Assembly: GCA_012976225.1 (NCBI GenBank)
Contig: JAAVVG010000020.1
Location: 543,432 to 607,431 of the forward strand
Source: Golubevia sp. BC0850
Lineage: Eukaryota; Basidiomycota; Exobasidiomycetes; Golubeviales; Golubeviaceae
Length of the DNA: 64,000 bases
Reading direction: 5' to 3'
In this document: piece by piece, positions 1 to 64,000 of the stretch
Layout of the letters: each line of letters opens with the position of its first letter
How positions within the stretch are numbered: position 1 is the first letter of the stretch
Notes under the pieces: model-generated
What the model saw: the letters and a program-made list of their open reading frames with translations, nothing else
The model's database searches: none
What the model was told of the DNA's origin: nothing
Translations under genes and position numbers: made by a program

Positions 1-33
1 TTCCTTCCCGTTTTCTTCATTTCAGATTTCGCC

Positions 34-958
34 ATGGCCTCGACCTTCTATCCTCCTTTCCAAGCTCCATTAGCCGATGAAACGGACAACGCAATTCGCT
101 CTCTTTCTACGCGGATGGGATCATACGGTCAGAGCGTCACCGTAGATTATTGTTCGGGTCGAGTTCTAGTGAGTTGAGGGAGAATTGAGATCTCCTTCTC
201 ACCAGAGACACTACTGACGGACCTTACTCCTCTCCATCTTTTTTGTCTTCGCCTCATTGACCAGGGTCTTGCCAGCTCGGAATTCCATCCCTTTGTAGCA
301 TCGGCGAGCTCTGGTGGCTTCGTGAAAGTCGTAAACGCTTTGAGAAACCTGGTCAGAAGATCCGTGAGGAACAGGTTGAGCTTCCCGATCTACAAGTTAG
401 AGATGAATAGAACTGACGGGAGTCTCAGAATGCTAGACAATCTCGCTCCTACAGTGAGTACATCATTCTGACCTTTTCGTTCTCATAGACTCTGAATTGT
501 TCTGAGTCGAAACCTTTTCTCCCTATTTTCACCCTTTCTCGCTCTAGCCTGCGACTTTCACGCTGGACAGTACCAATGCAGACTCCAAATCAAAAATTGA
601 GAAGGCCTTCAAACCTGAAGCTTCCAGCGCCTCCTCGGCGGGATGGCACCCTTCCATCTCAATTAGGAATGTGACTTGGTCGCCAAACATTGGAAGATGC
701 CTCTTACTAGCAAGTGGCACTGGATGTGGATTGGTCAGGTTGGATTGGGTCGACAACAAAGGAATGAAGGTGGAAGAAGATCAGGCCGTAGGAAAAAGTA
801 TGGTCAACAAAGCTAGGCAAGAGATCGGAAGGAGGAAAGAAAAAGCCAAGGGAAAGAAACCAAGTGGGAGTGCAAAGACGAAGGCGAAAGTCAAGGAAGA
901 GCAGAAGGAAGAGGTGTTGGATGAGGAGATGGACTACATGGAATTGGAGGACGATTGA
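34..958 (+). CDS. 3' part of a probable TFIIIC WD40 subunit (tau91/TFC6-like)
   Basis: Exons 34-168, 265-453 and 548-958 join in phase 0 through GTGAGT donors and CAG/TAG acceptors. The ATG at 34 may be internal, because a pyrimidine-rich tract ending in CAG at 25 looks like an acceptor, so the gene probably starts before the window. The visible 244 residues contain a WD40-like strand (HPFVASASSGGFVKVVNAL) and a segment ending in ASGTGCGLVRLDWV, which resembles the C-terminal repeats of the WD40 subunit of the RNA polymerase III factor TFIIIC. The last 60 residues are a Lys/Glu-rich acidic tail. The family call rests on motif resemblance only; another nuclear WD40 protein is possible. Confidence 0.5.
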
Positions 959-1111
959 AAATGAGATGTTAAGTAAAGTAAAAAAGGAAACTGATCCAAT
1001 TCGAAGTCCATGTTTCCTTCATCGCTCAGACAGAAGACGGGCAGATATACCGGAAGCAACTGTGTTACATTAAGAACAGAGTTCTAGAGATTCTGAAAAC
1101 ATACATCATGC

Positions 1112-4386
<3,275 letters not shown>

Positions 4387-4517
4387 GACGAATTAGATGA
4401 GGGTCGATTGAGGAGAGGATGGGGCGAGAAGTAAAGAGTTGCAGCTTCCTGTTGGCCCGCCATCACTTGTTTCTACTTTCATCCAACAGATAGTCTATCT
4501 AGAATAGAGTAAGATTA

Positions 4518-6000
4518 ATGAATTCTACTGATTCTAATTCAGATAGATCAAAGGAGAAGGAAAGAGAATCCAGATCCGAAAAGGAAGTAGATGGTCAAGG
4601 CGGCCATCAATCATCTTCCAGAAGAAGGTCTAGATCTCGCTCAAGAGATAGGGATAGGGATAGGGATAGGGATAGGCATGACAGAAAGGATCGTCATAAT
4701 GCAAGTAAAGATTCAAGTAGAAGAAAGGAGAAGGAAAGGGAAAGAGAAAGAGACAGCCATCACCGTCATTCCTCTTCCAGAAGATCCACGTCTCCATCTC
4801 CAAGACATTCTTCAAAGTCAAAACATCATCGTAGATCAAGATCTGAAAGCTCTGGAGATTCACTTGCTTCTGGATCAGGATCTGAAGATTCAGAAGATGA
4901 TGAAGAAGAAGCAAGGAGAAGAAGGAGGAGAAGAGAGAAGGAAAAGGAAAAGGATAGAAGTAGAGACAAGAGGAAAGAGAAAGAAAGAAGAAGACGGGAG
5001 AGAGATGAAAGTAGTTCAGAAGAAGAAACCAGAGAAGAGAGGAGAGAAAGGAAAAAGAGGAAGAAGGAGAAGGTGAGTACAATCGTAGTTGGTGGAGGTT
5101 GGGTTTTGACGAGAGCAAGTTCAGGGAGTGAATGGCTGTTGAGTGAATGTTTTCTTTTGAGGAAATTAATATAGGATCTTCTGGGATCAGTGGTCCTTTG
5201 TCTCTTGTGAAGCCAGTTTCTGAGCCAGCTGACTTTTACCTCCCTTGCCACCTACTTCAGAAAGCAGCCAAGAAGGCTCATAAAGAATCTAAGAAATCTG
5301 GGAATCTAGGAGCTATAACAGAATATGGGAAGTATGGAATTATAGCTGAAAGCGAGTGAGTACCTAAGAATGAGGAGGACCACATGTCCCTCAAAGTAGA
5401 GAAAGGCGAATCTGATCTTTTTACTTCTATTCATACCTCTCGATAGCTTAACATCAAGACTTCAATCCTCTTTCAGAGCTTGGTTAGTTGAAGAAAGACA
5501 CATCAACCCTGAAACGATCTCCAAAGCAAACGAAAGAAAAGAAGCAAGTCGATTCATTGAAGATTTCAATACCGCTACTTTCCCTTCTGAGAAATATTAC
5601 GATTTGGAGGTGAGTTCCACTTTCTTTTCGTCTGAACCTATATCCTTTTTATCGCTTTCCATCTTCCTCCTTCTCATTTCCCAACCTTTCTACACCTCAC
5701 ATCTTCCCATCGCAGGCACATGAACGTCGTCTAGAACTCATTCGTTCAGGAGAAACTCTACCTCTTTCTTCTGGATACGATCCATTAGCAGATGAACAAG
5801 CTGCAAAAGCTTCTCATAAAGCTCAAAGATTACAAGCCAGTTCTTCTCAAGTCAAAGAAGAATTCATGTCCAAATCTCAATTGGAAGCTTTGAGGAAAGT
5901 TCAAAATGAAAGAGTTGAAGCTGGGAAAATGAAACAGCTGGGAATCAAAGCTAGTAAGAGTTTTGGAGTGAGAATGGATGGGACTAAGTTTGATAAGTGA
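4518..6000 (+). CDS. SR/RD-rich nuclear protein with SCI1-like C-terminal domain
   Basis: Exons 4518-5072, 5261-5355, 5447-5609 and 5716-6000 give 365 residues. The first half is almost all Arg, Ser, Lys, Asp and Glu, including a GATAGG-encoded Arg-Asp repeat near 4645-4676, as in splicing-associated SR-like proteins. The second half carries a conserved block (AITEYGKYGIIAESD, FRAWLVEERHINPE, FIEDFNTATFPSEKYYDLEA) that matches what I know of the style cell-cycle inhibitor 1 (SCI1) family of nuclear proteins. The exon 3 acceptor is a choice: TAG at 5446 keeps the family-like DLTSRLQSSFRAWL, while CAG at 5476 would remove ten residues and is also in frame. Biochemical function in fungi is unknown to me; nuclear, RNA-linked is inference. 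Confidence 0.7.
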
Positions 6001-6318
6001 TGATAGCTTCTTTGTGTGTTTATTATTATTTTTCTCTTGAAATTGGCAAACGTTGGTGTTCTGGTTAATCTCTGAATTTGGATGGGGAGTTCAAGCAAGC
6101 TTTGAGGAATGAGAAAATCCTTGAAGCTAAAGAATTGATAACAGACATCAACCCATTCGTTTTGGGAAGAAGAACACGGTTTTGTCATGAAGCATGAAAC
6201 GTCGAACTTCTAAATCGTATCTTCAGAGATAGTGCAAACTCAAGTCTCACAACACTTTCAAACGAACATCCAATCGTATTCAAGTGTTCAACATTTACAA
6301 ACACAACAGACCGATAAA
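6001..6318. other. 3' intergenic between convergent genes
   Basis: 318 bases between the stop codons of the SCI1-like gene and the secreted precursor. AT-rich runs near 6015-6035 could serve as 3' processing signals. I see no gene or structured repeat. Confidence 0.5.
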
Positions 6319-7743
6319 TTAACAGTACAAGCCTTTAGCACAACGACTGGGGTCGAACCATTGTTTTGGCATTCCCATAACCCCAAGATCAAGATCAGCA
6401 ATGCCATTGATGCGACGAGCTTGAACATCAGACTCGGAAAGGAGGTCTCTGATATCGAAAGCATCCTGATAGGAGAGAGTTGAAAGGTAGGAGGGTCAGA
6501 GATGGCAAGGAAGAATAATCTCAGGCCGAGATCCTCAGTAAACACAAGTTGTTCTCGATTCGGAACTCACATTGACGGCCTCTTTGTTACCTTTGACGAT
6601 TCTGTTAGCCATGTTCAAGATAGACAAACCCGCTCTGGCTCCAACAATCCATGGGCCGAGGCGTTTCTCAGGTTGAGCATCATCTTCATCGTCTAGACCT
6701 CTTTTCTCGACTGAAGCTAGCTTCGAAGTGAAATCTTTAACTGCATCTGAAGTCATAAATTTATCGGCATCAAAAGTTCCATCCTGGTCAAGAAAATTAG
6801 GAGTTCGGGAAAAGTCAGACGAAGGCAAGGACCTAACGGGTCATCCAATCTACCTTCTTGTGTGACTCACATTGATGGCTTCCTTGGAACTATCGATGAC
6901 TCTACGGGCTGCGTTCAAGAGACCTACTCCCAATCTGGCACCGAGGGCCCAAGCGAGACGCTTCTCTGGGTGGTCTTGTTCGACTTCTAGATCTCTTCTT
7001 TCCACTGAGGCTAGTTTAGAGACGAAGGCGTCAACATCGAAAGGTCCATCCTGGTAGAAAATCAGGGGTTCAAAAAGGAAAATGTCAGGCCAAGACTCTT
7101 TCCCCCATTGGATCAGGCCCAATCAAACGTATTGATACTCACATTGACAGCTTCCTTGTTAGCTTTGACGATTCTGTTAGCAATGTTTAAGATGCTGAGC
7201 CCTGCTCTGGCTCCCACGATCCATGGGCCGAGACGTTTCTCAGGTTGAGCATCGACTTCGTCAGTCAGATCTCTTTTTTCTACTGAGGCTAGCTTAGAGA
7301 CGAAGTCTTGACCCTCATCTGAAGTCAAATAAGTATCGATCTCTGCTTCCTTCATTCCGAGGAACCTCAAAGCGTAACCGGCAAAAAATGGGATGGAGAG
7401 ACGTTTCTCTGGATTGGTCTGTGGAACAAGGGGTCACAGGAAGAAGCGAAGCAGAACGCTAATCAGCATGGTGAAAAGCTAGACATCCTGGCTCTCTGAA
7501 CGTGGTGGGAGGTTACTCACTCCGTAGTCGAATGACCTGGCAATCTGGGCTTGAGCATCGGAAGCGACAGCGTCGCGTCTTTGCTGTGAGAGGTAGCGGA
7601 GGATAACCCAAAGAAGGAATCAGCGAAGAGCTTCTGATGTTCTTACAAGATGAAGGACGCAAACTAACCTGGACTGGGGCAGCAGAGACGGAGACCAAAG
7701 CAGAGACGAAAGCAAGGGGTAAAGCTAATTTAAGGAGTTGCAT
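6319..7743 (-). CDS. Secreted repeat precursor with Kex2-type sites (KEP-like)
   Basis: Six exons (7669-7743, 7521-7583, 7143-7418, 6871-7050, 6571-6783, 6319-6465), all joined in phase 0, give 317 residues. Residues 1-21 are a signal peptide (MQLLKLALPLAFVSALVSVSA). Dibasic sites follow at 27-28, 51-52, 94-95, 107-108, 156-157, 168-169, 225-226, 238-239 and 286-287. The repeat unit is an acidic segment ending KLASV(E)KR/RR, a short acidic spacer ending PEKR, and a hydrophobic/basic segment predicted to be an amphipathic helix. Two of these start LGPWIVGARAGLSILN (residues 109 and 240); a third starts LAWALGARLGVGLLN (170); a shorter relative starts at 53. The last exon ends CAKGLYC. This is the layout of fungal Kex2-processed repeat proteins. 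Activity is unknown; it could be a signal, surface or membrane-active peptide. No peptide-modifying enzyme is visible nearby. Confidence 0.85.
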
Positions 7744-9191
7744 TGTTGAATAGGATTTGAGAAAGGAGGGTTTGAAAGAGAGTGTGTTTAGAAATTAGGA
7801 AATAGAAGCAAAGTTGTGAAAAAGGTAGGCCAGCTACGATTTGGGTTGAAGAAGAATGAGAGAAGAGATAGAGATGAACGTCAAGTTGAGGGAAGAGCAG
7901 CAAAGTGGGAGGTGTTGGGGAGCCTTTTATATACAGCTTCTGAAAAATGGAATTGATGAAACAGAATCAATCAAAAGCATTAGTAAGGGAGGGCATTAGA
8001 CAAATACATGGGGTGGGAAAAAGAGTAGGAAAAGGGGTTGAGAGGGAGGACCTACACTCGATGAGGCGCGTGCCTTAGATCTTGGGTCTGTGACAGAGGT
8101 GGCGGCCTTCTCTAGATAGAGTTAGAGCTGGAACGTTAAGAAGGATCCATTTCCCATGGGCCATCAGCATACATACTATCCCTAAATTCTAAAATTCTGT
8201 CCTCAAAAGATCTTCTATGGGTGTACTTGTATACGTACGCGCCGCTGATCGTGATGAGATTAAAGGAATGTTCTCAAACAGAAATCCCCTCAAAACTCTT
8301 TCCATAACCTAAATGCTAGATCTTGATCACAAATTTCCCTCAGGGGTCTCTGGAACCCATTCCTTGAAATCTTGAAAGTCGGTACATACAAGCATGTAGA
8401 GACCGATCAAAGGATGTACTATACATATCAGGTCTCTCAAGCCAGTGATTGGGTTCATCTTTTGATGGAGGATGTTTGTACAGCTGGTAGGTATTGTCTT
8501 GAGGACAGCTTGGATAGTCATTCGAGTAACGTCGACAAGGGGCATAGCCAAAAAGGGCTTTGGACTTAGTCTCAGTTTCAAGCTTAGATTCTAATTCCTC
8601 GAAAAATGCAACTGAGAGAAAGGGAAAGTTAAAGTAGATGTTTGGTTGGGACTTTGGGGCTTTGGGAGCGCAGACGTCGAAAAAGGCAGCGAAAAGAAGA
8701 AAGACGCTTTCGCTCTTTGTATCTCTCGACTGACTCTTTTTCTTTAAGCGATTTTTCGTTAAACGATTCCATCCTCTGACAGGAGCGAACTAAATTGTGT
8801 AGGTAAAAGTGGAATGCGATGAGATCGCGCGAGGAGAGAAGATCGACGCTCGCCGCCTCTGTCAAAGTGGGGCTCACATAGAATCGAAACCAAAAAAAAA
8901 GAATCTTATGGAACTGATTCTTCCACTATACTAGATATGTACCGAGATTCAGAGTCATTGATGAAAAGTCACTCACTCAACTCCAGCCACCCTTCTTCTG
9001 TTTCGGAAGTGTTCAAATCAAAAAAAAAACCCCCCGATAAGAAAGTCTTTAAAAAAATGCGATTGACGATTTCATGTCTTGGAGTCTTCAAATTGTAGTG
9101 TGTGCAACAAGTCTAATGAATGAATGTTTGGTTTAAAACATGAGACAATTTTTGAAAAAGAGAAAAGAAAACTTCCGAACTTATCACCTTT
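7744..9191. other. Promoter and spacer, no supported gene
   Basis: About 1.4 kb upstream of the secreted precursor. The first 200 bases hold its leader and TATA box. The rest has only short unsupported frames, plus homopolymer A runs near 8888-8900 and 9018-9028. Confidence 0.5.
7923..7933 (-). promoter_or_regulatory. TATA box of the secreted precursor
   Basis: Reads TATATAAAAGG on the minus strand, about 180 bases upstream of the ATG at 7743. It is a near-perfect TATA element, fitting a strongly regulated secreted-protein gene. No transcript start is known. Confidence 0.6.
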
Positions 9192-9738
9192 TCAATTCCT
9201 CTCAATAGGAATCAGTTGATCAAAGAGTCTTCTATCCAAATACCAACAATCTTTATCGACCCCAATCTTCAACCTTCTTTCACCTTCCTTTAAACTTTCA
9301 TCATTAGCTCCCACTTCTCTCCCCCAATCGGTTCTTCCTCTAATAGCCCCCATAACCCAATTCCAACCTTTCTTATAAAGACTTTTCCCACCTTGTTCTT
9401 TCTCCTTCTTTTTGAGTTCAGCCTGACTCTGATTAGGAGGTGCAGAAGCCTCCAACGAATAACCGAATTTGGCTTTCCCAACTCTTAAGAGGATTGCAGA
9501 TTTAGCACCTCTAGAACCACCGAATTTACTTGCTGATCCATCTACTCGATAGATGTTGGATAGTGGAACCACTCTTTCTAGCGGATGATGGTTCGAATGG
9601 AAAAGTCCTCGTTGACGGAAGGCGGTTAGGATTGGTCGCGGGAGGAGTGAAGGTGGGAGAAGGGAAGTTAGGGAGCGAGAAGCTGACCGGAGTGATATGC
9701 TACGGGTTTTGGGATGGAGAACTACTCTGGTGACGGTG
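9192..9738 (-). CDS. Conserved protein, probably mitochondrial; 5' exon unresolved
   Basis: A continuous minus-strand frame runs from an apparent acceptor (pyrimidine tract ending CTGCAG, exon starting at 9738) to the stop at 9192, about 181 residues. The start of this frame is rich in Arg, Ser and Leu with almost no acidic residues, like a mitochondrial presequence. It is followed by well-formed sequence (ERVVPLSNIYRVDGSASKFG; GWNWVMGAIRGRTDWG). An ATG at 9898 opens a Pro/Ser/Leu-rich frame over a 12-base repeat (9755-9805), but I could not find a donor that joins it in phase, so the true 5' end is open. I do not recognise the family. Mitochondrial location is inference from composition. Confidence 0.5.
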
Positions 9739-9754
9739 CTGCAGGAGGGGGAGG

Positions 9755-9805
9755 GGAAGGGGAAGGGTTAAGAGAAGGGTTAAGAGAAGGGGTAAGAGAA
9801 GGGTC
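9755..9805. repeat. 12-base tandem repeat (GGGTTAAGAGAA-like)
   Basis: Four imperfect copies of a 12-base unit on the plus strand, followed by purine-rich sequence. On the minus strand it would encode repeated Pro-Ser-Leu if translated from the ATG at 9898. Confidence 0.6.
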
Positions 9806-10035
9806 AAGAGAAGGAAGTAATAGACGAGGTGGCGAGACAGAGATAGTGAATTGCTTCGATGGAGAACTCAGCAAGCCTCTTAAGAGATAGATGGACATAA
9901 GGTCTAGGCAGGTTTGCCTTGCTCCTATGTATATCAGTCTCTGTAAAAGCTATTCTAAGACAGACCCCCCATCTTGAAATCTCTCATTAAATCTTCCTTC
10001 TTTGCAACACTCAACTCAACTCAACCTCTATGTAC

Positions 10036-10437
10036 TCACTTTGCCGGAATCCAGAAAAACATCCAAGCAAAAACGCCACCAATGGTCATGGTTCCAAAAC
10101 CAGCCAGGTACCTTATCCTGGAGTCTAACAACTTTGGAGGGTTCTCAGGATCTGATTTCCTAGGGATTAGTGGCCATGAAAGATGATCTTTGACCATTAA
10201 ACCAACTGATAAGCCTGCAGAACCGAAGGCTAATGCACATAGATAGTAGAGTGACACTTTCATTGGTGAAGGTCCTCGATACAGAACTCTAGGTCGAAGA
10301 TCTTTTGAGGTGGAAGTTGAAGCTGATCTCAGATGCAGTTGTAGGGAGCGGTTCAGGTTAAGGGCCTTACTTCGGATGGGACTAAGGATAGCATGACTCA
10401 TTTTAGAAGTCGATTGACTTAGTCGAGCTGCCGTCAT
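10036..10437 (-). CDS. Small two-helix protein with mitochondrial presequence
   Basis: 133 residues from the ATG at 10437. The first ~50 residues are Arg/Ser-rich and lack acidic residues, a typical matrix-targeting presequence. Two hydrophobic segments follow, around SLYYLCALAFGSAGLSVGLM and YLAGFGTMTIGGVFAWMFFW, so an inner-membrane protein is likely. An in-frame ATG at 10518 would add 27 hydrophobic residues but would spoil the presequence, so I prefer 10437. The stop overlaps a GTGAGT motif (IPA-K then TGAGTA), so a small additional 3' exon is possible. Family not recognised. It is head-to-head with the next gene, 159 bases between starts. Confidence 0.6.
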   Translation of the reverse strand: MTAARLSQSTSKMSHAILSPIRSKALNLNRSLQLHLRSASTSTSKDLRPRVLYRGPSPMKVSLYYLCALAFGSAGLSVGLMVKDHLSWPLIPRKSDPENPPKLLDSRIRYLAGFGTMTIGGVFAWMFFWIPAK

Positions 10438-10596
10438 CAGTAGGAGTAGGAATGGGAGTAGTGGGATAGGTGGGTCAAAGAGAAGGAAGTTCTCGAAAGA
10501 TTCTCTTCTCCATTCCACATCTCATTTGATTCAACTTCTCTTACTATTCCAACAAGTTCTCTAGTCTTCAAATCCTCAATTCCCAGTCCTCTGCTT

Positions 10597-11438
10597 ATGG
10601 CATCCTCACCGAAGTCGTCTTACGCTTATCACCTTAAGCTTGCAGCTGAACCGATTCTTCTAGTGACAATTGTAACTTCCTTAGCTTTAAATCTTTCAGT
10701 TTTGACAACTCAACAAAGGCAAGATTCAACTTTACATTCAAGAAGATTGAGAACTTTGAAAGAACTTGAACAAGAGAATCAAATCATTCTGTCTAAATCT
10801 ACTATAACATCTCCATCTCCATCTACTTCTCATCTTCTACTCCCTTCCTCAACCTTCTTCTCAAAAGAGTTACTTCTAGCTAACAAACTCAAACATCTAG
10901 GTTTGAATCCTTCATCGATAGGAATTCATCCATCAATCCAAAGACAGTTGAATCAATCTGATGAAATCCCATTCTCATCAAACGTAGCTTGGTCTGAGGC
11001 TCTGTTTGGTAAACCTGGTCAAGCAAAGACTGGAATGAGGAAAGCTGTGGCTGGAATCAAGGAGGCTATGACTAGGGGGATTAGGAGGACTGAAGAAAGT
11101 CAGGAGAGCGAGAGACAAGCTTTGCAAGATGGGGGTGGGGGTGGGAAGATTGATCACAGAGAGAATTGGACTGATGAGGATTGGGAGAGAGGTGAGTTGA
11201 TTGATAGATCAGATAGTTTGTGGTGTTGGGGTTCTGTTGGAAGAAGGGGATAGAGGTCTGCTCCAAGGATCTGGTAGGTTATTCCTTAAAGGAAAGATGG
11301 CTTGGCTTCCCCCAGCTCTTGTGAGATAGAACCTTCATTTTTCGATCTCTGCTAATAGATACCATTTCGAAAGTTGGGTCTCTTGAACCGAGGAGTCAGG
11401 AAGTCGGGAGGTTTGAAGCGGAGAAATTCAACAAATGA
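10597..11438 (+). CDS. Small single-helix membrane protein, family unknown
   Basis: Exons 10597-11191 and 11359-11438 give about 224 residues; the join adds a short tail ending FEAEKFNK. Residues ~17-38 form one hydrophobic helix (PILLVTIVTSLALNLSVL), followed by a charged coiled-coil-like stretch (RRLRTLKELEQENQ) and a Ser/Thr-rich loop. Without the intron the frame would stop at 11251 with a Gly/Trp-rich tail that looks unnatural, which supports splicing. A mitochondrial inner-membrane or organelle-assembly factor would fit the layout and the neighbouring gene, but I do not recognise it. Confidence 0.55.
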
Positions 11439-11713
11439 CAAAAGAGAAGGACCAAAGTCATCCCAAATCGAAGCACACCCCAACCAATTTTGGGATCCAG
11501 AGAAGAATAACTCAAAATTTGTTCAGGGCTTGATGCACTGGAAAGGAGGGGTTTGAATGGGGGAGGCGGGAGAAGGAAACTCAATGGGGAGCAAACCGAG
11601 AATGGCAAGGTCGAAAGAAGCAAAAGTGAAAGGATGGGGGGGGGGAACAGCTTCCACTCTTCCTTTCTTAGGAAGCATTCCCAAATAATTTAAAATCAGG
11701 ACTCATAGAGAGA
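11439..11713. other. Short intergenic
   Basis: Purine-rich spacer with a nine-base G run at 11637-11645. No gene seen. Confidence 0.4.
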
Positions 11714-12286
11714 TGATCGAAAGGGAAGCGGAAGTGCTCGCCGATCGAAAGAGCTTCTCTGTCTCTCTGAAGGTCGAGCAATTCGACGACGAACCGCCGT
11801 CTCTTTCCCAAGAGTACCAATCGTAATTCTCTTTTCCCCTTCCATCACTCTTTCGAAAGCATTCTCATTTCAAAAGGCAGCTGAAAAGAACCCACCACTC
11901 TCCATCAAATTGTTGAATTATCAAAAAGTTGAGGAACATCCTTTCAACTAATCTCTTTCCTTCCCTCTCCCTCTTTTCTCCTAGCTTTCCTCCAAGCAAC
12001 TGAATCAACATCAACAAACGAATCTGATTCAGGTCCTTCTATCGCGTCACTTTTGAGATCTGATTTCTCAATGGGTTCAACTTCTTATTCTACTTCTACT
12101 TCTAGGCCTCAGACTCGAAATCTGGAATCTGAAGCTGATGATTCTCAATCTTCAGTCACCGAAACTATGTCGACGCCGATCTTCTATGGGAACATTTATG
12201 AAGCGGGAAGGGAAGCCAGGAAAGAGAGGGCAGGGACTGAAGGAGAGAAGGTGAGAGGAGATGGAGGGCAGAGAAGGTATTTCTGA
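11714..12286 (+). CDS. Possible small gene, splicing unresolved
   Basis: An ATG at 11714 opens a 38-residue acidic frame (ending SLSQEYQS) that runs into GTAATT, a possible donor. A second open stretch reaches a stop at 12286 and can start at ATG 12071, giving 71 residues (MGSTSYSTSTSRPQ... PIFYGNIYEAGREARK). Every acceptor I tried between them joins in the wrong phase, so either a small exon is missed or these are separate. No family recognised. Confidence 0.35.
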
Positions 12287-14558
12287 AAGGGCTGTTGACG
12301 AAAGGCGAATTCTGAAAGTTGGAAGAAGCTTTGTTCTGCTTGTTATTTTCCATTTCTTCTTATGTAATTTATGATGTCTATCTTTCAGCTGTTCTGTTGC
12401 GCTCAAGTCCTCCAACTACTCTTCTGTAGGTAGAAGGGAAATCCTTCTGGGACTCTTCTAGAAATTTTTCACTGGCTTCAGAAAAAGCGATTTGCCCCAA
12501 CTTCTTCTCTGTCTGAAAAGACGAGAAGATGTATTCTAACGAAAGCCTGGATCAAAGATTGAAAGAGTGAGTGGTTGTAAACAGTTCTGCTTTTCCCTTG
12601 AAACAGAGCTGACCAAAATCTCATTTGGTTGTTCAATATTTCAATTCTCATAAGCAGATCGGGAAAAGAGGGGGTCGAGACTCGCGATTTTGTGACTACT
12701 ATACTGTATGTAAAGCAGTTCGCGCTCGATCGCTGTTGAGCGAAAACTCAGACCTCTTTTCTTCTTCCTTCTTGACCATCGCATCCTTTTGCTGATTTGA
12801 CCTTACTCCAATTCGAGGCATAGCTTTGAGTGGTAGAAAGAAGTAAATCATCCATATTCAAGCTAATTTGACGCCATCGAAGTGAAGAATTAAAGAAAAC
12901 CAAAGATTTCTGACTTTTGCCTTCCTTCGCTTCAATTCCCCTCCACTCAGTATTCGTATTATGGACCAGGAACTCGCAATCGAGAGCTCAAAGAAGAAAC
13001 TTGCGACCTTCAGTTCTCTCCACACAGTGATCTACTTCAATTGGGAAATTCGAGAAGCCAGAGACGAACGAGAGGTAGTAGCTTCAAGATGGAAAGCTGG
13101 GCTAGTAGGTGGAATGTAGGGCAATTTCTCTCTTCTCTTTCTGGATACCTCAATCGCGATATTCTACTACATCAACCTCAAGCTCATCGTGGAACTCTTG
13201 GTCTCTTCTTGAGTCGCAGAACAAGAGCTAGAAAGACCGAGAGTCTCTTCTCTCCAATTAGACCTTCGCAGCTTGCATGATCAAGGAGAGACGCTGCGAG
13301 AGGATGAGTCGAGCTACAGGGCTGCAGAGGACAGGCCAAGAAGAGTTCGGAGGAAGGAAAGGATGATAGGTGAAAGAAGAGGGTAGAGAAGGATGAGTGC
13401 AAAGGTGGTCGCAAATTGGGAGTCGAGATGCTGGGAGGAGAGATGTGAGAAGAGAGGTGGAGATGACAAGTTGTGTCTTCGACTAGAACTCATGAGGCTG
13501 TTGAAGAATGAGCAGATATAATTCCAGTATGAGGACAAGGTGAGGAGAGATAGCGACTAGGAATGGCAGTTCCAATTGCAGGAATCTTTGACCCTCGAAC
13601 CTCAGTCTCTGAAGTATGGGAACTTTTTGCAAGAGCCGAACAAGAGACAACAAGAATTCTCATTCTCCATTTTTTCGTGAATGAGCTGTGTCGAGCCTGG
13701 TGGGGACAGGATTGACGAGACTTTGAGCTACGAGCCGAGGAGATACGGACACGAGAGGAATCGAGATCAGCCAGAGCAATCTTCTCATAAAACGATCAGA
13801 AGATGATCTCAAGATCTCAAGTTGAACCCCCAGCCACTCAGAGCTTCTTCGAAAAAGACGAAAGAAGGGAACGAAGCTCCGGAGACAGATGACCTAGACG
13901 AACTTGCTGTTCTCTCTCTCAATTTCTAACCCTTTTCTCTTAGGATAAGTCAGACGTGCTCAGTACAAGCACTTGGCAAAGAGACCAAAGATCTCGAATT
14001 GGATTGAGATCAAGTCTTTGGGCTGATCTTTGGTACTCTTGCCTTTCGAGATTCGAGACGAGGTGGCTGAATGGGGGTGTTGATTTGGTAAGACAAGTGA
14101 AGTCAGGAGCTCGAGTGAAATCGATTTCGAATCAATGCTCAATTGATTTGGGCTGTAGACGGGATCGAGAGGGGCGGAAGCTATGCTGCGGATAGATACT
14201 TTTGTCTCCTTGGATTAAAGCTTTCCAAAAGAAGGAGAGGTTGGGAGTCGATAGCTAAAGTTGTTGGGACATGCTACTATATGCATTGATGCTCTGTTGT
14301 TGAACCTTTCCTTCTAAGAACAAAATCTTCTTCCCTTCTAATTAGTACGATAAGAATGAGATGCTGTTGCGTCTCCTCTCCTTTCTTCTCCCTCCTACTC
14401 TCACAAGGGCCCAAGGCCTTGAAAGAGTTGGAAAGACCTGGCGGAACCCTCTTCTGCATTTCTAAAAGCCCTCTTTCCGTCACTCAACTCCTGAAAATAC
14501 AGAACCTCAATCATCTTGTGAACTTCAGTAAATTAGGCAAATGAAATAACAGCAAGTT
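12287..14558. other. 2.3 kb without a supported gene; possible gene remains
   Basis: Only broken frames. The stretch 12961-13560 (+) has Glu/Arg-rich fragments such as WEIREARDEREVVASRWKAG and DDKLCLRLELMRLLKNEQ, interrupted by stops and shifts. They resemble a decayed coiled-coil gene, but no consistent splicing rescues it. The rest is ordinary intergenic sequence. Confidence 0.4.
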
Positions 14559-16746
14559 CTACCTTCTCTTATACAAACAAGGTTTCAAAACCTCTCCTCT
14601 ATTTTCCACCAGCTCTATTTCCTCGATTTCGTCTTCTTTCCTAGCCTTCTCCATCAATGTCTTAATCGCAGCTTCATCTATCTCGACGGACTCCAATCGA
14701 TCTTGATTCTTCTCAAGGAAGGAAGTAGCGACAGAAGATGACTTCAGAAGCATCGAAGATGACAATTTGCAGAAAGAATAGAGCTGGAAGTGGGTGTTTG
14801 AGGTGAAATCCTGGAGCAGAAGATTATAGAGTGAAGAAAAGAAGAGGAAAGTGGTTAGATTGCGAGGAAGAAATCAGATGAGCCGGAGGTTCTCGCTTTA
14901 TCTCACCTTCTCTCCAAGTTGAAAACCCAGAGATTCAATGATTTCAATAAAATCATCTGTGGAAGTCATTCTTGAACTGACTTCAGCTATGATTAGCTCT
15001 CCACTATCAAGGAAAAATTAAGAAGATAGTTGAGAGGTAGTCACACCGCAGCAACTCTACGATCTACGATCCAACAAAAAACCCAACCAAAGTAGCATAA
15101 AGACTCACCCAGTCTTTAGAATCCTTCTACCTTCTCTAATCATCTCTATCCAATTGGTACCCATCAAACAAAGACAGAAGACTACGACATCGGAAATAGC
15201 TCCTCCGTCATCCATCGCTGTTTCCTCAGTCTCCAAGCCACTTTCCTTGTCCTTATCCTTGACCTCGGCAGAAGAAGTCGAAATCAACATGTTCCCTCTT
15301 TTCCGTTTCTTTTTCTTTGGACCTTCATCTGCATTCCCATTTCCATTCCCCTCAGCTCCAACTCCCACTCCAAGTCCATTGCTTTCGATCCAACTCTTCA
15401 AAGCTTTCTCTCTTACACCCAAACTTTTCCCAGGAAGTGGAACACCATTTCTAGAAGCAACATCAGCACCCTGAACCCAACCATCTTCAGAAGGAAGTAA
15501 ATCGTAACTCAAAACCGGTATGCTGGGTAAAGTGATTGATTTACCTGAAGAATTTGAGGAAGTAGAAGTAGAACCTGTCGAAAGTAATCTAGCTAAAGGT
15601 GCTTCACCACAACCTAAATCCACAACAATCATGTTTTTAGAAAACCTTCCAGCATTCTTAGATTTCAGTCTTTCCATCACTTCTTCCCCATTCACCATGT
15701 TTTCAGATTTCTTCTTCTTCTTTGCCTCTCCTGAATTTGAATTTGAAAGAATCGACCAAGCTTGACCTCCTCTAAGTTTCTTCCCTATCAAATCTACAGG
15801 TTTCATTGGCCATTTCTTGGTTTGATCTCTAAAACCTTGATGATAAGCTTCCATTAATTTAGGTTCCTTCTTTACCATCTCCACTGCCTTTTCAGAAGGA
15901 AGAGTATAGAGGGATTCGTTTAGAGTTCTGAACTGAGCTCCAGAGAGTGAGGAAGTTAGAGTTGAAGTTGAAGAGGTTTGAAAGGTTGGTAGGGGAGTTG
16001 AGAAAGAACTTGAAGGTGGGTCTTCTGATCCTGAAGTGGTTGCTTCTCTTTTCTGAGTAAATTTAAAAGTCTCTATTTCTGATCCATCTGACATCTCTAT
16101 TTGTTTCCCTTTGCCTTTTCCATTGAGATTAGATGTTGCTGTTTCCTTGTTCTCTTCTTCCTGACCATCTAACGTCTCCCCTCCTCCCTCCTCAGCCTTC
16201 AATCTAAGCTGTTTTCTCATCTTTTTCTTCTGAGATTTGCTAAGTCCTTCCATCGATACATCTCCAACCACTTGACTCTGACTCTGAACAGTAGAATTTG
16301 GATTTACTTGACTTTCCAAAGCCACCTCTTTAGCCTGTCTCTTCTTCTCCTTCTTGGACAAAGTTGGAGGAGGCATTGAGAAGGGATCTTTGATTTGACC
16401 TTCCTTCTTCCTTCCTTTTCCATTAGAGATTGGAATGGAATCTGAATCTGAACCTCTCTTCTTCTTCTTGAAACTAGCTGCTCTACTATCTTCTTCTTCT
16501 CCTTCTTCTTCTCCTTCTCTCTCCCTCTTTTCACCATTCATCTTTCCATTTCCATTCATATTGCCATCAGCATTACTGCCACCGGCGTATTGTGACCTAG
16601 CGGCTTGAATCAACCTTCCTTTAAGTCTACTTTCTTCTAGAGAATGATTAGAACCCACTTGATTCTTTGGAGTGGCACCTAATCCAAGAGTCGAGGATCT
16701 AGCTATTAGTTTGGATGAAGATGGATTGGAGGTGGTGGCAGTAGAG

Positions 16747-16780
<34 letters not shown>

Positions 16781-16910
16781 AAGGTAACCTTGAAAGAATT
16801 CTTGAAGCCAAATCTGCTCGATCCTTTTCTAAAGATGCTTTGATCAAATCTAAGTCCACTTTCGATGAGCCCGAAGAATCTGATCCAGGATTCTTGTGAG
16901 TAGATGACAT
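14559..16910 (-). CDS. RRP8: 25S rRNA m1A methyltransferase Rrp8
   Basis: Exons 15109-16910, 14907-15003 and 14559-14810 give 716 residues. The first ~350 are low-complexity, Ser/Lys/Glu-rich and nuclear-looking, with a (GTA)n-encoded Thr run at 16755-16785. The catalytic half has the Rrp8 landmarks: QFRTLNESLYTLPSEKAVEM, YHQGFRDQTKKWPMKPVD, the SAM-binding VVDLGCGEAPLARLL, then VVVFCLCLMGTNWIEMIREG and GGELIIAEVSSRM, finishing with the conserved LGFQL...FQLYSF strands. Rrp8 methylates a conserved adenine of large-subunit rRNA in the nucleolus and is a Rossmann-fold methyltransferase. About 90 residues rich in Gly, Asn and Lys are inserted between the fourth and fifth core strands. The ATG at 16910 is the first in frame. 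Confidence 0.93.
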
Positions 16911-17397
16911 TTTTGAATCAGTCAAAGAGTGAGATTGATTCGATTAGACAAGAAGAGAGGAGAAGAGAAGAGAGTAGAGAAAGTTAGAAGAATCTTTCCA
17001 CCAAAAGACCAACACAGCAACACCACTTCCGAAAGCTAAAGCACTTCTAAGAATTGGTAGAATCAATTGTTTGTTAGCATTCTTAAACATCTCTTAATAT
17101 CTCTAAAATCCCAATCATCTGCTTCGGAGATTTTATTGAACGCCGGGAATGGGCGCAGGACCACGCGGACGGCTGTGCTTTGGAAGAGACTCCAAACGAA
17201 CTTTCCTCCTGAACATCATCATCAACAAAACTGCACTGCCACCTTTATTGATCCTCAAAGCGAAAAGGTTTACATAGGATAGAGTCGATCAGTGCACAGC
17301 CCCATTCCGTTCAGGCAGTAATTTAAAAGGACATTCCTCCTTCTCCCTCTTTTCTCTCTCTCTCTTCAAATCTTGCCTTCTCCACCTGGCATCCGCG
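16911..17397. other. Divergent promoter region
   Basis: Space between RRP8 (-) and the VWA gene (+). It contains a pyrimidine-rich tract at 17340-17375 just before the VWA start, and a TTTAAAAGG motif near 17322. No coding frame is convincing. Confidence 0.4.
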
Positions 17398-19750
17398 ATG
17401 ACCTTCAACAAGAAACTCCTTCTATGCGGGTTAGCAGTAGGTGTGACAGCCTTCATGTTATATCAAGCCAGTAAAAAGAAGAAACAAAAACAACAAGCTA
17501 TCGCAGCTTCCAACTATCCATCAAATTCTTACCCTCAACAATCTCAATCTCCACCTCAACAATCTGGAGGTCATAATTGGGGCGCAATGGCTGGCGGAGC
17601 TGCTTTGTTGGCGTAAGTTGAATCTCATCAAAACATTATTCCTTTCTACTGAATTTCATCATGTGCTGACTTTGTCCTTTCCTCGTTCGTTTTTTTGTCC
17701 TGCCTGCCTCTTTCAGAGGTGGAGCAGGTCTAGCAGCTCACTCCTATCAATCTCATCAACCCTCTTCTTCTAGCCCTCAGGAGACCACTTGGGAACAACT
17801 TTCAGATTGGAGGCACATGTGAGTTAGAATTGCCAGAATCCAGCCAGAATACAGTCATTGATCTTTGTGAGAAGTATGAACTCCAAACTGATCTCTCTCA
17901 AATCCCCTTCTTTCTAAACCACAGAGCAAAGATTCTCTCCGAATGTGTTCAAGATCAATATCTGTATTCCTTCTATCCAAATTTCGCTTCTATCGAAGTG
18001 GTAGCTAAAAGGATTGCTTCTACCAACGCATTGGTTTCTTGTGCTGATGCTTGGGAATTACCTCCTTCTTTGGCTCAAGATTTGGTCAAGTTGGCTTTGT
18101 TTGACATCGTCTTTGGTGAGTTGAGTGGATATCGGATTCAAAAGGCAAGGAAAGGAAAGAATGCTGATTATCCTTTGTTTTTTCATCTCCCTCCTTTGCA
18201 CTTTGTTCTTTTAGAGCTGGATGATTCTGCCAGTATGAGATCTGAAGGAACTAAGAGAAGAGATGCTTTGGCTTCGATTTTGAGAAGAGCAGCAGGTGAG
18301 TGAATTTTAGACTGTTTGAAGTTGTAAAGCTTGGAAATTCTAACCTTGACTCTCTTTCTTCTCCTCTCCCCTCCCCCCCACCCCAAAAGACGCTGCTGGA
18401 AGATTTGACTCTGATGGAAGCCAAGTTGTATGGATGAACTCCTCAAAAAAGTATACTCTTAGAAATAAAGAAGACGCTAAATTAATCACTGATGAATGTA
18501 AATATGATGGTCAAGCAACACCAATGGGTGACGCACTTCTTCACAAAGTTTTAGAACCTTTAGTCTACTCAAAATTAGGAGGTACTTTCAGTTCAAAAAG
18601 TCATTCCCTTCAAAAACCGGTTTTGGTAGTCATAATTACAGATGGAAGACCAACGGGTAGATCTGAAGTTGGAGATAGAATCGTCAAAGAGATCAAAGAA
18701 GCTAAGAGAAAATTATCGAAATCGGTTGGAGAGGACGCTATTTCTTTCACTATTGGTCAAGTTGGAAATGATAGAGATGCCGAGGAATGGTTGGATTCTA
18801 TTGATTCTAATCAGGAGATTGGTGATTTAGTTGATGTGACTTCTGCTATTGATCAGGAAGCTAAACAGGTCAGAAAAGCTACTGGAATTGGTGAGTAGTC
18901 TGGAAAGAAATGAATTTGGAGAGGAATGATCGATCAAGAGGGACTTTCTCTGACACTCGGCTCCTCCTTCTCTTTCTTCTCCTCTCTAGAATTGACTGAG
19001 GATCTTCACTGCTTGAAGCTACTGTTAGGTGGAGTGGATAGCTCCTTCGATCAATCAGATGAACCTCCAAGCGGAAGACAAAGCAGAAAGGAAAAGGAAA
19101 GGAAAAAGAAAACCTCAGCTTTCGCTCAACAAAGACAAGCTTTTCAAAGAGAAACTGAGAAAGCTCTGGCTCATGCTCAAGCTGGACCTGTTAGCTCTTA
19201 TCAACCTGGTCATCAAAAGTCCAACAGTTCAACTTCGAATGGAATGATGGGAGGTGCTTCTCCTTATCCACCTCAAGCTTCGTCTCCTTATCCTCAACAG
19301 CAAGCTTCACCTTATCCCCCACAGCAAGCATCTTCTCCCTATCCTCAAACTCCCAACAATGCTCCTTATCCACCGCAAGCCAACAATTCTCCTTATCCAC
19401 CTCAAGGAAGTCCTTACCCACCTCAAGCGGTAGCCAACGCTCCTTACCCTCCTGCAGCTGGTTCTCCTTATCCTCCAGCGGGCGGACAACCTGGATATCC
19501 ATCGCATGGAGCTCCTCCCTCTTACGATTCTTCCTACGGTCAACCACAGCAAGCTAGAGGAGCAGGTCAGGACGATTCATTCGGAGGAGGCTTCTCGATG
19601 CCTGGAGTTCAGCATCATAATCCGAACGCACCTCCACAAGGACAGCAACAGCCTTATCCACCTCCAAACGGTCAACAACCTCCTCCAGCGGGTGCGTTCG
19701 GAGGGTTCCCAGACCCAAGTTCTTATGGAGGGAATAGCAGCGCTTGGTAG
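17398..19750 (+). CDS. Membrane-anchored VWA-domain protein with Pro-Tyr repeat tail
   Basis: Exons: 17398-17612, 17717-17818, about 17844-18115, 18215-18295, 18390-18890, 18990-19750. The N-terminus has one hydrophobic segment (LLLCGLAVGVTAFMLYQA) followed by a Lys cluster. The VWA domain has the metal-site motif DDSAS (DxSxS), a conserved ATPMGDAL threonine loop, and the buried strand VLVVIITDGRP. The final ~170 residues repeat SPYPPQ-like units and are Pro/Tyr/Gln-rich, presumably disordered. The join after residue ~105 is uncertain: the frame breaks at 17818, exactly at CAT|GTGAGT. In-frame rescue needs a 25-base intron (17819-17843), a different exon 2 acceptor (TAG at 17772), or a one-base error. 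Role unknown; VWA proteins of this type usually bind other proteins. Confidence 0.72.
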
Positions 19751-19987
19751 AATTGTTTTCAGTTTGTACTCTCTTTATCTCTTGCTTCAGATTTCTTCTC
19801 GTTCTCTTATGTACCTCTGTCTAATTGTCAGACCTTTCTTGCAAAATCTATTTCCGAGTTCCCATCTCTGAGATAATTCCAGTGTGTCCGACTATTAAGA
19901 TGATGTCAAGAACTCCAAGCGCGAAGAGACAAGAATCTTCTAATCTCCCACCCATCACAACAACTACACTGCTCAAGTTGGCCCAAT

Positions 19988-22900
19988 ATGCTACACGGAG
20001 TAGAATGGTTAGGTCGACAGTACAATCAACTATCAAAACCTTCTGGTGCAAATTCAGTCGAAGGAACAATTGAAACATTATCTTCTAGATTAACCGATCC
20101 TCAAGTGAACATGACAGATAGAAGAGCTTCAATCTTAGCTTTGAAATCTTTAGTCAGAGATCATTCAAACGCTGTAGCAATTGGTTCTATGAGTTCTTTA
20201 ATTCATTGTTTAGTAGCTTTGGAACCTGCTCAAGGAAATGAGCATGGAATGGAGAACAAAGGAAGGGACGAGGAAACTACTAGAGCTGTGGTGGAATGTC
20301 TGGCTATGCTTTGTGATCCTTTGGTCAACAAGGATGAGAAACTACCTCCCAAGTATGCAAAGGTGAGTACCCCATAGACCAGACAAGGTGGAATGAATGG
20401 GAGAGGAAGGAGGTCAGGATGTGGAAGGATAAGGATGGCAAAGAGAGCACGCTGCTGTTACTGCTGCACTACGCAGCTCCCTTCCTCTATCAAAGGATTT
20501 CTCCGAGCGCGCTCAGGTATTGCCCTGTGATAATTGATGCATTCGTTGCTCCCCTCTATTCCAGCTGGCATGGCAGCCTGCCTAGCTTTCAGTCCTGCTG
20601 CTCCAACTCTCCACCTTCCGAACCCACGCCATTCATCTTTCTAACTGTTCCTCGTCCTTCAATATCTCCTCTCTGCTCAGGCCATAGAACAACAGCATCT
20701 CGGAAGAGTAGATCTCTTTCTATCCTCTGCTTCAGCTCTTCATTCTGTCCTGCCACTCCTCTCCCCTACTAGAGCTTTCTACACTCGATTCGCATCTCTT
20801 CAACTACTCTCATCTCTGGTTAGATCGAGACCTTCAAGAGTTCAAGATCACGTTTTAGTAGCTCCAGGAGGATGTGGTGCCATCTTGGAATGCCTTTCAG
20901 AAGGAGCAGGATCAAGCGCTGAAATTGTTAGGAACGAAGCTCTTTTACTCATTCCTCATCTGGTTAAGGATAATGCTGATATTCAAAAGCTGGTGGCTTT
21001 TGAAGGAGCTTTCGAGAAACTTATCGATGTAGTGGCTTTGGAAGGTAGAATAGAGGGAGGCGTGGTGGCACAAGACGCTCTCGAGGGATTGGAAGCTCTG
21101 TTGAAATATAACGTTTCGAATCAGGTGAGTACTTTTGATGCTTTCTCATTTGTCGCGTGGATCACTAGTTGACGCATCATTTCTACCCTTCCTCTCTCCT
21201 TGACGTCCAGAATTACTTCAGAGAAACGCTCTCGATTCCGCTCTTGGCACCTCTTCTCTTCTACCCTCCTCCTTTGGTCTCAACATCCGGAGCTCCCTCT
21301 CGTCAAGCCGAACAAGAACATGCAAGACAACTCGAAGCTTTCGCCTTCCAAAGCTGGGATGCTCAAAAGCTCATCAATGCCTCTCTGGTAATTTCGATCG
21401 CAGGAATGCTTGTAGCGGGAGTAGGAGAGGGTAGAAAATCGAACCAAAATGCGGTTCTCTCTTCAGGTCTAACGAAGGCTCTATTCGAACTGGCCCTGGC
21501 TTCAACTGCTCCTCAGAAGCTCAAATGTCAAGCCTTGAACGTCTTAGGGCACGTCATGAAGAACAACAGACCAAATCAAGAATTCCTGAGCGGGTTAATG
21601 ATCTGCCCTTTGGTCGGCAACCGAGTTCATCTTATCGGATCGGTTCGAGAAGAGAATGGAATGGGCCTTCGACAAGATGAAACAGCGTCAAGAGCTTCCG
21701 CTGAGGGAGGGGCATCTTCGGAAAGTGGTCAAGCCAAAAATACCCCAGAGACTTCAGCCAATAATACTCCTGCTCCATTACTACCAACAGGAGGAGACGA
21801 GGAGGAAGACGATCTAGACATCGAAATGAACTGGACGAGGCTACCAGCTAGACCTGCGATTCTAGTCTTGATCGGAATGGCAGTCAACGGACCTTCTTCT
21901 CCTTCAACTCCAATCTCATCTCTTAAAGGTCTTCCAATGAGAACAGCATGTCTAACTTGCTTCTCTTCATTCGTGGCTGATAATCTAGATGTCAGACTCG
22001 CAATTTTAGGAACGATGATGTCGCCCTCTGAAGGTTCGGAAGACGACACTCCTCTCTCCGCTGGAGCTCAACTCTTACAAGGTTTATCCTCATTCCCCAC
22101 TTCTGATAATTTAGATCCTTACAAGCATTTGATCTCAGCTTTGCTTTTCAGTCATTTAATCGGAGGGAGTGAAACTGCCAAGAAGTTGGCTAGAGAGATC
22201 AGCTTTGGTCCTGATGGAAGAGCTGTGAGAAGAGAGGAAGGATCGAAACCTCAGCCTTCAGAGGACGACGACGATGATGAAAATGCTTCCCTTATTCAAG
22301 TTCTGGTCGGAAATCTAACGATGGCAGCTAGAGAACAATCTGAGGCTGTAAGGAAAGCTAGGTCTGCTCAATCTTCTTCTGTCGCACCTCCTTCAAGCTC
22401 ATCTTCAAAGGAGCCAACAGAGAAGGATTGGCTGCGAGTTCAAGTATCTTATCTTCTAGTCCTTTGTACTTGGTTATTCGATTCTCCGCTTTCAGTCAAG
22501 GATCTGCTCTCCGAATCTGCAAATCTTCAAGTTTTAATTCAACCTGTCGCTCAGGGTGGAGGTGCCAACGATGCTTTGATCCAAGGTCTTAGTGCTTTCA
22601 TTCTGGGAGAAGTCTATGAATTCGGTCCCCAACCTCAGAAATCAAACAAATCTCAGAATCAGAACAACAACAATGGCGGTCAAGGAAAGAAAGGAAAGCA
22701 TGGAAAGAACGCAAGCAAAAATCAGAATTCCCAACAACCTCAAGAAGCCGAGAATCTTCCAGATAGCAGCTCAGTTCTCGATAGAGAAGCCATTCAACCA
22801 ATTCTGATCTCAAGAATCGGCCCAGACACTTTTGCCTCCCGATTGGATAGAGTCAGAGAGGATGAAAGGTTCAAAGAGGTTGATCCTGAGATCTTGGAGA

Positions 22901-23974
22901 AAGTAGGGCTTGGAAACTCTTTGAGTGAGAAGTCGCAAGGAAGAAATTCGATGGCTAGGGAGCTTTGGTTCGATTTCCAGTTTGTTGAATTCTGGAAGAA
23001 CAATTATGGTGAGTCTACAAAGGCGAGGTGCAAAGGCAGAACAGGAGGATTGTTAGGCTTTCCACTCTCGCTGACTTCTGTGTTTGGATTCCTAATCTCT
23101 CAATTTCAGTTCTCATTCAAAAGTCAATTCTGGTGGATCCATCTTCAACTTCCCGAGCTGCAGCCTCAACTAGCACGGAACTTCTCGACGCTCAAAGACA
23201 GGCTGAAGAGTTGAGAGACACAGTCAATCGACAGAGCAGGGAAATTGAGCTTCTAGAGGGAAGAATGTCAGAAATGAAGAAGGCTATGGAGGGAGAGGTG
23301 AGTGTCAGAAAATGAAGGGTTGGCTTGCTCTCAGCCAAACATTGACTGAACAGTGATTTCTGTCCCTTTTCTCTAAAAAAAAATCGCAGATCTCTACTCT
23401 CAAATCGCAACTGACTACTTTGGAATCATCGATATCTTCTCATCCGGCTGCTCTCGCGGATCTTCAATCGAAGTTAGACTCCTCATCTCAAGAACATTCT
23501 AAATCTTTGGAAGAAGTCAACTCGAAGCATGCAGAGCTCTCTTCTAACCTCTTAGCTTCGGAAGAGAACCTCAAAAAATCAGAAAGCAAAATCGTAGATC
23601 TATCAAAAGAAAATTCAGACTTGAAGGAATCTCATTCGAAAGAGCTTGAACAAGTCAAACAAGAGCTGAACGAGAAAGTCAAGGAACTCGAGCGAGTCAA
23701 GGCCACTTCGACCAAAGATCAATCATCGGCTAAAAAAGAAGCGGAGAAAGCCAAGTCCACTGAAATAAGCGCTTTGTCCGAAGAAGAAAGAAAGGAATTG
23801 GAAGAATTGAAGTCGAAGAAAGAAGAAATGGAAAAGGAGAATGAAGATCTCTTGGTTCTGCTGGAAGAATTGAGCTCAAAGAGAAAGAAGGACAAGACAA
23901 GGATGAAGGAAAAAGGTCTTGAAGTCAGTGAAGATGAGGAGGAGGATGACGATGACGACGATGAGGAGGAGTAG
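19988..23974 (+). CDS. USO1: Vesicle-tethering protein Uso1/p115
   Basis: Exons 19988-20362, 20681-21124, 21211-23008, 23110-23297 and 23390-23974 give 1129 residues. The armadillo-like Uso1/p115 head fills roughly residues 1-690 (TDRRASILALKSLVRDH, YTRFASLQLLSSLVRSR, LVAPGGCGAILECLSE, NEALLLIPHLVKDNADIQKL, IVDF-type ends). A predicted coiled coil follows (about 730-1100) and an acidic tail of Asp/Glu closes the protein, as in yeast Uso1 and animal p115. The protein tethers ER-derived vesicles to the Golgi before fusion. The head contains a fungal-type Asn/Gln/Lys-rich loop around residue 770 of the gene product's linker. The first intron (20363-20680, 318 bases) is longer than the others. 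The ATG at 19988 is the first in frame. Confidence 0.93.
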
Positions 23975-25620
23975 ATAGGGAAATGCGAGAGATAGAGGGG
24001 AAAGGGAGAGTGGAAAGCCTTTTCTTGAACGCTGTATTTTATCATCTTTGTTTCAATTTTCGGGTCTTTCACTATGTTTCAAAGGAGTGATGTCGAATCA
24101 CCCAGAGTCCGAAGTTCAGCAAAATTTGTGGCGAAAGAACTCGTTTGCCTCTCAGACCTCGACAATCGGAAGGAAATCAGCCACGAACAAGTGAACTGAA
24201 CTGAGTGTTGAGCAAGGTCTAGTACTTTTAAGCCTGACTTTTGTTTTGTGTGATGGAGTAAATTCTTCGAAGGTCTTTTCCATGATCCTTTGCTCATCTC
24301 AAGAGGAGTCAGAGCTACGAAGAAAGCATTTGGAGAATTGTGAACAATTGAAATGTGTGAATGATTGTTTGAAAGGGACGGGAGGTTCGAGACGAAGCTT
24401 GGGAGTAGAGGAAGAAGGTGAATTTGGACTTTGGACATTCGATAGAAAGCTAGAAGACGGACACGAAAGGAGAGAGAAGTCTTGAACTTGAACTTCAGGG
24501 ATTGAGGACTAGAATGAGTAGAAGCTGAAGAGGAGAATTGATGTTGAAGGATGTTAAGAGAAGACGGAGAGCCAGGCAGAGGATGGAGGATGATGAAGCT
24601 AGAGCGATACCAATTGGAAGAGGCGATGGGTGGAAAGGATGAGGGAGGAAGAGGTCAGTAGATGGCAGAGAAGATGTATACGCTGCTGAAACGTCAAAGG
24701 GAGAGAGAAGAAAACTCACAAATTAGACTGATTCTTCTTGAATCTCGACTTCCCAACATCTTGGCTATGTTGCTGAATCAACCACAAGTGAAGAAGAAAA
24801 GGAGGAATAAGCGAACAAAAGAATTTAGCCATCAATGTTTTATCAAAGACTAGAATTCTTTCTCTTCTATTAGTTTGAGAAAAGACTGTCAGGTGCCTCC
24901 TTTCAAAGAATCGAAATCCAATTTTTTCAGAATCAAAACATAGCAATAGCAATAGCAAATAATTATCAGACTCTCTCTGTGGGATACCGACTCATCTCTG
25001 GCTGTGATAGATGGCTGTGTTGGTCACCAAAAGCTTTCTGAGGTTTGAACGAGGTAGGACAAGGTTCTACTATTACAACCTGGATTCCTGGACTTCAGAA
25101 GGATGAAACTGACCAGGAATTCCATCTTTCGTCGTGTTGGTGAGACAGAAGCAAGGGCTGAATGGTTCTCGCCTTCCCTAGAGCTCGTCATCGATAGACG
25201 GAGCGATCCGCCTGATGCCAGCACTCGTGTCTTGGAACGGCGGCTCTAGCTATGCACGCTCGCTCAAAAGAGGATGAGGGATAGAAGATTCAATAACAAG
25301 TTCCAAAACGAGCAGTCAGGGACCGAAAGAACTCGAGGCTGTGAATTACAGTATAGAAAGCAGAGATTGGATCAAAGAGACGTTGTGGAACAGATGAGCG
25401 CCTCCCTTCCCTTCACTCTCTTTTGCGAAGCGAGTTTTTGAATTGAATTGATCAGTCTTTTAGCGTCAAAGTGGCTTCTTGGTGCAGAGACAATGACGTG
25501 GCCGACAGAGGAGTTTTAAGAGCAGACACATGAGCTTTCCCTGTGAATGAGGGAACGAAGGATGTCAGAGCAGCATCATAAGCCAAAGATCACACAATGG
25601 AGTTCAAAATTTTGCCATAC
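23975..25620. other. 1.6 kb without a supported gene
   Basis: Only short frames. The plus strand at 24300-24860 is purine-rich and could encode Glu/Arg-rich fragments interrupted by stops, much like 12961-13560; both may be remnants of coiled-coil genes. No RNA gene recognised. Confidence 0.4.
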
Positions 25621-27615
25621 TCACTCTTCTTGTGGCTCAAGCATAAATCTCACCCATTTCCTCCATTCCGGTTCAAAATCGGACAGATCCTCTTGACTCC
25701 ATTGCATCTTGAACTCCGATACATTTTCTTTCAGCCAGATCGCGCTAGTCTTGTCGGTCATTGGGATGTTAACCACAAGGCTTTCTATTTGGGCGCAGCT
25801 TCCAGCAGGCCTGAAAGAAAGGTTTGGGTCCATCAGCTTCGTGACAGCGACTTCTCTATTGGCAGCTGCGCTTCCTTGAGTAGCTGAGGCCCCTTGACTC
25901 AGCGCTCTTCTTGCCTTGACAAGATTAGTCAAAATGACTCCATCGACTGGAGGTTCAAAGACTTCTGCACTTGAAAACCCTAGAACGATTCTCTTCAGTT
26001 GGGGAAGTGGTACGCTGCCCTTGTACCCAGCCTTTACCCTTTGCACCGAGAGTGGCGTTAGCTCTTCCGCTATCCTGTTCCAGAAAGAAGAGGGTAATGT
26101 CGACCTCGCGGCGGTGGCCAACCCCAATTCCTCCAGCTTCCAGTCTTTGATAGCGTCGACGAGTTCCGAGGCAACTGCAGCTCCAGAGGCGGGGTCCGAG
26201 TTCACTTGAGGAAAATGTTGGATCCGGAGAAATTGAGGTCGACTTCTCAAACTTGACAGATCTGAAGGGTAGAGATACACGAGGGAAAGTCTCTCGAGAC
26301 GGGGTGCGTGGAGATTTTGGAAGAAAAGACTTGAGTTTCCAGATTGGCGCGAGAGTGGACCATGACCTAATTTGAGGACCTTGAGAGCTGGTAAGTTCAA
26401 AAAGGGAATCTTCTTGACCTCATCTGCTTCCAAACGTAGTACAATGCAGCTCTCTAATCCGACTGCCACCAAGAGCAGCTCAATGAGCCAGCTAGAAGAG
26501 ACCGCGTCGCTCCAGATGTTAACTTCTCGGCAGGACTGAAGGAGCTGGAGTAGTGTGTCGTTGCATTCGAGATCGTTGTCGCAAGTCCACTCGAAGTTCC
26601 GAAGGGACGGAGTCATGACTTCTCCTGACATCGATATTCTTCGAAGGTTTGCCGGGATTCCGTTCTCCGGTCCCGATTCGTTACAGACGAGAGTCGAAAG
26701 TAATGGACACTTGACTGCGATTGAGATGACCAGATCAGCATAGTGAGGCGATGAAAGAACTTTCAATGTCTGAGAAGAAGCGAGGATTGCAGCTCGAATC
26801 TTCTGAGCGTGGGAGTGATTGAGAATCCCTGTGATTTCGATCTCGACCATTTGAATTGAATTGTTGCATCTGCCACCGAAATACGTAAGACCAGCACCGA
26901 GTTCGGCTCCATATCCTTTCATCTGGAAGTTGCAAAAGAGGTGTTGGGATCCAACGTCATGGATTAGATCTCTCCAAGCCTTGCATGCTCCAGCCGATTG
27001 AACCAAAGAGGGAGCATCACACCACCCCAAGACCTCGATGAGGAGCTTCGAAGGTAGCATTTGCCAGTCGCCACCTTTGTTCTCTCGAGCTTGGCAAACT
27101 TTGATGTCTCTTCTGGTTTGCTTGTGGCTTCTACGATCCGAGAGAGATGGTTGGCCCTCTTCGTAGTTCTCCTCCATGAGATCCAGATGGTGCATGGCCA
27201 TTCCCAGATAGGCATAAAGGGCTCTTCGATGGCTCTGGAGAAAGTGAAGGAAGACATGTCAGTCAGGGGCTCAAGAGAATGAAGCATTCTGCTAACTCAC
27301 TTGATAGCTGCTTCCTCGTTTTAGAGCTTGTTCCACATCGCTCGTGGCTTCGTAGACTTGACCTCTCTCTCCCAAACAGAAGCTCCTCGTGAGAAGAGCT
27401 TGCAGCTCTGTCGGGGTAGATTCGAGGGTCTGATCAAAAGTCGGGAGGGTCAGAAAGACAAATTAGACAATGGCGATACGCTCCGTCATCTTCCAACTCA
27501 CTGTAGTACAGATCTCTTCAGCCTTTTTGAAGTCCATTGTCTCTATGGCAGATTGAGCCTCTTGAAGCCAGCCCTCAGCGTTGATAGGGACAGCGTGATT
27601 CAGTTTCTTTGTCAT
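25621..27615 (-). CDS. TPR-F-box-LRR protein (Pof3/Dia2-like)
   Basis: Exons 27502-27615, 27301-27429 and 25621-27234 give 618 residues. Residues 1-~125 form TPR-like helical pairs (EGWLQEAQSAIETMDFKKAEE; TRSFCLGERGQVYEATSDV; YAYLGMAMHHLDLMEE). An F-box follows (MLPSKLLIEVLGWCDAPSLV, then CKAWRDLIHD), and the rest is a leucine-rich-repeat-like array. This order is that of fungal Pof3/Dia2, substrate receptors of SCF ubiquitin ligases, which bind Skp1 through the F-box. Many basidiomycetes have expanded sets, so orthology to Dia2 itself is not shown. The stop at 25621 overlaps a GTGAGT donor; splicing to an acceptor near 25542 would replace the tail with a few residues. Confidence 0.8.
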
Positions 27616-28570
27616 CTCTGCTGTTGCGGTATGGTTTCGTTACCCGCAGATCACTCGAAGTGGTGGAGAAGAGAACAAAACCTTAGACTAAGGTTGAAGG
27701 GGTGGGAGAGAAGGAAAAGAATGAGGAAAAGAAGAGTGAGTATCTGAATCTGTGATCTCGTGGTCTGCTGCGAGGTGAACGATAATGAGAGAACAAAACG
27801 ACTCACCTTCACTTTCGACTAGCTTCGAGATTAGTCTATGAGAGGTAAAAGGATATACAAAAGACGTGACTGAGAAGGGTCGAGACGGGCTGGATGTCCA
27901 ACTTTCGAATCTTTATCTGCCATGGAACTGATTTCTAAGTCTCTTAATCACCCAGCGTCCATCAGTCCCAGAGAACCTCCCCTTCAGTTGGAACTCAGTG
28001 GAGCTCAATTTTGAAAGATTCAAGAGATTCATCTTTGAGTTCAAGTCGAAAGGAAAGGCGGGATTCTGATGACACGGCCATTGATTGTGAACTTTGAATC
28101 AGATGGATGGAACGAGGATAGAGTGTGATTGGAAGGGGATGAGGGAAAACCAAGAGAGTACGAAAGGATGGTGGTGAAGGAAAGAAGCAGAGGAAGAGGA
28201 TGTAGAAGGAGGAGCGAGGAACCCAGGAACCCAGGAAGTTACACTCGGAAAAATTCTGGACTTCGCGAGCTGCGCTTCGCTCTCTTCCAAGCATGGTCTC
28301 TTCCAGTTCAGTCTCCCAAACCCAAACTGGAAAATCAACATCAAGTTGAACAAGAAGAAGCAAGAGAGCTGGACCGAGCCGAGCTCTACACTGTCACTCG
28401 AGCTCTTCAGCATCAAAGTCGTCGAGTTGCTAAACCGCAGTCTCTACAAAGATTTCGTCTGGAGAAAGGGAGAAACCCGGTTGGATCTACCGACAGGTTC
28501 GTTTGGTCAAGCCCGAACATTTGGGGAAAAATTGATAGAATAAAGTTACAAATAAAGTATCTACCCCAGC
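27616..28570. other. Intergenic, upstream of the F-box gene
   Basis: About 950 bases with overlapping short frames on both strands but no domain I recognise. The 28300-28540 plus-strand frames look compositionally gene-like yet have no consistent start or splice signals. Confidence 0.35.
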
Positions 28571-30153
28571 TGGGACCCAGCACACTCAAGCAACCAAAAG
28601 AGCACTTTTAAAAAAGCCGATCCAGTTAGGGTATGATCTCTAGCAGAATCTAGATTCCTAGTCAACTGAACTTCCATTCCACCTCTTTCCATCACAGCTT
28701 CTCTCGGACTGATTTGAGGGCTGACGCTCTCTCTAGCCTCAGCAACAGCACTTAGAGTCCTAAACCTTAAAGATAGATCTCTGTTCTTTAGTCTCAAAGG
28801 CGAGAAACTGTGACACCTTCTCAGGGGTTTTCTACTACCTTGACTCAGTCGATTGAAAGGATTGCTGGAACCACCACTTGAACTTGATGATCTTCGATTT
28901 CTACTACCTAGAATCGAGTCCCTGTCCATGGCAAATTGAGAAATTGGTTTCTTGATTTCTGGATTTCCGAGCTTAAGGATGGTCTCATGTTGAAGGTTCG
29001 TTGAAGGTAGAGTAGGAAGAGGTCTTGGAGGAAGATTTTTTTTGGACTTGTGACTAAGGTGGAATTGAATCTTGAAGACCTCAGATCTCTAGGACAAGGT
29101 TCAAAGTTGGGATCCGTCGTTTCTGAATGAGGATACCGAACGTCCGGTCCAGATTGAAAATTGTGGGCATGAAGATCTCGATCAAAGTCTGAACTCTCCA
29201 CCAGCCCTTCCTTGTCTACAGGACTCGGATGGTTCAGCTTGAGCATTTGCAAGCACGGACATCTGTTTGATAGCTCTTCCCACCCAATCATCCCAAAAAG
29301 CCAGAGACTTGAAATGGCGGGTAATCTATAAGGTATGTAGGCGGTGTAAAGCTTCAGGGTTTGAGGAACTTCCATCCAGCATGGAAAGGGAGATGGCCCT
29401 TCGAACTGAAAGACTTCCAGTTGAGGAAATTCCAGCAGAGAAATACTCTCATTCTCATCTGAATCTTCGAAAGTTATCTGAAGATCTCTCGGCGTTTTTG
29501 AAGACGGCTCCAAGGTCTCTCTCCATCTCGAGTGACTGTAGGCAACGACAATCTTGAGGGACGCCAATGTCTGGAAGAGAGAAGATCGTCAGACTGGAAG
29601 ACGTGAAAGAGAGGGAATCCAAAGCGCTTGGAGGCTTCCTGGAACAGCTATGGTAGCTTTGAGAGTTCCAGATTTCCAGTAGTCAAAGCTTCCGAACCTG
29701 AAGTCAGCTAAGTTGGGAAGTTCCAGAAGGAGTGCCCCTACAACAGCTGCTTTTATCTTCCATAACAATCAAGATCCAATTTCACAACCAAAAGACTTGC
29801 TCTCGAGTCCTGTAGGGATTGGATGAGTCGGCGTGGAGCCTTTCCGAGCCTTTCACAGATCTTGATCTTGACTTCCTCGATGGTCGACCCGCTTTTCTCG
29901 TCGAATTGATCCACTACAGCTCGAGCTTCTTCCGAAGTCCTGCTTGAAAAAGCCAGAATTCTCCACAGCGGTCTGTTCTCGTTGATGATCCCTGACCACC
30001 GCTTGCAGACTCCTCTAGCCTCGACGACTTCTCTTGTTTCCAAACACTTGAAAGAGGAGAGCATAGTCTCCAAGGGAAGGACGCCGTTGATGTTCCTGTA
30101 AGAGAAGCTCTTTCCGAGGAATTTGCAAGCTTTCAGAGGGACGAGTCTCTAGA
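28571..30153 (-). pseudogene. F-box/LRR protein relic
   Basis: A probable F-box exon lies near 29750-30110 (INGVLPLETMLSSFKCLETR, ending VCKRWSGI). Further downstream come LRR-like text (LLLELPNLADFRFGSFDYW; LWLFGMIGWEELSNRCPCLQ) and a tail (VAEARESVSPQISPREAV) that resembles the tail of the preceding TPR-F-box gene (LVKARRALSQG...REVAV). The reading frame shifts just after the F-box exon at about 29750, and a further stop falls at about 29600. No intron with good signals repairs both. I read it as a decaying paralog, though an unusual splice form cannot be excluded. Confidence 0.55.
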
Positions 30154-31347
30154 AAGGAAGCTTAGGTAGCGGGCTACGAGGAGAAAAAGCAAAAGAGAAC
30201 AAGACGGAAGACGAATAAGTGTCCGCCATGATTCAATCATGGTTTCCTTCCCTCTCTGTTGTAATTTGGGAGAGACTCACTCCTTGTCCAAGATGGAGTA
30301 GTCAAGTTTTGTCCAAGAGCGAAAAAGGTCGATGATCGAAAGACAAGGTTCAGGCTGCGAAGAGGAAGACTAGGAGGCAAGGCAGAGAATCAGCAATGAT
30401 TCCATTTCGAGCTTAGAGGGTTCATTCAATCTAGTTCCGCCTGCGTAAAGATCCAAATCTCTCACCCTAGTTCCAAAGAGGGGGAGACAAATCTGGGGGA
30501 AGATCGATCCAAAGACGAGAGTGCTGCAGCAAGAGTTGAAAAAGAAATCTTCTCTTCTCTTCAAATCCGTAAGTCTACAGGCTCGACCAGTCTGACTGGC
30601 TCTGGGAAATGCTAGTTGGGTCCCAATGGCGATGTTTGAATGAGAAGAGAAAGAGAGGAAGTTGGCGAATGAGTGATGAACTGATGATCTGAGATTCTGA
30701 GCTGGACATCAAGGCCCTTTCTCCCGTGTACAGTGTATACTCACCTCTAGATGTAGACGAAAGATTGAGGATGAAAGATTTGTTCAATGGCAATTACTAA
30801 TCGGATGATAGACGATGAAAGGCTGCGAAGCTACTGGATGTCGGAAGGAAGCGAAACAACACAAAAGAGCGAAGGAGAAAGCGAAGACGAGCTCGTCTAA
30901 TCTCAATTTGTTCCACTTACGATGATTCTATACCTCACTTTACTGACCTTGTTTTAGGAGAGAGGGATTCTCGATTCGAGGAGTGAATGTCACTGAAGGT
31001 AGAGACAATCTACCTTTTCGAACTGTTTGGCCCTTGACTTTGTTCACTTCAAAAGATTCAGCTCGGATCAAAGACAAAGAAGCACCAAATGAATGACGAT
31101 TCCAATGAATTCCAAATCCAGACTCGTTCGATGATCTTGGTACGCTGCCTCGAATAAGGCAGGAGCGAGGAATTGCTACTTCCCTCCTCTCCTCTGACTG
31201 ATGAGTGAGCTCCATTAGACAAAGATTCAACGAGCGGATTCAAAGAAGTTTGAAGGAATGTGCAGCTTCAAAGATTCAGTCATTGAGTTCCTAGCTGAAA
31301 ACAAAAGCGAAAAGCTACGATTCCAGCACCTCAACCCCTCCTCTCCT
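30154..31347. other. Region with a possible second LRR fragment
   Basis: The minus-strand frame at 30370-30564 contains LRR-like text (CCSTLVFGSIFPQICLPLF; TRVRDLDLYAGGTRLN), again like F-box proteins. The remainder to 31347 shows no convincing gene. Confidence 0.35.
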
Positions 31348-33742
31348 CTACTCCCAACCCTCTTTCCACCAACCTTTCCTAAGTCCATCCAAGATCATAA
31401 TCAATCCTTTATTACTACCCTTCCCTTCTTCTCCCCATCTCTTCTCAACCTCCTTCCCAATCCTCTCCACCTCCTCTCTAGCCAACCTATCCAACCTTCT
31501 CAAGACCTCTCTAGTATAATCAAAACTCCCAGTGATCTCTTTCATGTATTTGACAGCGTAAATTTTGAGAGATAAATCCGTTGGTCTTTGAGATAGGATG
31601 TTGAGGAGTTGTCTGTTTCTGTTTGAGGAAGAGGAGGAGGTTGGGAAGTTGGTTGGACTAGACTTCCTGAAATTTGAGTTGAGGTTGGGATTTTTGATCG
31701 AAGAAGAAATGGAAGTTGAAGAATTCGGATTGCTCATCTCACTAGATCTTATCCCATGAATGATTGGAAAACTAAATTTCCCTTCTGTCAAATCTTCAGC
31801 GAAACCTTTGTTAGTTTCATAATCCTTGTCTTCTAAATTCATATAATCATCTCTGATTTGAAATAAAAGACCTATCAAATTGGCTAGGGGAATCAAATTC
31901 AATGCCTTTGCCTCCCCCTTTCCCTCTCTTTCTTGCTCCTTCCCTTCTGTTTCTTCTTTTTCCTTCCCCCTTCCCTCTTTTCCTTTCGTCTCCTTCCTAT
32001 AACTCCCACTAAATCTACACATCAATCCCAAAGCGATCCTAAACAAACCCCCAGTTTTATTATTAACCATTTCAACATATTCCTCTTCAGTTGGACAGTT
32101 TAAGGAATCTCTCCAGAGTAAATCCATTCCTTGACCTCTGTGTAGATTTAAAAGTTCAGAGGTTACTAGGTTTGATAAGGATGTTCTTTTTTTCCCTCCA
32201 AAATTACTTCCTTCAGAAGTAGAATGCGAAGCAGAGTTGCCGGAAGTAGAAGTCGAAGTCGAAGTCGAAGTATCTTCAGAGTTTCTAAAAGAGGAACTCT
32301 CACCAACTCTACTCTCCAATTCTCCAATCTCTTGAAAAACCTGAAAATAAACGTAGTTCGCACAATTGATGGTTTGAGGGATTCCATAGATTTTATGAGC
32401 TACTGGAATCCCTCTTCGAAGGGTAGAATTGTCTTCTACGTCGTCCATACTGTGAAGTCAAGGCGACGAGGAAGGAAAGGACAGAGAAGAGAAGGGAATT
32501 AGAAAGATGAGAGAAGGGAGGAATGAGGTAGGGAGGCAGAACCAGGGAAGAACAGAAAAGACGAAAAGGTCAGATAAGGAGAGAGGCTTCTACTATACTT
32601 GAAGGTAGAAAGATGAAACTTAGATGAACGTTTTTCCTTCAGAAAACAGAATGTTCCGAATCAGATACACTGTAGCCTTTTCACGTCCTTCGGAGCGAAC
32701 AATAAGGATTGAAAGCTTGGAAAGATTGGCGAGCTTTTTTTCCTTTCTCGTCCCTGGAGGATTCCATTCTTCAGAATGCTTTCTCCCCCTCTCACTCGCT
32801 TCAAACCAGTTATTCAGAAGCTTGAAGATCCAATGCCTTACGAGGAGTCAAAACTTCTTCTATCGGAACCCTCTATCCCTTGATTTTGATCTATTCACTT
32901 TTCAGAAACACGAAACCCTCTACTTGAGATTCTCAACCTCTCAAACTCCATTTTCAAATTCAAATGTACAGCTACTGATCCATCACCCCTCTGCATTTGT
33001 TGAACAGGCAATCAAAGGAGATGGAGTTGGAAGAGGTCTATTTCCATGGCACCGTGGTACCATGGTCTCCAACCTACCTGCACTCCGGTTCTTAAAGAAG
33101 CCAGCTATTGGAGAACCAATTAAGCCAGTCTCAAGATCCTTTCTTCGATCCGCCTCAGAGATTCATTGGGTGAGTCTGAGGACGCAGCGTGGGGAAGAAG
33201 AAACCTATTGACACTGAAAGATCCCTGTCCTCTCTTCCTCTTGCTTGTTCCAAGACATTGAAAGAAGGAGCATTTCTCTTCCTTACGCTGGAAGCAATCT
33301 TCCTAAGTCCACGTCCCAGAAATGAAGCTCTCTCTCCCTTTCTCTCTGCCCTCTCCTCTCGTCTTTGAACATCCAATGCCCCTGGCACCTACTCTAATCT
33401 ACTCTACTGTACTCACAGCAAACTAGCAGTATGCAACATTCTAACGACTCTCTTTATGACTTGCAGTTCTCTCTGATCTACTCTTAACCAATGATTGAAA
33501 GCGTCTATCAATTGAGATCTGACTTCCTTTCCTGGAACTGAAGACAGATAACTATAAGGTTCTAACAAAGATTCCTCTTGATCACTTGGCCATTCAGGTT
33601 GATCACCTAATTTGGTCAACATTGAATCGTACCACGATGGATCACTACCAGAGAATGACGAGGGAGTGCAAGGGGATGAGGCATTGCTAGTTGAGGTTGG
33701 ATTGCAAGTGGAAGCCGGTTGAAGTGGTAGAGTTGGTTGCAT
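31348..33742 (-). CDS. Geranylgeranyl diphosphate synthase
   Basis: Exon 1 (33417-33742) and exon 2 (31348-32449) join in frame to 475 residues. Exon 1 holds [20 protein letters not shown] and [14 protein letters not shown]. Exon 2 opens with the first Asp-rich motif DDVED (residues 111-115), then [18 protein letters not shown], and the second motif QIRDD (about 309). These bind the Mg-diphosphates of the allylic primer and isopentenyl diphosphate. The enzyme makes GGPP for protein prenylation and for carotenoid or other diterpenoid routes; no other terpene gene is nearby. It is longer than usual (~300-350) because of a Ser/Thr-rich loop (~155-195), a Lys/Glu loop (~268-290) and a Ser/Asn loop near residue 340-390. 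The intron is 967 bases, far above local norms. Confidence 0.93.
32624..33211 (+). other. 195-codon open frame inside the GGPPS intron (antisense)
   Basis: An ATG-started frame of 195 codons runs on the plus strand entirely inside the 967-base intron. It is Phe/Ser/Leu-rich and matches no family I know. It may be chance or a nested gene; listed only because the host intron is anomalously long. Confidence 0.2.
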
Positions 33743-34246
33743 CTAATGATTGAAAGTTTGGTTTGAGTTGAATTGGCTTGATTGAATGGATTAATTATAG
33801 TAATATAGTGATAGTGATAGTGATAGGTGATCAGATCACTATTCAGATGGGTTGATGTTGAGAACAACACTCAGCAGCCTCAGGTCTCCAAAATTTCCCC
33901 AACTTCCTTGACAATTGACACACAAGAAAAGGGGGGGGGGGATGAATAAAATTACAAAAGACTCCTTTGTGTTAGGATCGAAACAGAAATTGAACAAATC
34001 GAAAAGAGAGAGTAGAACGAGTAGAACGAGTAGAACGAGTAGAACCTTTTCTACTTTTGCCTCCGTCCAAGAATTGAAATGATCATCCTTCCATTAGTCT
34101 TAACTTCAGCTAAACCCTTTCAAACTCCAGACCTGATCTGTCAAACCTCTTTCCTCTTCCCCTCCCTCTTTTCTCCCTCCAACCTAAAAAGCCCAGTCAT
34201 CGCCTTTCATCCGAAAACCCCCTGTCTCTATTTCATACTTTCTTGT
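33743..34246. other. Intergenic between GGPPS and RPB8
   Basis: Holds the GGPPS promoter, a G run at 33929-33937 and a small satellite. No gene. Confidence 0.45.
34011..34046. repeat. 9-base tandem repeat (AGTAGAACG)x4
   Basis: Four copies of AGTAGAACG, the last ending in C instead of G. Confidence 0.85.
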
Positions 34247-36093
34247 TTAACGAACCAGCAGATAGACATTAGTCCCCACAGTGATTCCACTTAAATGCCT
34301 ATAACTCCCAGTCAAGGCCATCAGTAAGCCACCAAAGGAACCGTAGACTGTGACGGTATCAGATTGTCCTTCGTCGTATTTGTAGATCTGGATGAGAGCA
34401 GATGAGAGAGAAAGAGAGAGTAGGAGAGGGGGAGAAGAAAGGATGGAGGAGCCAAGAGGAAAGAGAGTGAGAAGACCAAAGAGAGAGAGAGAGAAAGATG
34501 CGTCAGTTCAAGCAAGCAGAAGAGAGAGAAGGAAACAGGGTCAGGCAAAAAGTAAAGCTCTGAAATGGACCCCCACCACTTCTCTCGTTCAAGTTGCCAA
34601 TTTGCCAAAATGACCTTCTCGGAAACTTCTCCAAAACTTCTCCAAAAGTGCTCCTTTCTTTCTCTTCTCCCTCGCTTCTTTTCTAGATATCTCACGTACT
34701 TCATCCAGAAGATAACAGAATTCTCTCTTGCCAAATCGAACTTCCTCTTAGACTCCCAACCGTCTTCCTCAATCCCCAAGAGGCCTTTTCCCTCCCCTTT
34801 CCTTCTGTCGAACAGAATTTTGAGGTTTTCATCTCCCCTACCCATCCAGGAAAAAAGAAAGGGTTTTGGTTTCTCACATTCTCCAAGTCCCGAAATCTCC
34901 TTTCTCGATTTCTTCTCAAAAGCCCCATTTTGAAAATCCCAGGATATCCTGCATATCCTTTACTCTCTGAAAACCACTGTGCTTCATCGAACAACGAACC
35001 ACATCCTATCAGCATTTCCCACAATCATTTCAAAATCGACCTCCTCCAAGACTCGATAAAGACACCTGAAGAATCTGATTCTGAGAATGCGATTTTTTGA
35101 GAAGGGACACTTTATAGCTATGTTCATCTTGGGGCCTTGGCTGAGAAGAAGAAGAGAGAGAGACGGACTGCTTGACTTGCAAAGGAAGGGGAGGAACCTC
35201 CTTGTAGTGTCACTCATCCTCTTCAATCTGTTTCAATTCTCTTATCCTCGAGCGCCATTTAGACTCTTAAATAGAGAAAAAATGAGAGAGAAAGAGAGGG
35301 AGAGAACGGGAATGAGGGTGTCCCAAAACAAGCCAAACCCTTTTGCCTTTTGGAAGGCAGACATCTAAAGTTGAATTACTGCCTCTAGTTTCCGAGCACG
35401 AGTACTCTTTTATGGCATCCTTACATTACTGAGCATTCCTTTGTCTTCATTTTCCCTCATTGAATTCTCGAAAGAGTAAGAGAGTAAAGAGAACGTCCCT
35501 CTTTCCTCTGCCCAAATCCAAAGCTTCTCTCTCTTCTGAATACCACAACCAACTGACTCATCCACTACCAAACCAGGATCTCAAAACAACATGCATGGTA
35601 CTAACCTTTCCATACATGACATAATCGAATTCATCCGCCACACCTGCTTTTCCTTGACCTTCAAATCTCCAACCATCGTTGGTTTCCTCTGGAGCTACTG
35701 GCTGACCTGCCTCTTCCCCATCTACATTCATCGAGGTTGAGTTATTGTTGTTGTTGGTTGAAGTGGATTTATGAAGGGAACTTGCTAATTGAATGGTTAG
35801 ATTTTGAGAAGGAGAGATTGGGTAAATGTCGATGGCTATGTCTAAGGAGATCGTCATTGATAGAGAGGAAGAAGTGGCTATAATTCGAGAGACTGCAGGT
35901 GGGAGTGGGAGTGGGAGAGAAGGATAGAAAGATAGAGATAGAGGAAGGGAAAGTGATTAGAAAGAAGAAGAGAGGATGCTTCTACTACTACTTCTTCTGC
36001 TTCTACCTCTTACTTACCTCTATCGAATTTCTTTCCATCTGGATCTATGGCCGTCACTTGAAATTGTGAATCGAACAGGTTGGTTGGATCCAT
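34247..36093 (-). CDS. RPB8: RNA polymerase I/II/III shared subunit RPB8 (RPABC3)
   Basis: Exons 36018-36093, 35606-35892 and 34247-34387 give 167 residues. It starts MDPTNLFDSQFQVTAIDPDG followed by KKFDRVSRIIATS, continues through SLDIAIDIYPI, and reaches the conserved FDYVMYGK. After a 1218-base intron, the last exon carries the signature SFGGLLMALTGSYRHLSG and ends VYLLVR, the usual end of RPB8. RPB8 is a small OB-fold-like subunit shared by all three nuclear RNA polymerases. The protein is slightly longer than typical (~150) because of an Asn/Ser/Thr-rich loop near residues 75-95, the place where RPB8 loops vary. The very long second intron is odd for this locus. Confidence 0.93.
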
Positions 36094-38119
36094 TAGAGTC
36101 AGTGTCAATTAATTACTTAGTTATCAGTGGATTGAGGACGAGAAGAGGAGAGGATAGAGTTTGGTGGGAGAGAAGAACCAAGAGAAGAAGATTTTGATTT
36201 CAATCGAAGTGTTGTTCTCAACCACCCACCAACCATTCCTCCCATTCTGATTCTGATCTTGATTTCAATCCAATCTAATTCAACTCGAATCCTAACCCTA
36301 ATCGTGGTCTATTCCATGTATGGATGTCAAGTATCAAATAGCAAGAGCACTATTAGCTCTCTAGTCCTCCATCTCTCTCTAATCCTCTATTACTTTTCAA
36401 CAGAACGTATGAGCTGTGATATGTGCAGAAATCCGGTCTAAACGATCAATCCCAATTGAAGAGGATCATCTATCTCACCTCATCTCTCTGATTCGAATCC
36501 CTTCTTCAGCCTTTTCAGGTCAGTAAGTTAGTCCCTATCGCTTCTTACCATGATTTTTGCCAGACTGAGTTGATTGATTTGGATCACTGTTTGGGTCATC
36601 TGCAAATCAAAATCATCAAGCCTGATTGACAAGAGCGAGGAGAAATTTCGAGAGTTGTGAGCTTGACTTGACTTAGTCGACGAAGCCTGCGTCAGAAGTC
36701 GACTGCAGAAAGAGCCTTGAGTAATACCAACCTCCTTTCTCAGACTTTTCTCATCTAAAAATGAGAAGTCTTTGAAACATTACTTGCTTCACTTCCGTCT
36801 ACTCTCCTTTTTCTTGCGAAAGAGAATCAAGAATGAGATTCAACAAGGAGAAAACGTTTGGATGAGCAAGTCTTCCATCTTTTTTCTTCATTTCTCTTTT
36901 CTTTCTATTTGACTTATGCCTATGAAACTTAACCAGACCTTTTTTCCGCTTCACACTCACTTTTCATTAGACCTCAAGCCAAAGGAGAAATGCAAGTCAC
37001 TCTCTTTTCTTCGAAGGGCAACCACCCCTGAAACGGATAGGAAGGACACTTGTCAGATGGGATGATATTGTTGAGAGACTCACATATTGCAAAGATTATA
37101 GCGTGCATTGGGAACGATTGTTGGTTGAAGATTAGGAACAGAATTGACCTTCGAGCAAGTGGGACGGTGGGTAGGGAGCTGGGTCTTGGAAGAGCAATCA
37201 GCTCACTCTCTTTCCTTTCTCCACCTTTTGTCAGATTCAGATCTCAAACAGAAGCTCCTCCTTTTCTAGATTTGTTTCTCAAAGGTAGGGAAGAGAGACG
37301 GAGAGACAGAGAAAGTCACTGGTCCCTCGTCGAATCAGCTCATAGTCTCACACTCTTCCGTCGTTGGAGCTCCACAGTTCACTCGAGGCAATCTGAAATT
37401 CTTTGAACTTAAAACCTTTCATCCCTTTCTCAACGCTCGAGTTGTAAAACTGGGTTTAGAGCTTTGACAGCCTTGCGATGCCATCGAAGGACCGGGGGGT
37501 TCCAAACTGGGTGATTCGAAAAGCAACATAGTCTGGACCCAAAGATTCAGACTTAATCGACTCTTGAAATGTCAGAATGCTCAACGGTCTTGTTTTCAAA
37601 CAGGTGGGTCTCGAACTGGAAAAGGAGCTAGCAGGCTGTCTTCAAAGATTTTGAAAGGGGTGCTTCTGAGTTTTCACTCTCTCATCCCTTCCACCTCTCA
37701 AGACTCATATGGATATCTTGACTCTTTTAAGTTTGAGATTCAATCTCAAGAACCTACATACAATATGCTTCATCAGGTCGAGGGAGTCTACACAAGCTGA
37801 GCAGGAAGAAACTCCTGCAGCCCCTTCCGAGTTCCGACCCTCCTTTAGATCGCAACCAGCAAGGCTCTCAACTCTTTTGGAACATCTTACAACAACTAGA
37901 TCAATTAGGAGAGAAGAAACAGAAGTAGCAACGGACCGTTGTTCAAACAAGTCGTGCACGAGCCATTCTCGCACTTGCTAATTCTGGACCAAGTCAAATC
38001 GATCCTTCCTCCCCAACTATCTATCACTTCATCTTCTACCTTCATCCATTGCCGTTCATTCAGATATTTTAAGTCTACTCTCCTCGATTCGTTAGCGCCT
38101 AGATCCTTTAACTTAACGC
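36094..38119. other. 2 kb divergent promoter region, no supported gene
   Basis: Between RPB8 (-) and SEC7 (+). Short frames exist (for example 37050-37406 and 37709-37981, +) but none has family features, and none joins by splicing. The last ~100 bases are the SEC7 leader. Confidence 0.4.
36294..36301. promoter_or_regulatory. Telobox-like motif AACCCTAA upstream of RPB8
   Basis: AACCCTAA lies about 200 bases upstream of the RPB8 start. Such motifs act in promoters of translation and transcription machinery genes through telomere-repeat-binding factors in several eukaryotes. A single copy could be chance. Confidence 0.3.
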
Positions 38120-41100
38120 ATGGCAGAAGAGGCTTCCAGATCTGTTCAACTGGACGAAGCAGCCATGGAGAGCAAGCCGATTCCTCCTACGAATTGGCAA
38201 GAAGAACGAGAAGCAGAAGGATCTCAAGATGGAGAACAAGATCAAGAGATTCCACTCACTCCAATCACTGCGATTCAAATCAATGGGAGGTTTAGCAAGG
38301 ATGAGAGGCAGCAGCAACAGCAGCAGGACGATCTGCCAGCATCGCTTGAACAGAAGGAAGGGAGAGAAGGGCAGCAAGAAGGAGAAGTCTCTAAGTCTGG
38401 TGAGAAGATTGATAATGATTTTGAATTAGTCGATCAAAAGGAGCTCAATGAGAATGAGAAGGAGGAGGAGAACCAGATAGGAGCGAGAACGACAGGAGAT
38501 GATGGTGCTTCTCTACCTCCCATCAACGACTCAAGCCTCAAAGATGAACCTCTACCTTCGATTCCAGATCAACCTCATCAAGAAGATGAGCATCCGGCGC
38601 TGTCATCAGCTGCAATGGATGGATCCAACTCAATCCCAAGCATCAGCGTAGCTTCCTCCTCTCCAACTCTCAACTCTCATCAATCTCTACCTCTAGCTTC
38701 TTCTTCTCAAACCGAATCTGAACCTTCAACTGAACCTCCATCGCAAGCTCAATCCTTCAGATCCTCAATCCCAACAATTTCACGAAGAGATTCAAACATC
38801 TCCACCACCTCTATCTCTTCCTCTAATACTCATTCCTCCAAATCTGGTGCTTCCCTAGCAGCAGGTTCAGCAGTCTTCGTAATTTCAGCTCTAGATTCCA
38901 TCCTGACTTCAAAAGAAGCTAAGAAATTACCTGCTTTAAGATCAGCTTGTGGCAGAGCTTTAGCAATGGTTAGACATGCTTCTGGACAGAAAACTCCAAC
39001 TAACGCTTCGAAGGAAGAGAGGGAAAGGAGTTCGGAAGGGAAGATGGAGAGTTTAGATGCTAGGATAGTCTTTGAACCTCTAAAATTGGCTTGTGAGACT
39101 AAAAGTAGTACTCTGGTGGTGATTGCTCTGGATTGCATCGGGAAATTGGTTTCTTATTCCTTTTTCGTTGAAGATGATGATCAAGAAGAAGTAAATCCAG
39201 TTTCTAAGATCAATGACGATGGAGAACCTCTACCTGGATCCTCAGCTCCTTTACCTTTAGCTGATTTAGTCACTGAAACCGTTTGTGAGACCTTCTCTTC
39301 GAGTCTTTCTGATTTAGCTCAACTTCAAATTATCAAAGCTCTTTTGGCCACTGTACTCTCTACTAGTGTCTCAGTCCATCAAGGAAGTCTACTGAAAGCT
39401 GTCAGAACGGTTTATAACGTCTTCTTAATGTCTAAATCTACTGCTAATCAAGCTGTCGCTCAAGGGTGCTTGACTCAAATGTGTCATCATGTTTGTGGAA
39501 GAGTGAGACCTGGGAAGCAGAGAGAGAAGGTTAGGGAGGAGGAATCTACGAGGGCTAATGGGCTGGTTAACGAACCTCAAGCTTCAACTCAGCAAGTTCA
39601 AGAGCACGAGAAGAAAGAAGTAGATGAAGAAGTAGGCTCTCCTCCTTTGGAAGATGTTCAAATCGATCCTACAAGCACTTCTTCTTATTCAGATGCTGCT
39701 GTTAATGTGGAGAATGGATCGACTGAAGCTCCTGGAGATGAAACGGTTGTGATAGATGAAGAAGGCAAAGAGAAACGTATAAGTCAGACTTCAGAGGAAA
39801 AAGTCACTCTGTGAGTCTCTCAACTATCTTCATTAGAGCTTGATTTATCGCTAACTAACTTGAATCTTTCTCTCGTCTCTCCAGTCGATCTTTGGAGACA
39901 CGGAAATCTTTCGAAGTGGCAGGTGGCGTTCCACCCTCAGAGAGATCAGTTCCTCATGGAGGAGGTGGAGTCTATCCTTCTACTCTATCTGCCACTGCTT
40001 CAGCTAGTGCTTTGGCTCTGAACCCTCCTCAAGGATTGACTGCTCAGAATCTTGGAGGTCTAGATGAGAGGGCTGGTGGAGGAATGACTGAAGAAGATCT
40101 TTTCGTCAAAGATGCTTTCTTAGTCGTTAGAGCTCTCTGTAAACTCGGAATGAAACCTTTGGGAATCGAGAGGTGAGCTTCTTCAGTTCTGTTTCTCGAC
40201 TTCACTCGACTTCACTTTGGAGAATTAGTTGCGAGAAAAAGAGAGTGTAGCCAGCTGAACTTTCTTCCCTCTTTGCTGCTCTTTCCTTTCCTCGTTCTCA
40301 GTGAACAAAACCTCAAATCAGAAGCAATGCGTTCCAAATTGTTGGCCTTACATCTACTTCTCACGATTCTGAGATCTCATATGAGATTGTTTACCGATCC
40401 CAGTATCGTGATTCATTCTGCTAGTTCAGGTGAAACCACTGCCTTCGTTGGGGCTGTTAAACAGTATCTTTGCTTAACTCTTTCTAGGAATGCGGTTTCT
40501 TCGGTTAATCAGGTCTTTGAGATTAGTTGTGAGATCTTTTGGAGAGTTCTGGAAGGAATGAGAGGAAATATGAAGGTGAGTGGCTTGAGTCAGAAGAAGG
40601 GGCGAAGAGGAAATGAGAGCCAAGCTTGCGTTCGGGAGTTGAAGATCATCGTCGGAAAGAAGAAGAGACCTACGAAAGAGATGGGAACAGAAAGGAGATT
40701 GTCAGTGGAAGTTCGAGAGACAAGATCTGATGTGCCGTCCCCTTTTTCTCTCTTTATCGATTCTACAGAAAGAAATCGAAGTTCTGTTGAATGAGATCTT
40801 TCTACCGATTCTGGAGATGCGCACCTCTTCTACTAGACAGAAGTCGATCCTTCTAGGAATTTTCATTCGACTTTGTCAAGATCCTCAAGCATTAGTGGAG
40901 ATCTACATCAACTATGACTGTGATAGGGCAGCTCTAGAGAACATTTATGAAAGGTTGATGAACGTCGTCTCGAAGATTGCTCAAACACATGTCTCGGATG
41001 AAGCTGGAATCGGAGGAGCTGGACCTCCAGAGCTGCAAAAGAACGAGAAAGGAAATGGGCCTTCCATCCCACCTAGCCTCTCTACGACTGGGGCCCAGGA

Positions 41101-44100
41101 AATCCAATCGATGGATCAGAGCAAAGATAGGAGTGAACGAGAAGGAGCTTTCAATCCAGAGATGAAGTTGAAGAAACAGAGTTTAGACTGTCTCTGCTCT
41201 GTTTTGAAGAGTCTGGTCATCTGGAGTGGAAAGGGAAGCCAACAAGATAGGAACGAAACGAATCAAGGAGTCTGCGGAAACGGTCATCCCGGACTTGGAC
41301 TAGGAATCGTCGAAGGATCTTCTCCCAGAGAGAGCACTGACACCAGAGGAGGCGATCCGAACGAAAGTCTCATGTCTCCTTCCAGTAGCATGCCTCTAGA
41401 AACCATCAACATCTCAACTCCTACCATTGGAACTCCTGATCCTTCCGGTGGCAATACTCCTACTTCCTCAAGTGCTCCAGGAGGAGGTTTAGGATTGACT
41501 GGAGAAGACGATCCTCTTCGATTCGAAAACGCCAAACAGAGGAAGACTTCTCTCATCGAAGGAATTCGCAAGTTCAACGTCAAGCCTAAACGTGGAATCG
41601 CTTTCTTAATAGAGAATGGTTTCATCAGAAGACCACCTCCAATCCCTTCTGAGGATCCTACGCTCCCTCCTTCCTTTCCGGATCCGGAACCAAGAGAGAT
41701 CGCAAGGTTCTTACTTCACTATGGATCCGCTGCTGATGGAGGCGGACTCAACAAAGCTCAGATTGGAGAATACTTGGGTGAAGGAGAGATTGAGAACATC
41801 ACTATCATGCACGCTTTTGTGGACTTGATGAACTTCGAGAGAACGAGCTTTGTAGACGCCCTTCGAAGGTTCCTTCAAGCTTTTAGACTTCCTGGTGAAT
41901 CTCAAAAGATCGACAGATTCATGCTCAAGTTTGCTGAGAGATACGTTCAGGGAAATCCAAAGGCTTTCGCGAATGCTGGTGAGTAGCCGGGAACTTTGGG
42001 ATGCGGAGAGCTCTGATGGGAATTGAGACAAAGAGGATATTTGAGGTGACACGAAAAGATGCTGATGCTCTCGTTTTCCCCTTTCGCTGCCTCTTTCCTT
42101 TCAGACACTGCCTATATCCTCGCTTTCTCGGTCATCATGCTCAACACCGATGCTCACAATCCCCAGATCAAGCACCGAATGACGCTCCAGGATTTCATCA
42201 AAAATAACAAAGGAATCAACGATGGAGAGTCTCTTCCAGAGGAGTACATCACTGCCGTCTACGAAGAGATTCAGAATAACGAGATCAAGATGAAAGACGA
42301 GGTCCTTTCCGCTGGTGCTCAAGTCGCCAACGCTCAGGCTACTGGAGGGTTAGCCAATGCCATTGCTACTGTTGGTAGAGATCTCCAAAGAGAGGCTTAC
42401 ATCCTTCAAAGTGAGGGCATGGCCTCCAAGACCGATGCTCTCTTCAGAACGATGGTCAGAGCTCAACGTCGAGTCCATCCTCAGCAGAGAGCAGCAGCCG
42501 AGCAATTCTTCTCCGCTTCTCATTTCGAACACGTCAGACCCATGTTCGAAGTCGCTTGGATGCCATTCCTGGCTGGAATCTCTTCACCTCTTCAAGAATC
42601 GGATGATCCAGAGACTGTCGACAAGTGCCTGGAAGGATTCAGAGACGCCATCAGGATCGTCTGCCTATTTGGACTGGAATTGGAAAGGAACGCTTTCGTC
42701 ACTACTCTAGCAAAGTTCACTTTCTTGAACAACCTTGGAGAGATGAAGAGCAAGAACATCCAAGCCATCAAGACGCTTCTGGGAGTAGCTCAATCTGAAG
42801 GAAACTTCTTGAAAGGCTCTTGGAGAGAGGTCTTAACCTGTGTCTCTCAACTCGAGAGGTTCCAACTCATCTCTGGCGGAGTCGACGAAAGGCAACTTCC
42901 AGAGCTGGGTCGAAGGAAGACCGCCAGCTATCCCAACAGCAACGCTTCCAAGAATGCTCAGGTTCGACACGCTCTTCCGAACGACGATGTCGTGGCTGCT
43001 GGAGCTTCTTCGCAAGTGACGGTGGCAGCCGACATGATCTTCTCCTCCTCGGCTTCTCTCTCTGGAACTGCTATCGTGGACTTCGTTCAGGCTCTCTCGG
43101 ACGTCTCTGGCGAAGAAATCCAATCTTCCGGAATGACGGAGAACCCAAGACTCTTCTCTTTACAGAAGTTGGTGGAGATCTCCTACTACAACATGAAGAG
43201 GATCAGGATGGAATGGAGTCAGATCTGGCTCGTCTTGGCCGAGCACTTTAACAGCGTTGTCTGCTCTCCTAACCAAGCGGTCTCCTCTTTCGCCATCGAC
43301 GCTCTCAGACAGCTGGCTCAACGATTCTTGGAACTGGAGGAGCTACCTCACTTCAAGTTTCAGAAGGACTTCCTCAAACCTTTCGAGTTCGCTATGCGTC
43401 ACAATCGAAGTCCCGATGCCCAGGAGATGGTTCTTCAATGCTTAGCTCAGATGATTGCATCTAGAATCCAAAACATGAGGTCTGGGTTCTCGACTCTATT
43501 CGTCGTTCTAGGAACAGCTTCCAAGTCTCCATCGGAACGAGTGGTCTCTTACGCCTTTGAACTGGCTCTGAGACTTTCTACCGAACACTTCAATGCTATC
43601 GTATCTCAAGGAGCTTTCGCAGACATGACAGTCTGCCTCACAGACTTCACTAGAAGTCTGACTCAAAGGGTAGCTCTCCAAGCTATCTCATCTTTGAGAG
43701 GAATCGTTCCTGCCATGCTGGAATCCAAGGAATGCCCGACCTCTTCAAGAGATCCAAGTGGTGGATCAGAGGAAGAAGGGGATGGAGCTGAAGATCCAAT
43801 GACTCACTTTTGGTTTCCTTCTCTCTTTGCTTTCTACAACGTCATCATGACTGGAGACGATCTAGAAGTGAGAAGGGTCGCTTTGGATTCCCTCTTCGAG
43901 ATCCTCAAGAAACATGGATCGACTTTCAGACCTCACTTCTGGGATCAGGTCTGTAGAGAGGTTCTATTCCCTATCTTTGCAGTTCTTCGATCTAGATCCG
44001 ATGTCTCCAAGTTCTCTACGCATGAGGATCAAAGTGTCTGGCTATCAACTACCATGATACAAGCCTTGAGGAATCTGATAGATCTTTGGACTTATCATTT

Positions 44101-45551
44101 CGAGACTTTGGAGAGACTTCTTTCTGGTCTTCTAGATTTGCTATGCGCTTGTATCTGCCAAGGTGAGTTTCCACTTCTCTGCAGCTAAACTTTGTAAGAC
44201 TCTTCCTTTTTCTGACTCTTCATTCTTCCTTCTTTCTCAAATCAATTCGCTCGCTCCTTCTTTGCTCTTCGTAGAGAACGACACTCTGGCTCGAATCGGG
44301 ACCTCTTGTCTTCAACAGCTCTTGGAGAAGAACGTTCGAAAGCTTAGCCCAACTAGGTGGTCTCAAGTTGTCGATACCTTCGTTCAGCTCTTCCGAACTA
44401 CAACTGCTCATCAACTCTTTGATCCCACTCTCCGAGCAGAGCATCCGGGTCACAGTCCTGCTGCGTTGACTTCTCCGGAGCAGCAGCACCAGCAGTTAGA
44501 GGCCAGCGCGTCCTTCGCTACTCCTACGCCTCTCTCTCCTGGACCCCAGACCAACAAGACTCTGGAAGGAGAGAATGATTCTCAACCTACTCCACAATCT
44601 CAGCAGACTTCAATGACACCTTCAGAACGACGAAGAGCTTTCAAGCAGATCATCGTCAAATGTGTCTTGCAACTTCTCCTCATCGAAACTACTCATGAAC
44701 TCCTTCAGAACTCTGATTTCTATTCGACAATTCCAGCTTCAGAGTTATTGAGGTTGACATCGGTGTTGGAAGATTCTTATCGATTCTCTAAGAAGTTCAA
44801 TGCCAATAGAGAATTGAGAGTTGCCCTTTGGAACGTAGGATTCATGAAACAGCTTCCAAACCTCCTCAAGCAGGAGTCTTCCTCTGCTGCTACTCTAGTT
44901 CACGTTCTGGTTAGGATGCATGGAGATAGGAGAAGGGGTCACAAGGCCTTGAGGAGAGAGGTCAGGAAAACTCTTGTCCCTCTTGGTGAGGACGTAGTAG
45001 AAGGTTATCTACCTTTGGATTCCGAACTACAATCTCGAAATATCTCGGCTTGGACTCCAGTGGTAGCCGAGGTCTTCTTAGGAATCTGTACCTTTACAGA
45101 TGAGAAGCACGGAGGAGATGGAAGTGTGGATGAATCTTTAGGTCTACAAGGCGTTGATGCTTCAGCTCAAGATGAAGAGGTCGACGAGGATGTAGAGTCA
45201 AGCAACCTCGAAGAAGACCAAGAAGAACAAGGAGGTGCATTCTCAAGATATGCTCAAACCTTCTATCCAATGGCGGTCGAACTTCTATCCAAGGATCCAG
45301 TTCCAACAGAGATCTCGACTGCTTTGAGAGCTTTCTTCTCTCAAGTCGGTAGAGCGCATGGTCTCATTGACGTCAAGAAGGAACAGGAAAGATTGAGAAG
45401 ACGAAGGGAGGCGCTGGAGAGAGAAAGGGAACAAATCTTTGGTGTCAATCAACAGAGTAATGGAATTGGTAGAAGAGGTAGTGAGCAACGAGTTCAAAAT
45501 CAGCAATCTCAGCAACAATACGGTTATCCTTCTCAACACGAAGCTGCTTAG
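38120..45551 (+). CDS. SEC7: ARF guanine-nucleotide exchange factor Sec7 (BIG type)
   Basis: Exons 38120-39810, 39885-40172, 40302-40575, 40769-41978, 42105-44162 and 44275-45551 give 2265 residues. An acidic, Gln/Ser-rich N-terminus leads to the DCB region (ALDSILTSKEAKKLPALRSA), the HUS region (NEIFLPILEMRTSS), and the Sec7 domain (~1010-1215) with the catalytic glutamate in FRLPGESQKIDRFMLKFAER (~1125) and FSVIMLNTDAHNPQIKHRM. Long HDS repeats follow (WSQIWLVLAEHFNSVVC; WFPSLFAFYNVIMTGDDLEV), then a Gln-rich tail. It activates ARF1 at the trans-Golgi to start coat assembly. Together with Uso1 it is the second Golgi-traffic gene here, though not adjacent. Last housekeeping gene before the subtelomere. 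Confidence 0.96.
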
Positions 45552-45974
45552 GCAAGCAAGTTCGGATGCGGGTTTTAGATGTAAAGGAAGGGAAGAACGG
45601 GAGCTCAGAAATTTAATGTTGAAATGCTTTGAGATTTCAATTGCATCACGAATCCTCTATCTTGTATATGTATCAATTTTCAGACCTGTCTTTTTTGTTT
45701 GAAACAATCACACTTCATAGAGTTGGTTTTCCTTTGGTTGAAGTGACCGGCTCTCCGTGTACTGTATTGCTCTCTAACGTTTTGATGGTCTCTTTGCTTG
45801 TCCCTCTGGAGTCACAAATATCAGGCTCCAGAAAGTAATTCCGAGATTCCCTCAATTCTGCCAGGAAGAGTACATAGGGTTTCTCCTGAAAAATGAGCTA
45901 ATTGAATGTTCTCAGGATTTCCCCTTCAGCACCTTACTCAACTCCAATCTCACATTACTCTGAGAGAACAAGGA
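45552..45974. other. SEC7 3' region up to the subtelomere boundary
   Basis: AT-rich 3' flank with no gene. It ends at the interstitial telomeric repeat. Confidence 0.5.
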
Positions 45975-45990
45975 TTAGGGTTAGGGTTAG
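45975..45990 (+). repeat. Interstitial telomeric repeat (TTAGGG x2.7)
   Basis: TTAGGGTTAGGGTTAG in the same orientation as the terminal telomere, directly followed by the truncated LINE. It marks the switch from unique chromosome-arm sequence to mobile and duplicated DNA. Confidence 0.85.
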
Positions 45991-48437
45991 AATTCTTCCC
46001 TCCAGCTAGCTGCCACTAACGATGTTGACATCCTGCTCCTCCAACACCCTTACCTCCCCCTCCAAGCAGATCCACAACGACGACTTTTCAAGGTCCACCC
46101 ATCCTACAAGTGCTTTTGCCCCATCAACGACTGCGACTGGACCAATGGAACACCCGACGTACTCACCTATGTCAAGAACAGCCTTCAAACAGAATCCCAC
46201 CTTCGATCAGATCTCCTCCCTGGGGGAGAAAGACCTGAGACCAACATCATCGACATCATCATCAACGGAGAAAGTCTTCGTATAGTAAACCTGTACGCTA
46301 GACCGAGAAAACCGGCACCAATCCAAGAGCTGATGGGCATCGAATGGGACGAAACCCCTACGCTGTGGTTTGGAGACTTCAACCTCCATCATGAGATGTG
46401 GGAGTGTCGACCAGCCGATATTTCAGGATCTCCAACCGGGAACGATCTGGCCCGCTCGATAGAAGAGAAGGAATGGAGCCTAGAGATAGAGCCTGGAACC
46501 CCTACCCTTCCTAGAACCTCATCCACCTTGGACCTGGTCTTCTCAAACCCACCTCTGAACATCAACAACAGGGTCCTCAGCTGCGAAGTTGAGCCGAATC
46601 TGTCCACTGGATCGGACCACCAGACATTACTCACGACCATCTCCATACCACAAGGACTAGCACCCCAACAAGCTGGCCTGGATTATCGGAAAACGGACTG
46701 GGAGAAGTTCAAGAACGTCTTGGAACAGGCAAAGACACCTCTGATGGACCTGATCGAAAGGGCGCAAGTGGGGGAAGGAGAAGAGGTCCACCAAAGTCTG
46801 CTCGATCGATGCGCTACCTCATTGAACGAGACTCTCAGCAAGTGCTTGACAGACTCCACTCCTAAGAAGAAGAGAGGGAGGACAAAAGGCTTTGCTTACT
46901 GGGACGACGAGATGGACTCGATCATGAAAGAGAGAAGAGAAAAGGAGAAGCTACTCACCCTGATCCGACAAGAGGAGGGAGACAGGCAAGAGGAGACAGA
47001 ACAACTAATCCTAGAAATAGCAAACCTGAGCAAGAAGGGAAGGAGAGCACTCCAGACGAAGAAGAAGAACTATTTCAGAGATCAGATAGAGAAAGTCAAG
47101 CAACCTTCTGACATCTACAAGATCTCAAAGTGGGGGCAGTCAACAAGACAGCTACCCGTCCCTCCCCTCAGGGACGTCGTCAACCAGAGGGTCTACTCAA
47201 CTCCGGAGGACAAAGCATCTTTTCTCCTGAGAGAGCTCCTCCCACCGATGAGAGAACTCGAAGTGGAACCACCTCCAATTCTACCAGTAGCCCCTGCCAC
47301 TCGCCTGGACCATGCCCCTCTCCAAAAGCACGAAGCCAAAAAGGCCATCTTCTCCCCGGATCCCAACAAGTCCCCTGGAATGGACAACATCTCTTACCAT
47401 GCTCTTCGGAACGCATGGGAAGTGATAGGGGATCACATAGTCCTTTTCCTCTCCACCCTCCTTCGAGTCGGATGGCACCCTCGAGCCTACAGAACAGCCA
47501 TCCTGTGCGCTTTGGCCAAACCAGGAAAGAGAGACCCCTCTCTGCCCCGCTCTTATCGCCTCATCGCCCTTCTCCCCTGCCTGGGGAAAGTCCTGGAGAG
47601 AATTGTAGCCGCAAGACTCACCCACTTTGCAATCAAGAAGAACCTCGTCCCACCGGAGCAATTTGGAGGGATGCCGGGTAGAAGCACCACCGACGCAGTC
47701 CACACCCTGGTCCACGACATCCACGCTGGATGGTATTCGGAAAAAAGGAGAGTGACCTCAGCGCTAGCCTTTGACGTCCAAGGCGCATTTGATTCTGTCC
47801 ATCCGGATCGGCTCACCAAGCTCCTCGACACACACAACCTCCCTCTGGCATTGGTGAAGTGGGTCAAGGCATTTCTGTCGGAAAGGAAAGCGGCAGTCAG
47901 GCTAGACCACTTCACAGGAAAGTTGGAACCAGTCTCCTCTGGAATCCCCCAAGGCTCGCCAGTCTCTCCCATCCTCTTCCTCCTGTTTTCAGCCCCACTA
48001 TTCGGCCTGATCAACGAGAGAGCAAGGAGAGACCAGGAAGGAGGCCCTCCCACAAGAAGATCCCTGCGAGTCCTGGCATTTGTCGATGACGGCTTGATCT
48101 ACTGCTCCACTCAAATCAACCAAACCAACCCGGACGAAGCTGCTCGAACCAACAACCGTCACCTGGAAGAAGCCTATCACACCCTCTTGGAGTTTGCCAA
48201 CAGCAACGGCCTCAACTTCGATCCTAAGAAAAAGGAGCTGATCCACTTTCCCTCCTCCTGGCATCAGCATCACCCTTTCGACCATCCATCTCCAGGACGG
48301 AGCGGTAGAACCGTGTCCCATGATTCAAGCGATCCGATGGCTCGGAATCTGGCTCGATCCAGCCTTGACTTTCATCCAACATGTCGCAAAGATGGCTCAT
48401 AGCGCAACAAGAGTCGTCTTCTCCATGAAGATGCTGT
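45991..48437 (+). pseudogene. LINE endonuclease/reverse transcriptase ORF, truncated and frameshifted
   Basis: The frame is open from just after the TAG at 45988-45990. It enters the endonuclease/exonuclease/phosphatase fold at TNDVDILLLQ, continues with LWFGDFNLHHEMWE and GSDHQTLL, then the reverse transcriptase: FDVQGAFDSVHPDRL, GIPQGSPVSPILFLLFSAPL and the active-site box FVDD (in place of the common YADD, a known LINE variant). At about 48250 the frame shifts by one base: the ATG-started frame runs to a stop at 48402, while the family-like continuation (IRWLGIWLDPALTF) is in another frame up to 48437. The upstream half of the endonuclease, any ORF1, and the C-terminus are missing, so this copy is dead. 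Confidence 0.85.
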
Positions 48438-48455
48438 TACAGGGCCCATCATAAC
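45991..48455 (+). mobile_element. 5'-truncated non-LTR retrotransposon (LINE)
   Basis: The element begins immediately after the telomeric repeat, inside its endonuclease domain, and is lost after the reverse transcriptase core, where a diverged LTR takes over. Right end approximate. No poly-A tail or target-site duplication is visible. Confidence 0.85.
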
Positions 48456-48477
48456 AGCCCGATCATCCTATGGTCGA

Positions 48478-48847
48478 ACTCTACACAAGTCTCAAGCTCT
48501 GCTTGATTCTGAGGCAAGCGCATAGACCGTTTTCCCTTTGTCCCTTGTCGTTGATGCGCACAGACCCTATGTTCCCTTTGTTCCCCTCCCTCCTCTCTGA
48601 CTGTCTCCTTGTTCTTTGTGTTCCTTTGTTCTCTGATCCTGGGCTGTATTGTTCCAACCTTTTTTCCAAAAAAACCCCTTTGTTTTTGACTCTCAAACAC
48701 ATATGTAAACCACCACTCATTTGTACATAAATATTTCCTCATCCGATATTCTATTGTTCTCTGTCCTAAATCTTCAGCTCTTGTTGACTTCCAGCCTATT
48801 CTACCTTCGTAACTGTGCCCCTCGTATCGCCCTCATACCCCGTAACA
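48478..48847 (+). repeat. Diverged solo LTR of the Gypsy element
   Basis: Matches the reverse complement of the LTRs at 56419 and 61948 along its length (shared landmarks TTGTTCCAACCTTT, GACTCTCAAACA, TTGTACATA, TTCCTCATC, and end CCCCGTAACA). It is clearly older, with many substitutions. Orientation is opposite to the intact element. The left edge against the LINE is approximate. Confidence 0.75.
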
Positions 48848-50180
48848 GCCTCCCGGCGACCAAGGGCGTATGTAACATCCCCTGTATGTGTCTGTGGAGA
48901 ACGAGAATCGCAATGCACAAGATGCACAGTCATACTCCTCTTGGCCGTTGTCTTGAGCGTTTTCTGCAGCTGCTTCTCCAACCTTTTGGAAGTCTCGAGA
49001 TCAGATCTGGATAATTCGTCGAAATGTAGGAGACAGCGTGGGCCCAAGTGAAAGAACCTCCCCAGAGAACGAATCGAATCTGTCGAAGGTGGAGCCGAAA
49101 GGTATCGAACGTGAGCCTCTGCCACGTCAACAGTATCTGTGAAAGGAATCGAGAGGTCGAGAGATAAAGTCAGCGATTGAAAGAGAGCTCGTCGCTGGGA
49201 TCGTCGAACTCTCCAAAAGTTAGACTCACGTTGTAGATGGTCTTACCTGAAGTGTTGAAGTTACTCTTATTGACACCAGGCTGCTCTGTTTGTGAGTAGA
49301 GCATAAGAGGACAAATGAAGTTATTTTGAAAGAAAGCGTCTGTCTCATTTTGGACGAAATCATAAGCTGCCTTCTCAGCCAGCTTCTTGCTGACAGAGTA
49401 GAACAAAGCACCTGCTCCACCAGCTTTGATCGTCTCTTCCTTCGTCAATGGATTCCAATCAGCAAGAGTACAAATTTACCTTGGTCTGTTCAGACCTCCT
49501 TTGGTGCTGCAGAGACAATATTAGAGGCGGTGTGATCGAACGGTAGGACAAGATCAGGGGTGTGGGGTTCAGAAAGAGATGCCCCTTGAGAGGTTTCTTT
49601 GGCTTGCCTATAGCTACTAGTGTATTATGGACACTGTAGTGAGAAGTATATTGCCAATTTCCAAATATCAAGAAGAGAGATCGAAGGGGCTTCGAGACCC
49701 AGAGGCTGGCTATCACTCTACCTTCTCTATCCCTGTCCATCTCTCCAATCCCTCGGACCTGCAAATTCCTCTCCAGCTTCCTCCAAGATAGTCTAGTCTT
49801 TTCATTTTGATCCTCGCAAGTCAGTGAGGGCATTGAAGCTGGAAGTGGTACCAATTTACTTGACCAACTTTTCTTTATTGGCATGCCTCAGAACGTTCAA
49901 GGTTCCCTCGACAGCAAGCTGCAACAGATCTTTCCTTGCATCTTCAATGTTGAGTTGATAAGGTGAAGCAGTGTGAAAAATGTGATCGACACCTTTGACA
50001 GCTTCCCCAGACTTCGACCAAAGTGACTCTTGAACGATCAGACGGAGACAATGCTGCTAGGACGGCTTCTGATCTTGAGTTTGATCTCGAAAGTCCTCTC
50101 ACTTGGTAACTTGATTTGCTTGCTAGAGTGGCATCTAGTACGTGAGCTGCTAGGAAGCCGCCTACTCTCCAAGATGTCAA
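48848..50180 (-). pseudogene. NAD(P)-dependent reductase (Gre2/DFR-like), decayed copy A
   Basis: Minus-strand pieces match an extended short-chain reductase: GFLAAHVLDATLASK near the N-terminus, the YSVSK active-site motif (YxxxK) with KKLAEKAAYDFVQN, and VAEAHVRYLSAPPSTDSIR followed by WGGSFTWAHAVSYIS. These fall in different frames with several shifts (near 49050 and 49330), and the first Rossmann Gly motif is missing: the gene is cut at about 50170, where it abuts the start of the next gene head-to-head. The C-terminal end fades into the solo LTR. Non-functional as read. Confidence 0.7.
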
Positions 50181-51583
50181 GAACCTTCACAGCTCAGGAG
50201 ATCACTGATATTCTTGTTACAGAGTTTGCAGCTCCTTTGATACTCACGACATAAGTCGATTCCAGAATCAGATGATTGAGGCTTAAAATCAAATTGACAG
50301 TTCTATTTCAACCTTGCACGCCCATCTTCCAGCTTACGTTGGATCATTTATGGCGTCAATCTCTGCCAGTTTGTCAACTATCTCTTGGTCCTAGCAAAAA
50401 GAGATCATACTCTGACCAAGGTTTGGGTCTCAGCAGTCATGATATTGAATTCAGCGGTGTGCCTGCACAATGTTTACTTTGACTGGTCCTTTTCAATCAC
50501 TGGATTTACCGCTGGTGCAACCAGTCAGCTCAGTCATTTGAATGGAAACGTCGTAGCCTCGTACTCGGTGGTTGTGATGTGAGTATCTCTGGTTCGCAGT
50601 TCAACGTTCAAGGATCAACCTTCTCATCTAGGGTACTCAAATGATCTCTCCCTCTCAAGACTTGGAACCCACGTTCTTTCAAGGCTGGTCCAACTCTTCT
50701 GGCTAGGTTGTGTCAACCGACTTCTGGCTTCTCGACTTAGGCTTTCATGGGCTCTCACGATTCCAATCGGAATCACCTCGTTCGCATCGTTCATTCTTGC
50801 AGTATCAGTCGCAGTTTCTCTCCCAGGTCGATGTTGACGGACCAAACTGGCCTACTCCATTAATCTGTGAGTATTCCGTAAAAGAGGATTGCTTACTCTA
50901 GAGGAGACAGAGTGACGTGACAAGCTTCTGATGCCAGTTGGTCGCTTTTTCACTTTTCTTCAACACTCTCCTCGCAGCAATTCTTCTGAGAATTGTTGTG
51001 GCTCTGGACCTACTCGTTGATCTATCTATCTTAACAGTCATCGTCATTCAGTTGACTTTGATGAGAAGAAGCTCAATTCATCTCAAAAGAACTGTCTCAA
51101 AACTTTCTTACATCTTCTGTGGCGTTCCGGCCCTGAGCACTCTTATCATGATTGGAGAACTTGTCATCAACGCTCCAGTAACAGTGAGTATGCGCTGTTC
51201 TGAAATGGCCTCATTGAGCTGACACTGTGGCCAGCAATTTTCAATTCTAACTCTCGCAGACATCTAGCTACGTCAAAATCAGCATCACTCTCGCTCCCTT
51301 GATCCCTCCAGTTTATACAACCGGAATGCTTTTTATACTCAACGCAAGAACAGAACTTCGGTTGACTAGAAGACAGATTCAAATTTCACAAGACAAAGGG
51401 AAAGCTCTAATTCCTGGACTGAACTTCACAGTCGAGCTTCCTACGACGACCAGAGACATTCCACTCGAGTCTGCCAATACTTCTGGGTACTATGGAAACG
51501 GAAGAGTGGAATCAGTTCCTGCATTCTCCGCAGAGAAAGATAAGGAATTTCATGAAAATAAACTGGACCAGTCGGAAGCCTGA
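50172..51583 (+). pseudogene. Seven-helix membrane protein (DUF6534-like), copy A, probably inactive
   Basis: Exons by comparison with copy B: 50172-50250, ~50332-50580, ~50650-50870, ~50978-51181, 51260-51583. Recognisable helices include WIIYGVNLCQFVNYLLVLA, VSAVMILNSAVCLHNVYF and AILLRIVVALDLLVDLSILT. The last helix block ends LIPPVYTTGMLFILNAR, the signature end of the basidiomycete DUF6534 membrane family. Two lesions are visible: the first donor reads AT instead of GT (ACGAC|ATAAGT at 50251, where copy B has GTTAGT), and exon 3 carries a frame change near 50830 that brings a TGA. The fourth and fifth exons and the cytoplasmic tail are open. Confidence 0.65.
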
Positions 51584-52197
51584 CGAGGTGAGTTTCGAGA
51601 CTGGCAACGTCTAGAACAGCTGCCAAATTGCTTTCAGTATCATATGAGTCTCACCTGACCGAAAGTACTTGATCTTTCACTCTCTTTGCGATACAGGCGG
51701 ATCTTGTCGTTCTCTTTGCGTGCGTTGTCACCTGCTCCGTCTCTTCTTTGCTCATCTTCCTTTGGCAATTTCTCCCTCTCACCTTCCTCCGAGTCTGTGC
51801 TTGGTGATGTCACTTGGTCTTTGATTCTTTCTTGCCCATGCTCAATTTTGATTCTGGCTACATGTTGCATCTCTTGAGAGATTCTAGATGTGACTGCGTG
51901 AGTTCCAAAGGCGGGTGGGAGGCAGCATAAAGCACGTCTAGCTGAAGAAGCTATTGAACCGTCTACTTTCCATGCAGAAGTCGAGAGTGGTAGAGAAACA
52001 GGCAGGATTGAGAAAAAGTAGCGAGATTGTTAGTCGATGGTCCGAATCTCCATCTCATCCTCCCTACTTCGTATTTTTTGCGTTGGAGGAAGAGTGATCC
52101 TCGGTTCCATCTCTGTTGCTGTGAGGACAACATCTCTGTGTTGAATAGAAAAGTTGAGCCTCGGAACACCAGGTCTGAAGCTAACTAGAAGCGAAGC
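51584..52197. other. Spacer without a supported gene
   Basis: About 600 bases after copy A. No convincing frame; pyrimidine-rich stretch near 51670-51790. Confidence 0.4.
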
Positions 52198-52464
52198 TTA
52201 AGAAAGTGTGGCTTGAGAAAGTGTGACTCTAGAAGAGGTGCCTGTTTCGTCAGATTTGTCTCTCCTTCTCTTTTTGATGGAAGCATCAGGAAATTCTTCT
52301 TTGGCTGCAGGAAAGGGACATGAAAAAGCACACCTAGATTTCCATTGCAGAGCATCAATCCATTCAGTCGGGCCTAAGGGCATAAGTAATCTGACGACAA
52401 AGCAGAGATGACTGTTGAAATTAAAGAGAACGAGGGCTAGAAATACATAGAGAAAACCTGACAT
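52198..52464 (-). CDS. Possible small secreted protein
   Basis: 88 residues from the ATG at 52464. The first ~28 residues are strongly hydrophobic (SGFLYVFLALVLFNFNSHLC), which could be a signal peptide or a single helix. Then a short Cys-containing stretch (CAFSCPFPAA) and a basic KKRRR cluster follow. Family unknown. It lies 147 bases downstream of the next gene's stop on the same strand, so it could instead be part of that gene's 3' untranslated region. Confidence 0.3.
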   Translation of the reverse strand: MSGFLYVFLALVLFNFNSHLCFVVRLLMPLGPTEWIDALQWKSRCAFSCPFPAAKEEFPDASIKKRRRDKSDETGTSSRVTLSQATLS

Positions 52465-52610
52465 TCTCAAAGTACATCATGGTGCGGAAAGCAATAGATG
52501 GAAAGATCCTTTTTGAGTCTTCAACGGGACAGAGAAGGGTGCAGAAAAGAGTCAGTTCAGCCAATCTCATTTGAGTTAGAAGAACAGAAAGCTGAGCTTA
52601 CCTGAAGTCC

Positions 52611-52947
52611 TTAGCATTTTGGTCCGGGACAGAATCCGAATCCCGGAGCACCATTACTGGTGAGCACCCTGCTTCGTTGTCCTGGGTTTCCTGGAGCACC
52701 TTCAGCGGTGATTTGTCTGCGGGGATATGGATTTCCTGGGGCTCCAGCGGAGGAGAAACTCTCATCAGCGATTCTAAGGTAGTTTGTCCTTCCATTGTTG
52801 GGTTCAACGATCTGTCGAGAAATTGAATCAAGATGGAGATTAGTAGAGAAGAAAGTCTTAAAAGGTGAGTTGTCTTCTACTCACAACTGGAAGAGCCGAG
52901 GAGACAACTAAAAGAGCGAGAGACGCTGCGACAATTTGAAGCTTCAT
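52611..52947 (-). CDS. Tiny secreted precursor with GAPG repeats and dibasic site
   Basis: Exons 52885-52947 and 52611-52811 join in phase 0 to 87 residues. Residues 1-20 are a signal peptide (MKLQIVAASLALLVVSSALP). The mature part repeats a GAPG module three times: SSAGAPGNPYPRR, then ITAEGAPGNPGQRSR, then VLTSNGAPGFGFCPGPKC at the C-terminus. RR (residues 51-52 by signal-peptide-inclusive count) is a Kex2-type site; RSR between modules two and three is a weaker one. The stop follows directly after the final Cys. The stop codon lies nine bases before a GTAAGC donor, so a 3'-untranslated intron is likely. No family recognised. Function as a secreted signal or modified peptide is inference. 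Confidence 0.75.
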
Positions 52948-53013
52948 TGTGAAGAGGTCGGAAGGTCGAAGAGGATACGAGAGGGAAATTTCTTTTTTTC
53001 TGCTTTTCTGACG

Positions 53014-53024
53014 CCTTCTTATAG
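53014..53024 (-). promoter_or_regulatory. TATA-like element of the tiny secreted precursor
   Basis: Reads CTATAAGAAGG on the minus strand, about 70 bases upstream of the ATG at 52947. Suggestive only. Confidence 0.45.
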
Positions 53025-53580
53025 GAGATCTTCTGCTGGGTGAGCGAAAATTTCGATGATACGTCGGTGACCAGTCCTGCGAGGAGTAAGGTACAGCCGA
53101 GGCAAACAAGGCACGCTTGGGAATTCTTGCTCAAACTCTGAAGGACCTTCAATAACGTTTGGCGAAGGCCGAGGAGATCGAGTGAGAGTTTGCCTTTGAC
53201 GATGGTGTTGTTGTTGAATATCAATGGCGGTTTCGAAGATCCAACTTTTTATTTGAGTTCGAGAGCTAATCGCGAAAGGAGAGCAATCAAAGGTTAGGGC
53301 AGGGAAAGTACGCTAGAACTCCAATCGTCCTCTGCTCGAGTGAGCTCGAAAAAAGACCGCCCGTTCGAATCTCGGATCAGGCTCTTTTTCTCGACTAAAA
53401 GAGGCGTTTTCAAAGGGCCGCTTTATGAGCCTCTAGAGCAATCAAACTGCTACTTGTTGCATATAACCGAAGAGCCTCTCGAAAAGACCATCCTTTCTCT
53501 CCTTCCCTTCTTCTTGAGTCCTCAAACCCAGATCTCACCGTCAACTTTCAAATCTCGAAAGCTTTGGCTTCAAGGAACAA
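53025..53580. other. Divergent promoter region
   Basis: Between the tiny secreted precursor (-) and seven-helix copy B (+). Plus-strand sequence is open from 53340 into the copy B start, but no upstream domain is seen; I take ATG 53581 as the start. Confidence 0.4.
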
Positions 53581-55538
53581 TGAGTGAAGCACCTTATAGA
53601 TATGCTCCAGAGGAAATAACTCAGCTTCTAGTCATTGGTTTCGCTGGACCTCTGATCGTCTCAACGTTAGTTGCTGAGGTTGTGATTGCTCCCTTTCGAC
53701 GTCTTTCACGAATGGAGTTTCCCTCTCTTCTCTGTCTTTTCCCACAGTGTCGCTTTCATTCTCTATGGAGTCAACTGCTACCAGTTCTGCACCTACATTC
53801 AAGGACTTGCAAAGAAGGATCCTCTACTGACCAAGTTATGGGTCTCGATCTTGTGCTTGTTCAATAGCGCTGCAACCACATACCAAGTTTATTACAATTG
53901 GTTATATAGTATCGAGTTCTTTGTCGCTGGATCTACCAATCATCCAGCTTCTGCCAATGGAAACACGGTCGTATTATATTCGGTGGTTGTAATGTGAGTA
54001 GCTTTTTTGCTTCGTTGCCCAACGCGGGCTGACATTTGCTTCCCCTTCTTTTATTCAACGCTCAAGGTTGTCACAGATGTTTTGGATAGTCTGTGTGGAC
54101 GCTATGAGGAATTCCGATCCCAATCCCTGGATCCTCAGTCCGATCGTGTTTGGGAGCATCTGCTCATTCTCGGTAGCCATCGCAATCAGCGTTCTCTCTG
54201 CAGCTAATCCTCAACCTCATGGAGCCTGGCCCTCTCCAAGTGTTTGTGAGTTAAGGTGGAAACAATGAAAGCCTATGGCCACTCTCAGGAGTGCTCGATT
54301 GCGTCTGACCTTCGCGTGTTCTTTCTCTGCTGCCTCATTCTCCAGCGATCCTTTTGAGAATTGTACTAAGTCTGGATTTGGCAGTTGATCTTTCGATCCT
54401 TTTAATCATGCTTGCAGAGCTGCGTAGGATGAGAAAGGAATTCGAACACCTGAAGAAAACTTTCTCCACGTTGACTTACATTTTCATAGGCGTAGCTACC
54501 TTATCAACTTGCTTGATCATCGCTGAACTGATCATCAATGTTCCTCAATCGGTAAGTTGACTCGCTTCAAATGATTTTACAGGCACTGCTTGTTTCCCTG
54601 GCTCGGAAGGCTGACTGCAAATCTTTCATTCTCAGTAGGGAAACCACAACAGTTTGCTCAAAATCACACTGACCTTCGCACCAGTGATTCCTCCTCTGTA
54701 CACGATGTCGATATTGAGTATTCTGAATTCTAGAAACGGTTTCTGGGCCAAGGCTTTGGCTCTCGAAGAAGAGGATCAAGACAGTGAACCGGCAGATCGA
54801 AGACCTCAAATGAACTTCACCAACGAGGTATACTCAAGAGCAGCGGATCGAGATTCAAGACAACTACCTCTACGTGATCATGCCGCTACTGAGCCGGCAA
54901 TTGACATCGAGAGAGAAGCTGGATCGAGAAGATCGAGTGTGGAGGAGTGCGATGATCAGAGGCGGTACAGCAACGATGGAAGCGCTGATCAGATTCAGTC
55001 GACGCAATTTGGGATCCAGAGTGAGTGGGACAAAATTCATTCAAATAACTCTACAGCTCTCTGGAATTACGAACCTTTTACTGAACTTTCACTGACTTCC
55101 CTGTTCTCCTTCTCGAAACTTCTCAGCCATCTAAACTTTCAAACGCTCCAGATGCACGAACCAACAATTGTACTTTTATTTTCAATCTTTCTCGAATGTC
55201 AAATAACAATGCAAGTCATTTCAGACTCTTATACCCTTTCTTCATCAATTCCAACCTTCAGTCTTTTCCAACTTCAGAAGACTTTGAAGATTTTCTTCCA
55301 ACGTCTGTTCCCAACCTTTGAACTTCAATCCCAACTCCTTTTCAGCTTCGCTCGCGTCCAATTTGCAATAATTTTCTGGACCTTTGTCTTTAGCAGTCTC
55401 TGCAGCTGCTTCCCAACCTTTTGGAAGTCTCGAGATGAGATCTGGATGAGTCTTCGAAATGTAAGAGACGGCGTGAGCCCAAGTGAAACATCCTCCCCAG
55501 ATAAGGTAACGAATCGAATCTGCCGAAGGTGGAGCTGA
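53581..55538 (+). CDS. Seven-helix membrane protein (DUF6534-like), copy B
   Basis: Start ATG 53581. Exons approximately 53581-53665, 53748-53995, 54067-54245, 54344-54552 and 54643 onward; introns match those of copy A. Helices include FAGPLIVSTLV, VAFILYGVNCYQFCTYI, WVSILCLFNSAATTYQVYY, ILLRIVLSLDLAVDLSILL, YIFIGVATLSTCLIIAELI and ITLTFAPVIPPLYTMSILS, ending ILNSRNG, the typical DUF6534 end. A hydrophilic Arg/Asp/Ser-rich tail follows. The last exon needs the second of two adjacent acceptors (CAGTAG): using the first would place TAG in frame. The frame runs on to 55538, antisense to the reductase copy B; a GTGAGT at 55020 may end the true exon earlier, so the 3' end is uncertain. Proteins of this family are plasma-membrane-like with unknown ligands. 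Confidence 0.68.
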
Positions 55539-56418
55539 AAGATAACGAACGTGAGCTTCTGCTACAGAGTCAGCGACTGAAAGAGAGCTCGACGTTGAGA
55601 TCTGCGAAGGGGGTAGGACAAGAGCGATACTCACTGCAAAAGAGCGGAAGACGATCTTCTGGCATTTCAGAAGCGTTAGAGATAAGCTGTAGATAGTGAT
55701 GAAAAGGAAAAAGAAGTGAAAGGAAGGTCAGAGATGGCGAGAAGTCGACCAACGAACAGATCTCTCTAGAGGCTGGACTCACGTTGTAAATAGTCTTGCT
55801 CGAAGTGTTCAAGTTGCTCTTATTGACACCATGCTGCTCAGTTCTTCCGGACACCATTGGAGGGGCTAGAGTAGATCCCATTTTGGACAAAATCATAAGC
55901 TGCCTTCTCTGCCAGCTTCTTCGAGACCGAGTAGGAGAAAGCGCCTGTTCCACCAGCCTTGATCGCGTCTTCTTCTGTCGATGGATTCCAATCAGCAGAG
56001 ATATAGGTGAAATCAGGGCTGTTTGGACCTCCTTTGGTGCTGTAGAGAGTGGTGGAGGTCGTGAGATTAGAGGGTAGGACAAAATCAGAGGTGTGGAGTT
56101 CAGAAAGAGATGCCCGTTGAGAGTTCTTTCGGATTTCTTATCGCTGTCAGAAGGTTATTTCTATTCTTATTAGAAGTATGCCATCAACTTTCAAACATTT
56201 AGGAGGGAGATGGAGAGAGCTTTAAGAGCCAAAAGAGCCAAAGGTTGGCTATCCTCTACCTTCACTATCTCCGTCCTATCTCCTCAGACCTCCAGAATTC
56301 TCTCTACTTCGGTTGAGAATAATGTCATCTCCTCGTTTAGATACCTACAAATCAGTGACAGCAGCAAAACTGGAAGTGATACCAATCCTCTTGACCGATT
56401 TCTTCTTATTGGCATACC
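55245..56418 (-). pseudogene. NAD(P)-dependent reductase (Gre2/DFR-like), copy B, 5' end lost to Gypsy insertion
   Basis: The C-terminal exons are well preserved: GTGAFSYSVSKKLAEKAAYD with the YxxxK catalytic pair, then SNASEMPEDRLPLFC, then VAEAHVRYLSAPPSADSIRY and WGGCFTWAHAVSYISKTHPD, ending KTEGWN. The protein resembles extended short-chain reductases of the Gre2/dihydroflavonol reductase type, which reduce small carbonyls with NADPH. The N-terminal Rossmann half is absent: homology to copy A stops at 56418, exactly where the LTR starts. The missing part is not found beyond the other LTR. The remainder could at most make an inactive fragment. Confidence 0.75.
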
Positions 56419-56807
56419 TGTAACGGGGTTAACTAGTAGAAGATAGGTAGAGTGCTAAGGAGGTAGACTTGAGACTTGACAAAGGCTGAGGGCAGTTGGG
56501 AATCAGCGTTGGGAACTTGGTGGCAAAGGCTAAGGGTGGAGTGGCAAAGACTTGAGGTTGAGACTTGACTTAGGGGACTAAGGAACTTGAGCAGGTAGAA
56601 AGGACGTAGGAATTCAATATCAGATGAGGAACTATCTATGTACAATTGGGGAGTGCCTTATATATGTTTGAGAGTTAAGAACAAAGGGATTTAGGAACAA
56701 AGGTTGGAACAATGTAGCACAGGAACAGGGGCAAGGGAACAAGGGACAAAGAGACATGGAGACAAAAGAAAGAACAAAGGGGTCAAGGGTACCAAGGATC
56801 TGTGACA
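56419..56807 (-). repeat. 3' LTR of the Gypsy element
   Basis: 389 bases, TG...CA ends, nearly identical to 61948-62341. Lacks a 5-base GATAG present in the other copy. Confidence 0.95.
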
Positions 56808-56841
56808 GAAGCCCCCTTTTTTAGATCGACACCTGACGATC

Positions 56842-59800
56842 TTAAGCTTGATGTTTGGAGGGTCTTGATGGATTGCTTTGTTCGAAGTGAAGTACAGCTT
56901 CATCATCGTCATCGAAGTCATCAGCAGAGACCCAAGAGTTTTCTGTGGAGTCATAGTCTTTCCAGGAAACAAAGTATTGAAGTTTCTTGTGTCGAAGTCT
57001 TGAGTCTAGAATCTCTTGAATCTCGAAGTGTTCTTCTCCGTCAATGATGTCGGGTGGTGGTGGTGGTGGAAGCTGTCTGGAAGGGAAAGTGTTTGAGATC
57101 CATGGCTCAAGAAGAGAGACGTGAAAGGTGTTGTGGATTTTCATTTGAGGAGGTAAATCAAGCTGATAAGCTACTGAGATAACTTGCTTGATCACTTTGA
57201 AGGGCCCAAGAAAGCGATTGTCTAGCTTCTGGGTGGGTCTTTGAGAAGGAAGGTTTTTGCTTGATAATTTGACTAGTTGTCCAACTTTAAAGACAACAGA
57301 CTTGCGATGGCGGTTGGCGTTTTCTGTGTAGCGATGTTGCGCATTTTTCAATGTTTCTTTTGCAATAGCTTGACTGTGTTGAAGGGACTCAATAAGTTTT
57401 GAGGCAGCAGGGACTGGTGAGTCCATAATCGTGAGATCGGATCTTGGATGGAAGCCATGAAGCAAAAAGAAAGGAGATTGCTTTGTGGAAGAACTTTGAG
57501 AGTTGTTGTACGCGAACTCTGCTAGGGGGAGCAGTTTTGCCCAATTGTCTTGAAGGTGGGTAGTGTACACTCGAAGATACTGCTCTAAGATTTGATTGAT
57601 CCGTTCCGTTTGACCATTTGTCTGGGGATGGAAAGCTGTTGACAGAAGAGGTTGGATCTGGGCCTGTCTTTGAACTTCTTTCCAAAATTGAGCTGTGAAT
57701 GTGGAGCCTCGGTCCGAGACAATGGTGTCTGGAAGTCCATGAAGCTTGAGGAGATTGTTGATGAATTGTTGAGCTAGATGCATTGCAGTGTCTGAGGTGG
57801 ATGCTGGAACAAAGTGTGCCATTTTGGAAAATCTGTCAAGGAAAACCAAGATGGCATCAAAACCTTCACTTTTGGGAAGGGCCACTATATGGTCCATCGA
57901 CATGGAAGACCATGGTCTATCTGGAATGGGTAGTGGCTGTAGAAGACCATTTGGCTTGTGATGGTGATTTTTGGTGCGTTGGCATCTTGGACATTGGCTG
58001 ACATACTTTCCAACATCCTTTGACATTCCAGGCCAGGTGTAAGAGCGAGAGAGAAGCTCTACTAGTTTGTCTCGTCCAGGATGTCCAGCAAGGTGGCTGT
58101 CATGTGCTTGTTCTAAGATCTTGGTGCGAACAGCTTCGTTTTCTGGGACACAAAGTTGGTGTTGATGGAATAAGAGACCAGACTGGACGCTGTATTCTTT
58201 TGGTAGAGGGTTCTGAATGATTGACTGGAGTTGTGGATCTTGAGTGGTGGCTTGAAGAAGTTGGTCTTGAAGATTCAGATGGTCACGACTTGCCTGAGTA
58301 GAGGAGATCGATACATGTTTGTCATTTTCCAGTATTTGTAGTGGCTTGAGAACTTGTCTTGCTTCTTCTCTTATGGCTCGCCCCTCTTCTAAGAGATTGG
58401 AGGGGCGGGATAAGGCATCAGCCTTGTTGTTGAGGTGGCCAGGTCTGTAGATGAGGTTAAATTGATAGTTGCTCAGGGAGTTGTGGCATCGCTGGTGACG
58501 GAGAGTAAGGTGTTTTTGAGGTTGAAGGAAATAAGTGAGGTTCTTGTGAACTGTGTAGATGTTGAAAGGGACGCTTAAGGGTTGAAGATAGTGTCGCCAA
58601 TGTTCCAGGGACTTAACAATTGCAAGTAGCTCCTTGTCGCCTATTGAATAGTTAACTTCGGCAGGCACCATGGAGCGTGAATAGAACGCCACTGGATGCA
58701 TTTTCCTAGAGGTTGGGTCACGTTGGCTTAAGATGGCAGAGATTGCATAGTTGGACGCATCTGTCTCTACAATGGTTTCTCGATCTTGGTGGTAATGTTG
58801 GAGGATTGGGGCCGAAGTGAAGCATTGCTTAAGGTGTTCAAAAGCTTTGGTTGCCTTTGTATCGAAGTTGAATGTTACCCCTTTTCTGAGTAGATGAGTC
58901 ATAGGTTGAATGGTTCTGGAATTGCCAGTGATGAAGCGGCGATAGAAGTTGGCAAAGCCTAGGAAAGCTTGGAGTTTTGTGATGTTTGTAGGGGTTGGCC
59001 AGGAAGTAACGGCTTTGACCTTATCTTGAGACATTGAGACACCAGAAGGTGAGATGATGTAGCGAAGGTATTCAGTGGAGGTGCAGTGGAAGTCGCATTT
59101 TTCCGCTTTACAGTAGAGTTTATTATCCATAAGACGTTGAAGGACCTCTGAAACATGTTGTTGATGTTCTTCTTTATTGTCAGAGAAGATGAGGATATCA
59201 TCAAGGTAAACCAAGACAGTGACATCCAGGAGGTCTTGAAAGATATGATTCATTAGGGCTTGAAAAGTTGCAGGTGCGTTGGTGAGGCCAAATGGCATCA
59301 CTAGGGACTCGAAGTGGCCATAGCGTGTGCGGAAAGCTGTTTTCCATTCATCTCCTTTCTTTATGCGAACCAGGTTATATGCTCCACGAAGATCCAGTTT
59401 AGTGAATATTTTGGCGTGGCGAATCCTGTCCAAGTAGTCAGAGATGAGTGGTAAGGCAAGTCGATTCTTCTTTGTGATTGCATTAAGGCCTCGATAGTCC
59501 ACGCAGAGTCGGAGTTCTCCAGATTTCTTTTTTACAAACAGGACTGGCGCGCCGGCAGAAGATTTTGAGGCACGGATGAATCCTTTGTTCAGGTTTTCTT
59601 TGATGAAGTCTCGTAGGGCGGCCAATTCTGGCTCTGATAGATTGTAAAGTCGTCCAAAAGGTGGATTGGTATTGGCTTCGAGGTCGATACTGTGATCGTG
59701 GTTTGCATGTTGAGGGAGCTTGTCTGCAAGTGTCTTCGAGAAAGCTCCCAGGTACTTGTGGTATTCTTGAGGCAGGGATTCTTTGATGCTCTGGAGGTAC

Positions 59801-60822
59801 TCTGGTGGGTCTGGGATTGAATCTGGAAGGTGAGCTACACCAGAAGATGCAGGTTGCGCAACTGGTCTGCGAGGTTGCTCGATTGTCCCAACAGATGGTA
59901 GCGTTTCTTCAGAGGTAGTGACCCATCCGTAAGAGCTGCAATCATTGAGTAGGTAAGCCATATGGGGGCCCGATACTAGGCTTACTTGGAAATTTAGCTT
60001 TATTGGGGTAGTTACTCTCACTTTGCTTGTTTCTGCAGATTTTTGAAAAGGGTTCGTGACTACAGGAGCTGGTAGTGGTACTGTTATTTGGGCTTGATGT
60101 GATGCTAAGGTACTCAGAGAAGGGTTTGGTCTCAAAGCATTCTTGTGACTAGAGGGGTTCTTGTGACTTGAGGGGTTCTTGGAACTTGAGGACTTGAATG
60201 GGACTTCAGGTGGTGTTTGACTTGATCTTTGAAAAGCGAGGTGTGGGAGCATAGTATTCATGGCATGTGTGACTGAGGTTTCTTGAGGAGCAATGGTTCT
60301 TGTTTCTTGAGAGTTGACAATTTTAGGTTGCTGGCTCTTAGCTGCCAGTCCTATTGCAAGTGGCATGGCACTGACTGCGGTTCTAGAAGTTTGGCAGGAG
60401 GTGTGGCAAAAGGTAGAGTTGAAGGAAAGGGAATTTGTGCGCCAATTGATGTCTAGATTGTGTTTCTTTAACCAAGGGGTGCCGAGAATGAGTTTCAGGT
60501 GATCTAGTTCAACAACAAAGAGAGAATGAACCTCTTTGTGTTCCTTGATCTTGAGTGTAAGGGTGGCATAGTGAGTGACTGGGGAGGCAAATGGAGTTCC
60601 ATTTGCTGTGTAGAATTGGCAAGGTTTTGAAAGTGGAAAAATGGGTAGGTGATTTGAAAGGACCAGATCTTTATGGATCAAGTCGACTTCTGCACCACCA
60701 TCAACAAGTGCGTGGCTAGAGACGTTGATATTTTGATGTTGAAGTTGGCAAGGTAGGAAGATTCGGTCCATAGAGGTGGGTTCTAGAGCGAGGGATTGGG
60801 ATTGGATAGGGGAGGCTTTCAA
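56842..60822 (-). CDS. Gypsy Pol polyprotein with chromodomain
   Basis: About 1326 residues without a stop. In order: an aspartic-protease segment ([16 protein letters not shown], active-site DGG); reverse transcriptase ([48 protein letters not shown] with the YLDD box); RNase H ([15 protein letters not shown]); integrase with zinc-binding HHCC ([15 protein letters not shown]...CPRCQRTK) and the DDE core ([42 protein letters not shown]); and a C-terminal chromodomain ([27 protein letters not shown]). This order defines the chromovirus clade. It lies in the -1 frame relative to Gag with a ~50-base overlap, consistent with frameshifted translation. Confidence 0.95.
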
Positions 60823-60830
60823 AGTTTGAC

Positions 60831-61907
60831 TCAGGCGCTCTCCTGGCTTTCCTGGTCTTTGAGAAAATCCGGATTGCTAGACTTGATGTCATACACTTCG
60901 GTTTTGAAGAAGCGTCGTTTACTTGCAGGGCAATTGGCTGCCATATGTCCCTTTGCACCACAGTATAGGCAGAGGTTTAGTTGCCTTCTGCGTTGTTTCT
61001 CTTCTGTGGTCAGTGGTCCGCGACGAGTAGTCTTGGCTAGGGTGTCGATATCCATAGGAGTATAGGAAGTGTTGGGTCCAAGTTGAGGCTGTACCGGCTT
61101 GGGGTTCCAAGTGTTGTTGCCTGTGTTCTTGTCCCAGGGAGTAGGAGCATTGGAAGGGTGTACGGTTGAGATGCGATTGTTCTGAGGTTGTCTTGATCCG
61201 ATGTTGGTCATTTGGTCCTCAATGTACTCGGCTTGTTGCATGAGAGAGGCCAAGTTGTCAGACTTAAAGTTGATTAATGCCATACGAATGTGGTTCTTGA
61301 GGCCCTGTTGGAAATGTTCACTTTGAATGGACTCTGGTAAGGAGTCGGGCAAACGTCCCAAGAGGCTGCGAAACTCTCTGACATAGTTGTGGACAGAGGT
61401 GCTCTGGCGGAGCTGTATCCATTCTTGGTAGATGAGACGATTGTTTTCAGGATTTCCAAATTGCTTGATGAACTCTTTCTTGAAAGCAGCCCAGTCTCTC
61501 ATCCATTCAGGTGATTGGTTCTTATCTACAAGATCAAGCTGCTGAGCTAACCATACTTGCGCTGGGGAGTTGGTAGTTAGGAAAGTATAGGTCATGTTGA
61601 TGCAAGTAGGCAGATCCACGGTCCCAGAACTTGTGTGGAAGTAGACCTCTAATGAGCGTAGAAAGTTCTCCGTTTCGGCTTGGGATCTGGCATAACCAGC
61701 AAACTTGTCAGGCATGGCACCTTTGGGTGTGTTAGGGAGCCTTGTCCCATAGGGTTCTTGTTTGTCTTGCTTGGCTAGTGTTTGAGCTTGATGATCCTGT
61801 ACTTGACGTTGGATTTCTTGAAAGCCTGTGAGCAAGCTATTGTTGTTCTAATCTATGACTTGTTGCAGGAGTTGAGCCAACTCTGGGACATTGGTGTTTT
61901 CGGACAT
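60831..61907 (-). pseudogene. Gypsy Gag with an in-frame stop near the start
   Basis: The frame starts at ATG 61907 (MSENTNVPELAQLLQQVID) and meets TAG at 61848-61850, after 19 codons. It then continues open for another ~338 codons to 60831. The body has a retrotransposon capsid domain (TYTFLTTNSPAQVWLAQQ; FKKEFIKQFGNPENNRLIYQ) and one CCHC zinc knuckle (CLYCGAKGHMAANCP) that packages RNA. The stop is a single-base change from CAG. Either the copy is disabled, translation restarts downstream, or the codon is read through. Confidence 0.85.
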
Positions 61908-61947
61908 GACTTGCTGATTCAGAACTGGCTGGATTGATCTGATATTC

Positions 61948-62341
61948 TGTAACGGGGTTAACTAGTAGAAGATAGGATAGGTAGAGTGCTAAGGAGGTAG
62001 ACTTGAGACTTGACAAAGGCTGAGGGCAGTTGGGAATCAGCGTTGGGAACTTGGTGGCAAAGGCTAAGGGTGGAGTGGCAAAGACTTGAGGTTGAGACTT
62101 GACTTAGGGGACTAAGGAACTTGAGCAGGTAGAAAGGACGTAGGAATTCAATATCAGATGAGGAACTATCTATGTACAATTGGGGAGTGCTTTATATATG
62201 TTTGAGAGTTAAGAACAAAGGGATTTAGGAACAAAGGTTGGAACAATGTAGCACAGGAACAGGGGCAAGGGAACAAGGGACAAAGAGACATGGAGACAAA
62301 AGAAAGAACAAAGGGGTCAAGGGTACCAAGGATCTGTGACA
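61948..62341 (-). repeat. 5' LTR of the Gypsy element
   Basis: 394 bases, the same ends as 56419-56807, with an extra GATAG near its right-hand third base block (AAGATAGGATAGG). Confidence 0.95.
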
Positions 62342-62527
62342 CAATGTCATTTCCCTGTTTCTCTTTCCTTAGTCCTTTTTCGCCCTTGTCATCTTTCTCG
62401 CTATTCACTCGTTGCCCCACAGAAGACATCTAGATCACCACCACTTTTTGCACTCAGTCTCTTCTTTGCCTGTTCCGTTTTCTTCCACAATTACCTATTC
62501 CTGCTTTTTTGCTGTTCCATTCCCGAT

Positions 62528-63240
62528 TTAAGGATCTTTCTCTTGTCTTCTCCCTCTTTCCAGCCTTTCCAGAAGGTCCAAGAATCTGACGTCACTGGGA
62601 GAAATGTGCGAGAAATTACTATGAAGAGCATCACTATTGAAAGTGGAGGCAACAAGCTTCTCTGTCAACTTTAGGCTCTTGAGCTTTGGACAAGAATGGA
62701 CCAAAGACTCCCAGCCCTCAGAATAGAAGTCGACCGCCCTACTACTTAACAAGATCTCACCCAAAAGCTATTCTTTTGATCAGTAGGGACCCTTACGAGC
62801 TTTGATGTGAGCGCATTGGAATTCTTTCGACCATTAATTTCATGCTTTCCTTGTGTCGAGTACGATGGCTCCGACTGACAGATTATGTGGACAAAGTTTC
62901 ACGACCTCATCCTCAGCAAATAAAACTCACTCACTTTTCAGTCAAAATCTGACCCCTTGCTCCATGTATGTGAGAATGTTGAGTGTCACTGGAGGATGAA
63001 GATGCTCTTGATTGCTTGACCGCATGGTTGGAAGTGGAGAAGGTTGAGAGACCACGAGGACAAGATCAGATGGTGTGAATCTTTGTTTTCTTCTACACTC
63101 AAGTTCCTGCCATCACCATTCCCAAGATTTTCAACCAAAAAAGTTGACAAAGTATCTGGAGATGATTCAAGGTGAGCCATATTGATAGAATCCAGACTAT
63201 TGAGCCAGCCAAACCAGATCTGACCTGCCCTTTCTCCAAA
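62528..63240 (-). pseudogene. F-box/LRR fragments near the telomere
   Basis: Minus-strand pieces look like the LRR part of fungal F-box proteins: FYSEGWESLVHSCPKLKSLK (62528-62764) and IWFGWLNSLDSINMAHLESS (63000-63240). Similar wording occurs in the relic at 28.6-30.1 kb (GWEELSNRCPCLQMLKL). Stops and spacing exclude one intact frame. Confidence 0.4.
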
Positions 63241-63260
63241 TCTTTGTCTCCTCTCCATGA

Positions 63261-63695
63261 TTGAACCCAGCGCAAGAATTACTCTCTGCAACCACAAAGA
63301 GACTTGAGAGAATCTCTACAGAAACAAGACTGGCGCAAGAAGATCTGAAGAAAATTCAGTTGAGCTTAACAAAAACATCAACCAATGCCAAAGAGACGCA
63401 AGAGTCAAGACCAGCTTCTTTAAAGTCACAGTCAATAACCACTTCTAAATGGCCAATTCACCGCCAATTGGCAACCGTCGCTGTCTTTCTGGTCATTATT
63501 GCATTCTTCACACCCGGGGTCATCACTCTTTATTACCTTGTCTTTGGCCTTGACATTGAGGACAATCCTCTTTTCTGTTGGATGGATCGATTTTACTGGT
63601 TCATGGTCACCGCGCTCGATATCGTGGCTCTCATATCTTGCTTGGGGATCTTTTTTTGTGTGCTTCTAGCAGTAGCCGCTGGAGCTGAGGGATAA
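63261..63695 (+). CDS. Two-helix membrane protein fragment, no ATG
   Basis: An open frame of ~144 codons ends at TAA 63695. It starts with a charged, coiled-coil-like stretch (LLSATTKRLERISTETRLAQ) and has two strong hydrophobic helices (LATVAVFLVIIAFFTPGVI; FMVTALDIVALISCLGIFFC). No ATG lies upstream of the first helix in this frame; the nearest ATG (63257) is in another frame. Either a 5' exon is missing or it is a truncated gene. Family not recognised. It is the last coding-like sequence before the telomere. Confidence 0.4.
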   Translation: MNPAQELLSATTKRLERISTETRLAQEDLKKIQLSLTKTSTNAKETQESRPASLKSQSITTSKWPIHRQLATVAVFLVIIAFFTPGVITLYYLVFGLDIEDNPLFCWMDRFYWFMVTALDIVALISCLGIFFCVLLAVAAGAEG

Positions 63696-63782
63696 AAGGG
63701 GTATTGTGAATCAGGTGAAATAAGAACCTTTGCTCTTTAATATTCATCATTTCTTTTCCAGTTGTGTCTGGTACATGATCCA

Positions 63783-63806
63783 ACTTAGGCTTAGGCTTAG
63801 GCTTAT
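63783..63806 (+). repeat. TTAGGC variant repeats
   Basis: Three-plus tandem TTAGGC units, about 90 bases inside the telomere. One base differs from the TTAGGG telomeric unit. Confidence 0.8.
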
Positions 63807-63892
63807 ACCAACTACTACCATGTTTCCACCCCAAAATGTTCCAATCCTTCCCACCCAAAGAAAACCCCCAGACAAAAACAAAAACAGAAAAT

Positions 63893-64000
63893 TTAGGGTT
63901 AGGGTTAGGGTTAGGGTTAGGGTTAGGGTTAGGGTTAGGGTTAGGGTTAGGGTTAGGGTTAGGGTTAGGGTTAGGGTTAGGGTTAGGGTTAGGGTTAGGG
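63893..64000 (+). repeat. Telomere (TTAGGG)18
   Basis: 108 bases of perfect TTAGGG to the end of the window, G-rich strand running outward as expected for a chromosome end. Confidence 0.99.

Follow-up and report, generated by a model that had tools for sequence, protein, structure and literature searches.

A Candidate Family of Kex2-Processed Repeat Proteins With Diversified Hydrophobic Cores and a Conserved Acidic Tail in Golubevia sp. BC0850

Introduction

Kex2-processed repeat proteins (KEPs) have been defined in two surveys by a signal peptide and a minimum of three repeats, 8 to 100 amino acids long, located between Kex2 sites (Le Marquer 2019, PMC6339444; Umemura 2020, PMC7329392), and the former reports that yeast-like basidiomycetes have longer Kex2 peptides than other Dikarya. 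Long amphipathic Kex2 products have been described. Rep1 is cut into ten amphipathic Kex2 peptides of 35–53 amino acids, which form amyloid-like fibrils, and the repeats of Hum3 comprise 31–36 amino acids (PMC4617103); candidalysin of Candida is a long amphipathic Kex2 product of 31 amino acids (PMC5784256).

Here we analyze a precursor gene, denoted g1, and its paralogs in the yeast Golubevia sp. BC0850 (Exobasidiomycetes). The gene lies in a stretch of 64,000 nucleotides, hereinafter the window. Its initial annotation implied that long helix-like cores set the encoded protein apart from all known systems; given Rep1, Hum3, and candidalysin, this contrast is not supported.

Results

Structure of the precursor gene

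The coding region of g1 (6319..7743, minus strand, as are all its exons and the features below) consists of six exons, which join in frame to yield 317 residues and a stop codon; all five introns are of the GT–AG type, in phase 0, and 85–105 nt long. Exon 1 (7669..7743) encodes the putative signal peptide MQLLKLALPLAFVSALVSVSA and the start of the mature part, beginning with AP; a similar signal exon is present in three other genes of the family. The 21 N-terminal residues follow the basic–hydrophobic–polar order and end in VSA, which, judged by eye, supports the signal peptide proposed in the initial annotation, and the cleavage point was placed by the −3/−1 rule. Exon 2 (7521..7583) covers most of the acidic propiece past the first RR (residues 27–28). 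Exon 3 (7143..7418) contains PEKR, the first core with its tail, an acidic linker, and the second core; exon 4 (6871..7050), the tail of the second module, an acidic linker, and the third core; exon 5 (6571..6783), the tail of the third module, an acidic linker, and the fourth core; and exon 6 (6319..6465), the last tail, the final RR, and the C-terminal piece.

A separate gene model based on hexamers and splice sites, trained on nine long ORFs from the window, recovered exons 1–5 exactly, but each of its three best chains gave exon 6 a different acceptor and reading frame. Support for exon 6 as first read comes from the paralog frames rather than from the ab initio model: it resembles the open frames ending two paralogs (..SEVQPRYTDFNANLDLLG.. 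and ..ASEIQARNTNVHADIDLLG..). The later gene models of paralogs provide no independent support for this exon, because their ends were fixed by hand. The previously proposed structure of six exons and 317 residues is thus upheld by the in-frame GT–AG joins, by the gene model for exons 1–5, and by the paralog frames for exon 6.

The 5′ leader and exon 1 (7664..7892, minus strand) are 98–100% identical to a tract of paralog g2 (C12:538463-538691). The identity falls sharply at the border of intron 1, and both intron 1 and the sequence upstream of approximately −150 are at the background level, which looks like recent gene conversion or an exchange of 5′ ends.

Elsewhere in the window, two long ORFs resemble, by eye, a LINE-type reverse transcriptase (45991-48402, plus strand) and a gypsy-type polyprotein (56842-60876, minus strand).

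Dibasic sites and modules of g1

The mature part of g1 contains ten KR/RR sites, one more than initially annotated, with 3.17 expected from shuffles of the mature sequence (P = 0.0002). The dipeptides behind the six KR are LS, DL, LG, LA, GL, and LG, and those behind the four RR are DA, DL, VI, and IN. The four related modules noted initially were indeed seen as four PEKR sites, each followed by a hydrophobic segment, with LGPWIVGARAGLSILN present twice; at the DNA level, a repeat of 202 nt spanning parts of exons 3 and 5 has 80% identity. The cores are LSIPFFAGYALRFLGM (core 1, residues 53–68, 7353..7400), LGPWIVGARAGLSILNIANRIVKAN (core 2, residues 109–133, 7158..7232), LAWALGARLGVGLLNAARRVIDSS (core 3, residues 170–193, 6886..6957), and LGPWIVGARAGLSILNMANRIVKGN (core 4, residues 240–264, 6586..6660). 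Core 3, that is, the third module, has an extra internal RR, whose use is doubtful, paralog g2 having QR at this place. The conserved acidic tail KEAEIDTYLTSDEGQDFVSKLASVEKR (7272..7352) represents the family motif.

The initial annotation had delimited a hydrophobic/basic peptide of about 30 residues. There is, however, no dibasic site at the C-terminal end of this segment, which continues into the acidic tail, and hence the predicted unit is the core together with the tail, comprising 41–47 amino acids with a net charge between −4 and 0. Among the predicted pieces of g1 are two-part peptides with lengths of 41, 47, and 46 residues (net charge −4, 0, and −1, respectively), as well as acidic linkers of 10–11 residues excluding their KR.

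The gene family in the genome

Searching this genome (25,771,031 bases in 64 contigs; GC content 44.96% as calculated over the window and the extracted loci, which overlap one another) at the DNA and protein levels yielded two paralogs of g1, namely, g2 (C12:538.6-539.8k), located on the opposite strand about 10 kb from g1 and 4 kb before the start of the window, and g3 (C12:371k). In a further gene of the family, at the L010/L046 locus (C8:632-634k), the signal exon is 95% alike, the cores are quite different (LGGFAGAFSLALPLFASFITKNK), and the units are arranged in tandem.

The family motif, KEAxDxFLxSDEGKxFVSKLASxExRD, was derived from 18 hand-chosen examples. A degenerate DNA pattern for its middle portion, G[KQ][DEA]F[VA]SK, had 22 matches across the genome of 25.8 Mb, versus one when reversed. 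Grouped by hand, these places form 17 loci, 16 of which have, by eye, a frame for a signal peptide; none was seen by eye at the remaining locus, C6:313k. Protein searches added C7:414k, C61:878k (with one in-frame TAG), and C17:68k, the latter found with E 0.02, yet carrying the motif in its frame; C61:170k, C7:445k, C61:145k, and C44:659k are weaker candidates. Overall, 50 hit positions, weak ones included, collapsed into 23 clusters when merged within 3 kb, and the family would comprise about twenty genes. The suggestion of a possibly new family of secreted peptides thus gains support, the family being larger than had been suggested (17 motif loci).

Gene models of the paralogs were made with hand-chosen ends and, for most loci, hand-chosen end motifs as well. 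The set of 13 precursor models includes g1 and 12 out of 15 paralog models, as L036, L037, and L046 were excluded as incomplete or implausible. The open frames of L033, L045, L056, L057, and L061 stop at FDLLG, and those of L040, L041, and L077, at LKLLGF.

Architecture of the core–tail unit

The unit of the family is a variable hydrophobic core, followed by KEA and the conserved acidic tail. We compared 19 modules, collected with a pattern that requires KR/RR before the core and takes only the first of the four g1 modules, with one L046 module added by hand. The cores in these modules comprise 16–34 residues with a mean charge of +0.9 and a pairwise identity of 0.37, and the tails have a mean charge of −2.3 and a pairwise identity of 0.60. 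None of the 19 modules has a dibasic site between the core and the tail. In a count based on a separate pattern, which missed some modules, the tail is followed by a dibasic site in seven out of 25 modules, all from g1–g3, L040, and L041, and by a single R in the other 18.

The enrichment of KR/RR in g1 is accompanied by four sites in g3 (1.39 expected, P 0.035) and by four in g2 (1.94 expected, P 0.11, not significant). Among the 13 precursor models, L035 lacks KR/RR altogether, and the GKVDYG/GKADYG segments in L033, L034, and L045 come after a single R; because of this, predicted Kex2 cutting ahead of the core is common, but not universal. The genome has a proprotein-convertase P-domain locus with one P_proprotein match over the cut-off (positions 1–62 of 86 in the profile), where one TGA crosses the frame.

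An uncut cell-wall or multipass membrane protein, with the KR pairs being topological or structural features, would accommodate L035, which has the tail motif and an N-terminus of the signal type in spite of lacking dibasic sites, and also the cores of L040, L041, and L046, whose hydropathy reaches 1.8–2.0 over 19 residues. On the other hand, it is only 0.95–1.30 in the three cores of g1–g3 that were measured (the first ones of g1 and g3, and one of g2), the LGPW cores, outside this measurement, contain Arg, Lys, and Asn, and KR/RR are three-fold enriched in g1; we therefore consider this explanation unlikely.

Selection on the peptides

Substitution rates were estimated by the Nei–Gojobori method, with few sites in each comparison. 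Within g1, dN/dS is 0.08/0.75 for the two LGPW cores and 0.11/1.49 for the spacers of the two LGPW copies; for the two repeats inside g2, it is 0.04/1.08. Between the genes, the values are 0.14/1.18 for core 3 of g1 and a g2 core, 0.22/1.49 for one g1 core and that of g3, and 0.13/0.74 for the first peptides of g1 and g3. In exon 2, g1 and g3 have zero synonymous changes (14 sites), which may be due to gene conversion. The low dN/dS between the g1 repeats means that the coding sequence is under purifying selection, and, as far as few sites can tell, the constraint appears to cover the peptides rather than the cut sites alone. We regard g1 as a real gene under constraint, belonging to an apparently new family whose kind, that of the Kex2-processed repeat proteins, is known.

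Near-identical, constrained copies within g1 and g2 would also be expected of secreted signaling peptides, self-sensing or pheromone-like, present in several copies per precursor, and the alpha-factor precursors share this layout (PMC6339444). However, the g1 peptides are long and hydrophobic, and about twenty paralogs have divergent cores, so that a signaling role seems very unlikely. The alpha-factor reading proper, by analogy with ascomycete precursors, was rejected, as STE13-type XA/XP dipeptides do not recur behind the sites; g1 has a single DA, which follows the first RR, and a single LA, which follows a KR.

Helical periodicity of the cores

In all six LGPW/LVPW/LAW/LWAL-type cores of g1–g3, the hydrophobic period is 95–105 degrees (105 degrees in core 2 of g1), that is, helical, not strand-like. 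Calculated for entire cores, the hydrophobic moment at 100 degrees has marginal significance (P 0.03–0.10 for these six homologous cores). The best moment over 18 residues amounts to 0.57–0.63 in the five Kex2 fragments starting with LGPW, LVPW, or LWAL (shuffle P 0.018–0.036 each, uncorrected, the sequences being homologous), and eight out of 65 fragments of at least 18 residues have P < 0.05, compared with approximately three expected by chance. Core 1 of g1 and the tested Gly/Ala-rich cores are not amphipathic. The helix-like nature ascribed to the core by the initial annotation is hence retained for g1–g3 as regards periodicity, at a modest level of significance.

Searches for relatives

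For the window protein, no relative was found at E ≤ 0.01 among the 8000 candidates scored, and searches of Pfam, NCBIfam, and PDB yielded nothing above the cut-off, nor did a Pfam search with three further members. The Pfam hits, with a best E of 0.012 for g1 and with E 9e-4 for g2 (TRAPP and FlgM), were below the curated cut-offs and were taken as chance matches. Scanning viral_contigs with exon 3 produced 19 pattern hits, none of them a relative. As a control, the geranylgeranyl/farnesyl diphosphate synthase-like gene of the window (31348-32457, minus strand), encoding a geranylgeranyl diphosphate synthase-like protein, had 5153 relatives at E ≤ 0.001 among 8000 candidates, and its best named relatives among the 120 listed came from Tilletia (with no more than 52% identity), Pseudozyma, and Ustilago; the database thus includes smut fungi, and the genome under study can most likely be assigned to Ustilaginomycotina.

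With a hand-corrected splice model of L034, a member more typical of the family, as a query, two relatives were retrieved at E ≤ 1. Both are metagenome proteins with 98–99% identity to the frames of L033 and L034 read without splicing, and they therefore originate from the same species or one very close to it. Compared with its 99% identical metagenome copy P0121, which has one C-terminal unit of 126 residues, L033 (3644-4840) has two, which points to variation in the number of repeats. To be retrieved by the protein search, a relative has to share five-letter words with the query and be of similar length, and poor splicing would hide it; within these bounds, the family is likely restricted to the lineage. 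No report of it was found in the literature searched, the motif words included (supplementary lists of KEPs were outside the scope of this search). The statement that the protein belongs to no recognised family is consistent with the lack of a named match in the protein database, Pfam, NCBIfam, and PDB.

These data bear on the possibility that the peptides self-assemble on the cell or hyphal surface and alter its wettability and attachment, similar to Rep1 of Ustilago maydis. The control gene most likely places the yeast in the same subphylum as U. maydis, and the length of the amphipathic Rep1 peptides (PMC4617103) corresponds to the size expected for the g1 products. In contrast to the amyloid-like fibrils described there, all six cores of the LGPW/LVPW/LAW/LWAL type in g1–g3 have a helical period. 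L034, in turn, had no named fungal match at E ≤ 1 within the word, length, and 8000-candidate limits of the search, an indirect comparison in that the database includes U. maydis, the presence of Rep1 itself being unconfirmed. A repellent-like coat is thus possible, though rather doubtful.

Discussion

In our view, the most likely role of the peptides is activity at membranes or interfaces, the present data fitting a coat and an antagonist role alike. The g1 product would be secreted as a polyprotein and, in transit through the Golgi, would be cut by a Kex2-type protease after PEKR and at other KR/RR. The main products would be two-part peptides of about 40–50 residues, comprising a hydrophobic or amphipathic helical core, KEA, and the conserved acidic tail. 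The core may then bind membranes or interfaces, and the acidic tail, together with the linkers, may maintain the solubility of the peptide and prevent it from harming the cell that makes it. Approximately twenty precursors with diversified cores would probably be used against competitors at the surface of this epiphytic, mildew-antagonist yeast. We hold this scheme of a secreted polyprotein giving rise to membrane- or interface-active two-part peptides, probably with an antagonistic function, tentatively, with somewhat less than even confidence. A point against it is the net charge of the two-part peptides, which is neutral or acidic, whereas lytic peptides of the cationic type are positively charged.

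Three Golubevia isolates reduce wheat powdery mildew (PMC7272565). For antagonists of the Tilletiopsis type, however, the apparent active principle is named as a fatty acid ester rather than a peptide (PMC6883903), which argues against a main role for peptides. A more elaborate version, in which the lineage-restricted family of about twenty precursors would constitute a diversified antagonistic arsenal of membrane-active cores, each with its own acidic restraint tail, and the single-R site behind the tail would serve as a second, regulated cut, seems to us rather unlikely.

If the products are membrane-active, they would provide a testable candidate mechanism for the suppression of powdery mildew by Golubevia-type yeasts. 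Roles in a surface coat or in signaling would also be of interest, as counterparts of Rep1. Furthermore, genes with a constant tail and differing cores could be overlooked in surveys of Kex2 peptides that look for nearly identical repeats inside a single protein.

Comparison with known systems

The layout of Kex2-processed repeat proteins recognized in the initial annotation is borne out, as g1 fits both published definitions by eye. In addition to the signal peptide, it has at least three repeated stretches between KR/RR, all under 100 amino acids, namely, three linkers of 12–13 amino acids including KR (DLTDEVDAQPEKR, DLEVEQDHPEKR, and GLDDEDDAQPEKR) and three similar LGPW/LAW cores. It differs from KEPs in that the cores of the family often differ within one precursor, the conserved part being the acidic tail, and in that a single R often takes the place of a dibasic site behind the tail; among the modelled members, one has no dibasic site.

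Dikaritins (of the ustiloxin and phomopsin type) share the layout of a Kex2 polyprotein, but their cores are short and cyclised. This reading was rejected on length only, the cores being too long. No match to UstYa (DUF3328), an enzyme expected to be encoded close to a dikaritin precursor, was found in the whole genome, and the control genomes were equally silent.

Rep1 and Hum3 of Ustilago maydis are similar in coming from the same subphylum and in yielding amphipathic Kex2 peptides of comparable length. The Rep1 peptides differ in their fibrils, the cores of g1–g3 looking helical, and Hum3 differs in its hydrophobin domain, for which the window protein has no Pfam match. Ece1 of Candida albicans, the precursor of candidalysin, is also a Kex2 polyprotein with a hydrophobic peptide among others. 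However, candidalysin is a single peptide of 31 amino acids cut on both sides (PMC5784256), whereas the g1 core, present in several related copies with no dibasic site behind it, would stay joined to the acidic tail. This comparison concerns the layout, and the database searches with the window protein and L034 gave no candidalysin hit within their limits.

The kind is known, that of long amphipathic Kex2 peptides, and the family looks new; its unusual feature, as predicted from the sequences of about twenty genes, is that a hydrophobic core which has diversified is joined to an acidic tail which is conserved.
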